DNA from: Terriglobales bacterium
GTDB lineage: Bacteria > Acidobacteriota > Terriglobia > Terriglobales > Acidobacteriaceae
Reading direction: 5' to 3'
Assembly: GCA_025462725.1 (NCBI GenBank)
Contig: JAOAPE010000012.1
Coordinates: 62,001-126,000 of the forward strand
Length of the DNA: 64,000 nucleotides
The notes under the pieces are model-generated. The model saw nothing but the letters and a program-made list of their open reading frames with translations. It made no database searches and was not told where the DNA came from. Shown here one piece after another: positions 1 to 64,000 of this stretch. Position 1 is the stretch's first letter; the number at the start of each line of letters is the position of its first letter. Made by a program: the position numbers and the translations under genes.

Positions 1-27
1 TGCGACCGCAGGCTAATTCTTTGAGCC

Positions 28-525
28 TCAACCCGCTTTGAAGTCGAGGACATCTTCGCCCTTGTTGAATATCTGCGCTTCGGGCACTCCTGCCGCTTGC
101 GCTACTACTTTGTTCAGCGCCTCAATCTCGTTCTTGACCCATCCCACGGAAGAGAATCCGATTTTCTTGTTCGGCTCTACAATGAATATCGACGGCACAT
201 TGGTCAATCCAAACGCATTCGATGCTGGATACTTCTTCATCTCGTCCAGCACGACAGGGAATGTCACGCCGAATTTCTTGGTGAACTCTGCCGTGTCTTC
301 TTTCGTGTCCTGCGACACGCCGATGACCCGCACTTTGTCCTTTGGATAAGCCTTGTAGATGCGCTCAAGGAAGGGGAACGCGTACTGGCACGTTGGACAG
401 CCCACCTTGAAAAATGCCGCCACCACCGGCGTGGAACTCTCGGCACCGTCCAATGAAAGCTGCCGTCCATCCAGTGTGCTGAGTGAAATGTCAGGCGCGG
501 TCGCGCCCGGAGCGAGTGCCGGCAT
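28..525 (-). CDS. Thioredoxin-fold redoxin (AhpC/TlpA-like), cytoplasmic
   Basis: A 165-residue protein with a thioredoxin fold of the AhpC-TSA/TlpA type. The active site is the CPTC motif (Cys43, Cys46), preceded by a hydrophobic strand and followed by a helix, as in resolving two-cysteine redoxins. A 'NVPSIFIV' segment around residue 110 carries the cis-proline next to the active site. There is no signal peptide or lipobox, so it probably acts in the cytoplasm, unlike classical TlpA. It would reduce a thiol or peroxide substrate; the substrate cannot be read from the sequence. It lies 21 nt downstream of mutY on the same strand, so the two may be cotranscribed, which would suit an oxidative-damage theme, but this is inference. 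Confidence 0.85.
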   Translation of the reverse strand: MPALAPGATAPDISLSTLDGRQLSLDGAESSTPVVAAFFKVGCPTCQYAFPFLERIYKAYPKDKVRVIGVSQDTKEDTAEFTKKFGVTFPVVLDEMKKYPASNAFGLTNVPSIFIVEPNKKIGFSSVGWVKNEIEALNKVVAQAAGVPEAQIFNKGEDVLDFKAG

Positions 526-546
526 CTTCGTCTCTCCAGTTGGTCT

Positions 547-1581
547 TCAAGCTTTTCGATTCAACAAAACGCCCATGCGACGCAGGATTTTGCGCGTCAA
601 CCCGGTAAGAGGCAGCTTCTCCGCCCGGCTCAATTCTACTCTTTGAGAGCCATGCTGCGGCTTCCCGCTCCAGACGTGGATATCGTAATCCGTCGTCGTG
701 ATCGCGTGCCGCACTTTAAGCGTCGGAGCCCTCGTCGGAAATCGCGCGATGCTCGGCAATTCCCACATGCCCGCCATCAGCGTCGAATCGCTGGGGCGCT
801 GCACCAGATGGACACCGCTGGAATCCAGAGACAACCGATATCCCAACTTCGCCGTCCGCCGCGCACTGCGCTTGACGCGGATTTTCGCTCCACGGGTCGC
901 GCACCACTTCTTCACCGGACACGCGCCACACTCTGGCGTGATCGGCAGGCAAACCGTCGCTCCCAATTCCATCATTGCCTGATTGAAGTCGCCGGGCCGA
1001 TCCGGCGAAATCAGCTCCTGCGCGCCCGCCCAAAAATCCAGCGGATCATCTTCCTTGCGGCCGCTCAACCGAAGCAGTACCCGCTCTACGTTCCCGTCCA
1101 CCACTGCCGTAGGTTCCCCGAACGCGATACTCGCGATTGCTGCCGCCGTGTAGCGACCTATCCCCGGCAACTCCCGCAACTCCGCTGAACTCCTCGGAAT
1201 CCTATTGCTTGCACTCACCAACTGTTTAGCCGCAGCATGCAGCATCCGCGCCCGACGGTAGTATCCCAACCCGCTCCATTGCGCGAGCACGTCTTGCTCG
1301 TCCGCCTCCGCCAAATCGCGCAGTGTGGGAAACGCAAGCAGGAATCGCTTGTAGTACTCCAGGACGGCTGCCACGCGGGTCTGCTGCAGCATGATCTCTG
1401 AGACCCAAATGTGATATGGATTGCGCGTCCGCCGCCATGGTAGATCACGCTTCGATGCGTCATACCAGCGCAACAAACGGGACTGAAATACCTTCGGCCG
1501 GACTACGCCAGGCAGAGAACGTTGCACCACAGGTGAATTAGCAGGCTTCAAGGAAGATGATTCTAAGTGTCGGCTCTCCAA
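547..1581 (-). CDS. mutY: A/G-specific adenine DNA glycosylase MutY
   Basis: Removes adenine mispaired with 8-oxoguanine in base excision repair. The 344-residue protein has the helix-hairpin-helix motif 'ELPGIGRYTAAAI' (about 137-149), catalytic Glu62 in 'SEIMLQQTR' and catalytic Asp162 in 'VVDGNV'. The 4Fe-4S cluster motif is in the canonical C-x6-C-x2-C-x5-C spacing (Cys211, 218, 221, 227). Residues 235-344 correspond to the Nudix-like domain that reads 8-oxoG, here rather short. The first 30 residues are an extension without recognisable features, so a start at an internal codon near the 'VFQSRLLRWY' segment is possible. A redoxin gene follows after 21 nt. Confidence 0.96.
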   Translation of the reverse strand: MESRHLESSSLKPANSPVVQRSLPGVVRPKVFQSRLLRWYDASKRDLPWRRTRNPYHIWVSEIMLQQTRVAAVLEYYKRFLLAFPTLRDLAEADEQDVLAQWSGLGYYRRARMLHAAAKQLVSASNRIPRSSAELRELPGIGRYTAAAIASIAFGEPTAVVDGNVERVLLRLSGRKEDDPLDFWAGAQELISPDRPGDFNQAMMELGATVCLPITPECGACPVKKWCATRGAKIRVKRSARRTAKLGYRLSLDSSGVHLVQRPSDSTLMAGMWELPSIARFPTRAPTLKVRHAITTTDYDIHVWSGKPQHGSQRVELSRAEKLPLTGLTRKILRRMGVLLNRKA

Positions 1582-1657
1582 TTCACAATAAGCGCGTGAC
1601 TAAAGGACAACAGCGCCCTCACTCGCAGCATCTCTAATCAAGTTCGGAGCAGAATAC

Positions 1658-2260
1658 TTGATCCCCTACCAATTCTTTCGCGCGGCAGCGTTGCTAACCA
1701 CTGCCACTTTCTTCATCATTTCTGGTTGCGGAGGCGGCGGAAGCAGCACTCCCACGCCGACCAGCGTAGCAACGCCAACGCCAACGCCAACTCCTACTCC
1801 CACTCCGACTCCCACCGGCGGAGGCACCGGTGGCGGCCCCACTCCGGCAGGAACCGCAACCGTGGTCTCCGTAGGCGCAGGACAGACTGCCAGCGGAACC
1901 GATATCAGCGTTTCGGCGCCAGCCTCCTCAACTCCGCCTAACGCCGAATTGCTCGGCGTGACTAATGTAGGGACAGGTGGCAGCGCCAGTAATAGCGGCT
2001 CAACTATTCATCGCGGCAGCACCATGAGAGTTCTGATCTTCGGCCATGGACTAAGCGGTTCCATGACGGTGAGCATCTCCGGCCCGGGCGACATCGCCGT
2101 CAGCAACATCAACAGCATTACGTCTACAGACAACACTCCCGGATTGTCGTTCACTGCCGTAGTAGCGTCCGGTGCGGCGCTTGGCGCGCGCACTGTTTAC
2201 CTCAAGAGTGCCAACAGCGACATCACCACATTTACCGGTGGACTCGAGGTGATCCCGTGA
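1658..2260 (+). CDS. Exported lipoprotein with Pro-Thr linker, first gene of a coupled triad
   Basis: A 200-residue predicted lipoprotein. It has a hydrophobic N-terminal segment and lipobox ending at Cys24 ('IISGC'), followed by Gly/Ser and a PT-dipeptide linker (about residues 31-56) encoded by a simple repeat. The rest is a small beta-rich domain of about 110 residues, resembling IPT/Ig-like surface domains. The start is TTG at 1658; it gives the signal peptide and no in-frame ATG precedes the lipobox. Its TGA overlaps the GTG start of the next gene (GTGA), implying translational coupling. The PT linker suggests anchoring to the outer membrane or wall with a projecting domain. Specific function unknown. 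Confidence 0.75.
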   Translation: MIPYQFFRAAALLTTATFFIISGCGGGGSSTPTPTSVATPTPTPTPTPTPTPTGGGTGGGPTPAGTATVVSVGAGQTASGTDISVSAPASSTPPNAELLGVTNVGTGGSASNSGSTIHRGSTMRVLIFGHGLSGSMTVSISGPGDIAVSNINSITSTDNTPGLSFTAVVASGAALGARTVYLKSANSDITTFTGGLEVIP

Positions 2261-2823
2261 GACTCCTCAAGACAAGTTTCATGTTTGCTCTCGTCTTTGT
2301 GCTGATGCTGACCGCCAACGGAACCACGATTGTTCCCATGTCCATCGAGCGGCTCACGCACGCTTCCACGCATGTGCTGGTGGCTCAAGCGGGTGATTCC
2401 TGGACGCAATGGAACCCGGAACACACAATGATTTTCACATTTACAAAATTCCGCGTCTCACGTGCACTCAAAGGGCAAGCTGCCAACGAGGTGATCGTCA
2501 AGCAAATGGGCGGACGTTCCGGCGCTTACGAGCAAAAAGTTGCGGGGGTACGGCATTGGCAAAGCGGAGATGAAGCCGTGCTCTTCGTGCATCCTTCGCA
2601 GTCGCCGGACGGCACACTGGTCGTTACCGGATTGATGCAGGGTGATTTCCGCATGCTTCCGTCCGCGAACGGTAAAGAGAAGATGGTCAGCAACGGAGTG
2701 GTCGGAGTGGAAGCCTTCAACCCGCAACAGGGAACAACGGAACATTTTTCGGGGTCTCGAATGCCGTTTACCCGCCTGAAATCTCTCGTTCAAGACGCAA
2801 TGGTTCATGAGGTGGCGAAATGA
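2257..2823 (+). CDS. Exported protein of unknown function, middle gene of coupled triad
   Basis: A 188-residue protein with an N-terminal signal peptide (about residues 1-23). The mature part has no motif I recognise. It begins 'TTIVPMSIERLTHAST' and holds an alternating beta pattern with a 'GDEAVLFVHPS' strand, resembling secreted acidobacterial proteins of unknown function that accompany matrixin-like proteases. The start is GTG inside the stop of the upstream lipoprotein gene (GTGA), and its TGA overlaps the ATG of the protease gene (ATGA). All three are therefore probably made in fixed ratio. It could be a chaperone, inhibitor or partner of the protease; that is inference from position only. 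Confidence 0.75.
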   Translation: MRLLKTSFMFALVFVLMLTANGTTIVPMSIERLTHASTHVLVAQAGDSWTQWNPEHTMIFTFTKFRVSRALKGQAANEVIVKQMGGRSGAYEQKVAGVRHWQSGDEAVLFVHPSQSPDGTLVVTGLMQGDFRMLPSANGKEKMVSNGVVGVEAFNPQQGTTEHFSGSRMPFTRLKSLVQDAMVHEVAK

Positions 2824-3812
2824 ATCGCTCCGCTCTGGGCCGAACTTTAGCAATGGTAGGTGTGCTTGCAATTATCTTGCTGCCACTGTCGTCCGCGTTC
2901 CCGCACCTGAATGATCTGACTGCATCCAGCACCGGCCCCGTGCCTGACCATTGGGCAGCCAGTGCATTTCCTATTGTTTGGAACATCAATCCTGCTCGCG
3001 GTGGCAATGTCCAGGGTTCACGCGCAGTAGCTGATGTGATCCAGGCCAGCTTCACCACTTGGACCTCTGCGCCCAACACAACACTGTCAGTCGCCCGCGG
3101 GAACGATTCCACCAAGACTGCCGCAGGTATGGACAATACAAACTTGATTTGCTTTGTTTGCACCGGTGATTTCAGTTCGGAAGCGGAGACCCTCGCCGTC
3201 ACCATGACGACTGTTGCCACTTCAGTCGGCGACTCCGACGGCCGCGGCGGCACTACGCAGTTCGTCGGACAAATACTTGATGCCGACATTCTCTTTAACC
3301 CGTCCAATACTTTCACCACTGACACCGGCAACGGCACCGTGCAAGACGTACAGACGGTTGCTACTCACGAGATAGGACATTTCTTCGGCCTCGATCATTC
3401 ACCGATAGTTCGCGCCATCATGTTCCCGTTCACGCCAGATGTCGAGACAACGCTTGGCTATGACGATGTCGCCGGAATCTCGGCGATGTATCCGGCATCA
3501 GGTCAGGCTGTCGGCACGGGATCAATCTCAGGAACGGTGCGACTGAATGGTGCAGGGGTATTCGGTGCGCATGTCTTTGCGGATTCACAAACAGGCGCAG
3601 AGGCCTTCGCAGCGTTCAACATCCGCAAGACTCCCATTGGGACACTGAGCACACCGGGCGGAAGTTACACCATTACAGGTGTTCCGCCCGACTCCTACGT
3701 GGTCACCGCGGAGCCACTCGATCTGCCCGTCACGAACACTGACGTTTCGGATTTCCCCAAAGCGTACAACCAGGGTGCCGTTCAGACGAACTTCACTACA
3801 CGGTCTCACTAA
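2820..3812 (+). CDS. Matrixin-like secreted zinc metalloprotease with C-terminal beta-sandwich
   Basis: A 330-residue exported metalloprotease. After a signal peptide (about 1-25), the catalytic domain carries the metzincin zinc site H-E-I-G-H-F-F-G-L-D-H (His183, Glu184, His187, His193) and a Met-turn at Met201 ('AIMFP'), both in the matrixin pattern. No cysteine-switch propeptide is obvious. Residues about 235-325 form a carboxypeptidase-regulatory-like beta-sandwich ('SISGTVRLNGAG', 'GSYTITGVPPDSYVV'), commonly a surface-binding module. Its ATG overlaps the preceding stop codon, making it the last gene of the triad. Likely substrates are extracellular proteins or neighbouring surface proteins. 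The gene converges on the pilin operon. Confidence 0.88.
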   Translation: MNRSALGRTLAMVGVLAIILLPLSSAFPHLNDLTASSTGPVPDHWAASAFPIVWNINPARGGNVQGSRAVADVIQASFTTWTSAPNTTLSVARGNDSTKTAAGMDNTNLICFVCTGDFSSEAETLAVTMTTVATSVGDSDGRGGTTQFVGQILDADILFNPSNTFTTDTGNGTVQDVQTVATHEIGHFFGLDHSPIVRAIMFPFTPDVETTLGYDDVAGISAMYPASGQAVGTGSISGTVRLNGAGVFGAHVFADSQTGAEAFAAFNIRKTPIGTLSTPGGSYTITGVPPDSYVVTAEPLDLPVTNTDVSDFPKAYNQGAVQTNFTTRSH

Positions 3813-3824
3813 CGAAATAAAAAA

Positions 3825-3844
3825 GGGCTGGCGATTGCCAGCCC
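3825..3844 (-). terminator. Rho-independent terminator of the pilin operon
   Basis: An 8-bp GC-rich stem (GGGCTGGC / GCCAGCCC) with a GATT loop lies between the convergent genes. Read on the minus strand it is followed by a run of Ts, so it ends the pilin operon transcript. On the plus strand no T-run follows. Confidence 0.85.
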
Positions 3845-3862
3845 TCGATGAACCTAATTCGC

Positions 3863-4399
3863 CTATTTAGGCGGATTGTTAAGTTTGTCCAATTCCGCCT
3901 CTGCGGCTTGACGCTTTGCCTTTGTAGCTTCGAGGTTGTCCTTTTGATGCTGTATAGTCTCCGCCATCATATTGCGGCGGAACTCGCTGCCTTTCGCCAT
4001 CAGTTCTTCATTCCTCTTGATGCTGTCTGTATAGACGTCTTCGTCGTGCTTTAGCCCGTCGACCTTGGCTTTCGCGGCAGTGACTGCCTCAGGATCGGGG
4101 GCCTTCTTGTCCTTTGGATCGGACTTGGTGGAATCTGCCTTCGCGTCAGCGGTGCCGGCCGTTCCTGCTACTCCTGAAGCCGTGCTTGCACTGGAAATAG
4201 TGCCACTCTGAGCGCTGTCAGCCGGGTGTTCCGGCAAGTCCTCATTCGTGATCACCTTTTTCGGGGCAGACTTGGTTTTCTTCTGCTTGGCCGCAAGGTC
4301 AGCGAGCGAAGGTTTGTCATCCGTGTTTGTTTGTGCGCACGCGACTCCCGCCAGTAGGACCGCCGTGAACGATAGCAATAGAGCTTTTTTCATTCTCAT
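3863..4399 (-). CDS. Exported coiled-coil protein at the end of the minor-pilin operon
   Basis: A 178-residue protein with a signal peptide (about residues 1-22, ending 'GVACAQ'). A Lys-rich, low-complexity Ala/Ser/Thr/Asp region (about 35-100) follows, then a charged helical, probably coiled-coil C-terminus (about 105-175). I do not recognise the family. It begins 3 nt after the PilX stop, so it is almost certainly cotranslated with the pilins and lies just before the operon terminator. A periplasmic assembly or stabilising role for the pilus tip complex is a reasonable guess. No catalytic residues or cysteines are seen in the mature part. Confidence 0.75.
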   Translation of the reverse strand: MRMKKALLLSFTAVLLAGVACAQTNTDDKPSLADLAAKQKKTKSAPKKVITNEDLPEHPADSAQSGTISSASTASGVAGTAGTADAKADSTKSDPKDKKAPDPEAVTAAKAKVDGLKHDEDVYTDSIKRNEELMAKGSEFRRNMMAETIQHQKDNLEATKAKRQAAEAELDKLNNPPK

Positions 4400-4402
4400 C
4401 CT

Positions 4403-5992
4403 CTAATACTCGATTTCCCGCGAGCTGATCATTCTTGGCGGAGCTGGATTTCCGTTGCTTTGCAGAGCGCATTGATCGTAGTGGATCGCCGCACTGCCAC
4501 CGAGCACAGTGTCATCCACTGAACTCTTACCGGCAAGAACCGATCCGAAGATATTGGTCTTGTTAGCGCCGCCGCCGCTGAATTTGACGACGCCTTTGAC
4601 CAGGATAAGCCCGAAGAATTGAAGTCCGCCGTTGATATCGAGGTCGCCATCGACGATCAAGATGCCATTACCGATCGAACCGGCTGTAATCTTCAAATCA
4701 CCAGGCACATAGGTGACTTGCGTCTGCTGTGCGCCTAGAGAAGGATCGTTGGCAGGCGGATCACTTGGTGCGCTGCCGTCCGCAGGAAACAACGGCGGTA
4801 TGCCGAAAGTTTGACCCGAGTGTTGTCCGCAACCCGGGCTGCAGGTGTAATTGTATGGAGCCTGCGTCGCGTCAACCGTTCCCGGCTGGCTCTTGTAGCG
4901 GTTGATCAGGGCAGCTACATCTGTCACTTTGGCCTGATTCTCGGCGATGATGGGACTGGTTCCGGCTGTCGCAGACTCGCTCTTGCCAGTCAAGGCATCA
5001 ACATTGGAATTGGAGTAGATCGCGTACTTGTCCGCAAGGCAAGTCTTACCCGGCTTGTTGCTGCAGACATATACGGAAGGCTTCGCATTGTTCCAGGCGC
5101 AACTGCAGCTGCATGCGTCATATCCATCCACAGTGAGCGCGCCGTTCAGGGTAACGTGGTCCTGTGAATTCACCGCAGAGTTGTTGTAAAACGGCGGATC
5201 GTCAGCGACTTCTATGCTTAGCGTGCGTTCCGAACCGCTGGCCAGCCTGCTCAAAGAAGTGATCAGAAAGACCGGGTTCATGACCGTGCCGCCCGCCAAA
5301 GGAGTCTTGCAATCAACTTGGCCGGCTGGAAGTATGACCTGTTGTGTTCCATCCCAACAGACCATGCGATTGTTATTGGCGCCAACGCTGGAGTCCACTT
5401 GATACGGATAATCCAATGGTGCGGCCGCGGTCGTCAATGGCGAGCCGGATCGGTTCGCCTTCAATGTGATTCGTACCCATTTGTATGAAAGCGCGGAAGC
5501 CGTGCCAGTGTTCAGCGAATTGCTGTTTACCGTTGTATACCAAGCGGCCGTAGGTGCTTGGGCTGGCGTGCATCGAGTGTTTTGCGTTCCGTAAGCTATG
5601 TTAAGTCCCGGGAAGTTCGCTTTGCAGATAGTGTCGTCAAAATACTGGTTGGTGGAATCCCAAGGCACTGCAGCAGCTTCGCCGGCAGCCGGGTTAAGAA
5701 TGTATATGCCGCCGGTCGTCGCGGCTGCGGTAGGCATGGTCAATGCATTTGCCTGGGCATAGAGGTCGCCCGCAGCCGAGCCCTTCGTAATCCTTAAGCG
5801 CCCTTCTTGAAGTCCGGCACGCGCCGCGAAATACGCTTGTTGTCCTGCGCGGTAGTTCGCATTTACGGCTGTTTCGGTATTCGCAAGGTACATGAATCCC
5901 GCGGCGATCGCCGACAGCAACATCAACGCGAAGATGGCCATAAACAACGCTATGCCACGTTCATTATTCCGTTTTGTATGTTTTGCGTCCAT
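4403..5992 (-). CDS. pilX: PilX-like minor pilin / type IV pilus assembly protein
   Basis: A 529-residue protein whose N-terminus carries a short basic leader and Gly13 followed by a hydrophobic helix ('IALFMAIFALMLLSAI'), as in PilX pseudopilins. It lacks the Glu at +5, which is typical of that family. The segment 'AGQQAYFAARAGLQEGR' matches the conserved PilX N-terminal domain. The C-terminal half has a cysteine cluster (two CxC steps near residue 295 and further Cys to about 385) and Gly-rich beta repeats 'GDLDINGGLQFFGLILVKG'. It is much longer than proteobacterial PilX (about 200 residues), so the C-terminal part is likely a tip-exposed domain. Fourth gene in the operon. Confidence 0.85.
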   Translation of the reverse strand: MDAKHTKRNNERGIALFMAIFALMLLSAIAAGFMYLANTETAVNANYRAGQQAYFAARAGLQEGRLRITKGSAAGDLYAQANALTMPTAAATTGGIYILNPAAGEAAAVPWDSTNQYFDDTICKANFPGLNIAYGTQNTRCTPAQAPTAAWYTTVNSNSLNTGTASALSYKWVRITLKANRSGSPLTTAAAPLDYPYQVDSSVGANNNRMVCWDGTQQVILPAGQVDCKTPLAGGTVMNPVFLITSLSRLASGSERTLSIEVADDPPFYNNSAVNSQDHVTLNGALTVDGYDACSCSCAWNNAKPSVYVCSNKPGKTCLADKYAIYSNSNVDALTGKSESATAGTSPIIAENQAKVTDVAALINRYKSQPGTVDATQAPYNYTCSPGCGQHSGQTFGIPPLFPADGSAPSDPPANDPSLGAQQTQVTYVPGDLKITAGSIGNGILIVDGDLDINGGLQFFGLILVKGVVKFSGGGANKTNIFGSVLAGKSSVDDTVLGGSAAIHYDQCALQSNGNPAPPRMISSREIEY

Positions 5993-6103
5993 AAAGTTTT
6001 GTCCTTGCTCCGTTCAGGCTGTTACCTACCCACAAAGCCTTGAGCCAAACTTGCTTTTGAGAATCCAGTGAGGGTCCCCAGTAACCCACTAGCCACCGCT
6101 TCT

Positions 6104-6859
6104 CTACTTATTCGCAATTCGCGCTGATGCCGTCATTGAACTTGCCGGAAACACCTTGCTGACCGGGTCCACGGTTGTAGAAAGCGTGCTCACTGTGATT
6201 CGAATAGCCCGTACGTTTGCCACCGTTAATGGTGGCGTGAGTTCCACACCAAACTGGTCGTAATAGCGGAAGATCGGGTCAGTCTTAAAATCCGCGTAAC
6301 GGGTGTCATTGGCCACAGTGCCCACGCCGCTCATGTTGGCGGAGTTCCCGGCGATCACCCATGATCCTGCACCGCCGCTACTATTGATGACTCCATCTAC
6401 TTCTTGCGTGAAGTTGGTTCCTGCAACACCTTTTTGTAATTGTGAGCGCTGCAAGATGCACGGACACTGTCCTGCCGGTATTCCGGCATTGGGATCGGTG
6501 ATCAGGCTGTATTGCACCGTGTCCACGACGCCGTCACCATCTACGTCGCCCTCGAATGAAAGGCTCGTAGTCGTCCCATTGAGCAGTCCTGCAGCATAGG
6601 AAGTGCTTGTCACCGCCGGTGCAGTGGCATACATGCTACTCGTCGGATAACCAGCTTGGTGAAGGTCGCGCACCATCTGTTCCACGAACTCGCGCGATTC
6701 CTGCGTGAGGTCAACCTTTGCTTCTTCCACGCGCGACCGTTTTTGCACGTCGTTGATGGCAGTCATGGTCACCGCAAGGACAAGTGAAAGGATTCCCAGC
6801 ACCATCATCATTTCCAACAGTGAAAATCCGCGCTCGGTTCTGCTCGCATTCTGTTTCAT
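6104..6859 (-). CDS. pilW: PilW-like minor pilin
   Basis: A 251-residue type IV prepilin. The leader ends at Gly11 and is followed by FSLLE with Glu at +5, then the hydrophobic helix 'MMMVLGILSLVLAVTM', the classical prepilin peptidase site. The following region ('RVEEAKVDLTQESREFVEQMVRDLHQAGYP') is the helix typical of PilW family pilins. A 'GDVDGDGVVDTVQYSL' segment looks like a calcium-binding loop. It starts 9 nt downstream of PilV, so it is in the same transcript. Minor pilins of this set prime pilus assembly in the inner membrane and sit at the tip. Confidence 0.88.
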   Translation of the reverse strand: MKQNASRTERGFSLLEMMMVLGILSLVLAVTMTAINDVQKRSRVEEAKVDLTQESREFVEQMVRDLHQAGYPTSSMYATAPAVTSTSYAAGLLNGTTTSLSFEGDVDGDGVVDTVQYSLITDPNAGIPAGQCPCILQRSQLQKGVAGTNFTQEVDGVINSSGGAGSWVIAGNSANMSGVGTVANDTRYADFKTDPIFRYYDQFGVELTPPLTVANVRAIRITVSTLSTTVDPVSKVFPASSMTASARIANK

Positions 6860-6868
6860 CTGGTCCTC

Positions 6869-7483
6869 TTAATTTCCTAGAACTGTCTTCAACTGTGCCG
6901 GTATCGCAAACGCTTTCAAAGCGTCTGCCCGGTTGTAATTGGCGCCCGTATTTCGCGTCGCCACAGTCACAGTCTTAGTGAATCCATTAGCATCAACAAC
7001 GATGTTCCAGCGGACGTCGTAGATTATTTGCTGCCCTGCATTGATTCCACAGGAGGCATAGGCCATTCCGTAACCGTTGCCCGGTGCTGCGCCATATGCG
7101 GCAGCAACGTTGAAATTGATATCTGACGAAACCCAAACGGGTACGTTGTCAGTGCCTCTGGTGGCCGCTCCCGCACCAGCCGGAGCCACTGCCCCTGTCG
7201 TATTGATGTTCCAAACAGTTCCGGCACAATCTGTGACCGTGAAGACTTTGTTCGTCGATGCAGGAATGTTCGCCATCTGCTCGATAACCATTTGTGAGAT
7301 CAGGGTCGCACTGGTATCTGTGCGGTTGCGACCGTTCGTAGCCAACGCCGTTACGACCATCGCCATGATCCCTGAAAGCCCGATCGCCAGTACCATCATC
7401 GCGATGAGCAATTCGACCAGCGTCATTCCCGACTCACGGCTCTTGTTGCTCGGCTTCCGAAACAAAGTTCTTTTCATATCCAT
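6869..7483 (-). CDS. pilV: PilV-like minor pilin
   Basis: A 204-residue type IV prepilin. The cleavage motif is Gly19 followed by MTLVE (Glu at +5) and the helix 'LLIAMMVLAIGLSGIMAMV', which is characteristic of PilV. The globular part is Ala/Asn-rich with several cysteines that could form a disulfide. It lies 23 nt downstream of the FimT/GspH-like gene and 9 nt upstream of PilW, matching the usual fimT-pilV-pilW-pilX order. Confidence 0.88.
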   Translation of the reverse strand: MDMKRTLFRKPSNKSRESGMTLVELLIAMMVLAIGLSGIMAMVVTALATNGRNRTDTSATLISQMVIEQMANIPASTNKVFTVTDCAGTVWNINTTGAVAPAGAGAATRGTDNVPVWVSSDINFNVAAAYGAAPGNGYGMAYASCGINAGQQIIYDVRWNIVVDANGFTKTVTVATRNTGANYNRADALKAFAIPAQLKTVLGN

Positions 7484-7506
7484 TCCTTATGCGACTTTCC
7501 CTGGCG

Positions 7507-8142
7507 CTAGTACCAGGATGGTGCCGGTGTTCCCGGCTGGTACGTGTACGCTTTCACCCGCCCTGCTTGAGTGATCGTGATGGCCGCCCATCCAGGTGCC
7601 GCGAGTGCCCGTGTTTGCTGCATGTAAACGATGTAAGGAGCGATGGTGTTACATATCGGTGGGTTACTGCACGGCAACCCGCGCTCGTTAAAAGCAATGT
7701 CCACGGTGTTTGCCTTTATGTAGGGCGGAAAGAGAACATTTGGGGGAACGGTCGCCGGGCCACCTGTTCCGTCGTTGATCGTCGTGTCATTGGGGATAGC
7801 GACGGAGGGTTCGCCCACGTCCAATAGACTGTTTCCATTTGTATCGATATACAAGGTCAACAAGCCATTTGGCGGCACAGCCGCTTGCGTACGCATCCGG
7901 TAGTACTTGTTGTCCCTGACGGCTTGCATCCGCAACTGCTGAATCAAGCCGTTCACGTTCGTCGCTGTTGCGCGAAGCCGAATGTTGGACAGAGATTTGG
8001 TGATGGTCGGCACAGCAAATGCCGTGATCACCATGATGATAGCCACCACTACGAGCAGTTCCGTCAGCGAGAACCCAGCCCGTTCATCCGATTGTCTTGT
8101 TTTTCTATGCATTGAATGGATCTCCCGCGCCTTCATCTTCAA
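7507..8142 (-). CDS. FimT/GspH-like pseudopilin, first gene of minor-pilin operon
   Basis: A 211-residue prepilin. Gly23 precedes FSLTE (Glu28 at +5) and the helix 'LLVVVAIIMVITAFAVPTI', followed by the 'RLRATATNVNGLIQQLRMQAVRDN' segment typical of GspH/FimT. An alternative start at Met11 would give a shorter leader of the usual length. As the first gene of the operon it follows a 178-nt intergenic stretch that contains a perfect 8-bp inverted repeat. GspH/FimT proteins are minor pilins involved in initiating the pseudopilus or in DNA binding by competence pili. No motor or secretin genes lie nearby. Confidence 0.87.
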   Translation of the reverse strand: MKMKAREIHSMHRKTRQSDERAGFSLTELLVVVAIIMVITAFAVPTITKSLSNIRLRATATNVNGLIQQLRMQAVRDNKYYRMRTQAAVPPNGLLTLYIDTNGNSLLDVGEPSVAIPNDTTINDGTGGPATVPPNVLFPPYIKANTVDIAFNERGLPCSNPPICNTIAPYIVYMQQTRALAAPGWAAITITQAGRVKAYTYQPGTPAPSWY

Positions 8143-8275
8143 CTTGCCGTTTGCGCAGCGATACTACCACTAGAGCATCCAGAGTTCCATAAGATTGCTG
8201 ACTAGGGTATCTGCTTTAGAAACTGTTTGTTAGGGAGTTTATGAAGCAACCATCGGAAGCACTAATGCGCCTGCG

Positions 8276-8296
8276 AATGTAACCTTTTGTTACATT
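8276..8296. promoter_or_regulatory. Perfect inverted repeat upstream of the minor-pilin operon
   Basis: AATGTAAC, a 5-nt spacer, then GTTACATT: an 8-bp perfect palindrome about 135 nt upstream of the first pilin gene. It is AT-rich with no T-run, so it resembles a regulator-binding site more than a terminator. It also lies 25 nt downstream of the minus-strand lipoprotein gene that ends at 8321. Confidence 0.4.
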
Positions 8297-8320
8297 TCAG
8301 GAATACTGCCGGACGTGCAT

Positions 8321-8770
8321 TTACTTGGCTGCCGCCGTCTCTGACATTGCCACCAGCACCCACCCATTCTTCTGCTGCTGCCAGACCGACATCACGCGGC
8401 TCGGTGTGCCGTTTCCGGCCTTCACGCCCTTTAAAGTCAGCGTGTAGGTGACGATCGCCCCGGTTCCGTTCGCCGTGACATTCACATCGCCAAGCGACAA
8501 CTCCGAAACCTGCATCTCGCGAAGGTCTTTTACTCGTTGCGCTTTATCCCTCGCCCCCGCGGAATCCACGAACACGAAGCTCGACGCCAGGTGCGACTCC
8601 ACGTTTAGCCAGTCTTTGGACTTCACCGCATCCCAGAGCAAGCGCTCATGTTGCTCGGCGCCCGTGGCGTTCTTCCAACTGCTTGTCTTGGCTTGCGAAC
8701 ACAACGTGCAGCTACTTAAGAACAGGATCGACATTGAAAGCAGAGCGCAACAGATTCGGCGACGGAACAT
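8321..8770 (-). CDS. Lipoprotein with SnoaL/DUF4440-like domain
   Basis: About 149 residues, starting at the ATG that places a signal peptide and lipobox ('LFLSSC', Cys21) at the N-terminus; the longer open frame upstream contains the terminator of the previous gene. The mature part ('ERLLWDAVKSKDWLNVESHLASSFVFVDSAGARDKAQRVKDL... VMSVWQQQKNGWVLVAMSET', quoted in pieces) follows the NTF2-like DUF4440 pattern: helix, 'F' strand, charged loop, then a Trp-containing beta sheet. Such domains bind small molecules or act as weak enzymes; no function can be assigned. It is downstream of the radical SAM gene but separated from it by a terminator. Confidence 0.75.
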   Translation of the reverse strand: MFRRRICCALLSMSILFLSSCTLCSQAKTSSWKNATGAEQHERLLWDAVKSKDWLNVESHLASSFVFVDSAGARDKAQRVKDLREMQVSELSLGDVNVTANGTGAIVTYTLTLKGVKAGNGTPSRVMSVWQQQKNGWVLVAMSETAAAK

Positions 8771-8844
8771 GCGCGGAAGTGTATCAGCGTGAACTCTTTT
8801 TCCAAAAACAAAACCGCAGCGACTCAGCGTCCAACGCGCAAACA

Positions 8845-8873
8845 AAAAGCCCAGCCATTTAGGCCGGGCTTTT
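8845..8873 (-). terminator. Rho-independent terminator after the radical SAM gene
   Basis: Stem AAAAGCCC / GGGCTTTT with an inner GCC/GGC extension and ATTTA-containing loop. On the minus strand it ends in a T-rich tail. It lies 22 nt after the stop of the radical SAM gene. Confidence 0.88.
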
Positions 8874-8894
8874 GATTTCCTGACTACCGACAAA

Positions 8895-10997
8895 CTAGTC
8901 TCCCATTACCGGTTCTTCTTTTTCAGCCTTCGCCGGTGCTGGCTTGATTCCGCCCAACTGGTCGATGCTCACGAAACCACCCTCAGGCGCTTTTTCACCC
9001 AGGACGTTCTCGCGATACAGTTTCGCCATGCGCGCATTCTCAGCATCCTGCTTGATCTTCGCATCACGTGCGCGGACTTTCTCTTCGCGCGCAGTCTTCG
9101 CGATACCTTTGTCATCAAGATCGTGTTGCAAGCCGCCGTCAACGTGCTCTTGGTTCAGCTTGAGCCGCAATTCCGCTTCGCCGATGCCCACTTTCTTTCC
9201 GCCCGCGAAGATCTCATGCCGACCGTGCTCTTCGTACCATTTGGTAAGCGTGGCCGTCATGTGCATCTTCTCGATGATATTTCTCCAACCCACACCGGTG
9301 TTGTATGCGCAGAAGCTGATCTCGCCTTCCTGCGTGGCGTAAGGGATGATGCACTGTTCAGTACGACGGAAATCGTAGTTGAACAGGTCCTGGAACCACA
9401 TGCCTGCGATGAACAGGAAGTTCCATCGGTCTTTGCGGCGCTTCTCGATGTCCGCCATTGTGCGGTCGCCGGTGACGCTGCCGTAGTTGCGTCCCGTTGC
9501 TCCAAAGCATTTATCAAACTTCGCCAGCAGCGAGAAGATGCTGAAGTGCGTTGGCGCGTTGAACGGATTGTAATTTCTGAGCAATGCCAGCGTGACGCCA
9601 GCGACTGACAGGAACTTCCCGCGGCCTGCATCGTTGATGCGCGCTACGTCTTTCGCCAGGCGATCAGCATTGAGGAACGCCGTGACCGGCGCAGATTCCT
9701 TCGTTTCTTTGTCGATCATCAGCGCCATGCCGATACCGCAATTCGGGTGGCATCCGCAGCTCAGCTGTCCCCAATCTGCGGTCGGCCCATGTACCAGGTC
9801 AGCCCAGTCAGAGAAGGTGCTCATAAAGCTGATAGGGAACCAATCGCGGACAGGCTCGCCTAATCCCGTCTGGTTCTTTACATCATGCGCGAGATGGCTC
9901 AGCGTATAGCGTTGTGCTTCGCGACGCTCATCGGTGACTTCTTCATCGCGTCCAGTGAACGATACCGGCTGGAAGCTCAAGAAGCTGATGATCTTCGGAT
10001 TGTCCAACGCGAATTGGATGATCTTTCCAACCTGCTCGTTATTGATTCCGTTCACGATGGTCGTTACCGGAACAATGTCAACGCCGGCTGCGTGCAGGTT
10101 CTGGATCGCGCGCACCTTCACGTCAAACATGTTGCCCACTTTGCGGTGAGCGTTCGCGGCATTTCCGATTCCATCAAATTGCAGGTACGCGTAGCGCAAT
10201 CCTGCTTCCGCAGCTTGCTTGCAGAACTCAGGGCTCTTCGCAAATTCGATACCGTTCGTCGCAGCCTGCACTGAGTTGTATCCAACTTTGCGCGAGTAGC
10301 GGACAGCATCGAGGAAATACGGCGACAGAGTCGGCTCGCCGCCTGAGAACTGTACAGACATCTGGCGACGCGGCTTGATCGTGATCGCGTTATCCAGCAT
10401 GGTCTTGATCTCGTCCCACGTCAGTTCGTGGACGAACCCGACCTGGTTCGCATCCATGAAGCACGGATCGCACATCATGTTGCAACGGTTCGTAAGGTCG
10501 ATGGTCAACACCGATCCGCGGCCATGCTTCACCGTGGACGTGCCGTGATTGTGCAGCTTCTCGTCATTGTGCGCGGCGATATCGCGCCCCGGGAAGACTT
10601 CTTCCAGGTGCTTGAAGAACGCCGTGTCCATGGCCATGATGTCTTCAAAGTGGCCGTGCTTGGGGCAGTCCTTAACCATCAGGATCTTGCCATCGCGTTC
10701 GATGATCTGCGCTTTGATCTCGCCGACTTTTTCATTGAGCAGAACTTCATGCGGCAATTTGCCGTCAAGGATCTGCTGGCGGATCTCAGGCACGCATCGC
10801 GGACACAACGAGTCCGTCGTTCGCGGCCACCCTAGCGGCGGCTTTTGTTTTTCGTAGGATTTCAGCAGCGGTTTGTCTGACCAATTCGGAGTGAATGAGG
10901 GTTTTTGCGCAATCTGGTTCAGCGTATCGAACACGTTCCAAGCGCCGTTCGCGACTACGGCCAATACCTTCTCGGCATACTTAACTGGTTTATGCAT
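8895..10997 (-). CDS. Radical SAM enzyme of the Tes/MSS type (candidate membrane-spanning lipid synthase)
   Basis: About 700 residues from the ATG at 10997; a GAGGAG-like ribosome site lies some 12 nt upstream, and the longer TTG start is less likely. The core radical SAM motif is C-x3-C-x2-C (Cys172, 176, 179), with the 'GGEPTLSP' SAM-binding motif at 219-226. An N-terminal domain has Cys65/Cys68 ('LCPRC') and Cys111-x2-His114 ('DCPKHG'). A downstream cysteine set (Cys414, 416, 420 in 'CGCHPNCG') suggests auxiliary iron-sulfur or metal sites. This architecture is that of the MJ0619/archaeal tetraether synthase family and bacterial membrane-spanning-lipid synthases, which join lipid tails at unactivated carbons. 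A lipid substrate is inference; other members act on pterins. Monocistronic with its own terminator. Confidence 0.72.
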   Translation of the reverse strand: MHKPVKYAEKVLAVVANGAWNVFDTLNQIAQKPSFTPNWSDKPLLKSYEKQKPPLGWPRTTDSLCPRCVPEIRQQILDGKLPHEVLLNEKVGEIKAQIIERDGKILMVKDCPKHGHFEDIMAMDTAFFKHLEEVFPGRDIAAHNDEKLHNHGTSTVKHGRGSVLTIDLTNRCNMMCDPCFMDANQVGFVHELTWDEIKTMLDNAITIKPRRQMSVQFSGGEPTLSPYFLDAVRYSRKVGYNSVQAATNGIEFAKSPEFCKQAAEAGLRYAYLQFDGIGNAANAHRKVGNMFDVKVRAIQNLHAAGVDIVPVTTIVNGINNEQVGKIIQFALDNPKIISFLSFQPVSFTGRDEEVTDERREAQRYTLSHLAHDVKNQTGLGEPVRDWFPISFMSTFSDWADLVHGPTADWGQLSCGCHPNCGIGMALMIDKETKESAPVTAFLNADRLAKDVARINDAGRGKFLSVAGVTLALLRNYNPFNAPTHFSIFSLLAKFDKCFGATGRNYGSVTGDRTMADIEKRRKDRWNFLFIAGMWFQDLFNYDFRRTEQCIIPYATQEGEISFCAYNTGVGWRNIIEKMHMTATLTKWYEEHGRHEIFAGGKKVGIGEAELRLKLNQEHVDGGLQHDLDDKGIAKTAREEKVRARDAKIKQDAENARMAKLYRENVLGEKAPEGGFVSIDQLGGIKPAPAKAEKEEPVMGD

Positions 10998-11395
10998 TCT
11001 GACTTTTCTTCTCCTCAAATGGTCTCGTCACAACGGACAAAACTTACTGCACTAAAAGCCAGTCAACCGTCTTCGGGCTAATCTGGCGGAAGTACCTGCT
11101 GTTCATACAGATACAATAAATCCACTCTAGACTATTGCCTAGCGGATGGTACCTAAACAGCTAACCCACGAACGGTGCAAATCTGCCACTGAATGGGGAT
11201 TAAGGGCAGGGAACGGACATGCCTGTTCTTTTCTCAACAGAACTCAACAGTGACACACTGCAACATAGGCCACCGCATTTTAGCAAGGTCAATCCCAATG
11301 AATCGGATTAAGTGCGAGAAAGCCTCAGCCAATGATCATGAAAAAATATCCGAAGAGAGCAAAAATAGTCACCACGAAATTGAGGTCTCAGCCTG
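10998..11395. other. Intergenic region between divergent genes
   Basis: About 400 nt between the radical SAM gene and the nitronate monooxygenase gene, presumably holding both promoters. I see no RNA gene, no clear inverted repeat and no riboswitch-like conserved core. A 67-codon open frame (11193-11396) ends exactly at the next start codon but has no convincing ribosome site. Confidence 0.5.
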
Positions 11396-12520
11396 ATGAA
11401 CGCATGGAATCGCAATCGCATCACTTCTATCCTGGGAATTGACTACCCGATCATTCAAGGTCCGTTCGGCGGATACGCATCGCAAAGATTGACGGCTGCC
11501 GTCTCCAACTTCGGTGGATTGGGATCTTTCGGGGCGCTGAACTTGACGCCGCAGGCGATCACAGAAGTTATCTCTGAGATTCGTTCTCTTACATCCAGGC
11601 CGTTCGCTATGAATTTGTGGGTCTCGCAGGAAGACGAAGGCGCGCGAACCTCGGATGCTAACGCTTTCGAGCGCAGTCTGGCGCCGCTTGTGGCCCATTT
11701 TGGCGCCTTGGGAGTACCTCTCCCGATGTACAAAGCGTATTCGCCGGCGACGCGATTTGAAGATCAAGTTCGTGCTGTTATCGATTCGAACGTACCGGCA
11801 CTCAGCTTCATCTTTGGCATTCCTCCGAAAGAAATTCTGGACGAGTGTCGGGCGAGGAACATCGTCACGATTGGCGCAGCGACAACACCTGAAGAGGCTG
11901 TGCTCTTACAGGAAGCCGGTGTCAATGCGATTGTTGCATCCGGCTTCGAAGCTGGTGGCCACCGTGGCTCATTCCTCCGTGCTGCAGAGGATTCGCTCAC
12001 GGGCACTTTCTCGCTCGTTCCTCAGATCGTCGACGCCGTTGATGTCCCTGTGATCGCCGCGGGTGGGGTCGCAGATGCGCGCGGCGTCATCGCCGCCCTC
12101 GCGCTCGGCGCAGAGGCCGTTCAAATGGGAACTGTATTCCTTACGTGTGCGGAGTCCGGTGCCAGCCGCCTTCATCGCGAGACCTTGTTGCAGAGAAATG
12201 CCGACCGTACCCAGTTAACAAAAGGCTTCACGGGTAGACTGGCTCGGGGGATACACAACCGCTTGATGGAGGAGTTGAACCGAAAAGAAACCGGGATACT
12301 GCCCTACCCGCTGCAACGGGCGCTCATTAAAAACCTCTCGGTCGCCGCAGAGAGCGAGGGCCGATCGGATCTTCTGCCAATGTGGGCCGGGCAAAGTGCC
12401 AACCTGTCCAGTTGTACTGATGTGACGGCTTTCTTGACGTCACTGGTTGAGGACGTTTCCGAGGCTGCTGGTCCAATCATAGAGTGGAGCGCAACCCGTC
12501 GAAAGCACCATTCTGTGTAG
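11396..12520 (+). CDS. Nitronate monooxygenase / FabK-like flavoprotein
   Basis: A 374-residue TIM-barrel flavoprotein of the 2-nitropropane dioxygenase/FabK family. The N-terminus 'PIIQGPFGG' and 'AAVSNFGGLGSFGAL' are the FMN-phosphate region motifs. 'SGFEAGGHRGSF' (about residues 181-192) carries the catalytic His of nitronate monooxygenases, and 'VPVIAAGGVADARGVIAALALGAEAVQMGTVFL' (quoted for position, about 218-250) holds the second Gly-rich phosphate-binding loop. It oxidises nitronates or related compounds using O2. A trans-2-enoyl-ACP reductase role is less likely because of the AGGHRG motif. It stands alone on the plus strand, with no operon partner. Confidence 0.88.
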   Translation: MNAWNRNRITSILGIDYPIIQGPFGGYASQRLTAAVSNFGGLGSFGALNLTPQAITEVISEIRSLTSRPFAMNLWVSQEDEGARTSDANAFERSLAPLVAHFGALGVPLPMYKAYSPATRFEDQVRAVIDSNVPALSFIFGIPPKEILDECRARNIVTIGAATTPEEAVLLQEAGVNAIVASGFEAGGHRGSFLRAAEDSLTGTFSLVPQIVDAVDVPVIAAGGVADARGVIAALALGAEAVQMGTVFLTCAESGASRLHRETLLQRNADRTQLTKGFTGRLARGIHNRLMEELNRKETGILPYPLQRALIKNLSVAAESEGRSDLLPMWAGQSANLSSCTDVTAFLTSLVEDVSEAAGPIIEWSATRRKHHSV

Positions 12521-12737
12521 GTGAGAATTGATTCGAAATAATCCGAAGCTCTCGCTTTCGCTGGATGTTCTCTTCTCAGCGTGGCACCTACTGCTTCAAT
12601 TCACAGCGCAACCGTCTTTCACCTGCCCTCTACAGAACCCGTTCAAATCTCTCATCTAGCTTCCGCCAGCATTTCCCAAGAGATCCCCATAACTATTCAT
12701 CAGCTATACTTCATCGGTCGGAACAGGGTGAACTCGC

Positions 12738-15434
12738 ATGCTGGATCAGACGGTTTCGCACTACAAGATAACCGGTAAATTAGGTGCGGGCGGCATGGGC
12801 GAGGTCTATCGCGCGTCCGACTCCAAACTCAACCGTGAAGTGGCGCTCAAGGTATTGCCCCAAGAGTTTGCCCGCGACACTGAGCGCATGGCGAGATTCA
12901 AGCGTGAAGCTCAACTGCTTGCATCACTGAATCATCCCAACATCGCCACCATTTACGGATTGGAAGAGACCAACGGCAGTTTTGCGCTGATCATGGAATT
13001 AGTCGAAGGCGAAACCCTTGCCGAGCGCATCTCACAAGGCCAGATTCCACTCGACGAAGCCTTGCCTCTCGCCAAACAAATTGTCGATGCCCTGGAATCC
13101 GCGCATGAAAAGGGGATTATCCATCGCGATCTGAAACCCGCTAACGTGAAGATTACTCCTGATGGCGTGGTGAAAGTCTTGGACTTCGGATTAGCGAAAG
13201 CGCTCGAAGGACAATCATCCAGCTCAGATTTAGCAAAGTCGCCGACCATCAGCATTGCTGCCACGCAGGCCGGGATCATTCTCGGTACTGCGGCATATAT
13301 GAGTCCGGAACAGGCGAAGGGCAAGAGCGCAGATCGCCGCGCTGACATCTGGGCGTTTGGTGTCGTGCTCTTTGAGATGCTCACCGGCAAGCAGGCATTT
13401 ATCGGCGAGACAGTTTCAGACACGCTAGCCGGAGTTCTGCGCGCTGAGCCGGAATGGAATACGCTGCCCTCGAATGTTCCCCCTGGAATTCTCGGACTGC
13501 TGCATCGCTGTCTGATAAAGGACCCCAAGCATCGGCTGCAATCGATTGGCGACGCGCGTATTGAGATCGAAGAGTATCTTGCGAACCCTGATCCCAAAGC
13601 AGCTTTGCCGAATAGCTTGGCGGTCGCTGCGCCTCCAAGCTGGCTGAAATGGGCAACGGTTGTGGTTGCAGTCGCGCTGCTGGTTTCAATCGGTTTGCTT
13701 TGGCGTGCGACTCGCCCTGCCGAGAAGATCGTCTCGCGTTACTCCATCGCCATTCCCGACAAATATCTACTGAATCTCATCACTCACTCCGTCATTACTA
13801 TCTCCCCGGACGGGTCGAAGATTGTCTTGGCTTTGATGTCGCAAAGCACCAGTCATCTTTATCTGCGCAAGCGCAACGAGTTTCAAATCGCCGAGATCCC
13901 AGGAACTGATGGTGCGCAGGAGGCCTCGTTCTCCCCAGACGGCGAATGGGTGGCTTTCTTCGCCAACGGAAAGCTCTTGAAAGTGTCAGTCTCAGGCGGC
14001 CCCCCGATAACTGTGGCGCAGTTGAAAACGGGTCGTACTGCCAACGATGGACGCGGGATCACCTGGCCGTCTTCCGAAAGCATTGTTTATTCTCCTGACG
14101 CCACCGAGGGGTTATATGAGGTGTCATCTTCCGGCGGAGCTCCGAAGCAGATCACCACTCCGAAGGCGGATAAAGGTGAGCGTTCGCATCGATGGCCTGA
14201 GGCTCTGCCCGGTGGCAAAGCCGTCCTCTTTACCATAGGCACTATCGCGAGCCCTGATAATTATGACAACTCTGACATTGATGCAGTCCTGCTGAGTACC
14301 GGCGAGCGCCGGACCGTCTTAAAAAATGCCAGCATGGTCAAGTATGCTTCGTCAGGACATTTGGTTTTTGCCAGAGGCGGTAACCTGTACGGTGTTGGCT
14401 TCGATCCCGGCTCACTGAAAGTCATCGGTTCGCCCGTTCCAGTCTTTCAAGGTGTCAGCGGAGATGTCACCACTGGCGCTGTTCATTTCGCCGTCGCCGC
14501 CGATGGCACGCTCATCTGTGTGCCCGGTGATGAACAGGGTCTTTACAAGATCATGTGGGTGGATCGCAAAGGCGAAGTCGAACCTATTCAGCTTCCGGTT
14601 GGCAATTATTGGGATCCCAAGCTCTCTTTGGACGGCAAGCGCTTGGCAATGGTCGTTGGCAACGGAATGGGTTCCGACTCTGATATCTGGATCTACGATT
14701 TTGTTCGCAAGAGTTTCAGTCGCTTCACCTTCGGCGGCGGACACTCCACACCTTTGTGGTCGCCGGACGGCAACACCATCTATTACTCCAGTCGGCAAGG
14801 TGCCCACTGGGGAGTGTGGCGCAAGGCAGCGGACGGAAGCGGTGAAGCCGAACTCTTGATAGAAATGCCGGGCGATTTCCGTGTGCTTCTCGATGCCATT
14901 ACCACTGATGGCAAGAATCTATACGCCAGTGTGACCACTCTGAATGATGGCAGTGACATCGTTCGCATCCCGGTGACAAAAGGTGCGAAGCTCGAACCCA
15001 TGGTGACAAACGCGGTTGACGACTTCGCAGCAGAACCTTCTCCGGATGGCGCATGGCTCGCTTACGAGTCTTTGGAAACAGGCAGGCCAGAGATTTACGT
15101 TCGCGGCACAGGAGCCTTAAGCGGCAAATGGCAGATATCAACCGGAGGCGGCGAGGAACCCCGTTGGTCGCACGACGGACGCCAACTATTCTTCCGGAAC
15201 AATAATCAGTTCTTGGTGGCGCCGATTGATGCCCATTCCACCTTTCAATCGGGCACGCCTACCGTGATATCTGAAGCCAACTACAATCTGCGTTCGGACT
15301 CGGGCGTGAGTTATTCCATCGCGCCAGATGGCCGTTTCCTTATGATAAGGCTTGCTGCGCAGCAGAGTTCAACACACGATCTGCACGTCGTATTGAACTT
15401 CACTGAAGAAATCCGGCGTGCTGCTGGGCGATAA
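12738..15434 (+). CDS. Transmembrane Ser/Thr protein kinase with TolB/WD40-like sensor domain
   Basis: An 898-residue receptor kinase. The Hanks-type kinase domain (about residues 9-285) has the Gly loop 'GAGGMGEVY', the VALK lysine, catalytic loop 'HRDLKPAN' (His129-Asp131), 'DFG' (Asp149) and an APE-like 'MSPEQAKG'. A single transmembrane helix follows (about 302-325, 'WATVVVAVALLVSIGLLW'). The extracytoplasmic part (about 335-890) is a series of PD40/TolB-like blades with repeated 'SPDG' and 'W' motifs ('ISPDGSKIVLA', 'SFSPDGEWVAFF', 'LWSPDGNTIYYSS'), a beta-propeller that probably senses a ligand. This architecture is greatly expanded in Acidobacteriota. No phosphatase gene is adjacent. 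Confidence 0.95.
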   Translation: MLDQTVSHYKITGKLGAGGMGEVYRASDSKLNREVALKVLPQEFARDTERMARFKREAQLLASLNHPNIATIYGLEETNGSFALIMELVEGETLAERISQGQIPLDEALPLAKQIVDALESAHEKGIIHRDLKPANVKITPDGVVKVLDFGLAKALEGQSSSSDLAKSPTISIAATQAGIILGTAAYMSPEQAKGKSADRRADIWAFGVVLFEMLTGKQAFIGETVSDTLAGVLRAEPEWNTLPSNVPPGILGLLHRCLIKDPKHRLQSIGDARIEIEEYLANPDPKAALPNSLAVAAPPSWLKWATVVVAVALLVSIGLLWRATRPAEKIVSRYSIAIPDKYLLNLITHSVITISPDGSKIVLALMSQSTSHLYLRKRNEFQIAEIPGTDGAQEASFSPDGEWVAFFANGKLLKVSVSGGPPITVAQLKTGRTANDGRGITWPSSESIVYSPDATEGLYEVSSSGGAPKQITTPKADKGERSHRWPEALPGGKAVLFTIGTIASPDNYDNSDIDAVLLSTGERRTVLKNASMVKYASSGHLVFARGGNLYGVGFDPGSLKVIGSPVPVFQGVSGDVTTGAVHFAVAADGTLICVPGDEQGLYKIMWVDRKGEVEPIQLPVGNYWDPKLSLDGKRLAMVVGNGMGSDSDIWIYDFVRKSFSRFTFGGGHSTPLWSPDGNTIYYSSRQGAHWGVWRKAADGSGEAELLIEMPGDFRVLLDAITTDGKNLYASVTTLNDGSDIVRIPVTKGAKLEPMVTNAVDDFAAEPSPDGAWLAYESLETGRPEIYVRGTGALSGKWQISTGGGEEPRWSHDGRQLFFRNNNQFLVAPIDAHSTFQSGTPTVISEANYNLRSDSGVSYSIAPDGRFLMIRLAAQQSSTHDLHVVLNFTEEIRRAAGR

Positions 15435-15576
15435 TCCTGTTCCCGGCGAATCTCCTCTTTCGAAATCACTTCCTGCGCGTGTCAACCACATTGAAGTTTT
15501 CTCGTCTATCTTTCCAGCAGCACTTCCCAAGAGACCCTCGGTTACATTCGGCCCCTAAAAGATTCAGGAGTACCTA

Positions 15577-17310
15577 ATGCCCCGAAGCGCAAATCGACGT
15601 CGGTCTCTGATCACCATTTCGATTTCTCTCGCCCTCATCCTCCCCGGATGCACCGGCGGAAACTTCGCCACGCCAGCCGCGCAAGTCGCACCCGGCACGC
15701 TTACGGTCACCGCAGCCGCCGCTTCCATCCGCGTTGAGCAGACCACTCAACTCGCCGTCGAGGGCTTCGATACCGCTGCCGTGAGTTGGTCAGTCAACGG
15801 AATCCCCGGCGGCAATGACACCGTCGGATACATCTACGCCACCGGCAAGTATCAAGCGCCTGCTGCGCTGCCCGCCGACAAGCAAGCCATCATCACCGCT
15901 GCCAGCATCGCCAATCCCGCAGTGAAGGGAAGTACCACCATCGCTCTGCTGAATCCTGTCCCGGTGATCTTCGCCATTGAAAGCACCGAGCGTTCTGATT
16001 CTTCCGTCCTGCTCGACATCACCGGAAAAGATTTCGTCGCCGGAGCCACAGTGAAAGTCGGAGCCATTACCATCACTCCGCAGCTGAGATCGTCCACCGA
16101 ACTGCAAGCCGCAGTTCCCGCAGCCATCGCCGCGCTGGGCATAAGACTCGAAGTCACCGTCGCGAATCCCGAACCCGGCGCTGCAAACTCTGACACCATC
16201 GCCGTCGCCCGCCCGTCCCGTCCATCGCGCGACACCGTTGCCACGAGCCATCCCAATCTGCCGGCCGCCATGTTTGATTACGTGAAGTACGCCGTCACCG
16301 ATGTCCCCGCGCAATACACAAATCCCAACGCGCCATTCGGCAACGTGCCTATCACTGACAACACGCCCGCGGCGAATCCCATCACCAACGCCGGCGCCAC
16401 TCTCGGACGCGTCCTCTTCTATGACAAACGGCTCTCCGTTAACAACACCGTCGCCTGCGCCTCATGCCATCAGCAAGCACACGGGTTTTCCGATCCCGCA
16501 AAACTCAGTGTCGGATTCCTCGGCGGCACCACCGGACGCCACGCCATGGGCCTCAGCAACTCGCGCTACTACCAGCGCGCGCATTTCTTCTGGGACGAAC
16601 GCGCTCTCACGCTCGAGGACCAGACCTTGCAGCCGATCCAGAACAGCGTCGAGATGGGCATGACGCTCTCTGATCTGCAGACCAAACTCGCAGCCACTGA
16701 TTTCTATCCCGCATTGTTCCAAGCCGCTTTCGGAACTCCGCAAGTCACCAGCGACCGCATATCCAAAGCGCTCTCGCAGTTCATCCGTTCCATGGTCACG
16801 TATCAATCGAAGTATGACCAGGCCTTTGCTGCGGGCACGAATGGCACGCCGAACTTCACCAACGTCTTCACCGCGTCAGAGCAGCGCGGACAAAAACTCT
16901 TTGGCTCCGGTCCCAACGGCGGGCCATCGCTGGGATGCGACCGCTGTCACGGAACCGCCGCCAACGTCAGCAACAACATCCAGAACAACGGACTCGACGC
17001 CGTCACCACTGACGCCGGCGCTGGCAACGGACGCTTCAAAGCGCCATCTCTGCGCAACATCGCCGCCCGCGCACCTTATATGCATGACGGACGCTTCACC
17101 ACTCTCGACCAGGTCATCGAGTTCTACAACTCCGGCGTGCAGAACAATCCCGATCTCAGTCCGCTGCTGCGCGTCGGCGGAAATCCCGGCGGAGCAGTCG
17201 TGCGCCTGAATATGACAGCGCAAGACAAAGCCGATCTCGCCGCCTTCCTGCAAACCCTGACCGACACAACGTTTATGAGCGATGTGAAGTTTTCAAATCC
17301 GTTCAACTAG
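15577..17310 (+). CDS. Di-haem cytochrome c peroxidase-like lipoprotein with N-terminal Ig/IPT domains
   Basis: A 577-residue exported protein. The signal peptide ends in a lipobox ('ILPGC', about Cys25). Residues about 40-120 and 125-210 look like two beta-sandwich domains (the second IPT-like). The C-terminal 340 residues form the CCP/MauG fold with two haem c sites, CASCH (Cys294, Cys297, His298) and CDRCH (Cys454, Cys457, His458), plus 'FKAPSLRNIAARAPYMHDGRF' (about 490) typical of the family. It would reduce peroxide or oxidise a substrate in the periplasm or at the surface. The Ig/IPT extension is not present in standard CcpA and suggests surface or polymer anchoring. It shares an upstream sequence block with the kinase gene. 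Confidence 0.9.
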   Translation: MPRSANRRRSLITISISLALILPGCTGGNFATPAAQVAPGTLTVTAAAASIRVEQTTQLAVEGFDTAAVSWSVNGIPGGNDTVGYIYATGKYQAPAALPADKQAIITAASIANPAVKGSTTIALLNPVPVIFAIESTERSDSSVLLDITGKDFVAGATVKVGAITITPQLRSSTELQAAVPAAIAALGIRLEVTVANPEPGAANSDTIAVARPSRPSRDTVATSHPNLPAAMFDYVKYAVTDVPAQYTNPNAPFGNVPITDNTPAANPITNAGATLGRVLFYDKRLSVNNTVACASCHQQAHGFSDPAKLSVGFLGGTTGRHAMGLSNSRYYQRAHFFWDERALTLEDQTLQPIQNSVEMGMTLSDLQTKLAATDFYPALFQAAFGTPQVTSDRISKALSQFIRSMVTYQSKYDQAFAAGTNGTPNFTNVFTASEQRGQKLFGSGPNGGPSLGCDRCHGTAANVSNNIQNNGLDAVTTDAGAGNGRFKAPSLRNIAARAPYMHDGRFTTLDQVIEFYNSGVQNNPDLSPLLRVGGNPGGAVVRLNMTAQDKADLAAFLQTLTDTTFMSDVKFSNPFN

Positions 17311-17436
17311 AAGAGCGTTGTTCGTTGGTCGAAGTTTGTAGTTCGTGGGTCGTATGGCGTTCCGTAGCTTGTGATTAGTACTTCGCATTCGCAGTTTGCA
17401 GGCCGTCCATCTCAGTAAGTGCCGATCAATTTCAAG

Positions 17437-17700
17437 TTGTCATCCTGAGCGCCTTGTTTCTGGCGCGTGAGGATCTTGCGCTTAGCGACACCTTTCAACC
17501 TTTTTCCGCCTAATCATCGGCCATGCCGCCTCTACTCTTGTCATTTCGAGCGAAGCGAGAAATCTGCACTTGAATGTGACGGTGTGGCACAGCCGCCCCC
17601 GGCTGTGTACGACATGCCGCGAAGCGGCACCGGTGGGAGAGCGGGCCTTCAGGCGCGTGTCACGGCGCAAGGACAAGGGCTTTAACCCTGGCTCAAATCC
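17437..17700. repeat. Cluster of palindromic intergenic repeats
   Basis: This stretch has no gene but is packed with short hairpins. 17588-17607 is CACAGCCG-CCCC-CGGCTGTG. 17616-17628 is GCCGC-GAA-GCGGC. 17437-17451 and 17540-17570 are the 'GTCATCCTGAGCG' and 'TCATTTCGAGCGAAGCGAG' type elements found repeatedly between genes in acidobacteria and other phyla (recalled, not searched). They probably derive from mobile or REP-like sequence and act, if at all, at the RNA level. Confidence 0.6.
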
Positions 17701-17719
17701 CATCCGATTGTTGCCGATT

Positions 17720-17819
17720 CACCAGCGCCGTAGGCGCGAAAAGCGAAGCGCTTAGCCCAGCACGCCAGTGCTGGGTATGCAAGACAACCAACCCGAGTCC
17801 CGCTAGGGACGCCAGCCTC
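17720..17819 (+). repeat. Left inverted flank of the transposase (three hairpins)
   Basis: About 95 nt ending at the transposase stop codon. It contains three successive stem-loops: AGCGCC-GTA-GGCGC near 17724, CCCAGCAC-GCCA-GTGCTGGG at 17756-17775, and GTCCC-GCTA-GGGAC near 17797. The same order, inverted, is found on the other side of the gene (18264-18360). Confidence 0.85.
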
Positions 17820-18263
17820 TCACCCCAAAACGAATCGTGTATCGAATTCAATTTCGTGCCGCTTCAATAACGACAAGAACTCATCCTCAAAACTATGTTT
17901 CTCATGGTGCTCTTTCTGCGTCGCGATGTACTGGATCACGTGCCCCCTCGCCGATTGACTCACGCTGAACGCACCATAACCCTCTTGCCACCTAAATCCG
18001 CGATTGCGCTCGCGCATATGTCTTGAGGAGTTCGCTTTGAAACTTTGGATCACCTTCGCCAGCGACATCGTCGGGTGCAATGCAAACAGAATGTGAACAT
18101 GGTTTTCCACTCCACCGATAGCAATCACAGGCGTCTTCTGATTCACTCCAATGCCCACAATGAAATCATAGAGTGATTGCTCTCGCTCGGGCGCAATCAA
18201 CGGGAGTCGTTGGTGAGTACTGAAGACAAGATGAATTAAATTCGACGTGAATGAATGTCCCAA
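17820..18263 (-). mobile_element. IS200/RAYT-type Y1 (HUH) transposase
   Basis: A 147-residue single-domain transposase of the IS200/TnpA-REP group. The HUH motif is His55-Val-His57 ('ENHVHILFAL') and the likely catalytic Tyr112 lies in 'VIQYIATQKEHHEK' with Gln116, as in REP-associated tyrosine transposases. These enzymes nick and join single-stranded DNA at hairpins. The start codon is TTG at 18263. The gene lies between two inverted, near-identical hairpin clusters, the arrangement expected for a RAYT with its own REP elements rather than for a classical IS200, whose ends are not inverted copies. The reading frame is intact. Confidence 0.88.
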
Positions 18264-18360
18264 GGCTGACGTCCCTCCGGGACTCGGATTCTACACGCCG
18301 TGTACCCAGCACTTCCGTGCTGGGCTAAGCGCAAGCTTTCCGCACCTTCGGCGCTCGAGT
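18264..18360 (-). repeat. Right inverted flank of the transposase (three hairpins)
   Basis: Reverse complement counterpart of 17720-17819. The central stem CCCAGCAC/GTGCTGGG at 18305-18324 is identical to the left copy while its loop differs (TTCC versus GCCA). That points to selection on the structure rather than on the whole sequence. Confidence 0.85.
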
Positions 18361-18785
18361 CAATGCTTGTAGCTTGGTGTACCGCTTCCCGCAATTTGCA
18401 GGAAGTTAAGTATGTATATTTATCATTTACAATTGGCTAAAACTAAATTACCCTGTTCGTCTGGTCGCAGCGGATTCAAATATATTGCCATATCAAAGGG
18501 GTTGGGGGGACGTTATGAAGGAGTAACGGGGAACCCCAAATAGCAGCAGCTAAGTTCTTTGTAATCTATATTTTGATATGTAAGTTCTTTGTTTCCGATA
18601 TTTTGGCCACTTTCTCCCGCTCCGACTAAATGTTTTCAATATTTTGCGAATTTAGGGGGGAGGGGGGTACCTCTACCAGAACAGCTCAGATGGGCAGGTA
18701 TGAACGACATGGTTTGGTGCCCCACGTTCGCGAAGCTAACGTGGTATTCGACTGCGTTGGTAACCCACGAAGACAAATCGCAACC
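18361..18785. other. AT-rich intergenic stretch with direct repeats and G-runs
   Basis: No gene. TAAGTTCTTTGT occurs at 18551-18562 and 18581-18592, exactly 30 nt apart, each followed by a TATTTTG-containing segment; a weaker third copy begins near 18627. G-runs stand at 18496-18510 and G6-A-G6 at 18655-18667. A hairpin CCACGTT/AACGTGG lies at about 18722-18744. Composition differs sharply from the neighbouring genes. Confidence 0.6.
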
Positions 18786-18838
18786 GAACTAGAAACTAGA
18801 AACGAAAAACTAGAAACTGCTTCTCAAACTAGAAACCG
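18786..18838. repeat. Short tandem CTAG-containing repeats at the 3' end of ppa
   Basis: Four copies of an 'AACTAGAAAC'-like unit lie in about 50 nt. The last one encodes the final three residues and overlaps the stop codon of the pyrophosphatase gene on the minus strand. Confidence 0.7.
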
Positions 18839-19390
18839 CTCCACAATTTTCATCGCTTCACTCGGCCCCTTGATTCCCAGCACCTTGAACTTCTTGCCTT
18901 TCTCTTCGTTGTAAGACCTGAAGAAGTGTTCAAGTTGCGAAATGATTTTCTTGTCGATGTCGGACACGCTCTTGATGCGCGCGTGATCGTGCGATTGCAC
19001 CGGGACAGCAAACAAACGGTCATTGCGAGTGGTCTCACCGTCCTCGGTCTGCGTCGCTTCCATCACGCCGATGACGCGGCTTTTCACCAGGCATCCGGGA
19101 AAGGCGGGTTCGTCCATCAGCAGGATCACGTCGAGCGGATCACCATCATCGGCCTTCGTTGACGGAATGAAGCCGAAGTCGAAAGGGAAGCTGAGCCCGC
19201 GGGCGAGGACTCCGGCAAGTTCGTAAACTCCGCGCTCTTCGTCAAAGCGGAATTTGTTGCGGTTGTTCTTAGGAGTCTCAACGATAACGTTGATGACATT
19301 CTTTTCGCCATCAACGAACGCGCCGATGCGGTTAGGACTGGTCAGCGCATGGTGCTCGGATTGCCTCTGGGATTTCTTTTTAGCAGACAT
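18824..19390 (-). CDS. ppa: Inorganic pyrophosphatase (family I)
   Basis: Hydrolyses pyrophosphate to two phosphates in the cytoplasm. The start at ATG 19390 gives 188 residues; the open frame extends further upstream but that part is not protein-like and runs into the divergent promoter region. The family I signature is clear: 'DDGDPLDVILLMDEP' carries the three metal-binding aspartates (about residues 84-90), preceded by 'RGLSFPFDFGFIPST' and followed by 'NDRLFAVP' and a Lys-rich 'KGKKFKVLG' end. Divergent from the diguanylate cyclase gene. The last codons fall within a tandem repeat. Confidence 0.93.
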   Translation of the reverse strand: MSAKKKSQRQSEHHALTSPNRIGAFVDGEKNVINVIVETPKNNRNKFRFDEERGVYELAGVLARGLSFPFDFGFIPSTKADDGDPLDVILLMDEPAFPGCLVKSRVIGVMEATQTEDGETTRNDRLFAVPVQSHDHARIKSVSDIDKKIISQLEHFFRSYNEEKGKKFKVLGIKGPSEAMKIVERFLV

Positions 19391-19561
19391 GGTTTTCAGG
19401 AAGTTTCGATGCTGCCTTCTGACATCAGGAGGTTTTACAACTGAGCATTTTTCCCGATTGACCACTGGCGGGGGCGCAAGTACCTTTATAGATGCCCACC
19501 CCCAAAGACTTTTCAAATTAGAGTCTCCTTCGGGACTAAATAACGTAAAGGCTTTTTCTGA

Positions 19562-21511
19562 ATGGTTAGACCGTCGCTCCTCGTAATCGGCGCAGATGCA
19601 GAACTGAAAGCGGTGACCGTCAGCGAACTCGCCAATCGCGACATCGAATTGTTGTGGGCAACCGATCTCGCTTCCGCGCGAAAGCTGATGGCTGAGATTC
19701 GGCCCAACGCCGCGCTCCTCGATTACGAATCCATCGGGATTGACGCTCTTGAATTCATCGCAGAACTGGCGGCGATGTCGCCAACCATTCCCGCGCTGAC
19801 CGTGCTTACCCGCGACGACTTGCAGATCAAAGTCGAAGCAGCGCGACAAGGCACTCGCGTTCTGCTGCAAAAACCGGTGCACAGCGCTGACCTTGGCGAA
19901 TCCATCGATCGCATCTTCAGTCAGGAATCTGCGCTGTTGGCGCGGGTCTTAGTGATGTCGCATATTCCCGAGATACTGAAGCACGCGAAAAACGCGATCG
20001 AGTCTGATCGTGTTCGCGTCTCGACGCTCGATGATCCCATGCGGTTTTGGGAGACACTCGAAGATCAATCACCGAACCTGCTTGTGCTCGACGTGGACAT
20101 GCCGCAGTTTTCCGGACTCGATCTCTGCCGCGTGATTCGCGTGGACAACCGCTGGAATTGGATTCCCGTAATCCTCATCACGTCGAAGACAGACGTCGCG
20201 ACGATTCACAACATCTTCGCTTCGGGGGCGGATGATTTTGTCCCTCGCAGATTTACTGCGGCGGAAATGTCAGAGCGCGTTTGGAACCGCCTCGAGCGGA
20301 ACTACTTCAACAAGAGCACGTTCGAATCGGACATGCTCACCGGCCTCACAACTCGACGGCAGAGCAACAAGACTCTGAGCCAGTTCCTGAAGATCGCCGA
20401 ACGCCAGCGACAGCCGTTCACCTTCTGCATCCTCGACTTAGACCACTTCAAGTCAGTCAATGACGAGTTCGGACACGCGGCCGGCGACATGGTCCTGCAA
20501 CGCTTCGGCAAGATGCTCTCCCGCTCGCTGCGGTCAGAAGATGTGGTTTCGCGATGGGGAGGCGAAGAGTTTGTCGTTGGAATGTACGGAGTCGCGCGCG
20601 ACGCCGGCGCCGAACGCCTCGAACGCTTGCTTGAGAGCTGGCGCGGAGAAGGATTCAAGTCGCCTTCCGGTTCGGATTTCGCCACCACCTTCAGCGCGGG
20701 TATCGCCGAGTTCCCGCAAGACGGTGCTGGATTGCAGCAACTCTATCGCGCTGCCGACGAAGCACTGTATGCCGCCAAGATGACGGGACGCAATCGGGTG
20801 CGCACAGCGGGAACATCCGCCGAGGCCATGCCTGATCTGCCGACAGTCGCGCTCTTCGATCTTGACGATGCTAGCGCCACAATCTTGCGCTCATGCTTCA
20901 AGCAATTTGGCATTTTGACGAAGGTCGTTGCGCACGAGGAAGTCAGCCGATTGCGTAGCGAGTCGTTCACTGCGGCTGTTGTCCCGATTCACAAAGACGT
21001 GAATATCATCTCCACGCTCAGCGGCGGAAATGTTCGCAGCAAGCTGGTTTTGTACGGCATCTATGAAAAGCCCGACCAGATCGGGCGCTTTCCGCTGATG
21101 CTTAGCGGCGCTTTCAGCTTGCCAGTAGATCGTCCGCAAGTCATTCGCGCCATCCGCACCACCTTCCTTCTATTAAAGAAAGAGTTGCGACGACACGTGC
21201 GCATTCCCATCGTTACGCGCGCGCTTGTCGAAGTGAATGGAGTGAAGGGTGTCGCCCTCACGCAGGAAGTGAGCGCGGGCGGCATGTCATTGCATTTCGA
21301 GCAGCCGGTTCACTCTCGCGACGAGATTAAGATAGCCATTGTTCCGCCCGGCCAGGCGCTAGTGACGATTCAAGGCAGCATCAGCTGGGTGCGCAAAGAT
21401 AATAAAGTTTTCGGCGTATGCTTCGCGCTCGGCGACGGCGGTCGCGAACAACTCGAAACATGGATCCACTCGTATCTTGACGGTCAGTTGAGCGTCGCGG
21501 CCGGCACGTAA
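19562..21511 (+). CDS. Diguanylate cyclase with two receiver domains and a C-terminal PilZ domain
   Basis: A 649-residue signalling protein that would make cyclic di-GMP and also bind it. REC1 (about 1-118) keeps an Asp in 'ALLDYES' and Lys in 'LLQKPV'. REC2 (about 125-245) has the phosphoacceptor in 'LVLDVDMPQFSG' but Arg where the conserved Lys should be ('FVPRRF'). GGDEF (about 255-425) has an active GGEEF site (from about residue 333) with an RxxD product-inhibition site five residues before it ('RSED'). The PilZ domain (about 545-640) has the RxxxR motif ('RRHVR'); its second motif reads EVSAGG with Glu for Asp. The receivers imply control by a histidine kinase encoded elsewhere. Output and product sensing are combined in one chain. 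Confidence 0.93.
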   Translation: MVRPSLLVIGADAELKAVTVSELANRDIELLWATDLASARKLMAEIRPNAALLDYESIGIDALEFIAELAAMSPTIPALTVLTRDDLQIKVEAARQGTRVLLQKPVHSADLGESIDRIFSQESALLARVLVMSHIPEILKHAKNAIESDRVRVSTLDDPMRFWETLEDQSPNLLVLDVDMPQFSGLDLCRVIRVDNRWNWIPVILITSKTDVATIHNIFASGADDFVPRRFTAAEMSERVWNRLERNYFNKSTFESDMLTGLTTRRQSNKTLSQFLKIAERQRQPFTFCILDLDHFKSVNDEFGHAAGDMVLQRFGKMLSRSLRSEDVVSRWGGEEFVVGMYGVARDAGAERLERLLESWRGEGFKSPSGSDFATTFSAGIAEFPQDGAGLQQLYRAADEALYAAKMTGRNRVRTAGTSAEAMPDLPTVALFDLDDASATILRSCFKQFGILTKVVAHEEVSRLRSESFTAAVVPIHKDVNIISTLSGGNVRSKLVLYGIYEKPDQIGRFPLMLSGAFSLPVDRPQVIRAIRTTFLLLKKELRRHVRIPIVTRALVEVNGVKGVALTQEVSAGGMSLHFEQPVHSRDEIKIAIVPPGQALVTIQGSISWVRKDNKVFGVCFALGDGGREQLETWIHSYLDGQLSVAAGT

Positions 21512-21588
21512 AAATCAGTTACTACGCAGATTCGCCAGCCTGCGAAGTGATTGATTGTTGATTCAGAGCGGTCAATAATTGAGCGACC

Positions 21589-22365
21589 ATGTTGAAGCCG
21601 CTTTCAGGATTTTCCGCCACGTCTATTTCGCACAAAGCACGTTTTTTTTCATTTTTTCTCGTGCTCGCCATGGTCGTCGGTTGCGGTGAGAAAAAGCCGC
21701 AACACACAAAAATCACTGCTCCGCCTGCAATCGACAGCAGAAGCGAAAACAACGCTTCCACAAAACAACCGAGCAGCGAAACGAACAACACACAATACAA
21801 TTTCCCGAAGAACGCCAAGCCCATTTACGTAGAGACGGGAATCGCGAGTTGGTACGGTTCGCAGTATCACAATCGCAAAGCCGCGAATGGCGAAATATTC
21901 GACATGAATCAGCCAACGGCCGCGCACAAGACATTGCCGCTGAACTCCATCGTGCGAGTGACTAACTTGAAGACGGGCAAGTCGACGATTCTACGCATCA
22001 ATGATCGCGGGCCATTCATCGGCGACCGCATCCTCGATCTCTCAATGGCCGCAGCGAAGGAAATCGATGTCTATCGCGCAGGCACTGCTCAGGTGAAAGT
22101 GGAAGTGCTGCAATCGCCGTCGCCGCTGAATGAAGGCGGACGTTGGGCTGTGCAGATCGGCGCGTTCACTGATTACGACGAAGCCACCAAGCTGAAGAAC
22201 AAGTTGGCGCGCAAATACCAGGCTTCGAAAGTGATCCAGTTCACCGGCCCGACAGGCGAATGGGTCAGAATCCGTCCGCCACAGGACGATCGCAAGCGTG
22301 CCTTCGAACTCGCGCGCGATACGAAATCCAGTGAAGGCGGCGTATTCTTAGTACGACTGGATTGA
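21589..22365 (+). CDS. rlpA: RlpA-like lipoprotein (septal lytic transglycosylase) with SPOR domain
   Basis: A 258-residue lipoprotein. The signal peptide ends at a lipobox ('VVGCG', about Cys33). The double-psi beta-barrel domain (about 83-178) has 'GIASWYGSQYHNRKAANGEIFD' (first motif) and 'RINDRGPFIGDRILDLS', the RlpA signature including the catalytic Asp in 'NDRGP'. The C-terminal SPOR domain (about 184-256, 'WAVQIGAFTDYDEATKLK') binds denuded glycan strands at the division site. It likely cleaves peptidoglycan strands lacking stem peptides during cell separation. The gene is followed after 2 nt by the HIT-family gene, so the two are cotranscribed. Confidence 0.93.
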   Translation: MLKPLSGFSATSISHKARFFSFFLVLAMVVGCGEKKPQHTKITAPPAIDSRSENNASTKQPSSETNNTQYNFPKNAKPIYVETGIASWYGSQYHNRKAANGEIFDMNQPTAAHKTLPLNSIVRVTNLKTGKSTILRINDRGPFIGDRILDLSMAAAKEIDVYRAGTAQVKVEVLQSPSPLNEGGRWAVQIGAFTDYDEATKLKNKLARKYQASKVIQFTGPTGEWVRIRPPQDDRKRAFELARDTKSSEGGVFLVRLD

Positions 22366-22367
22366 CC

Positions 22368-22709
22368 ATGGAAGACTGCCTCTTCTGCAAGATCATCGCT
22401 GGAAAGATCCCCGCAAAAAAAGTTTACGAGGACGACAAAGTCCTGGTGTTTGAAGACATCACTCCGCAAGCTCCAACGCACCTGTTGATCATTCCTAAGC
22501 AGCACATCATCGGATTGAAAGAAGCTCGTCCGGAAGATGCCGAGATCCTCGGCTATTGCCAACTAGTTGCAGCAAAACTCGGACGGGAGCGAAACATTGA
22601 AGATGGATATCGCACGGTATACAACGTGGGCGCACGTTCCGGCCAATCAGTATTCCACTTACATCTGCACTTGATCGGCGGACGCGATATGAAATGGCCG
22701 CCGGGATAG
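22368..22709 (+). CDS. HIT-family (histidine triad) nucleotide hydrolase
   Basis: 113 residues from ATG 22368; an in-frame TTG two codons earlier overlaps the rlpA stop and is less likely. The histidine triad 'HLHLHLIGG' is near the C-terminus, and the N-terminus 'CLFCKIIAGKIPAKKVYEDDKVLVFEDI' (in part) is that of HinT-type purine nucleoside phosphoramidases. It contains the zinc-like CxxC ('CLFC'). It hydrolyses AMP-linked phosphoramidates in the cytoplasm. A strong terminator follows immediately. Confidence 0.93.
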   Translation: MEDCLFCKIIAGKIPAKKVYEDDKVLVFEDITPQAPTHLLIIPKQHIIGLKEARPEDAEILGYCQLVAAKLGRERNIEDGYRTVYNVGARSGQSVFHLHLHLIGGRDMKWPPG

Positions 22710-22723
22710 CGACATCTCTAAAA

Positions 22724-22751
22724 ACAAAGCCCTCCGATCGGAGGGCTTTGT
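22724..22751 (+). terminator. Palindromic terminator between convergent genes
   Basis: A perfect 14-bp inverted repeat centred on GATC (arms beginning ACAAAGCCCTCC). It sits between the HIT gene and the convergent receiver-like gene, 15 nt from the latter's stop, so it may serve both directions. Confidence 0.85.
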
Positions 22752-22766
22752 GCTTCTACTCTGAAT

Positions 22767-23552
22767 TTATTCGACAACCTCGTGCAGGTCTTCTGGCGCG
22801 CCGTGTCGGCGGAGAAGTTGTGCGAGATTTTGCGAGAACGCGGAGCGCGGCATCACCATGTCGCATCCTGCTTCTTGCGCTTTCATCTTCAGGTCGCCTT
22901 GAAGATGGGAGATAAACCCGATGATCGATGCTGATTTCTTCAGCTTCGCGCGAAGTTTTGGAATCATCGCGAGTGGCTTGATCCCAAGATTGTTGAGATC
23001 GAAAACTACGAGCGTCGGACGTTCCTCTTCAGGAACTTCGTCTTGCACGCGATCGAGAACCGGCTCGATGGCTTTTACGAATTCGACTTTGACGTTGATC
23101 TTACGGGCGGTCTCTTGAATCTTCGCGAGAAAGAAAAGATCGTCAACGAAGCAGAATATGCGTGGAGGCGCATCCGGCCGCGTGATCACAGGAGTCATGT
23201 CCGGCTGGATCATTCTGGAAGAATGAAATGCTGCTCCGCCCCGATTGCCGTCAATGGTGTTGCCGTTTTGTGGCTGTCCACTGCGGTAACTGTGATCCAT
23301 GGGGCCGACGAAAGCGGGTCCGCCACCGCCACGTCGAGCGCGATTACTGCGACGTGCGCCGCCGCCGCCTCCATGCTGGCGACCGCTGGAGCCGTTGGAA
23401 GTCGTAGAGCCATTTGACGGCTGTGATTGGTTCGGCTGTCCTGCGTTCTGTTTCTTGCCTGAAGATCCGCGTCTGCGTCGGCGCCTGCGATGGCTTCCAC
23501 CGCCTCCGCCGCCACCAGTAGGTGGCTGTGGTTGGTTTGGTCCTTTATTCAT
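22767..23552 (-). CDS. RG-rich tail fused to a degenerate receiver domain
   Basis: 261 residues from ATG 23552; the open frame runs another 80 codons upstream without protein-like sequence. Residues about 1-130 are intrinsically disordered and basic: a poly-Gly run, a seven-Arg run, 'GGGGARRSNRARRGGGG' and Gln/Asn/Ser spacers, like RGG-type RNA-binding tails. Residues about 140-255 form a receiver-like fold with an acidic pair ('FCFVDD'), an Asp at the phosphorylation position ('VVFDLNN') and Ser in 'GFISH', but Arg instead of the invariant Lys ('VMPRSAF'). I infer a phosphorylation-independent or weakly phosphorylated receiver linked to nucleic acid binding. No output domain is present. Transcribed alone. 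Confidence 0.78.
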   Translation of the reverse strand: MNKGPNQPQPPTGGGGGGGSHRRRRRRRGSSGKKQNAGQPNQSQPSNGSTTSNGSSGRQHGGGGGARRSNRARRGGGGPAFVGPMDHSYRSGQPQNGNTIDGNRGGAAFHSSRMIQPDMTPVITRPDAPPRIFCFVDDLFFLAKIQETARKINVKVEFVKAIEPVLDRVQDEVPEEERPTLVVFDLNNLGIKPLAMIPKLRAKLKKSASIIGFISHLQGDLKMKAQEAGCDMVMPRSAFSQNLAQLLRRHGAPEDLHEVVE

Positions 23553-23792
23553 TTGCTTTTTTTGCCTGCATTCTTTGTATCTATTTAGCGTGAACTTGCT
23601 GCCGGGTTGCGAACCTGCCATTCGTGGCATCGTCGCTCCACACGCAAAGCCGTGTTGCTTGGGCTTTCTGTCCTGCAGGGAACCGGTATAAAAAGTTTGC
23701 GATTCTACCGATGCGTCTGAGTTCGAAAGTTGAACTAAGTTTCTCGTCCATCTAGCGCCGAATTCAGGGGGCGCAAGGACGAATGCCAGCAC

Positions 23793-24185
23793 TCGAATGT
23801 GCGGCTCGTTGAAGACAAATCAAATGGTATATCCAGTCGAAAGATGATGCAACGAAAAAATTAGATGACGCCGCAGGAGCGACCGATGCTTATTTACTGA
23901 AAAGGTTCCGATTCGGGGCGCTCAACATGCAGTACCCGGGACAACTCCTGGGGGAGCCAATAAGTGAACTATGAGAAATCAGAGATATGGCGCATCTTGG
24001 CGTTCCATTATCCGTATTATTACCCGTCGCGCTTTGAACAATGTACTTAGATTCATCAACTTACGGTTTGGCTGCCCGCTTGCAGAGTAGAACGGCAGTA
24101 CTACCCCGAAAGAACTTCGTAGTAAACCAACAGACCTAAAAGTTACCAAAGTTGTTCCCGTTACAAAAATCAGGAGGAGTTTTAG
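23793..24185. other. Long 5' region of the TonB-dependent receptor gene
   Basis: About 390 nt without a gene. It must hold the promoter of the receptor; an AGGAGG ribosome site is at 24172-24177, 8 nt before the ATG. A GC-rich segment 'CCCGGGACAACTCCTGGGGG' at about 23935-23955 can fold back on itself. I recognise no riboswitch class. Confidence 0.5.
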
Positions 24186-27100
24186 ATGAATAAGAGCTCT
24201 GCATATTCATGGACCAAAATAGTGGCCATGTTCTGCTTATGTTCTCTATTGCTAGTAGCGTCGTTCGCATTTGCACAAGAAACGACCGCTGGCATTCAGG
24301 GAAACATTAAAGATCCTCAAGGCGCGGCTGTGAATGGCGCGACCGTCGAGGTGACCAGCCCCGTGCTGCTCGGTACGAAGAAGACCACGACCGACTCCGG
24401 GTATTTCCGCTTTTCTAACTTGCCACCGGGCGTATACACCGTCACCGTTACGGCAGCCAATTTCGCAACCCAGAAGCAAGAGGGTTTGAAACTGGAAACA
24501 GGTGTTCTTCCTACCCTGAACTTCACACTGAAGGTCGGATCGAACACTGAAACGGTTGAAGTCTCCAGCGAGGCTCCGCTCGTCGAAGTAGCACAGAGCA
24601 AGAAGCAAGCTACTGCTACCCAGGAAATCATTAATGCATTGCCCAAGGGCCGTTCGTTCCAATCCATGATTGGATTCGCTCCTGGTGCACGCAATGAACC
24701 TCTGCAGGGCGGCTACCAGATTGATGGTGCCAGCAACGCAGAAAACGCATACTTGATCGAAGGTCAGGATACAGGCAGCCTTCGTACCGGACTTTCCAAC
24801 GCCAACTCACCATTTGAGTTCGTGCAGGAAGTTCAGATCAAGTCGTCTGGCTTCGAAGCTGAGTACGGCGGCGCACTCGGCGGCGTGATCAACGTCGTCC
24901 AGAAGCGCGGCACCAATGCATGGCACGGTGAAGTGTGGACCTACTACCAAGGTGACGCATTCAACGCTGGTCCTTCGCAAACACAGCGCAGAGACCCCAG
25001 CATCGCAGCCAGCACTCCGCTGCGTTTGGATTCGCCAATCCAGTACGTCACAGCTAAGAAAGACCACTTCCGTCAGGTTGAGCCTGGCTTTATGCTCGGC
25101 GGACCCATCGTAAAGAACCGTATCTGGGGATTTGCCAGCTTTGCTCCTCAGTACTTTGACCTCACGCGCACGGTGAACTTCACAGCCGCCGCGCCACAGC
25201 CGGGACTTCACACTTTCCCGCAAACACAGAACACCTACTACTCTTATGCCCGCGTTGATGCTTTGGCAACTAAGCGTATTCGCGTGTACGGCTCATGGCA
25301 GTACGCCTATAGCCGCATCAACGGTTTGACGCTTCCGGGCGCAGACTTCACCAATGGCGAAGTAAACACAAGCGCCACTTCCGCAGTCACGAACTTTGCT
25401 GCGGATCGCGGTCAGGTCCTGCCCAACGTTCTGTTCGGCGCAGGAGCTGATATCACCATTACCCAAAACCTGATTGCAACTTCACGCTGGGGCGATTTCT
25501 ATCAGAACGTCTCAGATCGTGGACTTCCAGCAGGTACTCGTTATTTCTACAACGATCTGACCAGCGGTAACAACGTAAAGGCTGACAACACGACCACATC
25601 GCTGCAAGGAACAACTGTTCCTGCTGCGTTCCAACATGCTGCTGGCTTTGCCAATATCGGCGCCAATGCCGGTACGAACAAAGATGCCACGTATCGCAAA
25701 TCGTTCAACCAGGACCTTGCTTATTTCAAGAAGGGTTTTGGAACGCATAACTTCAAGCTTGGTTATGGCTTGAACTCTTTGAACAGTGATGTCAACACCG
25801 GATACAACACCTCACTTGTGGGCGTTGCATTCGCTACTCCTTACACTGTTTTGGCTTCCAACACCAGTGTTTGCGCAGCCATTCGCGCTACCAACCTGGC
25901 GACATACGGAAACGCTGGCACAGCTACCAACAGCAGCTGCCAGGGTCTCTGGGGAACCTACAACATTCGCGAATTCGGCACCATCGGATTGGCGAGCAGC
26001 AAGAACCACGCACTTTACGGACAGGATGCTTGGAACATCGGTCACGGCGTAACCCTTAACTTGGGCATCCGCGTTGACAAAGAATCCCTGCCCTCCTTCA
26101 AGCCTGGTTTGCCCGGCATCGATTTCGGCTTCGGACAGAAAGTTGCTCCGCGGTTGGGCGCTGCATGGGACATGCTCGGTAACGGTAAAGTCAAACTGTA
26201 CGGCAGCTATGGCAAGTTCTACGACATCATGAAGTATGAACTTCCCCGAGGTTCTTTCGGTGGAGACTACTGGCATGATTGCGTATACGCGCTGGATGAT
26301 CCAGATGTGAGCAAGATCGTTCCTGTAGCTACTGGCGGTCACTATTGCCCGGCAGCGGGTGGTGGTGCAAGCGGAACGACGACTGGTCGCTTCATTGAAA
26401 ACCAGGACTTCCGCATTACCTCCAACGATCCAACGGCAGGCTGCGGTGTGGTCTCCTGTATTGATCCTGCCTTGAAGCCTATGAGCCAACATGAGTACGT
26501 TGTTGGTGTTGACTGGGCCATTACCCCAACCGTTGCGTTGGAAACCCGCTATACCCGTAAGCGTCTTGATCGGACCATTGAAGACACTGGTATCACCACT
26601 GCATCAGGTGAACAGTTCTTCATCTCCAATCCTGGCGAAGGTACGGATCTTCAGCCACTGTTGGGCAATGGTGTTAACTGCCCGGCACCTTGCACAACTG
26701 CCAATTTCCCGAACCAGCCGAAGGCCATCCGTCGTTATGACGGTCTGGAATTCCGCTTGATCAAGCGCGCCTCAGCCAAGTGGTTTGGCCAGGTGTCTTA
26801 CATCTACAGTCGTGAAACTGGTAACTACAACGGCCTTACCAACAGCGACGTGGGCGACGGTGGAGCCACCGGTCAGCGCACTTCGCCGAACGTTGGTCGT
26901 GCATTCGATGAACCGCAGATGCAGTTTGATAGCCACGGGCGTTTGGCCGATGGTCCATTGGCCACCGATCGTCCACACGCTCTCAAAACCAATGGTTTCT
27001 ATCGTGTGAAGTGGATGGGTATGGAAACTCTCCTCGGTGGCAGCACCGTGTGGGAATCCGGCACACCGCTTAGCTCGTATATACAGACCGCTGGTTCAGC

Positions 27101-27527
27101 ATTCCAATTCGTGGAAGGTCGCGGCGACTTCGCAAACGTCACCCGTGATCCAACCACTGGAAACTGGGTTGCCGGCACCATCGAGCACAACAAGAGAACG
27201 CCTGCCTTCAGTCAGATCGACGCAAACTTCGTTCACGAGATCCACGTCAGCAAGACGAACGAAAACATGCGCGCGGCCTTTGAAGTCAACGTCCTCAACG
27301 TTCTCAATCAACGCAATGTCCTGAGCGTAGGACAGAGCATTCTTCGTTCAGGCGCAACATTCCCGACCTTCGGTGCAGGTATTGCAAACTACTTGCCGCT
27401 GGAAACCGGGTTTGACTACATCGCTTTGGCGAACTCACAAGCAAAGATCTTGAGCGGAACCTACGGCTTGCCGAACTTCTTCCAGACCGGCCGTCAGATG
27501 CGCTTCAAGTTCAGATTCACTTTCTAA
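24186..27527 (+). CDS. Oar-like TonB-dependent outer-membrane receptor
   Basis: A 1113-residue outer-membrane protein. After a signal peptide (about 1-30) comes a carboxypeptidase-regulatory-like domain (about 35-115, 'GIQGNIKDPQGAAVNGATVEV', 'GYFRFSNLPPGVYTVTV'). A plug region ('YQIDGASNAENAYLIEGQDT', 'EYGGALGGVINVVQKRGTN') follows, then a long beta-barrel ending in Phe ('RFKFRFTF'), the usual signal for barrel assembly. This is the acidobacterial Oar/CarboxypepD_reg family that imports large substrates or handles surface proteins. It has an optimal ribosome site and a strong terminator, so it is probably highly expressed. Codon use is noticeably more T-ending than in the cytochrome peroxidase gene, as is common for abundant membrane proteins. 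A TPR protein follows. Confidence 0.93.
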   Translation: MNKSSAYSWTKIVAMFCLCSLLLVASFAFAQETTAGIQGNIKDPQGAAVNGATVEVTSPVLLGTKKTTTDSGYFRFSNLPPGVYTVTVTAANFATQKQEGLKLETGVLPTLNFTLKVGSNTETVEVSSEAPLVEVAQSKKQATATQEIINALPKGRSFQSMIGFAPGARNEPLQGGYQIDGASNAENAYLIEGQDTGSLRTGLSNANSPFEFVQEVQIKSSGFEAEYGGALGGVINVVQKRGTNAWHGEVWTYYQGDAFNAGPSQTQRRDPSIAASTPLRLDSPIQYVTAKKDHFRQVEPGFMLGGPIVKNRIWGFASFAPQYFDLTRTVNFTAAAPQPGLHTFPQTQNTYYSYARVDALATKRIRVYGSWQYAYSRINGLTLPGADFTNGEVNTSATSAVTNFAADRGQVLPNVLFGAGADITITQNLIATSRWGDFYQNVSDRGLPAGTRYFYNDLTSGNNVKADNTTTSLQGTTVPAAFQHAAGFANIGANAGTNKDATYRKSFNQDLAYFKKGFGTHNFKLGYGLNSLNSDVNTGYNTSLVGVAFATPYTVLASNTSVCAAIRATNLATYGNAGTATNSSCQGLWGTYNIREFGTIGLASSKNHALYGQDAWNIGHGVTLNLGIRVDKESLPSFKPGLPGIDFGFGQKVAPRLGAAWDMLGNGKVKLYGSYGKFYDIMKYELPRGSFGGDYWHDCVYALDDPDVSKIVPVATGGHYCPAAGGGASGTTTGRFIENQDFRITSNDPTAGCGVVSCIDPALKPMSQHEYVVGVDWAITPTVALETRYTRKRLDRTIEDTGITTASGEQFFISNPGEGTDLQPLLGNGVNCPAPCTTANFPNQPKAIRRYDGLEFRLIKRASAKWFGQVSYIYSRETGNYNGLTNSDVGDGGATGQRTSPNVGRAFDEPQMQFDSHGRLADGPLATDRPHALKTNGFYRVKWMGMETLLGGSTVWESGTPLSSYIQTAGSAFQFVEGRGDFANVTRDPTTGNWVAGTIEHNKRTPAFSQIDANFVHEIHVSKTNENMRAAFEVNVLNVLNQRNVLSVGQSILRSGATFPTFGAGIANYLPLETGFDYIALANSQAKILSGTYGLPNFFQTGRQMRFKFRFTF

Positions 27528-27552
27528 GAAGTTTTAGAACGTGAGACTACTC

Positions 27553-27586
27553 GGGGGCCGGGAAACCGGTCCCCATTTTTTGTTTT
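27553..27586 (+). terminator. Rho-independent terminator of the receptor gene
   Basis: Stem GGGGCCGG / CCGGTCCCC with a GAAA tetraloop followed by ATTTTTTGTTTTT, 26 nt after the receptor stop codon. A textbook intrinsic terminator on the plus strand. Confidence 0.95.
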
Positions 27587-27610
27587 TCGATTCGTCAATC
27601 TTGGAAATCT

Positions 27611-28702
27611 ATGCCGCGATATTTTAAGCATTTCGCCACATTCTTGTTCTTGTTGCTGCTGACAGGCACAACGCTTGAGGGCCAAATTGTCAGTGCCCAG
27701 TCCGCCAATCGGATAGTCAACATGCAGATCACCCTGGCATTCGATGATGGCTCCAACTTCAGTGGCAGTATCTCGACAGGACAAAATCAACCCGCTGCAG
27801 GTCATGAACGCGATACGACAGCAGGACAGCCCTCCAGCGACGTTGCTGCCAACCTCCAAATCCATGTGCAGCTGCAGGATTCGTTTGGCGCCAACCTTGA
27901 TGAGAAATCGCCTAACGGAGAAGGACAAGTTCTCTTTACGGTTCGCAACGGGGGCAGTTACCGGATTCGTGTCCGCGGCCCCGATATCGAGGAGACAGTG
28001 CTGGACAACGTCGAACCCGCTCTCGGCGATCGTATGCTTAACATCCGCCTACATCGCAAGGGAGCTAAGGGTTCTCTAGCGACAACCGGAAGCGGCGTGG
28101 TAGCAGCGAAGCGCTTAAAAGCGCCTCCTGCAGCCGTCAAAGAGGTTGAAAAAGGTGATAAGGCCCTTGCCGCCGGAGACCTGCCTAAAGCACGGCAGTC
28201 GTTTGAGAAGGCGATCGAGATCTATCCAGATTACGACATCCCCTATAACAATTTAGGCGTGATTCTGATGCAGACTGGCGATGCCGAAGGCGGACGCCGC
28301 GCCTTTGAAAAGGCCATCCAGTTGAATGAGAATTTCACCCGGGCGTACACAAACCTGGCGCGAATCGAGCTTTCCGGCCAACACTATAGTGAGGCCGACA
28401 AAGCCGTCGTCAAGGCGCTTGTTAACGAGCCGTTGAATGCGCAAGCATTGTGCCTGGGGGTGCAAGCCGCATATCTGTCGGGCCGGCTCGATGGTGCGGT
28501 TTCCTATGCCAAGACACTCCATACCATCTCACACAAGGAATGTGCCATTGGGCACTACTTCGCTGCGCGCGCCCTGATCGGCAATAAGTTGCCGGACCAG
28601 GCAATTGAGGAACTGGAAATGTTCCTGAAAGAAGCGCCTACTGACACCAACGCTCCGGATGCCCAACTGAAGTTGGAGCAACTGAAACACCGCCAGCCCT
28701 GA
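27611..28702 (+). CDS. Exported TPR protein
   Basis: A 363-residue protein with a signal peptide (about 1-30). Residues about 35-150 form a beta-rich domain ('VQLQDSFGANLDEKSPNGEGQVLFTV', quoted in part) like a carboxypeptidase-regulatory fold. Residues about 180-355 hold at least four tetratricopeptide repeats ('ARQSFEKAIEIYPDYDIPYNNLGVIL', 'GRRAFEKAIQLNENFTRAYTNLARI', each in part). TPRs bind protein partners, so a periplasmic scaffold role is likely. It starts 83 nt after the TonB-dependent receptor gene but beyond its terminator. A link to the receptor is plausible from position only. Confidence 0.85.
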   Translation: MPRYFKHFATFLFLLLLTGTTLEGQIVSAQSANRIVNMQITLAFDDGSNFSGSISTGQNQPAAGHERDTTAGQPSSDVAANLQIHVQLQDSFGANLDEKSPNGEGQVLFTVRNGGSYRIRVRGPDIEETVLDNVEPALGDRMLNIRLHRKGAKGSLATTGSGVVAAKRLKAPPAAVKEVEKGDKALAAGDLPKARQSFEKAIEIYPDYDIPYNNLGVILMQTGDAEGGRRAFEKAIQLNENFTRAYTNLARIELSGQHYSEADKAVVKALVNEPLNAQALCLGVQAAYLSGRLDGAVSYAKTLHTISHKECAIGHYFAARALIGNKLPDQAIEELEMFLKEAPTDTNAPDAQLKLEQLKHRQP

Positions 28703-28801
28703 ACGTAAGCATCGATCCTTTCAAAGCAAAACTCGCAGCGAACACGGGAGTGTCTCAACGCATCCCAACAACCGTCTAGAGATTGTTCTGAGGTCGACTA
28801 A

Positions 28802-29764
28802 ATGTTGGGTTCCATCCGGGTGCGGTTCGTTGTTGTTCCCTTTGTTGTGGTCATGATCTTGCTATCTTTTGGCTGTGGCGGAGGATCGTCCCCCACGCCG
28901 CAGACTGTAACTACGCCCGTTCCTGCTCCTGGTACGACGTCCTCCATCTCCCATGATCATGTCTTTTTGGTAGTGCTCGAGAACCATTCTTATTCAAGCG
29001 TGATCGGCAATCCGGCTATGCCCTATCTGAACGGCCTAGCTCAAAGTTTCGGACTAGCGACCAACTATTTCGCGAATTCACACCCATCATTGCCGAACTA
29101 CTTCGTTCTCACATCCGGGCAGACGATTGCGACATCAGACGATTTTGTCGGGCCTGTGCCTGACGACAATGTGGTACGGCAGTTGAACGCGGAAGGGAAG
29201 ACCTGGCGAGCGTACGCACAAAGCTTGCCTTCGGTGGGATACACCGGCGGAGATCAGGGCGCTTATGTCAAGCACCACAATCCATTCGCATATTTCAGCG
29301 ATGTTCTGAACAGTGCTGCGCAAACCGGAAACATCGTCCCCTTTTCGCAATTCGCGTCCGATCTTCAAAACAATTCGCTTCCGAATTATTCCTACATCGT
29401 TCCTGATAACCGGCACAATGCGCATGATTGTCCGAATGGAGCGCCCGCTTGCACTGACAATGACCAACTTGCTGCCGCCGACGCATGGCTGCGGGACAAC
29501 ATCGGCCCACTTGTTTCCAGTTCAGCCTTTCAAGGCAGCGGACTGTTGGTCATCACTTTCGACGAATCCATAGCAACAGATACCCAGTCTGGTGGTGGCC
29601 ATGTTGCAACAGTTGTCATCAGTTCGAAGGCGAAGACCGGATTTCAATCCAGCACCTTTTATCAACATCAAAGCGTGTTGCGCCTGATGTTGCGCGCCTT
29701 GGGAGTGAACGCGTTTCCGGGCGCTGCTTCCGGTGCTCCTGACATGGACGAGTTCTTCAAGTGA
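28802..29764 (+). CDS. Secreted phosphoesterase-family (acid phosphatase-like) lipoprotein
   Basis: A 320-residue lipoprotein (lipobox 'LLSFGCG', Cys25, then a Gly/Ser/Pro linker). The catalytic part starts 'DHVFLVVLENHSYSSVIG' and includes 'NSHPSLPNYFVLTSG', 'YIVPDNRHNAHDC' and 'LLVITFDES', the metal-binding motifs of the alkaline-phosphatase-superfamily phosphoesterases related to AcpA and phospholipase C. It would release phosphate from organic esters outside the cytoplasm. No phosphate regulon genes are adjacent. The stop lies 11 nt before the convergent histidine kinase gene, and no clear terminator is seen between them. Confidence 0.9.
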   Translation: MLGSIRVRFVVVPFVVVMILLSFGCGGGSSPTPQTVTTPVPAPGTTSSISHDHVFLVVLENHSYSSVIGNPAMPYLNGLAQSFGLATNYFANSHPSLPNYFVLTSGQTIATSDDFVGPVPDDNVVRQLNAEGKTWRAYAQSLPSVGYTGGDQGAYVKHHNPFAYFSDVLNSAAQTGNIVPFSQFASDLQNNSLPNYSYIVPDNRHNAHDCPNGAPACTDNDQLAAADAWLRDNIGPLVSSSAFQGSGLLVITFDESIATDTQSGGGHVATVVISSKAKTGFQSSTFYQHQSVLRLMLRALGVNAFPGAASGAPDMDEFFK

Positions 29765-29775
29765 GGAACGGCGGG

Positions 29776-31698
29776 CTATCCGATGAGAGCCTGCAAATTC
29801 TCTATGAGCGCCCTTCCGGAAAAGGGCTTATGCAGCAGCTTTGTATTGCTGGGAAGTTTGACCTCGGATACCAAACGCAACGTCCCACCGGAAATAAATA
29901 GGATCTTCACCTCTGGTTGCGTTGCGCGAACGTGCTCGGCGAGTTCGTCTCCGCCCATGCCCGGCATGACTACGTCCGTAATCAGCACGTCAATGTCTTT
30001 TCCATGTTGTTGAAGCAGCATTTTTGCTTCATTTCCGTTCATCGCGCCGATTACGCTATAACCGTGCGCTTTGAGTAGATCGGATAAAGAACGCAACAAG
30101 TCTTTCTCATCTTCTACCAACAGCACCGTTTTAGAACCAGTCTCAAGTGATAACTCTGGAACCTCATCCGCTGGCTGAAGCGGTTCTTCGGTTCGCGGTA
30201 GGTAGATGGAAAATTTTGTGCCGTTACCCAATTGGCTCTCGACCGCAATGTATCCGCCGCTCTGCTGCACTATTCCGTACACCGTGGCCAGGCCCAAGCC
30301 GGTGCCCTCCCCGATCCCTTTTGTCGTAAAGAAGGGTTCAAATATGCGCGATTGAGTAGTGGCGTTCATGCCGGCGCCATTGTCCGCCACCGACAAAACC
30401 ACATAGCTTCCCAACTTCATGCCGGTGTGGCGAGTTGCGTATGGCGCATCCACTTCGAGATTCCTCGTCGAGATGGTCAATCGTCCTCCGCGCGGCATTG
30501 CGTCGCGGGCATTGACAGCAAGGTTCAAGATGACTTGCGTGATCTGGCCGGGATCTACTTTCACCATCCCCAGATCTTTGGCCAATGACGTTTCCAGAGC
30601 CAAGTCACCTCCTAAAACTGGCTTGAGAAGATTTTCCATTTTCATGATCTCAAGATTCAACTCCAGGACTTTTGGCGCGAGTACCTGTTGCTTGCTGAAC
30701 GCGAGCAGTTGTTCCGTCAAGGAACTCGCCTTGTCACAGGCGCCGATGATCGTTTCCACGGTACTGCCGATCTCGCCGGTTTGCGGAAGTTTACGAACGA
30801 TCAATTCTGCATGGCTAGTAATGACCATCAGCAGATTGTTGAAATCGTGTGCGATGCCACCCGCAAGTCGCCCTATGGCTTCCATCTTTTGCGCCTGTCG
30901 AAGTTGATGCTCGAGCTTGCGATGTTCTTCCTCGGCGCGCTTCTCCTCGGTGATGTCGCGGGCAATGACGAGGTGTTTATCCGAAAGAAAGTGGGCGCGA
31001 GAAGAGATCTGAAGTGTTCGGCTTGCTCCGTCCGAGCGCAATAGGGAAAACTCGCCCCGGGCGCGGCCATCCTGCAGAAACCGTTTCGGCGCGAACTCGA
31101 ACGGGAATTCGGCGAAGTCTCCCGCCTGACGGCCGATAATCTCATCCTTTTCGACACCGGCGACCTCGCAAGCCATCGCGTTCGCATCCGTGAAGTGGCC
31201 GCTTTCGTCGAGTATCAATATGGCGTCAAGAGAATTGTCGAAAAGTGCACGGTATTGTTGCTCGCTATTTTGAAGTCGTTGTTCTGCGATCAACCGGTGT
31301 TCCTCAGCGCGATGGAATTCAATCGCATTCTTGATCTTTTCGAGCAGCGTACTGCTGTTTAGTTTCGATTTAGGAAGATAATCAGTGGCGCCCGCCTTAA
31401 TCACCGCGGCGGCCACTTCTTCTCCCCCTTGGCCGGTAAGGAAGACGATGGGCATCCGCACACCATCAGCCCTGACCTTCTTGAAGAGCTCCAACCCAGT
31501 GTCGGGGCCTAGCTGATAGTCAAAGAATGAGAGGTCGTAGGGGTGTGACCTGATCAATGCAAGCGCTTCGCGAAAAGTTCCCGCACAATCCATTCGAAAA
31601 TCTTCTTTGGGAAATAACTCCTCAATGTAGCTACAAAGAAGAAGACGATCTTCCTCGTCGTCATCGACGATCAAGAATGTAAGAGGCGACGCTGGCAT
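29776..31698 (-). CDS. Hybrid sensor kinase: REC-PAS-HisKA-HATPase-REC
   Basis: A 640-residue soluble hybrid histidine kinase. The N-terminal receiver (about 6-125) has 'FLIVDDDEEDRL', the Asp in 'LSFFDYQLG' and Lys in 'YLPKSK'. A PAS domain follows (about 145-255). HisKA (about 272-335) has the phospho-His in 'GGIAHDFNNLL'. The HATPase has N, G1 ('DNGAGMNA') and G2 ('GEGTGLGLATVYGIV') boxes. A second receiver (about 520-640) has 'LLVEDEKD', Asp in 'VLITDVVMPGMGG' and Lys in 'LLHKPF'. No membrane segment is present. The start codon is one nucleotide after what was the stop codon of the upstream response regulator, showing an operon. Its N-terminal receiver could take phosphate from the upstream kinase, if that is functional. 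Confidence 0.95.
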   Translation of the reverse strand: MPASPLTFLIVDDDEEDRLLLCSYIEELFPKEDFRMDCAGTFREALALIRSHPYDLSFFDYQLGPDTGLELFKKVRADGVRMPIVFLTGQGGEEVAAAVIKAGATDYLPKSKLNSSTLLEKIKNAIEFHRAEEHRLIAEQRLQNSEQQYRALFDNSLDAILILDESGHFTDANAMACEVAGVEKDEIIGRQAGDFAEFPFEFAPKRFLQDGRARGEFSLLRSDGASRTLQISSRAHFLSDKHLVIARDITEEKRAEEEHRKLEHQLRQAQKMEAIGRLAGGIAHDFNNLLMVITSHAELIVRKLPQTGEIGSTVETIIGACDKASSLTEQLLAFSKQQVLAPKVLELNLEIMKMENLLKPVLGGDLALETSLAKDLGMVKVDPGQITQVILNLAVNARDAMPRGGRLTISTRNLEVDAPYATRHTGMKLGSYVVLSVADNGAGMNATTQSRIFEPFFTTKGIGEGTGLGLATVYGIVQQSGGYIAVESQLGNGTKFSIYLPRTEEPLQPADEVPELSLETGSKTVLLVEDEKDLLRSLSDLLKAHGYSVIGAMNGNEAKMLLQQHGKDIDVLITDVVMPGMGGDELAEHVRATQPEVKILFISGGTLRLVSEVKLPSNTKLLHKPFSGRALIENLQALIG

Positions 31699-31699
31699 A

Positions 31700-32158
31700 T
31701 TAAGCTTTGCTGGAAGGTAGTTCCACGATCTGGAACCAAAAGCTTCCCAAGCTGCTCAGCGCTTTCACCAAGCAACCAAAGCTGCCAGGTTTCTGCATGA
31801 ACGCGTTAACCCCGGTCTGCTATGACCTGAACACATCTTCCTCGGTATTGGAAGTAGTCAGAACGACGACTGGATAATGTCTCAGCGCGGGGTCTGATTT
31901 GATCTCCTGAAGCGCAGTCCTGCCATCCATCTTTGGCATATTCAGGTCAAGCAGGATCAATGAAGGGTCGCTGCTCTTCTGTCGACCCGCATACTTGCCC
32001 TGCATGCGGAGAAATTGCAAGAGTTCCTCACCGTCACAGACCCGAATCAGTTCATTGGCGATCAAAGAGTCTCGGAACGCTTCTTGTACTAAAAGGAAAT
32101 CGTCATCATCATCTTCAGCCAATAAGAGCGGCATGGGCTTGCCTTGATTGTTTTTCAT
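31700..32158 (-). pseudogene. Rcp1-type response regulator interrupted by an in-frame amber codon
   Basis: A single-domain response regulator. The open part (32158 to 31820) has the acidic cluster 'LLLAEDDDDDFLLVQEAF', the phosphoacceptor Asp in 'LILLDLNMPKMDG' and Thr in 'VVVLTTSNTEEDVFRS', then TAG at 31822-31820. Reading through in the same frame gives 'QTGVNAFMQKPGSFGCLVKAL', exactly the missing strand with the conserved Lys ('QKP') and last helix. A TAA at 31702-31700 follows, separated by one nucleotide from the next gene's ATG. The TAG stands where these proteins have Tyr ('SYxxGVN'), so one base change explains it. The truncated product would lack the conserved Lys and is probably inactive. 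Confidence 0.85.
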
Positions 32159-33248
32159 TGAATCGCTCCTTCGCTTCATGTTTCTCCGGCAGAGTCATCT
32201 CAAACCTCGCGCCCTGTCCGGGAGCGCTCGTTGCGGTGATAGTGCCGCCGTGCCGCGCAAGTATCTTCTCGACAATGGTCAAACCGATGCCGTTGCCCTC
32301 AAACTCCACACGACCGTGCAACCTTTGAAACGGCCTGAAGATCTGGTCTGCAAAGCGCTGTTCAAAACCGACGCCGTTGTCCTGCACTGAGATTTTCCAA
32401 AGCCCATTGCCCAGAGGTCGGCTTTCAATCTGCACCGAAGCGGCCTGATCCTTCTTCGCGAACTTGAGGGCATTTGCAACAAGGTTTTGAAACAATTGCC
32501 GCATCTGGTTGGGGTCTGCCCAAATTACCGGCAGGTTTCCGCATTGCACTGTCGCTCCGGAGGCGGTGATTCGCTCTTCAAGGTCGGACAGCACCTGGGA
32601 GACTATCGATTCCAATTCCACGGTTTCCGCGGGATCGGCCTTACTTCGAACTCGGGCGAGTTGTAATAGGCTCTCGTTCAATGACGACATACGCTCAACG
32701 GCGTTCCGGATCCGCTGCAAGTAATCGCTGGTCCTCTCATCCAGTGTGCTGCCCAAGTGGGCTTCGAGTCGACTGCTGAAGGCGCTGATCTTGCGCAGGG
32801 GTTCTTGCAGATCGTGCGATGCGACTGACGCAAAATCTTGGAGGTCGCGGTTGCTGCGCTCCAATTCACGGGCGTAGATCTCAAGGGACCGGCGGGTTTG
32901 AGTGTCCTTGTCTTGCCACAGCTTGCGGAATTGCGCGTCGAGTTCCGCTAATTCGTCGTTGCCTCCAACGATGGGACCGAATGGCTGGCCATCAGAAGCC
33001 AAGCGATTGTTAATGGTGAGTGTCTCGATCCGCTGGGTGATGTCCCCGAGCAACAGATGAATCGAAGCGGCAACAAGGATTCCAAGAGCAAGGCCACCAT
33101 AAAGGAGCCAATACATACGCAAACGCATTTGCAAAAATTGACGGTCGGCCTCAGCATCAATACCTTCCTGTTGCAAAAACGATTTGTTGCAATTCCCCCC
33201 GCAATTTGTCCATGCGTCGCTTGCCTTCACCCTGACGAGTAGCTTCAC
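32115..33248 (-). CDS. Histidine kinase part (TM2, HisKA, HATPase) of a frameshifted CHASE3 kinase
   Basis: The open frame has 377 codons from GTG 33248, but the first 40 are the out-of-frame copy of the CHASE3 end. A real independent start could be ATG 33128, just before the transmembrane helix ('WLLYGGLALGILVAASIHLLL'). HisKA has 'FASVASHDLQEPLRKI' (phospho-His); the HATPase domain has 'DNGVGFEQRFADQIF' and 'GNGIGLTIVEKI'. This is the cytobacterial-phytochrome-like kinase type that pairs with Rcp1-type regulators, and the adjacent downstream gene, overlapping by 44 nt, is one. Sensor and kinase are now in different frames. The kinase half could still be made but without its sensor. Confidence 0.8.
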   Translation of the reverse strand: MKLLVRVKASDAWTNCGGNCNKSFLQQEGIDAEADRQFLQMRLRMYWLLYGGLALGILVAASIHLLLGDITQRIETLTINNRLASDGQPFGPIVGGNDELAELDAQFRKLWQDKDTQTRRSLEIYARELERSNRDLQDFASVASHDLQEPLRKISAFSSRLEAHLGSTLDERTSDYLQRIRNAVERMSSLNESLLQLARVRSKADPAETVELESIVSQVLSDLEERITASGATVQCGNLPVIWADPNQMRQLFQNLVANALKFAKKDQAASVQIESRPLGNGLWKISVQDNGVGFEQRFADQIFRPFQRLHGRVEFEGNGIGLTIVEKILARHGGTITATSAPGQGARFEMTLPEKHEAKERFNEKQSRQAHAALIG

Positions 33249-33663
33249 GCACAGCTTGCAAACTGCCAGCCTCGATCAAAGCTTTATTGTGACCGTGGTA
33301 GGTCAGCAAATCTTCTGCCGAAGGTTTAATTGCTCTTGCCAATGGCAGCAAGACTGAGCTGTCGCCGCATAGTTTTTCTAGTTTCTGTTGCGTGGGAAGA
33401 ACATTTCTGACTGCATCGTTATATGGTTCTAGAAACACCGGGTTACCGCTAATGATGTAGCCGCGCATGCCTGTTTCAGCATTCAGAAGTTCTGACATGA
33501 GCTGTCGAGCCACAGACAATATCTGCTTTGAGTGCGTGGAAGCTTCTTCGGCTCTTTGGTTTTGGTACTGCAAAAAGAGCAAGCCGAACAACAGCACGAT
33601 TTTGAAAGTGATTGAAATTGCGACGATCAGGGCGCCTTTTGTGCGTACGCTTAGCTGATACAT
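33157..33663 (-). pseudogene. CHASE3 sensor fragment split from its kinase by a frameshift
   Basis: 168 codons encode TM1 (about 12-33, 'VAISITFKIVLLFGLLFLQ') and a CHASE3 extracytoplasmic sensor ('MSELLNAETGMRGYIISGNPVFLEPYNDA', in part), then run out of frame and stop at 33157. At the run of five Ts (33179-33175 on the minus strand), skipping one base moves the frame into the kinase frame. The result is a continuous CHASE3 tail, 'LQQEGIDAEADRQFLQMRLRMYW', into TM2. A single-base insertion in the T-run is the simplest explanation. It may be a real mutation or a sequencing/assembly error in a homopolymer. Confidence 0.85.
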
Positions 33664-33883
33664 TGTCCCCCTTGAACGGCGAGACCCAGCCTATCCCGCG
33701 TTCACATCCTGCCAACATCAAAGTGTTCAACGAAACAATTTCAATTCCGGTTTTGGCATGGATTCCGGCTTTGAAACGACCCTTGGAGACACATCTGCCT
33801 GGGCCTGACATTCGTAGTGGAAGCACTGAATATTGGACGCCGTCCCTAGCGGTGATATTCTTGCCACGCCAGACTGTTCGCTT

Positions 33884-34516
33884 ATGTTTGAGACGACTTC
33901 AAGGATTTATCGTAGGAAGTCCAGCGCGATTGTGGCCTCGTTAGCCGCACACGTCATCTTGCTGGCTCTGCTCCTGTGGCAACCGAGCTCAGTCATCAAG
34001 CCAAGAATCGTGATGAAAGGGGATCGCGGTTCTTCGATGGTGCTGGTTTACGTGCCCTCGCATACTTTGCCCCGACAGCCGGAATCCCAGGCACATTCTG
34101 CGGTAGATCCTCCCCGCCAAAAGAGCCGCAAACTCGCAGCCGTAAACAAAGCGCCCGTTGCACAACAGGAGTCTGAGGGAAGTACAGCCAAGACCACGCT
34201 TGCGGGAACGCCCTACGGATCACAGTCTCAGGGACTGACATATGGGCCCGAGGTTCGGCCAGCGCTGCCAGTTTCCGGTGATCGGCCTAGTGTTGCTTCA
34301 TCGGAATTGCCGCAAGGGGTGCATGGCGACGTGATTGTGGAGATCACAATTGACATCCGCGGCAACGTGGTTGAATCGAAGCTGCTGAAGAGCATTGGAT
34401 ACGGCATCGATCAAAAGGTGCTGGCTACTCTCCAGAATTGGCGTTTTACGCCGGCCACGAAAGACGGCGTCCCAATCCCGTCGCAGCAGGACGTTTACTT
34501 CCATTTTCCGAGTTGA
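33884..34516 (+). CDS. TonB-family energy transducer protein
   Basis: 210 residues from ATG 33884; the 17 codons before it in the open frame are not protein-like. An N-terminal transmembrane helix (about 16-36, 'SLAAHVILLALLLW') is followed by a Pro/Ser/Lys-rich periplasmic linker. The C-terminal TonB domain (about 130-210) has 'GDVIVEITIDIRGNVVESKLLKS' (in part) and 'LATLQNWRFTPATKDGVPI', typical of TonB_C. It would couple inner-membrane energy to outer-membrane receptors such as the one at 24.2 kb. No exbB/exbD genes lie nearby. It is immediately upstream of, and convergent with, the tRNA-Val gene. Confidence 0.88.
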   Translation: MFETTSRIYRRKSSAIVASLAAHVILLALLLWQPSSVIKPRIVMKGDRGSSMVLVYVPSHTLPRQPESQAHSAVDPPRQKSRKLAAVNKAPVAQQESEGSTAKTTLAGTPYGSQSQGLTYGPEVRPALPVSGDRPSVASSELPQGVHGDVIVEITIDIRGNVVESKLLKSIGYGIDQKVLATLQNWRFTPATKDGVPIPSQQDVYFHFPS

Positions 34517-34527
34517 TTTGGCTTGTT

Positions 34528-34602
34528 TGGTGGGCGCTGCAGGATTCGAACCTGCGACTTCCACCGTGTGAAGGTGGCACTCTACCGCTGAGTTAAGCGC
34601 CC
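34528..34602 (-). tRNA. tRNA-Val (anticodon CAC)
   Basis: A 75-nt gene including the encoded CCA end. The acceptor stem is GGGCGCT/AGCGCCC, the D arm ACTC-AGCGGTA-GAGT, the anticodon stem CCACC/GGTGG with loop TTCACAC (anticodon CAC, codon GUG), and the T arm GCAGG-TTCGAAT-CCTGC. All stems pair fully. Confidence 0.97.
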
Positions 34603-34888
34603 GATGTGGCGAGGAAGGCTCTCCGATTGTATCAAATGCTTTGCCGTCGATTTCGGCAGCCCGGTCCTCCTTTGGACTTGCCCGTTTTCCCGTTACAATT
34701 GAACTGTTTAGCCGTCAAAAAACCAGCAACTTTTGTCCTTTCAGTGGGTTTCCAAAGATGTGGGCAGCATTGCACTTAAATCCCGTGGGTTGCCAGCTGA
34801 TGCCTGGAGCTCTGGAGTCTGGTCTGAGCCTAATAAGCGGGGCCAAACTGGGGCCCGAAAGCGCATCGCTTCAGCGGCGGTGCAGGAT

Positions 34889-35536
34889 ATGACCCCTCGC
34901 GTGCGCGGCCAGGAAGCGCAAGCGGTTGCAGGTTCGCCATCGTTCAGCGTAACTCCTGTTTTTGAGACGCTTTCTGATGCCGAGATCATGCTTCGGGCTG
35001 GCGCAGGCGATGACGCCGCTTTCGATTACCTGGTGGAGAAGTTCCGTCGTCCGATGGTCAGCTTTATGTACCGAATGTCACACAATCAGGCAGTAGCGGA
35101 AGAGCTGGCTCAGGAAGTCTTTCTACGGGTTTACCGGTCGCGCGCGACGTATGCCGCGGACGCAAAATTTACGACTTGGCTCTATCGCATTGCTACGAAT
35201 CTGGCAGTGAATCACGCTCGGGATACGCGGCAGGAGCGCACGGCTGACACTGTTCTGTTGGACGAGCCTGACGAGGAAACCGGAACAACTGTTGATGTGG
35301 CAGACAAAAGTTTGACAGCCGAACAGAGCTTGCTTCGCGCAGAGCGGTTGGCCGCTATCCGGAAACACGTCATGGCATTGCCGGAACGTCAACGGATGGC
35401 GGTGTTGATGCACAAATATCAAGAACTGGATTACAAGGAAATCGCCAAAGTATTAAAGTTAAGTGAATCGGCAACGAAATCATTGTTGTTCCGCGCGTAT
35501 GAATCGCTGCGCGAAAAGTTACAGGCTTTCGTCTAG
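34889..35536 (+). CDS. ECF-type RNA polymerase sigma factor
   Basis: About 215 residues from ATG 34889, which is preceded by a GCAGGA ribosome site; the frame can be extended to TTG 34733 but the added 52 residues are not conserved-looking. Region 2 ('FDYLVEKFRRPMVSFMYRM', 'AEELAQEVFLRVYRS', 'FTTWLYRIATNLAVNHARD') and region 4 ('LPERQRMAVLMHKYQELDYKEIAKVLKLSESATKSLLFRAYESLREKL', in part) are typical of RpoE-like sigma factors. It directs polymerase to an extracytoplasmic-stress or similar regulon. It is followed after 12 nt by its probable anti-sigma factor. The conserved 'KLSES' helix-turn-helix would read the -35 element. Confidence 0.93.
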   Translation: MTPRVRGQEAQAVAGSPSFSVTPVFETLSDAEIMLRAGAGDDAAFDYLVEKFRRPMVSFMYRMSHNQAVAEELAQEVFLRVYRSRATYAADAKFTTWLYRIATNLAVNHARDTRQERTADTVLLDEPDEETGTTVDVADKSLTAEQSLLRAERLAAIRKHVMALPERQRMAVLMHKYQELDYKEIAKVLKLSESATKSLLFRAYESLREKLQAFV

Positions 35537-35548
35537 GTTGGAGTAGTT

Positions 35549-36079
35549 ATGAATTGCAATCAGATACAGGAAAAGTTTCTTGACCTCGCGCTAACGGATA
35601 CGAATCCCGTTTCCAGTGAAGTCTCAACTCATCTGGCCGGCTGCGCAGAATGCGCTCAGCTTTACAGCGCTCTGCGGGAAACTATGTGGGCAATGGACGC
35701 ATGGCAGTCGCCGGAGCCATCGCAGTATTTCAACACTCGTTTTCAGGCGCGGCTTGCAGAAGTGAAACGCGAAGAAACTCTCGCGCCTGTAGGCGTATTC
35801 GACTGGTTGCGCAAACCTGCTTTCGGAGTGCCGGTTTGGCGTCCGATGGCTGCGGGGGCATTGGTTTTTGCGCTGGCTCTGGGAGCCACGATGTATAAGA
35901 GCCCTCTCGTGAATACACCAACCAGGACGGGTGCAACCGAGGCGAGCGCTGCCGTTAACGATCTGCAGAAGCTTGAGAAGAACCAGGACTTGTACTCTGA
36001 TTTCGACCTCCTGGATGACCTCAAGACCGATGCTTCCCAGACAGGTTCCGGCAACAAAGGTTCCAGCGCTGAATTGTAG
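35549..36079 (+). CDS. Anti-sigma factor with zinc-binding ZAS motif
   Basis: A 176-residue single-pass membrane protein. The N-terminal anti-sigma domain has the ZAS zinc motif H-x3-C-x2-C ('HLAGCAEC', about residues 28-35) after an N-terminal Cys (Cys3). A transmembrane helix lies at about 92-110 ('AAGALVFALALGATMY'), leaving a short Asp/Ser-rich extracytoplasmic tail of about 65 residues. It should hold the upstream ECF sigma at the membrane until a signal releases it. The gap between the genes is 12 nt, so they form one transcript. Confidence 0.88.
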   Translation: MNCNQIQEKFLDLALTDTNPVSSEVSTHLAGCAECAQLYSALRETMWAMDAWQSPEPSQYFNTRFQARLAEVKREETLAPVGVFDWLRKPAFGVPVWRPMAAGALVFALALGATMYKSPLVNTPTRTGATEASAAVNDLQKLEKNQDLYSDFDLLDDLKTDASQTGSGNKGSSAEL

Positions 36080-36128
36080 GATTCACCAGCACGGAATTGT
36101 TGGATTCAATGGTATTGTAGGTAAGATT

Positions 36129-36818
36129 TTGTCGCTATCTAATCACATCTCGGCGCGTTCTCTGGTGATCGCCGTGCTGCTTGCAGGCAGCGCGATGGCG
36201 CAGAAGTCTACGCCTGTGCCTTCCACACCGCCTCCTGCGCAGACAGGTGCGGCTCCGGAAAAATCGGGCGACGATGGATCTGATAAATCCGTGTCACCGG
36301 ACAAGCGTTTTGGGCGCTTCAATATGCGCCGCCGCGGGGATGGAAGATCTGCCGCTCCGCCTGCGGGCCAATGGCTCCGTCGCTATCACAATCTACCGCC
36401 ACAGCAGCAGCAGAACCTTTTGAGCAACGATCCGCAGTTTCAGAAATTGCCGCCCACCCGGCAGGAACAGCTACGCGGTCAGCTTAAGGAATTCAACAGC
36501 CGTTCGCCGGAACAACAGCAACGCATGCTCGACCGCATGGCTAAGTTCGAGAACATGAGCGATGAGCAGAAGCAGCAGTTGGAAAAGCTTCATCAGCGCA
36601 TGCATGAGATTCCCGAAGGCCGCCGAGCGGTGGTACGCCGTGAATTCCAGTTGCTACAGCAGTTGACGCCAGACCAGCGGCAGCGGGTGATGAGTTCCGA
36701 TTCCTACCACACAACTTTCTCTGACGGTGAAAGAGAAATCATCAAAGGCATGACTGACATTCAGGCGTCTTCTGGCGATGCCGACGGCCCTCCGCCTGAT
36801 TCGCCTGAATTTTTCTAG
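36129..36818 (+). CDS. Exported Gln/Arg-rich protein (DUF3106-like), third gene of the sigma operon
   Basis: About 229 residues from TTG 36129, preceded by an AGGTAAG ribosome site; the longer open frame overlaps the anti-sigma gene out of frame and is not protein-like. A signal peptide (about 1-25, 'VIAVLLAGSAMAQ') is followed by a Pro/Ser linker. Gln/Arg-rich helices follow with recurring 'LPPQQQQNLLSNDPQFQKLPP', 'RSPEQQQRMLDRMAKFENM' and 'LTPDQRQRVM' segments, the pattern of DUF3106 or Spy-like periplasmic proteins. It begins 49 nt after the anti-sigma gene. A periplasmic stress or envelope function under the sigma factor is inferred from position and from likeness to Spy/CpxP-type proteins. 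Confidence 0.75.
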   Translation: MSLSNHISARSLVIAVLLAGSAMAQKSTPVPSTPPPAQTGAAPEKSGDDGSDKSVSPDKRFGRFNMRRRGDGRSAAPPAGQWLRRYHNLPPQQQQNLLSNDPQFQKLPPTRQEQLRGQLKEFNSRSPEQQQRMLDRMAKFENMSDEQKQQLEKLHQRMHEIPEGRRAVVRREFQLLQQLTPDQRQRVMSSDSYHTTFSDGEREIIKGMTDIQASSGDADGPPPDSPEFF

Positions 36819-36878
36819 CGTTTCTTACGCCTACCGCGTTTGCAGCTACCTGCCTCCTCAAAATAGAATCCATAGCCT

Positions 36879-37574
36879 ATGAACAAAGTGGTTGTGAATG
36901 CGGACGAAGCCATCCGCGACATCCCCGATGGCGCCACCATCATGGTCGGAGGCTTCGGACTGTGTGGTATTCCAGAAAACCTGATTGACGCGCTTGTCCG
37001 CAAGGGCGTAAAAAACCTCACTACGATCAGCAACAACGTCGGTATCGACGATTTCGGTTTAGGCAAGTGCCTTGCCGCCGGACAGATAGTCAAGCACGTC
37101 GGAAGTTACGTTGGCGAAAACCGTCTTCTGGAAGAGATGGTTTTGAGCAACAAGCTTGATCTCACGTTAGTGCCACAGGGAACTTTTGCCGAGCGGCTTC
37201 GCGCAGGCGGAGCGGGCATTCCTGCATTTTTCACTCCCACCGGGGTTGGCACGATCGTCGCCGACGGCAAAGAAGTGCGTGAGTTCGATGGCCGACAATA
37301 CGTGATGGAGCGCGCACTGAAAGCTGACTTCGCTCTGATCAAAGCCTACAAGGGCGACAAGTGGGGAAATCTCATTTATCGGAAGACGGCGCGCAATTTC
37401 AATCCGATGATGGCCATGGCCGCGAGAGTGACAATCGTCGAAGTAGAAGAGATGGTGGAAGTCGGCTCTCTTGATCCCGACAAAGTCATGACCCCGAGCG
37501 TCTACGTCCAACGCATCTTCCAAGGACAAAATTACGAGAAGCGCATCGAGCGTCGTACGTTGAGGAAGGAATAG
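36879..37574 (+). CDS. scoA: 3-oxoacid CoA-transferase subunit A
   Basis: A 231-residue alpha subunit of a succinyl-CoA:3-ketoacid CoA-transferase-type enzyme. The N-terminal 'ATIMVGGFGLCGIPENLIDAL' contains the family signature, and 'SNNVGIDDFGLGKCLAAGQI' and 'GVGTIVADGKEVREFDG' are conserved. With subunit B it transfers CoA between succinate and acetoacetate-type acids, linking ketone-body or branched-chain breakdown to the TCA cycle. It is 3 nt upstream of scoB, so both are cotranslated. Confidence 0.94.
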   Translation: MNKVVVNADEAIRDIPDGATIMVGGFGLCGIPENLIDALVRKGVKNLTTISNNVGIDDFGLGKCLAAGQIVKHVGSYVGENRLLEEMVLSNKLDLTLVPQGTFAERLRAGGAGIPAFFTPTGVGTIVADGKEVREFDGRQYVMERALKADFALIKAYKGDKWGNLIYRKTARNFNPMMAMAARVTIVEVEEMVEVGSLDPDKVMTPSVYVQRIFQGQNYEKRIERRTLRKE

Positions 37575-37577
37575 AGC

Positions 37578-38270
37578 ATGTCCACACAGCCGCTTCCAAA
37601 AACTGACAAGCAGAAGGACACAGAGAAACGCGATCGCATTGTGAAGCGCGTTGCCAAAGAATTGCGCGACGGCTTCTACGTCAATCTCGGCATCGGCATG
37701 CCCACGCTGGTCGCCAACCACGTTCCAGCGGGCATGGACGTCATCCTGCAGAGCGAAAATGGAATGTTGGGCATTGGCCCATATCCTTTTCCTGGACAGG
37801 AAGACGCTGACTTGATCAACGCAGGCAAGGAAACAGTTTCTGAGATTGCCGGAACCGCCTACTTCGATAGCGTTGATTCATTCGCCATGATTCGCGGTGG
37901 TCACATTGACCTCAGTGTCCTCGGCGCAATGGAAGTGGACGAACATGGCAACCTTGCCAACTGGATGATCCCCGGCAAGATGGTGAAGGGAATGGGCGGT
38001 GCCATGGATCTCGTGGCCGGCGCTCGCCGAGTAATTGTCGCAATGGAGCACACCACACGAGACGGAAAGGCGAAGATACTGAAGAATTGCACTCTTCCGC
38101 TCACTGGAGTGAAAGTCGTGGAGACGATTGTCACTGAAATGGGATGGATGAAAGTGACACTAGAGGGACTATTACTGGAAGAAATCGCACCCGGCCTGAC
38201 CCCGCAAGACGTTCAGCGAGTCACAGAACCGAAGCTGATCATAAGTCCAAGTCTCAAGGAAATGATCTAG
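37578..38270 (+). CDS. scoB: 3-oxoacid CoA-transferase subunit B
   Basis: A 230-residue beta subunit. The catalytic Glu is in '[12 protein letters not shown]' (about residue 57), preceded by '[14 protein letters not shown]'. '[28 protein letters not shown]' (in part) and '[14 protein letters not shown]' are family motifs. The N-terminal 20 residues are Lys-rich. The stop is 4 nt from the stop of the convergent nucleotidyltransferase-like gene. Confidence 0.94.
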
Positions 38271-38274
38271 CAAT

Positions 38275-39075
38275 TCACTTCAGCAGGTCTGCGCGACCGC
38301 GCATTCGGGACGCCAACTCGATCAATCCAAGCAATGTTGGTCCGGCCACTCCTGGCGGCAGGCTTCTCTCGTCCCGCGCTGATGAAAGCCCCAGTAGCGG
38401 CGCCGAGAAGTAATTCGAATCCTCGCCAAGCTCGCGCGCTACGCGCTCCAAAGATCCTCGTGAGGAAGTCTTCAGGGAGATTCGGGGCAATTCCGCGGGA
38501 AGAACGCCCTCCAGTATCAACATGGTTGCGGCTGCCGAGCGCAGCGGTCCACTGGCGTCGGCGATGACACCGGCAAGCTGGTGCTCGCTGTTTGTGCGCT
38601 GAACGTAGGCCTCCCGAAGCTGCAGCACGATATTGAGCAACATCTTTTTTAACCGGAGAACATTCGATTCGCGCGGGACCTCAAGATTCTGGAATGGATC
38701 TGAACCATACAGCACGATCGGCAGCTGGGCAGCGTTTCCAAACTTCTGCGCGAAGGCTGAGGTCGCCGATCCTAATTCACCAACCAGCAAGAACATCGCG
38801 CGAAAAGGGACAACTGCTTGCGCTTGCTTCAATGCTTGCCTTGCTTGGTCAGCACGAAAGCCCTTGAAGTCGTTCAGCAGGACCACAACATCGATGCCAT
38901 GCTTCTCATCTGCGTCTTTGGGTTCATTGCCAAGAAGGACGACCGAATCTAAATCTGGCCCGAATGCGATCCGAACCGAGCGCACAAACTCATCCAGCGC
39001 GCGTGAGACATCCTGGGAAAGGTGAAGGAGAGCCTCTGCACCGGCACTGGACGTAACTCCCCGACCCATGGACAT
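38275..39075 (-). CDS. Nucleotidyltransferase-fold protein with a degenerate active site
   Basis: A 266-residue protein. Residues about 28-130 resemble the minimal nucleotidyltransferase fold: 'DSVVLLGNEPKDADEKHGIDVVVLLND' (in part) aligns with the 'GSxxxG...DID' motif. The Gly-Ser is Gly-Asn and only one Asp of the metal pair is evident, so catalysis is doubtful. The C-terminal half is helical, like HEPN or substrate-binding partners of such proteins. It could be an antitoxin-like or regulatory pseudo-enzyme. No toxin partner gene is seen next to it. The start is ATG; an in-frame alternative is only two codons downstream. Confidence 0.6.
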   Translation of the reverse strand: MSMGRGVTSSAGAEALLHLSQDVSRALDEFVRSVRIAFGPDLDSVVLLGNEPKDADEKHGIDVVVLLNDFKGFRADQARQALKQAQAVVPFRAMFLLVGELGSATSAFAQKFGNAAQLPIVLYGSDPFQNLEVPRESNVLRLKKMLLNIVLQLREAYVQRTNSEHQLAGVIADASGPLRSAAATMLILEGVLPAELPRISLKTSSRGSLERVARELGEDSNYFSAPLLGLSSARDERSLPPGVAGPTLLGLIELASRMRGRADLLK

Positions 39076-39250
39076 CGATTCCCCTTGTATTGAACTTCGA
39101 TTGTTCTTTCTTGATTTTCGCAGCTTGGGTGGAACCGCGACCTGACAAAACGCAGTTGTTACGAAATCCGGAATTCAGGGGAGGAACCGCGGAGTGAGTT
39201 AATAGCAAATCGGGTGACCCGTCTTGTCATACGGGTCACCCGAATGCTGA

Positions 39251-40759
39251 TTACAACATTGTGCAAACAGACTTCTTCTGCAGATATAGATCAAGTGCGT
39301 CGTGACCCATCTCGCGGCCCCACCCTGACTGTTTGTATCCGCCGAACGGCATGGCGGCGTCGAAGATGTTGTAGCAATTGATCCAGACGGTACCTGCACC
39401 CAGCGCTTCTGCAACGCGATGCGCGCGGCTCAGGTCTTTCGTCCAGATACCCGCAGCCAATCCATAGATGTTGTCATTTCCTTGCTTGACGACGTCCTCT
39501 ATGTCAGTGAACGGAGTAGCCGTGACAACAGGTCCAAAGATTTCTTCCTGCACCACTTTCATCTTTGGATTAGTGTTCACTAAGACTGTAGGCTCCACGA
39601 AGTAGCCCTTGCCATCTTTCTTCTTTCCGCCAGTGGATGCCTTAGCGCCTTCGCTGAATCCTGACTCCAGATATCCGCAAACGCGATTGAGCTGTTCTTC
39701 AGAGACGAGCGGCCCCATCTGCGTCGATGGATCTAGTCCCGGTCCCACCTTGATTTTCTTCGCCTGGTCAGAAATACCTTCAACGACTTCATCGAAGATG
39801 CCCTTCTCTATATACAGCCGTGAACCAGCGCAGCAGCATTGACCCTGGTTGAAGAAGATTGCGCTGGCGGCGCCTTGGATGGAACCCTTTTGGTCGGCAT
39901 CTTGGAAGATGATGTTCGGCGATTTGCCTCCCAATTCAAGAGACACCTTCTTCAGGTTGCCGGCAGCCGCATGAAGAATTAGCTTGCCTACTTCCGTCGA
40001 TCCCGTGAATGCGACTTTGTCCACATCAGGATGGGCCGCGAGTGCTGCACCGGCGGTTTCGCCGAATCCTGGGACGATGTTTACAACGCCCTCGGGGAAT
40101 CCGGCTTCAACGATCAGCTCGCCCAGACGTAGTGCTGTAAGAGGAGTCTGTTCCGCAGGCTTGAGGACTACGGTGCATCCTGTCGCCAATGCCGGCGCGA
40201 GTTTCCATGCGGCCATCAGCAACGGGAAGTTCCATGGGATGATCTGTCCCACAACTCCAATGGGTTCACGCCGCGTGTACACAAAGAACTTCGCGCCAGG
40301 CGCATATGGAACCGATATCGGAATCGTGTTGCCTTCGATCTTCGTAGCCCACCCAGCCATGTATCGCAGGATGTCTACTGCCAGCGGCACATCGGCGCCG
40401 CGCGCCACGGTCAGCGGTTTGCCGTTATCCATCGATTCGAGCGTGGCGAACTCTTCGGTGTTTTGCTCGAGCAGGTCGGCCAACTTCCAGATCATGCGTC
40501 CACGCTCGGAAACCGTCATCTTGCGCCATGCGGAATTCGGTTCGAACGCCTTGCGTGCGGCGGCTACTGCGCGATCAATATCAGCCTTGTCGCCCTCCGC
40601 GACTTGGGCCAGAACTTCTCCTGTTGCGGGATCATAAGTGGTGAAGGTCTTGCCGGATGCGGCATCGCTCCACTTGTTGTTGATGAGTATCTTTCCTTTT
40701 TTTGTGACAAAGCTGGCAGCGCCGGGATGAATGCTCGCCGAAACAGTTGCGACTCCCAT
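39251..40759 (-). CDS. Aldehyde dehydrogenase (NAD-dependent, ALDH superfamily)
   Basis: 502 residues from ATG 40759, which has an AAGGAGGA ribosome site; the 32 codons upstream are spurious. The catalytic Cys is in 'FFNQGQCCCAGSR' (about residue 302), the general-base Glu in 'LELGGKSP' (about 268), and the cofactor motif 'FTGSTEVGK' and 'IIPWNFPLLMAAWKLAPALA' are present. Closest in pattern to class 1/2 (retinal- or betaine-type) dehydrogenases. It oxidises aldehydes to acids; the natural substrate is not determinable here. Monocistronic on the minus strand. Confidence 0.95.
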   Translation of the reverse strand: MGVATVSASIHPGAASFVTKKGKILINNKWSDAASGKTFTTYDPATGEVLAQVAEGDKADIDRAVAAARKAFEPNSAWRKMTVSERGRMIWKLADLLEQNTEEFATLESMDNGKPLTVARGADVPLAVDILRYMAGWATKIEGNTIPISVPYAPGAKFFVYTRREPIGVVGQIIPWNFPLLMAAWKLAPALATGCTVVLKPAEQTPLTALRLGELIVEAGFPEGVVNIVPGFGETAGAALAAHPDVDKVAFTGSTEVGKLILHAAAGNLKKVSLELGGKSPNIIFQDADQKGSIQGAASAIFFNQGQCCCAGSRLYIEKGIFDEVVEGISDQAKKIKVGPGLDPSTQMGPLVSEEQLNRVCGYLESGFSEGAKASTGGKKKDGKGYFVEPTVLVNTNPKMKVVQEEIFGPVVTATPFTDIEDVVKQGNDNIYGLAAGIWTKDLSRAHRVAEALGAGTVWINCYNIFDAAMPFGGYKQSGWGREMGHDALDLYLQKKSVCTML

Positions 40760-40992
40760 AACTAGTCCTCCTTGTGGACTTACTTCGAAGAAGTTGTGAC
40801 CAGCGGCCCTGACTCGGGCATGGTCAAGATAGAAAAGTCTCGGGCGAAAGCTCATGGCCGGATGGCAAATGCAATCAAAAACTGCCGACTAGATTGCACC
40901 GCAGACAGGCTGGGTCCCGAGGCTCAGAATGTTAGTCCCGTTCGGGCGAGAACGCAAATCCGAGATTAAACGTTATAATTTCCTGCACAAAA

Positions 40993-41394
40993 ATGAAACT
41001 CAATCGTATAGCGACGGTGCTCGCCGGTCTGTCAATCACCGCATTCTTGCTTACAGCAGCAGGCCACGCATTTCTCGCCACTCCCGCATTGCTGGCGGAA
41101 TTACGCAAGGGCAAAGTCGATCCCGAATGGATTACAGCGATGAAGTCCATTTGGCTCCTGGCTTCAGTGAACACCGCATTTCTGGGCGGGCTGGTTGCAT
41201 TGGTTTGCTTCAGAAAAGCGGCAATCTCGGCCAAAGGCCTCGCGAATGCTATCGGGGTCCTGATGGTTTTGCAGGCCGCTTATCTTTTCTTCGAACTCGG
41301 CCTTTTCCCCGGAGCTGTACTGATGGTTACATCTGGCGTGCTACTTCTGATTGCGATGCGCTTGTCCGTTTCACCGCAGGGTCGCATAGAATAA
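40993..41394 (+). CDS. Small integral membrane protein
   Basis: 133 residues with four predicted transmembrane helices (about 7-28, 50-70, 78-100, 105-123). No family I recognise. It ends 5 nt before the start of the membrane/spermidine-synthase-like gene, so the two form an operon. A longer open frame covering this region in another frame is an artefact. Confidence 0.8.
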   Translation: MKLNRIATVLAGLSITAFLLTAAGHAFLATPALLAELRKGKVDPEWITAMKSIWLLASVNTAFLGGLVALVCFRKAAISAKGLANAIGVLMVLQAAYLFFELGLFPGAVLMVTSGVLLLIAMRLSVSPQGRIE

Positions 41395-41399
41395 GCGCA

Positions 41400-43763
41400 A
41401 TGTCCTCTCACTCCGGTGTGGCACCCAGCAGGGAATTTCCTCAACAGCAACCCGCGTTTGTGAAGGTCGTGTTTGGATCCACGATCTTCCTGAGCGCATT
41501 CCTGCTCTTCCAGATCCAATTGCTGATGGCCAAGTTCCTGCTGCCCTGGTTTGGCGGAGCCGCCGCGGTCTGGACCACCTGCATGCTTTTTTTTCAGGTG
41601 TTGCTGCTTGGGGGATACGCCTATGCGCACTTCCTGTCATCGCGCTTCCGTCGGAGAACCCAGTTCGGATTGCATGTGGCCCTGCTCGCTGCATCCTTAG
41701 TGATGCTTGCGGTACGCGCTTTCATCTGGAACTCTCCCATCACGCCGGACGCAAACTGGAAACCAATCAACGGAGACTCCCCGATCAGCGGCTTGCTAGC
41801 TCTCCTGTCGCTCAGCATTGGATTGCCATTTCTCTTGTTGTCCGCAACCAGCCCCTTGCTGCAACGATGGTTAATCGGGGAAGACTCAACGCGATCGGAC
41901 CAGGGAACATACAAGCTCTACGCGCTATCAAATGTTGGGTCCATGCTGGGGCTGCTCTCGTACCCGTTTGTGGTGGAACCACATCTTCGACTTGCCACGC
42001 AGGCCAGATTATGGAGTGCCGGATTCGGTTGTTTTTCGGTGCTGTGCGCTCTGTGCGCAAAACTTGCTTCGAAGGCGGCTAGCAGGCAGGAACAATCGAA
42101 CGACATTGAGGCTTCTGGTTCGATCGGAATCACGACAAAGACCCGGGTGATGTGGTTCACGTTGGCCCTCTGCGGATCCTTGATGCTGCTGGCCACAACC
42201 AACCTCATTTGTCAGGACTTAGGCGTAGTGCCGCTCTTATGGGTATTCCCTCTTAGCGTTTACCTTTTGACTTTCATCCTATGTTTCGGAACCGCCCGTA
42301 TTTACCGGCGCGAGCTGTTCCATCCTGCATACGCGGTTGTTGGATTGTTGGCGTCTCTTGCTCTGCTCATCGGCCAAAATGCGCAACCCATCTCACAGAT
42401 TTATATCTACTCACTTACGCTGTTCATTGCGTGCATGGTTTGCCATGGCGAACTGAGTAAGCTCAAACCGGATGCAAAGCACCTGACATCTTTTTATCTG
42501 ACGATCTCAGCCGGTGGTGCCGCCGGAGGCACTCTCGTCGGTGTGATCGCACCTCTGTTGTTCCGAGAATATTGGGAATATCACATCGGGCTGTTCCTGG
42601 TAGCTGTGCTTTTGCTCGCCGCGCTCTATATGGATCGCGAATCGTGGATACATACCGGCAAAGTATGGGTTCCGTTTGCTCTCGCGTTGGCATTCGCACT
42701 TCTCCCCGGCTTCGTGGTGTACGCAGGCTGGATATGGATGACGGCCAAAGCCCTGGCAGCTTACAAGATTCTCTTGTTCGCTCTGCTATTGCTCAACATC
42801 TTCGGCGTTTGGCGTGTGGTGACCAAGGCGGAAGGCGGAAAGTGGGAATTGCGCTTCATGCAGGGTGGAATCCTAACCGGTCTGCTTGTCTTTGGCGCTC
42901 TGTTGACCGGTCACGTCACTATCACCGACCACACCGTGTTGGCGCAGACTCGAAACTTCTATGGTGTGCTGTTTGTGAATGACCGCGGAGCTCCGGGATC
43001 GCAATTTGAGCATTATGAATTACTGCATGGACGCACGGCGCATGGGATCCAGTTGCAGCGTCCAGAGTACAAAAGGGTTTTGACCAGCTACTACACCCGG
43101 AAAAGCGGAGTTGGCTTGGCGATACTCAACTACCCTCGTGCGCTCGCTCCCAATGGCGCTATTCGAATCGGTGCTGTGGGGTTGGGTGTGGGAACAATCT
43201 CCGCTTATGCTCGGCCTGGTGATCTCGTCCGCTTTTATGAGATCAATCCGCAGGTGATCAAATTTGCGCTCGGCGACAAAGCCATGTTTTCCTACTTGGA
43301 AAGCTCCGCCGGCAGATTCCAGATCGTGCGTGGCGATGCCCGTGTTTCGCTGGAACGCGAACTCTCGGAAAATGATCCGCAAAACTTTGACATCCTCGTG
43401 CTGGACGCATTCAGCAGTGACGCCATCCCTGTGCACTTACTCACGCGAGAAGCATTGCAGCTTTACATGAAGCATCTACGCAGTCCGGAGTCGGTGATTG
43501 CTATCCATGTCTCGAACAAGGCGCTGGATCTGGCTCCTGTCGTCGCGGGTCTTGCTAACGACCTCAACTTCAACGCGACTTTCGTTATCAATGGAGGCGA
43601 TGGTGGCGCCATCAGGGCCAGCGAATGGATACTTCTTTCCCAAGGCGCGCAGACGTTGAATGCCCCTGAAATCCTTGCAGCAGGGCTGCCGCTGGTGCCG
43701 AACAAGCAGGCACCACTGTGGACAGATGATTACAGCGATCTACTCTCTGTCTTGAAGCATTAG
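41400..43763 (+). CDS. Polytopic membrane protein fused to a spermidine-synthase-like domain
   Basis: 787 residues from ATG 41400. The N-terminal 500 residues hold about 12-14 hydrophobic helices, starting with 'FVKVVFGSTIFLSAFLLFQIQLL' (in part), like the MFS-related halves of these fusions. The C-terminal 260 residues are a spermine/spermidine-synthase-type Rossmann domain: 'IGAVGLGVGTISAYARPGD' (SAM/dcSAM loop), 'FYEINPQVIKFA', 'IVRGDARVSLE' and 'DILVLDAFSSDAIPVHLLT' (catalytic Asp). Such fusions are widespread in soil bacteria and their substrate is not established. No SAM decarboxylase is nearby, so true polyamine synthesis is uncertain. Confidence 0.88.
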   Translation: MSSHSGVAPSREFPQQQPAFVKVVFGSTIFLSAFLLFQIQLLMAKFLLPWFGGAAAVWTTCMLFFQVLLLGGYAYAHFLSSRFRRRTQFGLHVALLAASLVMLAVRAFIWNSPITPDANWKPINGDSPISGLLALLSLSIGLPFLLLSATSPLLQRWLIGEDSTRSDQGTYKLYALSNVGSMLGLLSYPFVVEPHLRLATQARLWSAGFGCFSVLCALCAKLASKAASRQEQSNDIEASGSIGITTKTRVMWFTLALCGSLMLLATTNLICQDLGVVPLLWVFPLSVYLLTFILCFGTARIYRRELFHPAYAVVGLLASLALLIGQNAQPISQIYIYSLTLFIACMVCHGELSKLKPDAKHLTSFYLTISAGGAAGGTLVGVIAPLLFREYWEYHIGLFLVAVLLLAALYMDRESWIHTGKVWVPFALALAFALLPGFVVYAGWIWMTAKALAAYKILLFALLLLNIFGVWRVVTKAEGGKWELRFMQGGILTGLLVFGALLTGHVTITDHTVLAQTRNFYGVLFVNDRGAPGSQFEHYELLHGRTAHGIQLQRPEYKRVLTSYYTRKSGVGLAILNYPRALAPNGAIRIGAVGLGVGTISAYARPGDLVRFYEINPQVIKFALGDKAMFSYLESSAGRFQIVRGDARVSLERELSENDPQNFDILVLDAFSSDAIPVHLLTREALQLYMKHLRSPESVIAIHVSNKALDLAPVVAGLANDLNFNATFVINGGDGGAIRASEWILLSQGAQTLNAPEILAAGLPLVPNKQAPLWTDDYSDLLSVLKH

Positions 43764-43770
43764 AGACGTG

Positions 43771-43971
43771 CTATTCATGCAGCGGCCCAGTAAGGATTCG
43801 CGCCGGCAGCATGAAAATCGCCCACACCAGCTTCAGCACACCTTCTACCGCAAGCCCGACGATTCTGAACGGCAACAACACGAACCACACGATCGGGTAG
43901 AGAACAAGCGCCAGCAGCGCTAGCGGCCAGCACAATACGAACAGGATGCACCAAAGCAGCAGCTTCAGCAT
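43771..43971 (-). CDS. Small hydrophobic membrane protein
   Basis: 66 residues, almost wholly hydrophobic ('LLLWCILFVLCWPLALLALVLYPIVWFVLLPFRIVGLAVEGVLKLVWAIF', in part), forming two probable membrane segments. Family unknown. It lies 22 nt after the Sel1-repeat gene on the same strand, so it is probably part of that transcript. Confidence 0.65.
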   Translation of the reverse strand: MLKLLLWCILFVLCWPLALLALVLYPIVWFVLLPFRIVGLAVEGVLKLVWAIFMLPARILTGPLHE

Positions 43972-43993
43972 TTAGACTATCTCCTGCTCAATA

Positions 43994-45055
43994 TTACGGA
44001 CGCGACTCCCTTATTGTTCCCGCCGTCTCTAATCCTGCCGTTTTGATAAGTAATTGGGGAACGCGCCGGCTGGCTTCTGCAATCTGCTCCTGAGACAAGT
44101 TCGCTCCTAGCTTGTCGAGTTCGCGGGTAGCATCTTGGTTTCCGGATTGCGAAGCAGCTTGCGCATAGGCGTATGAGGCCACCACGTCCTTGTGGACTCC
44201 TGTGCCGGAGAAATACATGGATCCGATCATCCGCAATGCGGAACTTTCGCCGTGTTCTGCTGCCCGCTGATACCAATAAAGTGCTTTTTCGAAGTTTTTC
44301 TCTGCGCCTTGTCCAACAAAATACATGCTGGCCACGTTTAACTCCGCCCGCGAATGTTTTTGCTCCGCTGAGCGCAGAAACCAAGCCAAGGCATTGTTGT
44401 AATCCTTGGCCAAATAATACCTGGCCGCGACACTGAATTGCGCCTTGCTGTAGCCCTGCTCCGCAGAGGCCAGCATCCACTTCTTACAAGCCGCTTCGTC
44501 GCGCTCGACCCCGCCGCCATCGTGATATGCGATTGCGACGACATACTGCGATTCCCGATGGCCTTGCGAGGCTGCTTTGAGGAACAACGGAACCGCCTTT
44601 GTCATGTCCGGACGATGCTCCGGCGTTGTTTGTCCTTTGGCATACATCATGCCGAGCGCAAATTCTGCATCAACCTGACCTTGCGCTGTTGCCTTGCTCA
44701 ACCATTGCAGCGCTTGCTCGTGGTCACCGCTTGCTTCAAAGTAACTGCCCAACTCCGCTTGTGCTGCTGCGTAATCGGCGTTAGCGGAAGCTTTCAGGAA
44801 GTCAAGATAGACTTGCTGGTCCGCGGCAACGATGATCCCGTCGCGATAGGCGATTGCAAGCAGCATCTGAGATCGCGGATCGTTCTCTTGCGCGCGTCGC
44901 ATGAGACCCGGAAGGTCTGCTTTTTTCAGGTGTTGCAATGAATTGACAAGGGCTGCGAACGTATCAGAAGAGGGACTATTGGGATCGTGCGACGCCGCAA
45001 GCGGTGAAGCGAGAGCGCAGAACAGGGCACAGGCAAGTGCCAGACGAACGCGCAT
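43994..45055 (-). CDS. Exported Sel1-repeat (TPR-like) protein
   Basis: A 353-residue protein with a signal peptide (about 1-21, 'LACALFCALASPLAA'). From residue about 60 on it carries some seven Sel1-like repeats of about 36 residues, with 'A..LG.MY..G.G...' consensus: 'AEFALGMMYAKGQTT', 'SQYVVAIAYHDGGGV', 'AELNVASMYFVGQGAEKN', 'ALRMIGSMYFSGTGVHKD'. Sel1 repeats form a superhelix that binds partners. No enzymatic domain. It stands 113 nt after mtnA and may have its own promoter. Confidence 0.88.
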   Translation of the reverse strand: MRVRLALACALFCALASPLAASHDPNSPSSDTFAALVNSLQHLKKADLPGLMRRAQENDPRSQMLLAIAYRDGIIVAADQQVYLDFLKASANADYAAAQAELGSYFEASGDHEQALQWLSKATAQGQVDAEFALGMMYAKGQTTPEHRPDMTKAVPLFLKAASQGHRESQYVVAIAYHDGGGVERDEAACKKWMLASAEQGYSKAQFSVAARYYLAKDYNNALAWFLRSAEQKHSRAELNVASMYFVGQGAEKNFEKALYWYQRAAEHGESSALRMIGSMYFSGTGVHKDVVASYAYAQAASQSGNQDATRELDKLGANLSQEQIAEASRRVPQLLIKTAGLETAGTIRESRP

Positions 45056-45168
45056 ACTGAACCTTCTAGGTACTTAGGGAATTGGGGACGGGCTTGCGCA
45101 GGAGCATAGCGCGAACTTAGGCCAGCAACAAACAAAATAAATTGCGTAACCCTAGAGAAATACCTTAG

Positions 45169-46221
45169 CTACGCAGGAACTGGCTCATTGCGGCTCAACT
45201 GCTGCAAGGATTCGCTGTACGACGGTTTTGCCACTCCGCGCTCAGTAATAATGGCCGTCACGTACTTGTGCGGTGTTACATCGAACGCCGGATTTTCAAC
45301 GCGGATCCCCGTAGGCGTGATCTGCTTTCCGGAAAAGTGTGTCATCTCCGTGGCGGAACGCTGTTCGATTGGAATGTGGTCGCCATCGGGAGTAGCAAGG
45401 TCAATCGTTGACCAGGGTGCGGCGACATAGAAGGGAATGCCGTGTTCCTTGGCCATGATCGCAACCGAATAGGTGCCAATCTTATTTGCGACGTCCCCAT
45501 TTGCAGCAATCCGGTCAGCGCCTACGATTACCGCGCCGATCTTGCCTTGCTTCATCATCGCTGCGGCCATGTTGTCGGCGATAACCGTTGTGGGAATTCC
45601 ATCCTGATTCAACTCCCATGCCGTCAGCCGAGAGCCTTGAAGAAAAGGGCGCGTCTCATCCGCATAGATGTTGATCTTGCTGCCGGACGCCACGGCTGAA
45701 CGGATAACGCCCAGCGCCGTGCCGTAGCCGCACGTAGCCAGCGCTCCTGCATTGCAATGTGTAAGCACTCCGCCGGATCGGGGCAGCAGCATCGCGCCGT
45801 TGCGTCCCATCGCTTCGCAGGCCGCGATGTCTTCGAGGTACATCTGCTGCGCTTCTTTGATAAGCGCTTGCTTTATGGAATCAACTGGCTGTCCCGCCAC
45901 GGATTCGAACTTTTCTTTCATGCGACGAATAGCCCAGAATAGATTCACTGCTGTGGGACGTGTTGCCGCAAGAATCTCGCAAATCTTTTCAAATTGTGGA
46001 CGGAGCTCTTGTACCGAATCCGCTTTCGCATCACGGACACCGAGAGCCACTCCCATGGCCGCCGCCACTCCAATGGCAGGCGCGCCTCGCACGATCATCG
46101 TGAAGATCGCATCTGCGACCTCCTGATACGTTGCGCAGGTTACATAGACTTCTTCTGTAGGGAGCTTTGTCTGGTCAATAAAACGAACGCCTGCGTCGGT
46201 CCATTCAAGGGTCTTGATCAT
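45169..46221 (-). CDS. mtnA: S-methyl-5-thioribose-1-phosphate isomerase
   Basis: Isomerises MTR-1-P to MTRu-1-P in the methionine salvage pathway. The 350-residue protein has the active-site Cys in '[19 protein letters not shown]' (about residue 160-178) and catalytic Asp in '[19 protein letters not shown]' (about 238). '[14 protein letters not shown]'-type and '[10 protein letters not shown]' motifs also fit. Start ATG 46221. Located 43 nt downstream of pyrE. No other salvage genes (mtnK, mtnB, mtnC/D) are in the window. Related eIF2B-like subunits share the fold but lack these motifs. Confidence 0.94.
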
Positions 46222-46264
46222 AATTGGTGACTGTTATCCAGTGTAAAGGGCGAGAAGTGGATTG

Positions 46265-46918
46265 TCAGCTTTGTGACGCAGCATTGCTCGACGCAAGCTT
46301 CAGGTGCTCCTCGCGAACATCCTGAGCGGTAAAGATGGAAACAAATGTGGACGGTGCGGCGGCTTTCTCAACATTCGCGCGGCCCCCTGCCTCTTGTCGC
46401 TCCACCAGACAGATCGCGCCGACTACTTGAAATCCAAACTCACGCGCTGCCTCAATAGCCTGGATCGTGGAGCCTCCGGTAGTACAAACATCATCCACGA
46501 TAACCACCTTTGCGCCGGGCTTCTGGAATCCCTCAATGCGTCTGCCTGTGCCATGCGCCTTCTCTTGTTTCCGAACAAGAAAACCGTGGATAAAATACGA
46601 AGCCAAATCAGCTTCTTTCGTGCGGGCGGGTGCGCGCGTTTGTACTCTCTGAGCGCTCAACAGCGAGACTGCGGTTACGATTGGATCCGCTCCCATGGTC
46701 ATGCCGCCAATGGCTTCCGGCCGCCAGCCATGATGATGGATCACGTCCGTGACAACTTGGCCTACAAGCCGCGCGCCGTCTGCATGGAGCGTGGTCGTGC
46801 GGCAATCGATGTAGTAATCGCTGGTGCCGCCGGACGACAATTTGAATTCGCCGAGCTTAAACGAGTGCTCCGCCAGCAGGCGTAACAGCTTTTCTTTGGG
46901 ATTGAGGGGGCCTGTCAT
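46265..46918 (-). CDS. pyrE: Orotate phosphoribosyltransferase
   Basis: 217 residues from ATG 46918; the extra 96 codons of the longer open frame overlap the upstream CPBP gene and are spurious. It adds phosphoribosyl from PRPP to orotate in pyrimidine synthesis. The PRPP-binding signature is 'VVIVDDVCTTGGSTIQAI' (about residues 130-147); 'GEFKLSSGGTSDYYIDCRTT' near the N-terminus and 'GMTMGADPIVTAV' are the usual substrate motifs. Lies 35 nt downstream of the CPBP protease gene and 43 nt upstream of mtnA. Confidence 0.94.
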   Translation of the reverse strand: MTGPLNPKEKLLRLLAEHSFKLGEFKLSSGGTSDYYIDCRTTTLHADGARLVGQVVTDVIHHHGWRPEAIGGMTMGADPIVTAVSLLSAQRVQTRAPARTKEADLASYFIHGFLVRKQEKAHGTGRRIEGFQKPGAKVVIVDDVCTTGGSTIQAIEAAREFGFQVVGAICLVERQEAGGRANVEKAAAPSTFVSIFTAQDVREEHLKLASSNAASQS

Positions 46919-46953
46919 ATAGATAAAAAATGTAACACAGCAGCAGCGGAAGA

Positions 46954-47748
46954 TTATTCCGCGAGTCTCTCCAAATGGCGGAATCCGCTCGTTGCATAGA
47001 ACAAAACTGCGAACAACGTCGCGTTGTAGCTGACATGAACGATCCAGCTGGCCGCCAGTGAATCCGCACGAGCCCGCACGCTGGTCAATACCAATCCGAC
47101 GCCGAAGATGACGAGCAGCGGCGCCCATGAGTGCGCAAGCTGTGATTGATGCACGAGCGCGAACAGCAGCGCGGTTAAAACGGTGCCGGACAAGCCTCCC
47201 AGCCATCGCACCGCAACCGGGTACAACAACCCGCGGAAGAGCAACTCTTCCACCAGTGGAGCCACGAGCACCCCGAACGCCATCATCAGGTAGATGAATA
47301 CTGGCTCCTGAAAATAGCGATCAAACGGCAATGATTTGGGGATTGGTAAAAAATGTCCCGCGATCTGGGCCACAATGGCCATCACGAATCCCACAAGAAC
47401 ATACGTGCCTACAGCAGATACGCTCGGAAATTTCCACTTCACGGCCTCCCAGAAATCCTGCTGTGCGCGCACTGTGATCAGCATGCGTGCAAAAACAAAT
47501 GCAATCAGGTATGCGATGAGTTGGACAGGAACTACAAAAAGGGGACTGCTGGCAACTTTGTCAATGCTTAATCCCGCAAATCGAGGGAGCGAATGCGCCA
47601 TGGCGAAACCCGCTTTCGCGCTCACAACCAGTGCGCAATATCCAATGAGCAATATCGCAAGGATGTCGAGGATGCCCCATCCCGGCTCCGCATTTGGCTG
47701 CGGTTCAAGAGGAAGCTCTTGCAGGGGACTCTCAGGCGTCATCGTCAT
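46954..47748 (-). CDS. CPBP-family intramembrane metalloprotease
   Basis: A 264-residue membrane protein with about seven or eight helices. Conserved CPBP/CAAX motifs are 'EELLFRGLLYPV' (about residues 163-174, with the EExxxR metal-binding glutamates) and 'ALLFALVHQSQLAH' (about 190, the conserved His). The later His in 'SWIVHVSYNATLF' fits the third motif. Such proteases act on membrane-anchored or prenylated peptides; the substrate is unknown. It starts 29 nt after uvrA on the same strand. Confidence 0.9.
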   Translation of the reverse strand: MTMTPESPLQELPLEPQPNAEPGWGILDILAILLIGYCALVVSAKAGFAMAHSLPRFAGLSIDKVASSPLFVVPVQLIAYLIAFVFARMLITVRAQQDFWEAVKWKFPSVSAVGTYVLVGFVMAIVAQIAGHFLPIPKSLPFDRYFQEPVFIYLMMAFGVLVAPLVEELLFRGLLYPVAVRWLGGLSGTVLTALLFALVHQSQLAHSWAPLLVIFGVGLVLTSVRARADSLAASWIVHVSYNATLFAVLFYATSGFRHLERLAE

Positions 47749-47777
47749 TCAATTGTATTGGAGGTTTCACGCAGAAG

Positions 47778-50594
47778 TTATCGCCCAGCCACTGCCGCGA
47801 TTGCCTGTCCGGTATATGACTTCTTGATTCGCGCAATCTGCTCCGGCGGGCCCTGTGCAACAATCCTGCCACCGTCCTCGCCGCCTTCGGGTCCAAGATC
47901 GATGATCCAATCCGCATTGCGGATTACATCCATGTTGTGCTCGATGATAATGATTGTGTTGCCTAAATCGGTCAACCGATGCAGCACATCCAGCAGTTTC
48001 TTCACGTCGTCAAAGTGCAGTCCGGTAGTGGGCTCATCGAGCAGATAAAGAGTTTTCCCCGTCTGCCGCTTTGACAGTTCTTTTGCCAGTTTGATCCGCT
48101 GAGCTTCGCCGCCGGATAGCGTCACTGCAGATTGCCCCAACTGTACATACCCGAGTCCAACGTCGACCAGCGTCTGCAGCTTCTGCCGAATCTGCGGGAT
48201 GTCTTCGAGGACTGGCAGCGCATCCACAATGGGCGTTTCCAATAAGTCGGCGATGCTGAATCCCTTGAACTTCACCGCAAGCGTCTCATGGTTGTATCGC
48301 TTGCCATTGCAGACCTCGCACTGCACGTATACATCTGGCAGGAAGTTCATCTCAATGCGACGCTGGCCGTCGCCTGTGCACGCCTCGCAACGTCCTCCAG
48401 CCACGTTGAATGAAAATCGCCCCGGCTTGTATCCGCGCTCGCGCGATTCCGGCAGCATGGCGTAGATGTTTCGGATGTCAGTGAACACGCCCGTGTACGT
48501 CGCCGGATTCGACCGCGGCGTGCGGCCGATCGGCGATTGGTCGATCCGGATCACCTTGTCCAATTGGTCAATGCCAACGATAGCTTTATGCGCACCTGCG
48601 ACCTGTCGCGAACGATAGAGTTGTTTAGCGAGCGCCGGATAAAGAATGTCATTCACCAAAGTCGATTTCCCGCTGCCAGAGACACCCGTAACGACCGTCA
48701 TTACGCCCAGCGGGAAACTCACATCGACGTTTTTGAGATTGTGTTCCTTCGCACCCAGAATGCTGATCGCCTTGCTAGTACCGTTCTCACCGCCGCTGCC
48801 ATTAAGTTCAACCGGTCGAGGCGCTTTGCTCGGCAGGATGGAAAGCTTGCCGGAAATATATTTGCCCGTGACCGATTCGGGATTGTCCATGATCTCTTTC
48901 GGCGTGCCTGCGGCAACTACTTCGCCGCCATGCCGTCCCGCTCCCGGGCCAAGATCAATCACATAATCAGCGCGCCGGATTGTCTCCTCATCGTGCTCTA
49001 CAACCAGCACGGTGTTTCCCAGGTCGCGCAGCGATTCCAGCGCCTTCAGCAGACGATCATTGTCACGGTGATGCAGCCCGATCGACGGCTCATCCAATAC
49101 ATAAAGAACGCCTCGCAATCGCGATCCGATCTGTGTCGCCAACCGGATACGTTGTCCTTCTCCCCCGGAAAGCGTTGCCGCTGAGCGGTCGAGCGAGATG
49201 TATCCCAGCCCTACTGCATCCAGGAATTGCAACCGCCCGATAATTTCCTTCAGCACCCGTCCTGCGACTTGCTCTTCGCGTCCATTCAGCTTGATCTTGC
49301 GCGCGGCTTCCAGCGCGCGGCCCACGCTGAATGCGGTGAAGTCTGCGATGGAGACGGAATTCACTTTAACCGCGAGACTCTCCGGACGCAATCGTCGACC
49401 ATGACATGCGGGACACTGTGTGCCAGACATGTAGTTCAGCATCCACTCCTGATAGCTGTCAGAACTCGAGTCCTCCATGTTCTGCCGCAGGAACGCGATG
49501 ACGCCGTGGAAGCCCGTGCGCGGAGCCTCTTTCTCTGTGGGCCCGTAAAGCAGCAGGTTCTGCGTCTTTGCCGGAAGTTTCTCAAAGGGCGTGCTCAGGT
49601 CGATTTTGTAAGCCTCCGCCACGATCGCGAGCATGCGCTGCAAATACGTTGATCCAGAGCCCGGCCCCAGCGCGCCTTCCAGCAGCGGCTTTGACCAATC
49701 CACAATGATCAGCGTGGGATCAAAATCATATTTGTATCCAAGGCCATTACATTCGGGACACGCGCCATAAACACTGTTAAATGAAAACGACCTCGGCTCA
49801 AGCGCCGCTACGCTTATCCCGCAATCAGGACACGCCAACTTCGACGAATAGAGATGTTCCTCGCCGTTAACGATCGAAATCAACACCAGGCCATCGGCGA
49901 GCTTCATCGCCGCTGCAACCGAATTCTCTAGGCGTTTCTCTATTCCGGGCTTCACTAGCAGGCGATCGACGACAACCTCGATCGTATGGTTCTTCCGCTT
50001 GTCCAGGCGGATGCTGTCCATGTCCTCATCTAAGCTGCGGATCTCGCCATTGATGCGCGCCTTGATGTATCCCGCTTGCGCAAGCTTCTCCAATTCTTTT
50101 CGGAACTCGCCCTTACGACCACGCACGATGGGCGCGAGCACCATCACGCGGTCTTCGGCGGAAAGCTGCATCACACGCTGCACGATCTGGTCTGAAGTCT
50201 GCCGCGATATCGGCCTGCCGCAGTTCGGACAATGCGGAACTCCGATCGAGGAATACAGTAAGCGCAAATAATCGTAAATCTCAGTAATCGTCCCTACAGT
50301 CGAGCGCGGGCTGCGGGATGTAGTTTTCTGCTCGATGGAAATACTGGGGCTAAGGCCATCAATTGAGTCCACCTCAGGGCGTTCCATCTGGTCAAGGAAC
50401 TGGCGGGCGTATGCGGACAGCGTTTCCACGTAGCGGCGCTGGCCTTCGGCGTAAATGGTGTCAAAGGCAAGCGACGATTTTCCGGAACCGCTCAAACCGG
50501 TCACAACCGTCAGCGTGTTACGTGGAATATCTACGCTGATGTTCTTAAGGTTGTGCTGGCGTGCGCCGCGGACTGAGATCTTGGTAATGGCCAT
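47778..50594 (-). CDS. uvrA: Excinuclease ABC subunit A
   Basis: 938 residues from ATG 50594 ('[18 protein letters not shown]'), the conserved N-terminus; the longer open frame adds 11 spurious codons. It has two ABC ATPase halves with Walker A '[13 protein letters not shown]' and '[13 protein letters not shown]' and two signature loops ('[12 protein letters not shown]', '[12 protein letters not shown]'). Zinc motifs are 'CPNCGRPI', '[20 protein letters not shown]...CPECNG' and 'CEACTGDGQ...CEVCNGKRY'. UvrA dimers scan DNA for bulky damage and load UvrB. First gene of the minus-strand run uvrA-CPBP-pyrE-mtnA. Confidence 0.98.
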
Positions 50595-50892
50595 GCAAAA
50601 GTGGAAGTTCGTAGGCTCCGCCGCCACTCCGGGTCTGAATCCGCACAGTCTAAGGTGCAGTGCTACAGACAGCTTCAGAAGGGAATGGGCGCAACTCTAC
50701 TCCGTATCTTAGTTGTCAACAGTGCGGCGGGTCAAATAGCGATAGAGTGAAAAATACGCGTGAATCAGTGACTAAAGGTCACGATAGGCGCGCCAAACGG
50801 ACGCAACATGCTGCACTAGGGATATCTATGCAGCCGGGTTCTAGAGGCAGTACAACGAACAGGAACAAACCTTCATCTGATTGGGAAGTCAT

Positions 50893-51078
50893 ATGCTCGC
50901 TGGCACCACGGTTTTCCTCACCATAGTCTTTGCACTGTTTTTCGGGATCCTCTCCGGATGGGCCGTCCTGGCTGCCATGCTCTATGTCTTCGGGCAGAGA
51001 AGAGGGCTCCAGCCTCAAACCCAGCCTAAACTGGCCAAGGCCGTCGTAGCTCTAAGCTCACAAACAACCGCTAGCTAA
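50893..51078 (+). CDS. Small single-pass membrane protein
   Basis: 61 residues from ATG 50893 (an in-frame TTG four codons earlier is possible). It has one or two membrane segments ('TTVFLTIVFALFFGILSGWAVLAAMLYVFG', in part) followed by a short basic/Gln tail. Family unknown; no ribosome site is strong enough to decide the start. It converges on the gene ending at 51088. Confidence 0.5.
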   Translation: MLAGTTVFLTIVFALFFGILSGWAVLAAMLYVFGQRRGLQPQTQPKLAKAVVALSSQTTAS

Positions 51079-51087
51079 CTCCAGCAA

Positions 51088-51936
51088 TTAACCTCGCGGC
51101 GGACGCGTGCTCCGTGGGACGTCGGGGCTCGCCGGTCCTTGCGGGGTGGTTTGCTGCTGCTGAAGCTGCTTTTGTTGCTCCATGTTGCGCAGGTCTTGCA
51201 GCAACTGTTCCGGAGTCTTCACCCCATTCTGCTGCGAAGCGTCCGGCACAGCCGCACCCGCCGCTCCTGGAACGGCTGCTCCAGGTGCTCCGGGCTGTGC
51301 GGCATTCGGTTGTGGCTGTGGAGCAGGTTGCGCGAAGCCTTCGTTGTCGTCTGATGCTGCTGAATCCCCGCTGTCATCTCCTTCGGCATCTGCGTTTGCA
51401 GGCGCTGCTGGAGCGCGATTGTTGGCCGCTACGGTCGGCCCCGCAGAGGCCGATTTGGGCGTCAAAACCACTCGTTCCAGTTTGTTCGGATCTGTATTGG
51501 ACCCGAGCATAATGAAATCGTAACGAGACCCTTGGAACAACGTAAGCAGGACGTCTCGCACCGGAGCGGGTCCTATCTGCGCAGCGATCCGGTCGCCGCC
51601 CATTCCGCCGCTGCTTTCAATGCGGACACCCGTCGCCGCGCGAATTGCATTCAGCACATCACTGAAGCTTGAATTTTCGGCGAACACTGTCAATAGGCCG
51701 TTCTGGAAGCTCACTCGGGGCGCTATCGCGCTCATCTGTGCAGGTCGGAGCGGTGCAGGTGGTGGAACCACGGCTTGCGGTGCAGGGGCAATTGGAGCAG
51801 GCTGATCGATCGGTAGATGAACCTTCTTACCCTGCGCCGCTTTTTTCTTTGCAACTGCGGACTTTTCAGCAGCGTGCGCCGAGATCAACCCACAACACAT
51901 AAACAACGAAATTGCTATCTTCCCAACGGAACCCAT
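51088..51936 (-). CDS. Exported protein with an STN/secretin-like domain and Pro/Ala-rich tail
   Basis: A 282-residue exported protein (signal peptide about 1-22). After a Lys/Pro-rich region, residues about 73-160 ('LLTVFAENSSFSDVLNAIRAATGV', 'DRIAAQIGPAPVRDVLLTLFQGSRYDFI', in part) match the STN/secretin N0-type beta-alpha fold found in secretins and TonB receptors. The remaining 120 residues are low-complexity, rich in Pro, Ala, Gly and Gln ('QQQQTTPQGP'). There is no secretin barrel. It may be a truncated secretin relative or a periplasmic adaptor. The gene is alone on its strand. Confidence 0.72.
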   Translation of the reverse strand: MGSVGKIAISLFMCCGLISAHAAEKSAVAKKKAAQGKKVHLPIDQPAPIAPAPQAVVPPPAPLRPAQMSAIAPRVSFQNGLLTVFAENSSFSDVLNAIRAATGVRIESSGGMGGDRIAAQIGPAPVRDVLLTLFQGSRYDFIMLGSNTDPNKLERVVLTPKSASAGPTVAANNRAPAAPANADAEGDDSGDSAASDDNEGFAQPAPQPQPNAAQPGAPGAAVPGAAGAAVPDASQQNGVKTPEQLLQDLRNMEQQKQLQQQQTTPQGPASPDVPRSTRPPRG

Positions 51937-52102
51937 AGAATCCTGTCACACGTGCTTCTAAGCTGATTCTAGCACTGCTTAATGCCTGAAATATCGCTAA
52001 CTTGCGCCGGTTTCGGCGTTCTGCATTTACATCTTTTGATGCGAGTTGCGGCATCATAAATATCCAGAGCTGCGTGATCTTGCAGGTATCATCCTTTAAC
52101 CC

Positions 52103-53134
52103 ATGCGATTCAATTACTTCTTCGGTGCAGAACTTAAGAATGGCCTTTATCGGCTGATTATCGGCACAGCGCTGGTTGTGCTTGCGCTTGTATGGCAGGC
52201 GAAAGCGGAGCAATGTTCCACGTCCACTGAGATGGACGCGGCCACTAAGTCCGCTGTCCAATCCACGGCGAGCCAATGGTTCAATTACGTGACTCAGGGC
52301 AACAGCCAGGCGTTGGCCGCAGTCGCGATTCCTGACATCGCATCCAACATCGCCGGAGTCGACGGCATTCTGCAGGAGCACAAAGCTGCCCTCGCCGGAT
52401 CAACAGGTTCAGTACGCAACGTGTACTTGCTCGACGCAACCGGCACAACACCGCAGCTCGACAAAGCCGAGTTCTACTGTGGAGTATTCAACTCGCCCAA
52501 CAAAGTCGGATTCACATTGCAGAACCTTCCTGCGGGGAAATACGCACTGGCCATTATGGACGTGCAGAGCTCTAAGACTCCATACTTTTATTCTTTCCTG
52601 ATGCGTCAGGAAGGCCCGACCTGGAAGCTGGCCGGATTGTTCCCGCGTCCCCGCCAGATCGCCGGACACGATGCCCAGTGGTATTGGGAACAGGCGCGCC
52701 AGTTCAAAGCCAAAGGCCAGAAGCACAACGCCTGGTATTACTATCTCGCCGCTCGGGAACTTGCGGCTCCGTTGCCGTTCATGTCCACGGCGAAGTTGGA
52801 CAACTTCTACGACGAGATTCAGCAGGCCACACCGCCTGATCTGCCCGAGCAGTCTCCTTTGCCGCTACCCGCAGCAAACGGGAAGGTCTATCAAGTCACA
52901 AATCTTTTCGTCGTACCGGATGAAGGCGCGAAGGGCCTCGACTTGGTCGTGAAGTACTCAACCCCAGATATCACTGACACCGGTAAGACCTTCCTCGAGA
53001 ACAAGGAAGTCATGAAAGCTCTGCTGGCGAAATATCCTGAGCTACGCGAACCGTTTGGAAATCTGGTTGCGCGCGCAGTAGCGCCTTCCGGAAAAGACTT
53101 CGGTTCCATGCTGCCGATGAAAGACGTCCAGTAA
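52103..53134 (+). CDS. Exported protein of unknown function
   Basis: 343 residues with a signal peptide (about 1-35). The mature part is soluble with one Cys pair (about 37 and 124), a 'QWYWEQARQFKAKGQKHNAWYYYLAARELA' (in part) TPR-like helical segment around residue 195-225, and a mixed alpha/beta C-terminus. I do not recognise a family, but the composition is that of a conserved acidobacterial periplasmic protein. Its stop is 5 nt from the stop of the convergent gene. Confidence 0.8.
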   Translation: MRFNYFFGAELKNGLYRLIIGTALVVLALVWQAKAEQCSTSTEMDAATKSAVQSTASQWFNYVTQGNSQALAAVAIPDIASNIAGVDGILQEHKAALAGSTGSVRNVYLLDATGTTPQLDKAEFYCGVFNSPNKVGFTLQNLPAGKYALAIMDVQSSKTPYFYSFLMRQEGPTWKLAGLFPRPRQIAGHDAQWYWEQARQFKAKGQKHNAWYYYLAARELAAPLPFMSTAKLDNFYDEIQQATPPDLPEQSPLPLPAANGKVYQVTNLFVVPDEGAKGLDLVVKYSTPDITDTGKTFLENKEVMKALLAKYPELREPFGNLVARAVAPSGKDFGSMLPMKDVQ

Positions 53135-53139
53135 CGCTG

Positions 53140-53781
53140 CTAACGCCGCCGGAAATGGTCGCGCAGCATAGAGCCATAAGCGTAAATGGCATATGCGAAC
53201 AATGCCGCAAAAGCAACGTATCCTGCGTATTGCTGGAACCAACCGTACGGATTCGACATCCACAGAGTGTGTAGTGAGACCCAGTCGCTAGCCCGTTGCA
53301 ACGGCTTTGTGTGCGCATCAATCCACCGTTGAGGATTATGATCAAGAAGGAAGAAGAGCCCGTACACAAGGGCAGCTCCGCCTATAACTGACGCTCCTAT
53401 AATTTGCAGAGTGTTCTTCGAAAGAGACTCGCCGTACAGACTGGCAAACCCCCGTAAGAAAAGAATCTCCCCCAAGTACCCGTTTTTCCTCGCTGCAATG
53501 GTAATGCAAGCCTTAAGTTCGCTCTCAGCTTCGCGGCCGCCATCACGCCGGAATCGGGTCTTTGCATTTCGGATCAGCGATGCGATTTTGTCCCAAGATT
53601 CATCGCCTTGTTCGTCATCGAAATTCTCTATTTCCTCTTCGGTAGGTGTGGGGTCGGTTTCTACTGACCTAAGGAGTTTTCTCTCAAACTCGGTCAGGGA
53701 GATTCCGTCAATTGCTGCTTGTTCAAAAATGACGGAGAGAAGCGCAGATTTTGCTTCAGTGGGGGTCTGGTAGGGTTGCAT
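53140..53781 (-). CDS. Membrane protein with acidic cytoplasmic N-terminal domain
   Basis: 213 residues. The N-terminal 110 residues are soluble and acidic (about 45-60, 'PTPTEEEIENFDDEQGDE') and could be a TerB-like or novel helical domain. Two transmembrane helices lie at about 122-142 and 184-205. No motif is diagnostic. Start ATG 53781. It lies 20 nt downstream of the ligD stop region on the opposite side of the convergent junction; no functional link is evident. Confidence 0.7.
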   Translation of the reverse strand: MQPYQTPTEAKSALLSVIFEQAAIDGISLTEFERKLLRSVETDPTPTEEEIENFDDEQGDESWDKIASLIRNAKTRFRRDGGREAESELKACITIAARKNGYLGEILFLRGFASLYGESLSKNTLQIIGASVIGGAALVYGLFFLLDHNPQRWIDAHTKPLQRASDWVSLHTLWMSNPYGWFQQYAGYVAFAALFAYAIYAYGSMLRDHFRRR

Positions 53782-53801
53782 TGCTGCGGGAGTTTATCAC
53801 T

Positions 53802-55667
53802 CTATGCCGCGTCTTTCTCAGCTAACTTTGCTTCTTCTTTCGCCGATTTTTTCAACTCGAAGCGGCATTCTTCTGGCTTCTTGTCGAAACGCAAACCCTG
53901 GAAAACCGGTGCGCGCATCTTCAATCCATCCTTCTGGCCTTCATGTGTCCATTCTGTGAATTTAATTTCTGCCACCAGTTCCGGACGAACATAATGCAGT
54001 CCGCGTGAACTCTCCGGCTTTCCGTAGAACGGGCTCGTCTTCGTCTCCAGCTTCTTCAGCCTGTTCCACATCTCCTCATGCGACTTGTGCGTAAATCCAC
54101 TGCCCGCTTGTCCAACCGGGATCAACCGTTTCTTGTCGTCATATAGTCCCAGGACGAGTGATCCGAAATGCTCGCGGCTGCCGCGGGGCTCTGTGTAGCC
54201 GCCGATAACGCACTCTTGCCGTTGCGTGATCTTGATCTTCAGCCAATCGCGGGTGCGCTTTTGTTCGTAACAGGATGCACGGCGCTTGCCGACGATCCCT
54301 TCCAGTCCTTTTGCCTTTGCAGCCTCATACAGCGCCGAACCCTGACCGACGAAATGGTCCGAGTATCGAAATGCCTCATCTGTGGCGAGAATCTTTTGCA
54401 GCAACTCTTTTCGCTTTTCCAGATCCACACGTAGCAGGGAATAGCCGTCGAGATAAAGCAAATCGAATGCGTAATAGACGATGCTCAAGCCCGTGTTCCC
54501 GTTCGCGATAGTTCGCTTGCGAACCTTGCCCGGCTCGAATCCGGTGCGTTGCTGCATAAGGCTGAATGAAGGACGCCCTTCTTCATCGAGCGCACAGATT
54601 TCGCCGTCCACAATTGCGTTGCTGGCTCTTATGCACGAGGGAAGTCCGGCCAATTCCGGGAAATCCGCCGTCATTTCATTCTGATTGCGCGAGACCATCC
54701 GCAAATCGCCGTTTTCGATGAACGACAATGCGCGATATCCGTCAAACTTCACCTCAAAGAGCCAATCATTGCCGTCGAAGGGTTCGTCAACTAGCGTCGC
54801 GAGCATGGGACGAATGACATGCGGCATCGGCATTTTCAATGCGCCTTTGAGATCTCTAAGCACAGAGAGCACAGAGGACACAGAGGTGTTTGTACTTCGA
54901 GGCTTTGGCGAAAGCACTGAAGGTGTCGAAGCACCTTTTGTTGGCTTCACCGCTGAACGGGTCTTTACCGGTTTTGCCTCTGTGTCCTCCGTGCTCTCTG
55001 TGGTTCGGGTGCTTTTGTTTTTCCGCAGCGCATCTGCCAGCCAAGCCTTTTTGCTCTTCGACTCCGCCGCAGGACGATTGCTCTCCCACTCGCCCGATTT
55101 CTGGTCGCCGGCAATCTGAGCCAATGAACGCTTTGTCAGGACCGAATAGTCATACTTCGGGTCATTCGCCTCGAACCCTTCTTGCACACTCTCGTCGCGT
55201 TTCTTGATCAACAGCCATTCCGTGCCTTTGCTCCCGGGCCGCCGAGACCTCATATGCGCGAGCACAAACTCGCCTTTCAGCTTTTTGCCCATCAAGCGGA
55301 ATTTGAGGTCGCCTTTTCCCAGCATCTGGTGAGCATCGCCCAATGGTTCCCATGTGCCTACGTCCCACACCATTACCGTGCCCGCGCCGTAATTGCCTTC
55401 GGGAATGTTTCCCTCAAAATCAAAGTAAGAAACAGGATGATCTTCCACCTGCATGGCCAGCCGTTTTTGTGCCGGATCAAGCGACGGCCCCTTCGGGACG
55501 GCCCACGACTTCAGCACGCCCTCCATCTCTACCCGGAAATCAAAATGAAGATGAGAAGCGCGGTGCTTCTGCACGACGAATCGGTGCGCGGTGGCCTTTT
55601 CTACTTTTCCTGCCGGTTCAGGAGTCTGCTTGAAATCTCGCTTCCGCTGGTACTCATTCAATGCCAT
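53802..55667 (-). CDS. ligD: DNA ligase D: 3'-phosphoesterase plus ATP-dependent ligase, no polymerase domain
   Basis: A 621-residue two-domain LigD used in bacterial end joining with Ku. The phosphoesterase domain (about 25-190) has 'HLHFDFRVEMEG', 'WAVPKGPS' and 'DHPVSYFDFEGNIPEGNYGAG'. The ligase domain (about 290-615) has the adenylated Lys in 'FEVKFDGYRAL', 'DGEICALDE' and an OB-fold end. The primase/polymerase domain of full LigD is missing. No ku gene is in the window. The linker (about 215-275) is encoded by an inverted genome repeat (see the repeat feature). Its start is 10 nt from the divergent Nudix gene. Confidence 0.93.
   Translation of the reverse strand: MALNEYQRKRDFKQTPEPAGKVEKATAHRFVVQKHRASHLHFDFRVEMEGVLKSWAVPKGPSLDPAQKRLAMQVEDHPVSYFDFEGNIPEGNYGAGTVMVWDVGTWEPLGDAHQMLGKGDLKFRLMGKKLKGEFVLAHMRSRRPGSKGTEWLLIKKRDESVQEGFEANDPKYDYSVLTKRSLAQIAGDQKSGEWESNRPAAESKSKKAWLADALRKNKSTRTTESTEDTEAKPVKTRSAVKPTKGASTPSVLSPKPRSTNTSVSSVLSVLRDLKGALKMPMPHVIRPMLATLVDEPFDGNDWLFEVKFDGYRALSFIENGDLRMVSRNQNEMTADFPELAGLPSCIRASNAIVDGEICALDEEGRPSFSLMQQRTGFEPGKVRKRTIANGNTGLSIVYYAFDLLYLDGYSLLRVDLEKRKELLQKILATDEAFRYSDHFVGQGSALYEAAKAKGLEGIVGKRRASCYEQKRTRDWLKIKITQRQECVIGGYTEPRGSREHFGSLVLGLYDDKKRLIPVGQAGSGFTHKSHEEMWNRLKKLETKTSPFYGKPESSRGLHYVRPELVAEIKFTEWTHEGQKDGLKMRAPVFQGLRFDKKPEECRFELKKSAKEEAKLAEKDAA
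54861..55002. repeat. Inverted repeat pair inside ligD
   Basis: A 26-nt sequence (CACAGAGAGCAC... type) at 54861-54886 recurs inverted at 54977-55002 with one mismatch, 90 nt apart. The space contains a further small hairpin (AAGGTG/CACCTT). The repeat is the 'ACAGAGGACACAGAGG' kind normally found between genes, yet here it lies in frame and encodes the linker with 'TTESTEDTE' on one side and 'TSVSSVLSVL' on the other. Confidence 0.85.
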
Positions 55668-55677
55668 TTGCGATTAG

Positions 55678-56169
55678 ATGATTGAAAAACGTGAGCGGAA
55701 AGCCGTCCCGGCGAGAATTGAAGGTAAACTCAACCACTTGAGCCGCGAATATCCAGATCGCCCTATCGTCGGAGTCGGCGCCGTCATCGTGAAGAACGGT
55801 TGCGTGCTGTTGGTGCAACGTGGCACCGAGCCATTCAAGGGACAGTGGTCGCTCCCCGGCGGTGTCCAAGACTTAGGTGAAACCCTCGAGCAGGGAATCA
55901 TCCGCGAGATGCGTGAGGAGACTGGATTGGACGTTCAGCCCATTGAAGTGGCAGGAGTCATAGACCGCATCCTTCCCGACGCAACCGGAAAACTGCAATA
56001 CCACTACGTGCTGATTGACTACGTCTGCCGCATTATCGGTGGGGAATTGCTCCCGGCCAGTGACGCGCAAGATGTCCGCTGGGTCCGCGAAGAGGAATTG
56101 AGCAACTATCAGCTAGTGATCGGGACAGAAGAGGTCGTGCGCAAAGTACTACGTAAGGACGCGCGCTAA
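55678..56169 (+). CDS. Nudix hydrolase
   Basis: A 163-residue hydrolase. The Nudix box is complete: 'GGVQDLGETLEQGIIREMREETGL' (in part), at about residues 60-83, with REMREE as the metal-binding core. The N-terminal strand 'VGVGAVIVKNGCVLLVQRG' and 'WSLPGG' are typical of ADP-ribose or 8-oxo-dGTP type enzymes; the substrate is not determinable. It starts 10 nt from the divergent ligD start, so both promoters must lie partly inside the opposing coding sequences, or one start is further downstream. Confidence 0.9.
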   Translation: MIEKRERKAVPARIEGKLNHLSREYPDRPIVGVGAVIVKNGCVLLVQRGTEPFKGQWSLPGGVQDLGETLEQGIIREMREETGLDVQPIEVAGVIDRILPDATGKLQYHYVLIDYVCRIIGGELLPASDAQDVRWVREEELSNYQLVIGTEEVVRKVLRKDAR

Positions 56170-56194
56170 CGACAGGGTTTTTGCTTTTGTTTTC

Positions 56195-56226
56195 GCTAAC
56201 AGCTAAGAGCTAAAAGCTAACAGCTA
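56195..56226. repeat. Short AGCTAA tandem repeats at the 3' end of ubiX
   Basis: Four to five copies of an 'AGCTAA'-like unit, overlapping the ubiX stop codon. A similar pattern of tandem short repeats abuts the ppa stop at 18.8 kb. Confidence 0.65.
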
Positions 56227-56823
56227 CTTCCCCTTCCAACTGTACGCATCCTCTTGCGGCAAGCCGATATGCGCCATCACGCGGCACACAAATTGCCTTG
56301 CCATCTCATTGGAATCGATTGGCTTGTTGTAGAAAGTGGGAATCACCGGATAGATGGTCGCGCCGGCATCGGCGGCGTACTGCATATTTCGCAAGTGGAT
56401 TTTGTTCAGTGGAGTCTCGCGAACGCACAGCACCAATCTGCGTTGCTCCTTCAAACAGACATCCGCCGCACGTTCGATGAGATGTATCGCCATCCCGTTC
56501 GCGATTCGCGCCAGCGTGCCCATGCTGCACGGCAAGACCACCATTGCATCCGTTGGATACGAGCCGCTGGCAATGTTAGCGCCGATATCATCGTTCGATT
56601 GCTGCGTGATTTTGCAGCTGGCAGGTCCCTCGCCCAGCAATCGACTGACAAGCTCGTTCCGGCCAGCAATCTCTAACTCTTCTGCAAAAACACGCAATGC
56701 ACCATCTGACGCAATGAAATTTACTTTTTCAATGCGACTATCGCGTTGCGCCGCAAGCAGGATTTCTCGCGTAAAGACCGCGCCGCTTGCGCCCGTTGCC
56801 GCAATGGTGAGTGTCTGTTTCAA
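56224..56823 (-). CDS. ubiX: Flavin prenyltransferase UbiX
   Basis: A 199-residue flavoprotein that makes prenylated FMN for UbiD-type decarboxylases. The N-terminus 'LTIAATGASGAVFTREIL' is the FMN-binding start. 'PCSMGTLARIANGMAIHLIERAADVCLKEQRRLVLCVRETPLNKIHLRNM' (in part) is the conserved centre with the catalytic Ser/Glu/Arg set. Its ATG overlaps the purB TGA by 4 nt (ATGA), so the two are cotranslated. No ubiD gene is in the window. Confidence 0.93.
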   Translation of the reverse strand: MKQTLTIAATGASGAVFTREILLAAQRDSRIEKVNFIASDGALRVFAEELEIAGRNELVSRLLGEGPASCKITQQSNDDIGANIASGSYPTDAMVVLPCSMGTLARIANGMAIHLIERAADVCLKEQRRLVLCVRETPLNKIHLRNMQYAADAGATIYPVIPTFYNKPIDSNEMARQFVCRVMAHIGLPQEDAYSWKGK

Positions 56824-58157
56824 GAATTTTTCTTACCCTGCGACCTTCGCGTCCTCTGCGGTTCAAACACTCGCGCGAATATCTTATCCACATTCCGCAG
56901 TTGTCGTTTGAGATCGAATGCCTTCTCGATCTTCTTCTGCGGAACTCTTGACGTGATCTCTTTGTCCTTCGAAACCATCTCGCGGAAATTCAGTCCCTCG
57001 CGCCAGGCTTTCATTGCGTTGCCCTGCACGAGCCTGTAAGCATCTTCACGCGACATCCCCGCTTCCGTGAGGTCAAGCAGCAACTGACCGCTATAAATCA
57101 GCCCGCCCGTGCTTTCTAAGTTTTCCAACATGCGTTTCGGATAAACGAACATCGTCTCGATTAAGTTCGTGGTCTTATTCAACAAGTAATCAGCAAGGAT
57201 TGTTGAATCCGGCAAAATCACGCGCTCTACCGACGAATGTGAGATGTCCCGCTCATGCCATAGCGGGATATTCTCGAACGCCGCTTGCGCGTTGCTGCGC
57301 AAAATTCTTGCAAGTCCGGAGATTTGTTCGCACGTAATGGGATTCCGCTTATGCGGCATCGCCGACGAACCCTTCTGCTTTTCGCTGAAGAACTCTTCCG
57401 CTTCGCGTACTTCGGTGCGTTGAAGATGACGAATTTCCGTGGCGATCTTATCCAGCGTGCTCCCGATCACCGCAATCGTTGCCACGTAGTTCGCATGGCG
57501 ATCGCGCTGGATCACCTGTGACGAGATCGCTGCGGGCTTCAGCCCGAGCCGCTCGCAGATCTGTTCTTCGTATTCGGGTTCAAGGTGCGCAAAGGTGCCC
57601 ACTGCGCCAGAGAATTTCCCCACGCGCATCTCTTCCGTCGCTCGCTCGAAGCGCTCTATATTGCGAACAGTTTCCGCGTACCAGTTCGCCAGCTTCAGGC
57701 CAAACGTGATCGGTTCGGCGTGGATACCGTGAGTCCGCCCGATCATGGGTGTGTTCTTGAATTCATGCGCGCGACGTTTCAGCACATCCCGCAACTTGCG
57801 CAGATCATCCGCGATGATCGCTGACGCTGCCTTTATTTGGAGGGCCTGTGCCGTGTCCACAACATCGTTTGACGTCAGACCGTAGTGAAACCACCGCGAA
57901 GCCTCAGTCGAGGCCACTTTCTCTGAAACCGCCGTGGTGAAGGCGATCACGTCATGCTTCACCTCCGCCTCGATTGCCTGAATCCGCGAGAGGTCGAAAT
58001 CCGCTCCTTGCGCCAGCGTTTTGGCCGCCGACTTCGGAACCAGCCCAGCGTCGGCCAACGTCTGTGTGGCGGCCAGCTCAACCGCCAGCCACATCCGATA
58101 CTTGTTCTCGTCACTCCAGATCCGGCCCATCTCCGGCCGTGTATATCGTGCGATCAA
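56820..58157 (-). CDS. purB: Adenylosuccinate lyase
   Basis: Splits SAICAR and adenylosuccinate in purine synthesis. The 445-residue protein starts at TTG 58157 ('MIARYTRPEMGRIWSDENKY'), preceded by AGGAG, which matches the conserved bacterial N-terminus; an upstream ATG is out of frame. 'SSAMPHKRNP' (about residue 265-274) is the fumarase-superfamily signature, with 'TSNDVVDTAQ' and 'GRTHGIHAEPITFG' providing the active-site His and Thr/Ser residues. It overlaps ubiX by 4 nt. Confidence 0.96.
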   Translation of the reverse strand: MIARYTRPEMGRIWSDENKYRMWLAVELAATQTLADAGLVPKSAAKTLAQGADFDLSRIQAIEAEVKHDVIAFTTAVSEKVASTEASRWFHYGLTSNDVVDTAQALQIKAASAIIADDLRKLRDVLKRRAHEFKNTPMIGRTHGIHAEPITFGLKLANWYAETVRNIERFERATEEMRVGKFSGAVGTFAHLEPEYEEQICERLGLKPAAISSQVIQRDRHANYVATIAVIGSTLDKIATEIRHLQRTEVREAEEFFSEKQKGSSAMPHKRNPITCEQISGLARILRSNAQAAFENIPLWHERDISHSSVERVILPDSTILADYLLNKTTNLIETMFVYPKRMLENLESTGGLIYSGQLLLDLTEAGMSREDAYRLVQGNAMKAWREGLNFREMVSKDKEITSRVPQKKIEKAFDLKRQLRNVDKIFARVFEPQRTRRSQGKKNS

Positions 58158-58325
58158 GCGGCAACTCCTGCACTTTCTTTTTGGAACTCATGATTGTAAA
58201 TGGTAATCTTCCACCCGCAGGGCCAAACTGCGGCTCCCCCTCCGAAGCCGCTTAATTCCAGTTAACAAACATAAAGCCGATGAATCGATCGCAATACGAT
58301 TTCCACATTGGCACCCCTAGGTGAC

Positions 58326-58799
58326 ATGACAAAGACTGAGCGACGGAAGCCTTCCCGCAAGCGTGCCCTGACCATCGCCGAATACCGCCGGCTCTCGGAG
58401 TTCCGGTTCCAGATCCGTCGCTTCCTCCGCTTCAGCGAGAAAGCGGCCCGCGCTAAAGGACTCGAGCCGCAACAGCATCAAGCGCTGCTTGCCGTAAAAG
58501 GGCTGCCCGAAGGGCAGCAACCGACAGTTGCAAACCTTGCGCATCGCATGCAATTGGCGCATCACAGCATGGTCGAGCTCATAGACAGGATTACTGAAAA
58601 GGGTCTCGCGACTAGGACTAAGTCTGCCGACGACCGCCGGAACACCGTCATCGCGCTTACGCCCAAGGGCGAGAAAGTTTTGGGCGAGCTGTCAGTTCTC
58701 ACCTATTCGGAGCTGCAAACTAAATTTCTCGAACTCCTCAACTCTTTGCAAACGGTCATCGAAGACGTTCCGGAATCTTCACATAAAAGCAAGAAGTAG
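58326..58799 (+). CDS. MarR-family transcriptional regulator
   Basis: 157 residues from ATG 58326 (a TTG six codons upstream is possible). It has the winged helix of MarR proteins: recognition helix 'TVANLAHRMQLAHHSMVELIDRIT' (in part, about 78-100) and wing 'RTKSADDRRNTVIALTPKG' with the DxR motif. It would bind as a dimer to palindromic operators. It lies 111 nt upstream of the ClC channel gene, with an inverted repeat close to the latter's start, so control of that gene is likely. A ligand is not evident. Confidence 0.9.
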   Translation: MTKTERRKPSRKRALTIAEYRRLSEFRFQIRRFLRFSEKAARAKGLEPQQHQALLAVKGLPEGQQPTVANLAHRMQLAHHSMVELIDRITEKGLATRTKSADDRRNTVIALTPKGEKVLGELSVLTYSELQTKFLELLNSLQTVIEDVPESSHKSKK

Positions 58800-58878
58800 T
58801 TAATGAATGCGGGGTCCCCGCCGCGCTGGAGTACACGTGCTCTCGAGCCAAAAGGGATGGTTAGGTATCCCGTTTTGT

Positions 58879-58903
58879 AAATATATCGTAAAGCGATATA
58901 TTT
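58879..58903. promoter_or_regulatory. Palindromic operator candidate before the ClC gene
   Basis: AAATATATCG, 5-nt spacer, CGATATATTT: a perfect 10-bp inverted repeat ending 7 nt before the ClC start codon and occupying the ribosome-site region. MarR proteins bind palindromes of this size. Likely operator, inferred. Confidence 0.6.
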
Positions 58904-58910
58904 AAGTCAG

Positions 58911-60857
58911 ATGAGTTTTCAAGATTGGTTTCAAGCAAACAGAACTGTCACCGGCGGCAATGGCCTCCCGGTAGATGCCGATTCCGGTGTCGCAATGGAT
59001 CTGCCCGCTCCGCTGGGCGACTTCACCGCCACAAAAAGACTCATTCCCATATCTCTATTCGCTATTGTCATCGGTGTAGTGAGCAGTTATTTGGCGTTGT
59101 GGCTACTCAGGCTCATCGACCTCGCCACAAATCTCTTCTTTTTTCAGAGGTTCAGCTTCCAGCCCGCTTCACCGGCAGATCATCACCTTGGTCCGTGGGT
59201 CATCCTGGTTCCTGTCATTGGCGGACTCATCATTGGATTAATGGCACGCTACGGTTCGGATCGCATCCGCGGCCACGGCATACCCGAAGCCCTCGAGTCC
59301 ATTCTCCTCCGCGGCTCGAAGATCCAGGCCAAGGTTGCGCTGCTGAAACCAGTCTCGGCCGCGATTTCCATCGGTTCCGGTGGCCCTTTCGGCGCCGAAG
59401 GTCCCATCATCATGACCGGCGGAGCAGTGGGATCGCTGCTGGCGCAATTTTTTCATCTCACAGACACCGAGCGTAAGACATTGCTCGTAGCCGGCGCAGC
59501 CGCTGGGATGTCAGCCACCTTCGCTGCCCCGATTGCTTCAGTGTTGCTCGCAGTGGAACTGCTTCTGTTCGAGTTGAAACCGCGCAGTCTTGTGCCTGTC
59601 GCATTGGCCACTGCGACGGCCGCAGCCGCTCGCAGGTATCTCTTGGGAATGGGTCCTCTGTTCACCATGAAGCCTCACGTGAACGCTTACGGCTTCGAGA
59701 CTCTGGTCGCCTGCGCGTTTATGGGACTTGTTGCTGGAATGCTTGCGTTCGCGCTTACCAAATCCGTCTATCTCGCAGAGGACGCCTATGAGCATCTTCC
59801 ATTTCACTGGATGTGGTGGCCCGCAATTGGCGGTTTGGTAATCGGAATTGGCGGATGGCTGTTTCCGCCTGTGATGGGAGTTGGATACAGCGTCATTGGC
59901 GAGTTCCTCCAAGGCGACGCTCCGCTCAAAGTGATTCTCGGGATCCTTGTTGTAAAGTCGCTGATCTGGAGCTTCTCGCTCGGTTCTGGAACTTCAGGCG
60001 GTGTGCTCGCTCCCTTGATGATGATCGGTGGAGCGCTCGGAGCCGCAGGTGCGCACTTCTTTCCCGCATTATTCACTCCGCAAGGTCTGGGATTTTGGCC
60101 TTTGATCAGCATGGCTGCGGTATTGGGCGGAACCATGCGAGCGCCGCTCACCGCCGTGATCTTCTCGATTGAACTCACAAGGGACATAAACCTCATGCTG
60201 CCGCTCTTGATAGCAGCGGTCATAGCACACGCGTTCACCGTCCTTTTCTTGCGGCGCTCCATCCTCACGGAAAAGCTGAGCCGTCGCGGATACCATCTCA
60301 GCCGCGAGTATTCGATCGATCCGCTTGAGATCACTTTCGTGCGCGAGGTCATGCGGACTAGCATTGTGGCATTGCCCGCGGAACTCGCGCTTGCAGATCT
60401 AAAGGAGTCAGTGGCGCCCAACCATGCCCGTTCCGGACAATGGCTTTACCCGGTTGTCGGCAGCGATAAGCAATTGTTGAACGTGGTAACCCGGCACGAG
60501 ATCGAGAAAATTATGGCTCAAACTACTGCTGACGGATTACGCCTGAGAGACGTCGTGCCTGCAAAGGACAATCTGGTAGTCGCCTATCCCGGCGAGCCTT
60601 TGCGCATTGTCGTGAACCGAATGGCGCGCAGCGGATTCACCAGGTTCCCCGTGATTGATCGTCGGTCTGACGGCAGAAAAGGCGAGCAAGACCGAGGTCA
60701 CGGAACTGCCGTCCCCAAGCTAGTAGGAGTGGTTGCAATCACTGATCTGCTGAAAGCCCGCGTTATGAATCTGCAAGCGGAACATGAACGCGAGAGAGTC
60801 TTGCCGATTCGGGTCTTCCTCCCGGCAAGGTTCCGCAAAGCCCAGACAAGCGACTAG
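58911..60857 (+). CDS. ClC-type chloride channel/antiporter with C-terminal CBS domains
   Basis: A 648-residue membrane protein. The ClC pore motifs are 'SIGSGGPFGAEGPI' (gating Glu retained; the usual Arg is Ala), 'GHGIPEALES' and 'GSGTSGGVLAPLMMIGGALG'. About 10-12 membrane helices span residues 40-450. Residues about 465-635 carry two CBS-type segments ('MRTSIVALPAELALADLKE', 'RDVVPAKDNLVVAYPGEPLRIVVNRMARSGFTRFPVID', in part), which usually bind adenine nucleotides. It exchanges Cl- for protons or conducts Cl-. The stop overlaps the convergent glutaredoxin stop by CTAG. No good ribosome site precedes the ATG; a start near Met30 ('MDLPAPLGDF') is possible. Confidence 0.92.
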   Translation: MSFQDWFQANRTVTGGNGLPVDADSGVAMDLPAPLGDFTATKRLIPISLFAIVIGVVSSYLALWLLRLIDLATNLFFFQRFSFQPASPADHHLGPWVILVPVIGGLIIGLMARYGSDRIRGHGIPEALESILLRGSKIQAKVALLKPVSAAISIGSGGPFGAEGPIIMTGGAVGSLLAQFFHLTDTERKTLLVAGAAAGMSATFAAPIASVLLAVELLLFELKPRSLVPVALATATAAAARRYLLGMGPLFTMKPHVNAYGFETLVACAFMGLVAGMLAFALTKSVYLAEDAYEHLPFHWMWWPAIGGLVIGIGGWLFPPVMGVGYSVIGEFLQGDAPLKVILGILVVKSLIWSFSLGSGTSGGVLAPLMMIGGALGAAGAHFFPALFTPQGLGFWPLISMAAVLGGTMRAPLTAVIFSIELTRDINLMLPLLIAAVIAHAFTVLFLRRSILTEKLSRRGYHLSREYSIDPLEITFVREVMRTSIVALPAELALADLKESVAPNHARSGQWLYPVVGSDKQLLNVVTRHEIEKIMAQTTADGLRLRDVVPAKDNLVVAYPGEPLRIVVNRMARSGFTRFPVIDRRSDGRKGEQDRGHGTAVPKLVGVVAITDLLKARVMNLQAEHERERVLPIRVFLPARFRKAQTSD

Positions 60858-61111
60858 GGAATATCCACGCCCAACAGCGCACTCATCTCTTCGTAAAGAA
60901 ATCCCATCCCTGGCTTATAGGGCTGCACCCAATTGCCATCGATCACAAATTGCGGGATAGCGCGCTTGCCCGTGTTCTTCACAACTTCATCCGCCGCTCC
61001 CGGCGTGGACTCGATGTTGATTTCCGTATAAAGGAGCTGGTGCTTGTCGAGAAACCGTTTGGCTTCGCGACAATCACCACACCACGGGGCAGAATAGACG
61101 ATTATTTGCAT
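60854..61111 (-). CDS. Glutaredoxin-like protein
   Basis: 85 residues from ATG 61111; the 18 codons upstream in the open frame are not conserved-looking. The active site is 'SAPWCGDCREAKRFL' (CxxC at Cys10/Cys13), with 'RAIPQFVIDG' (cis-Pro, about residue 50). It resembles the small glutaredoxins of the NrdH/Grx class. It would transfer electrons between glutathione or thioredoxin and a protein disulfide. Its TAG is shared with the ClC stop. Confidence 0.9.
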   Translation of the reverse strand: MQIIVYSAPWCGDCREAKRFLDKHQLLYTEINIESTPGAADEVVKNTGKRAIPQFVIDGNWVQPYKPGMGFLYEEMSALLGVDIP

Positions 61112-61165
61112 AAGTTTGTAGATGTGAGAACCTGGCCAAAGATGCAGGCCTTTCGGCAAAAACAA

Positions 61166-61193
61166 AAGCCGCCAACCTTTCGATTGGCGGCTT
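61166..61193 (-). terminator. Rho-independent terminator of clpC
   Basis: A 10-bp stem AAGCCGCCAA / TTGGCGGCTT with an 8-nt loop, followed on the minus strand by TTTGTTTTT. It lies 20 nt after the clpC stop. Confidence 0.95.
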
Positions 61194-61213
61194 AATACTT
61201 GTAATGCCTGAGG

Positions 61214-63664
61214 CTAGTTGCTGTAAAGCAGCACGCCTTCAGTCTTTTCCTCACCCACCGGGCGATAGAACAGCTTCTCGCCCTCAAGGAACACTTCAAT
61301 GAACGCCGGACGCGTCGTAAACGTGCCCTGAATCAGCGCCTCTGACAGCGGGTCTTCAATGTACTTCTGAAGTGCCCTGCGCAGCGGACGCGCACCATAC
61401 GCACGATCCACCATCGTCTTGTCCAGTATCCACTTCTTCGCTTCGTCCGTCACCGATATCGTGATCGCACGTTGCGCCAAGTTTGTGTTGAGCTGCTGTA
61501 TCAGCAGTTCAACGATCTGGATCAGGTCAACATCGCTGAGCGCGTTGAAGATGATGACTTCGTCCAACCGGTTCAGGAACTCCGGATTGAAAGTCTTCTT
61601 CACTTCGCTGCGGACCAGATCTTCCACCTTGCCGGATATGCTCTCTTCCTTGTCCGACTGGAATCCCAATCCCGAGCGCTTCTGCAAATGCCGGGCGCCA
61701 ATGTTCGACGTCATGATGATGATCGTGTTCTTGAAGTCCACGGTGTTGCCGAGACCGTCAGAAAGCTGACCATCTTCAAAGACTTGCAGCAGGATGTTGA
61801 ACACATCAGGATGCGCCTTCTCAATCTCATCGAGGAGCACCACTGAGTACGGAGACCGCTTCACGCGTTCCGTGAGCTGTCCGCCTTCCTCGTATCCAAC
61901 GTATCCCGGAGGCGACCCGATCAGCTTCGAGACCGAGTGCTTTTCCATGAACTCTGACATGTCGAACCGTACTAAAGATTTCTCGCTACCGAAGAGGAAT
62001 TGCGCCAGTGTGCGCGCGACTTCCGTTTTTCCTACGCCGGTAGGTCCCAAGAACAGGAACGAGCCGATCGGACGGTTCGGAGATTTCAACCCTGCGCGTG
62101 AGCGACGGATCGCCCTTGCCAGCGCCGAGATCGCCTTCTCTTGCGATATCACGCGCTTGTGGAGCTCTTCTTCTACGCGCAACAGCTTTGCGGTTTCTTC
62201 TTCCTTGATCGAGTTGACGGGAACGCCAGTCCAGCGCGATACGACATCTTCAATGTCCTCGCGTCCGACTACGCCCGTGCTTGAATCATCGAGGTGATGT
62301 TTCTCGCGAAGTGCGCGCAGGTTCTCGCGTTCTTTGCGTTCTTCATCTGAGTAGAAGCGCGCCTTCTCGAATTCATGATTAGCAATCGCGTTCTCCATCC
62401 GGTGGACAATGAACTTGATCCGCTTCTGCACATCCGTAATCTCTTCGGGCAGCGAAGTCTGGCGCAGCTTCACGCGAGCGCCGGCCTCGTCGATTAGATC
62501 GATGGCCTTGTCCGGGAGGAAACGATCGGGAATGTACCGGCTCGAATGCGATACCGAGAACTCAATCGCTTCATCCGTATAAGTGACTGCGTGAAATTTC
62601 TCGTAACGTTCCTTGATGCCGTTGATGATCTGTACTGCTTCAGCTTCATTCGGAGGAGGAACTTTCACTGACTGGAAGCGGCGCTCCAAAGAGCGGTCCT
62701 TCTCGATCGACTTCCGATACTCACCCGGCGTCGTCGCGCCAATGCACTGGATCTCGCCACGCGAAAGCGCAGGCTTCAGGATATTAGCGGCATCGAGCGA
62801 TCCTTCTGCCGACCCAGCTCCCACCAATGTGTGTAGTTCGTCTATGAATACGATCGCGTTCTGGTTCTCCATCAGTTCTTTCATGATGGTCTTCAAACGC
62901 TCTTCAAACTGTCCGCGATACTTCGTTCCCGCCACGATCAATGAAAGATCAAGTGCGAGGATTTTCTTGTCAGCTAGGAATGAAGGAACTTCACCGTCGG
63001 CAATGCGCTGTGCCAATCCTTCTACAATCGCCGTCTTGCCCACGCCCGGCTCACCGATCAGCACAGGATTGTTCTTTGTGCGGCGGCAAAGTATCTGGAT
63101 CGCGCGCTCCAGTTCGTTCTCACGTCCTACAAGCGGATCAAGTTGGTTGTCCATCGCGGCCTGTGTCAGGTCACGCGAGAATTCAGAGAGCAACGAACTT
63201 TCCCGATTGCGTTGCGATGCCGGTGCAGCTTTCTCTTGCGACGTCCGCGCCAACTCTTCCCGGATCGTTCCCAGGCGCAATCCGCGCTCGTGCAATATTT
63301 CCGCGGCAAAGCACTTCTCTTCGCGCAGCAAGCCTAAGAGTAGGTGTTCCGTTCCAATGTGTTTGTGTGAAAGGCGCTCCGCTTCCTCAGCCGCATAGGC
63401 AAGCACGCGCTTGCACTCATTGCTCAACGGCAAGTCGACGGAGGTGGAGACCTTCTCGCGAATGGTCGTGTGGCCTTCAATCTGTTTCCGGATTGATTCC
63501 ACTGACGCATGCGAGCGCAGGAAGCGATTGGTGAGGGCTTTGTCTTCCCGCAGCAGTCCGAGCAAAAGGTGCTCAGTCTCAATGTATGGCGAGCCAAACT
63601 GGCTGGCTTCATACCTTGCGAAGAAGATTACTCGTCTCGCTTTCTCTGTGTATCGTTCGAACAT
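61214..63664 (-). CDS. clpC: ClpC AAA+ unfoldase (ATP-dependent Clp protease subunit)
   Basis: 816 residues, the usual length for ClpC. Two Clp-N repeats (about 1-145, '[15 protein letters not shown]' and '[15 protein letters not shown]') are followed by AAA-1 (Walker A '[13 protein letters not shown]', Walker B '[12 protein letters not shown]'). A UVR-type middle region (about 415-455) precedes AAA-2 (Walker A '[12 protein letters not shown]', Walker B '[14 protein letters not shown]'). The C-terminal sensor-2 motif is '[17 protein letters not shown]'. It unfolds proteins for ClpP. Start ATG 63664 with an AAGGGGG ribosome site. No clpP or mcs genes lie within the window. Confidence 0.98.
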
Positions 63665-64000
63665 GTGCCCCCTTTGGGAAACTTGTCACCCTTCGAACTT
63701 ATTAGAACCCATCATGCAGCCAATTGAAACCAAATTCAAGGTTACTTTTGCCTAAGTTCCCGGTGACTTTCGGTTACTAAACTGATCTTTCTTCTTCTAT
63801 TAGACGCTGAAATCACATTCCCGATGCAAAGTTCCTGATCACTTACTTCTCGCCTGCTACTTAAAACCCCGAACCCAACCCGTTGTTGCCGGAATCGTCT
63901 TCTATGAATTCCTGTCGTATGGATTGCAAGCTCAAGAAAAGCATCAGCTTTGTAACTACTGTTTTCAGTAGGGATGTGTCAGGCTAGAAATGACTGCGGT
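63665..64000. other. Upstream region of clpC
   Basis: About 335 nt to the window end without a protein-like open frame. It presumably holds the clpC promoter. I see no CIRCE-type or CtsR-type inverted repeat and no RNA gene. Confidence 0.5.

Follow-up and report, generated by a model that had tools for sequence, protein, structure and literature searches.

The window analysed here, a 64,000-nucleotide stretch of a Terriglobales genome (family Acidobacteriaceae), contains a radical SAM gene that we read as coding for a lipid synthase. At a probability of roughly 0.8, and by analogy with archaeal GDGT-MAS, its product would couple iso-C15 acyl tails to form iso-diabolic acid in a membrane-spanning lipid, probably ester-linked, and would do so without the N-terminal cluster. 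Our best reading is a predicted iso-diabolic acid synthase of aerobic Acidobacteria. What we observed directly is the family and fold of the protein, its conserved ligands, the clade to which it belongs and the occurrence of that clade in two strains with measured iso-diabolic acid. A preliminary description of the window had proposed a radical SAM enzyme of the Tes/MSS type. The protein's sequence and fold, its kept ligands, the tree and the lipids measured in strains all agree with a tail-coupling enzyme related to Tes.

A lone gene of the Tes superfamily

The open frame covers 8895-11018 on the minus strand; from the ATG at 10997 it encodes 700 aa (8895..10997, stop codon included), and an RBS-like GAGGAG ends 13 nt 5' of this codon. 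Together with the Tes profile and the sequence and fold matches to 7tol/7tom described below, this marks a whole gene of the Tes/GDGT-MAS superfamily, of what we call type A. The gene is real, intact and alone. Its upstream neighbour is a divergent ORF at 11396 on the plus strand, and past its stop codon lies a stem-loop, AGCCCGGCC TAAAT GGCTGGGCT TTTTGTTT (8870-8840), with a T-rich tail. From the scan and from reading by eye we annotate this as an intrinsic terminator (8840..8870, minus strand). The scan of the region returned one site where shuffled sequences gave a mean of 3.5, a count that proves nothing, so the call is made on the stem of 9 bp (including one G-T pair), judged by eye. The same regional scan returned no sigma-70-like promoter (1.7 in shuffles). 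The lone gene with its own terminator of the preliminary description is thus borne out, the terminator through a stem read by eye.

Further downstream, at 4403-8142 on the same strand, are ORFs that by eye resemble type IV minor pilins. We rejected the neighbourhood as a clue to function: besides the gene itself, which our simple gene caller recovered in 66 of 81 stretches, no family occurred in more than 22 of the 81, and those families are unannotated.

Pfam identifies the protein as Radical_SAM (PF04055, E 2.8e-18; core domain at residues 168-330, 10008..10496, minus strand) and Zn_ribbon_HMPTM (PF23545, E 3.6e-13). Against the NCBIfam Tes model, residues 61-580 score 324 bits (E 1.3e-96), under its equivalog cut-off of 450 bits; we therefore file the protein as a separate clade within the Tes superfamily and not as a Tes equivalog. 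It also misses the cut-off of the TrsS model NF045646 (212.6 bits against 490). Among solved relatives, GDGT-MAS (7tol/7tom) is the single strong one at E 8.5e-63, followed by MoaA at 2.6e-05. An AlphaFold (AF2) model for which 52 orthologs were used alongside the window protein has a mean pLDDT of 68.9 and a pTM of 0.75, with values under 50 at residues 144-190 (which hold the radical SAM motif), 412-418 and 535-599, so that the active site is weakly modelled. Foldseek with this model ranks 7TOM first, and VIA-align matches 7TOM with Z 22.1 and 3.9 A over 433 residues (spanning model residues 56-596), ahead of MoaA with Z 15.6 over 245. The predicted overall fold, in a model of middling confidence, is that of GDGT-MAS.

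Three types of Tes-like proteins in the Acidobacteriota

At E 1e-30, the Tes model matches in 172 of 297 Acidobacteriota genomes. The canonical proteins (type B) score 470-620 bits at about 540 aa, and 34 genomes have a match over the Tes cut-off. Type A, to which the window protein belongs, scores about 270-350 bits for long copies and is mostly 610-760 aa long (the longest open frame among those listed has 863). Type C comprises seven rows, of which six prefer the TrsS model over Tes, L138 does slightly the reverse, and one exceeds the TrsS cut-off.

Both trees recover type A as a single clade, with SH-aLRT 100 in the first and 100/100 in a more careful one that leaves out type C. A phylogeny with characterised Tes proteins had been suggested as a check; with MJ0619 in that role and as the root, the window protein falls in the type-A branch (100/100), which lies among the type-B rows, beside L112 and L114/L115 (100/100). 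The type-A stem is long, at 2.45 changes per column, and the program warns of long branches. Since MJ0619 is the sole archaeal row and the remainder are Acidobacteriota, these trees do not place type A among the Tes proteins of other phyla.

The best 80 of 580 relatives are 76-85% identical to the window protein and carry acidobacterial names, except for two contigs from Rhodanobacteraceae MAGs. Those two (L052 and L073) hold an 81% identical gene and are probably misbinned acidobacterial DNA. A tblastn search of plasmids gave ten records with weak relatives (21-28% identity).

All ten named Acidobacteriaceae genomes contain one full-length type-A protein and none has a match over the Tes cut-off; three of them hold an extra, weaker relative of 178-256 bits. 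Within the window's family, a Tes-model match is present in 31 of 31 listed genomes, 28 of them with a type-A score; in the three with type B, a type-A gene is present as well. The match is the only one at E 1e-30 in 23 of the 31; in the window genome itself, a second Tes-model match reaches only 70.1 bits. Types A and B lie about 1 to 6 kb apart in three genomes of the family (G073, G265 and G121; L144, L145 and L146), with a PilX-like ORF also near the pair in L146. Elsewhere, G096 (L116), G123 and G165 have three Tes-family matches.

Two type-A-like paralogs keep the radical SAM motif. The one in an Acidicapsa genome (L165, 639 aa) is by eye without the C-terminal cluster cysteines, reading SHPDS, LETSTAV and AFAFKN, and the one in the Edaphobacter aggregans genome (L164) is a 402-aa ORF that stops before the C-cluster region. 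They may represent a repurposed branch.

Metal sites

The radical SAM CX3CX2C core, the N-terminal CxxC/CxxH region and the downstream CxCx3C were found where the preliminary description had placed them: counted from the ATG at 10997, CxxC is at residues 65-68, CxxH at 111-114, CX3CX2C at 172-179 and CxCx3C at 414-420. Their Cys/His columns are invariant in the window protein and its 52 orthologs (78-85% identical; 53 rows), which, together with the Pfam domain matches, argues that the motifs are not chance.

We mapped the residues of MJ0619 in a 76-row alignment of the window protein, MJ0619 and 38 type-A, 29 type-B and 7 type-C rows. This set drops all but 11 of the type-A rows above 1100 bits, the truncated ORFs (L113, L121, L126, L128, L129, L134, L137, L140, L142 and L143), the repeats L091, L109 and L110, and L141. 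All features below are on the minus strand. A rubredoxin-like mononuclear iron site (10656..10805) is formed by C65, C68, C111 and H114, equivalent to C9, C12, C33 and H36 of MJ0619 and covered by PF23545; the radical SAM cluster (10461..10484), supported by Pfam and the alignments, by C172, C176 and C179. The equivalents of C9, C12, C33, H36, C98, C102 and C105 are conserved in 38/38 type-A and 29/29 type-B rows, as are those of Gly145, Tyr195, Asp199, Gln268 and Arg275.

The same holds for the C-terminal cluster, [Fe4S4]C, where C338, C455, C470, Met439 and Tyr459 have equivalents in every type-A (38/38) and type-B (29/29) row. Met439 is named as a ligand of this cluster, and the roles of Met439 and Tyr459 are described, in the GDGT-MAS paper (PMC9433317); from their conservation, C338, C455 and C470 are the likely Cys ligands. 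In the window protein, C420, the equivalent of C338 and a probable [Fe4S4]C ligand, closes the motif CGCHPNC (residues 414-420, 9738..9758), and the rest of the site (9309..9401) consists of M533 (Met439, the labile ligand), C549 (C455), Y553 (Tyr459) and C563 (C470). Cys438, beside Met439, has an equivalent in 0/38 type-A and 3/29 type-B rows.

The N-terminal cluster, [Fe4S4]N, is where type A departs, a point absent from the preliminary description. At the position of its ligands C73, C77 and C80, the window protein has a Cys-free loop, HNHGTST (residues 149-155, 10533..10553). Equivalents of these three cysteines occur in none of the 38 type-A rows, in all 29 type-B rows and in all seven type-C rows; for H83, the putative His ligand, the counts are 1/38, 29/29 and 7/7. 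The C77 column is His in 38/38 type-A rows. Because this cluster is kept in MJ0619 as well as in types B and C, its loss in type A is the simpler reading.

The cysteines of the CxCx3C motif, of which C414 and C416 have no counterpart in MJ0619, are close to fixed in type A (C414 in 38/38 rows, C416 in 37/38, C420 in 38/38), and type-B rows have Cys in the C414 column in 3/29 and in the C416 column in 23/29. The preliminary description had taken CxCx3C as a feature of the Tes family in general, which our motif count corrects. In a set of 160 distinct ORFs that includes many near-copies, the motif occurs in 114 of 115 type-A ORFs, in one of two type-A fragments whose score filed them under B, and in a single true type-B row, L112. 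Of the 115, 112 have exactly one CX3CX2C plus one CxCx3C; two truncated ORFs lack CX3CX2C, and L124 lacks CxCx3C. L112 has the N-cluster motif and CSCHTNC together, and is a possible intermediate.

The window protein also carries extra segments at both ends. Before the first CxxC, type A is about 56 residues longer than MJ0619, and the AF2 model of the window protein has a mildly amphipathic helix there (residues 3-27, 10917..10991), with the hydrophobic moment of residues 3-20 ranking 45th of 682 windows; membrane contact is possible. A charge-rich tail (residues 600-700, 8898..9200), seen in the sequence, the AF2 model and the structure alignment, lies outside the stretch aligned to GDGT-MAS.

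Ester or ether linkage

PF09989 (Ger/PlsA) has no match in the window genome, where the T. maritima control was positive, and the genome has a single PF01869 match, in a 313-aa ORF. The absence of PF09989 makes an ester-linked iso-diabolic acid the probable product, with ElbD outside the search. Across the phylum, PF09989 is found in 25/36 genomes with type B, 17/131 with type A alone (that is, A without B), 1/5 of the other typed genomes and 26/125 without a Tes match. The 172 genomes were typed by best E-value, with hand corrections of G293 and G080 to A and of G136 and G035 to B. Fisher's test on type gives p 1e-10, counted by genome and ignoring relatedness; by family, the counts are 11/14 with B vs 9/37 with A only.

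In one genome, G203 (L167, 5181-10183, minus strand), a 1032-aa PF09989 ORF lies 248 bases downstream of a type-B gene and on its strand; the pair is likely a tetraether operon. We rejected a clean rule of A for ester and B for ether: PF09989 is absent from 11 of the 36 type-B genomes and present in 17 of the 131 type-A genomes, and tetraesters are reported from Koribacter, whose Tes homolog shows 42% identity.

Lipids of type-A strains

Edaphobacter modestus DSM 18101 (30.4%) and E. aggregans DSM 19364 (26.4%) are both reported to contain iso-diabolic acid, and glycerol ethers are given as undetected in these type strains (PMC11354219). Both are among the ten named genomes with a full-length type-A protein, and in E. 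aggregans DSM 19364 this is the one full-length Tes-model match, 83% identical to the window protein. Iso-diabolic acid, which the preliminary description had linked with such a gene, is the product that one would naturally expect. The comparison covers named strains positive for iso-diabolic acid, and with a Tes-model match in 31/31 genomes of the family, co-presence says little more than a lineage marker would. Strains of E. paludis are reported to hold 25-26% iso-diabolic acid and not to grow without oxygen; these are lipid data and not genome data, and they are in keeping with an enzyme active under aerobic conditions. Chloracidobacterium is described with two-chromosome genomes and iso-diabolic acid (PMC12816986), and for Solibacter a 2022 paper gives iso-diabolic acid as undetected.

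That same paper attributes acidobacterial iso-diabolic acid to "a still unknown enzyme". Zeng et al. (2022) suggest that bacterial Tes homologs make membrane-spanning lipids, and list homologs in Koribacter (42%), in Solibacter (40%) and, as a candidate only, in E. aggregans (32% identity to archaeal Tes); the family assignment made here is therefore not new. From their identity, the Koribacter and Solibacter proteins would be type B. A 2025 paper describes the activity of bacterial Tes homologues as unconfirmed (PMC11868695). In the open-licence PMC literature, covered mostly at title and abstract level, we found no description of a bacterial clade that lacks the N-terminal cluster, and no assay of any acidobacterial or type-A member.

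Proposed reaction and alternative readings

By analogy with GDGT-MAS, from which substrate use and step order are carried over, one pocket would receive a pair of iso-C15 acyl tails from (phospho)glycerolipids. A first 5'-deoxyadenosyl radical would take H from one tail end, whose carbon would then be bound to a sulfide in the C-terminal [Fe4S4] cluster. The other tail, once made a radical in its turn, would attack the bound carbon, so that a C-C bond joins the two and iso-diabolic acid results. For GDGT-MAS, the first substrate carbon is described as sitting on the C-terminal cluster through an S-C bond ahead of C-C bond formation (PMC9433317), and the retention of the [Fe4S4]C residues without exception in aligned type A supports lipid C-C coupling. 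This retention is informative since only 3/7 TrsS-like rows keep all three [Fe4S4]C cysteines; the contrast is weakened by Cys at the C456 column in 7/7 TrsS-like rows (none in types A and B), which makes an alternative cluster possible there.

A different division of labour is conceivable, in which an Mss of the T. maritima type makes the iso-diabolic acid and the window protein acts on lipids by another radical reaction, for instance cross-linking or methylating them. Validated mss is described from T. maritima (PMC11604127), in which no protein reaches E 1e-30 with the Tes model (at 1e-15 it has matches, but so have E. coli and B. subtilis); the "Tes/MSS" of the preliminary description may therefore join two branches. 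The window genome, with 20 PF04055 matches in all, offers other candidates, and the cysteines missing by eye from the Acidicapsa paralog indicate that the family changes. Against this, the [Fe4S4]C residues of the window protein are fully kept, and their known role is to hold a substrate carbon for C-C coupling; we consider this division unlikely. Less likely still is that the window protein couples chiefly ether-linked tails, as a brGDGT (tetraether) synthase. E. aggregans, without a match over the Tes cut-off, is reported to make brGDGT in small amounts (PMC13274423). The PF09989 data speak the other way, both in the window genome and across the phylum, where the domain accompanies type B more often than type A alone.

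Going by the name of the Pfam domain that it matches (PF23545, HMPTM), the protein would be a pterin methyltransferase; the name Zn_ribbon_HMPTM, however, derives from MJ0619. The pterin function assigned to MJ0619 could not be corroborated by the authors who showed it to be GDGT-MAS, and who call the annotation incorrect (PMC9433317). We rejected this function as highly improbable, and placement in a "pterin-methyltransferase branch", which the preliminary description had named as refuting, is empty for the same reason. It is just as hard to credit that the protein is a decayed or regulatory, non-catalytic relative: one entire [Fe4S4] site is gone, but the remaining metal-site columns are invariant in the 53 aligned rows, window included.

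The loss of [Fe4S4]N in type A may be an adaptation to growth in air, with an exposed cluster given up in favour of oxygen tolerance. A wider proposal, which we hold tentatively and at somewhat under even odds, is that this acidobacterial clade performs sp3-sp3 tail coupling with three metal sites and not four, having shed the surface N-terminal [Fe4S4], remodelled that loop on a His that never varies and made a pair of Cys next to the catalytic cluster permanent, for membrane-spanning lipids in air. If so, the N-terminal cluster would be dispensable for the coupling chemistry, and the phylum would split into two lipid routes, ester iso-diabolic acid by type A and tetraethers by type B with Ger. 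Thermometers based on brGDGT depend on these organisms. With one gene that is the sole Tes-model match at E 1e-30 in 23/31 listed family genomes, and with lipids measured in type strains, the question is directly testable. A natural variant without the N-terminal cluster also bears on a point raised in the GDGT-MAS paper, the role of the remaining metal sites (PMC9433317).

Comparison with known systems

The E. aggregans Tes homolog of Zeng et al. (2022) is an ortholog by its description there, with no difference of kind found. TrsS radical SAM (seleno)proteins (NF045646) align over window residues 93-378. The TrsS-like rows differ in keeping [Fe4S4]N (7/7), and in retaining all three [Fe4S4]C cysteines in only 3/7 and the Met in 2/7. 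Sahonero-Canavesi et al. are said to have described, in 2022, Mss from Thermotoga and Bacillota with tail-to-tail coupling of acyl chains. The proposed tail-to-tail coupling of fatty acyls is what the window protein would share with them; the lack of a Tes-model match at E 1e-30 in T. maritima sets them apart at the level of the profile, the sequences themselves not having been compared.

Archaeal Tes/GDGT-MAS (MJ0619, PDB 7TOL/7TOM) shares the fold over 433 residues, the rubredoxin-like site, the radical SAM and C-terminal clusters and the SAM-contact residues. Identity is 30%, and the window protein differs by the missing [Fe4S4]N cysteines (the second CX3CX2C of Tes) and by the added N-terminal helix, C414 and C416, and C-terminal tail; its expected substrate is iso-C15 acyl, where that of MJ0619 is phytanyl. 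Canonical bacterial Tes (type B) provides the nearest tree branches and shares all mapped catalytic residues but Ser271, whereas it keeps the [Fe4S4]N ligands, has a shorter chain (about 540 aa) and is found together with PF09989 more frequently.
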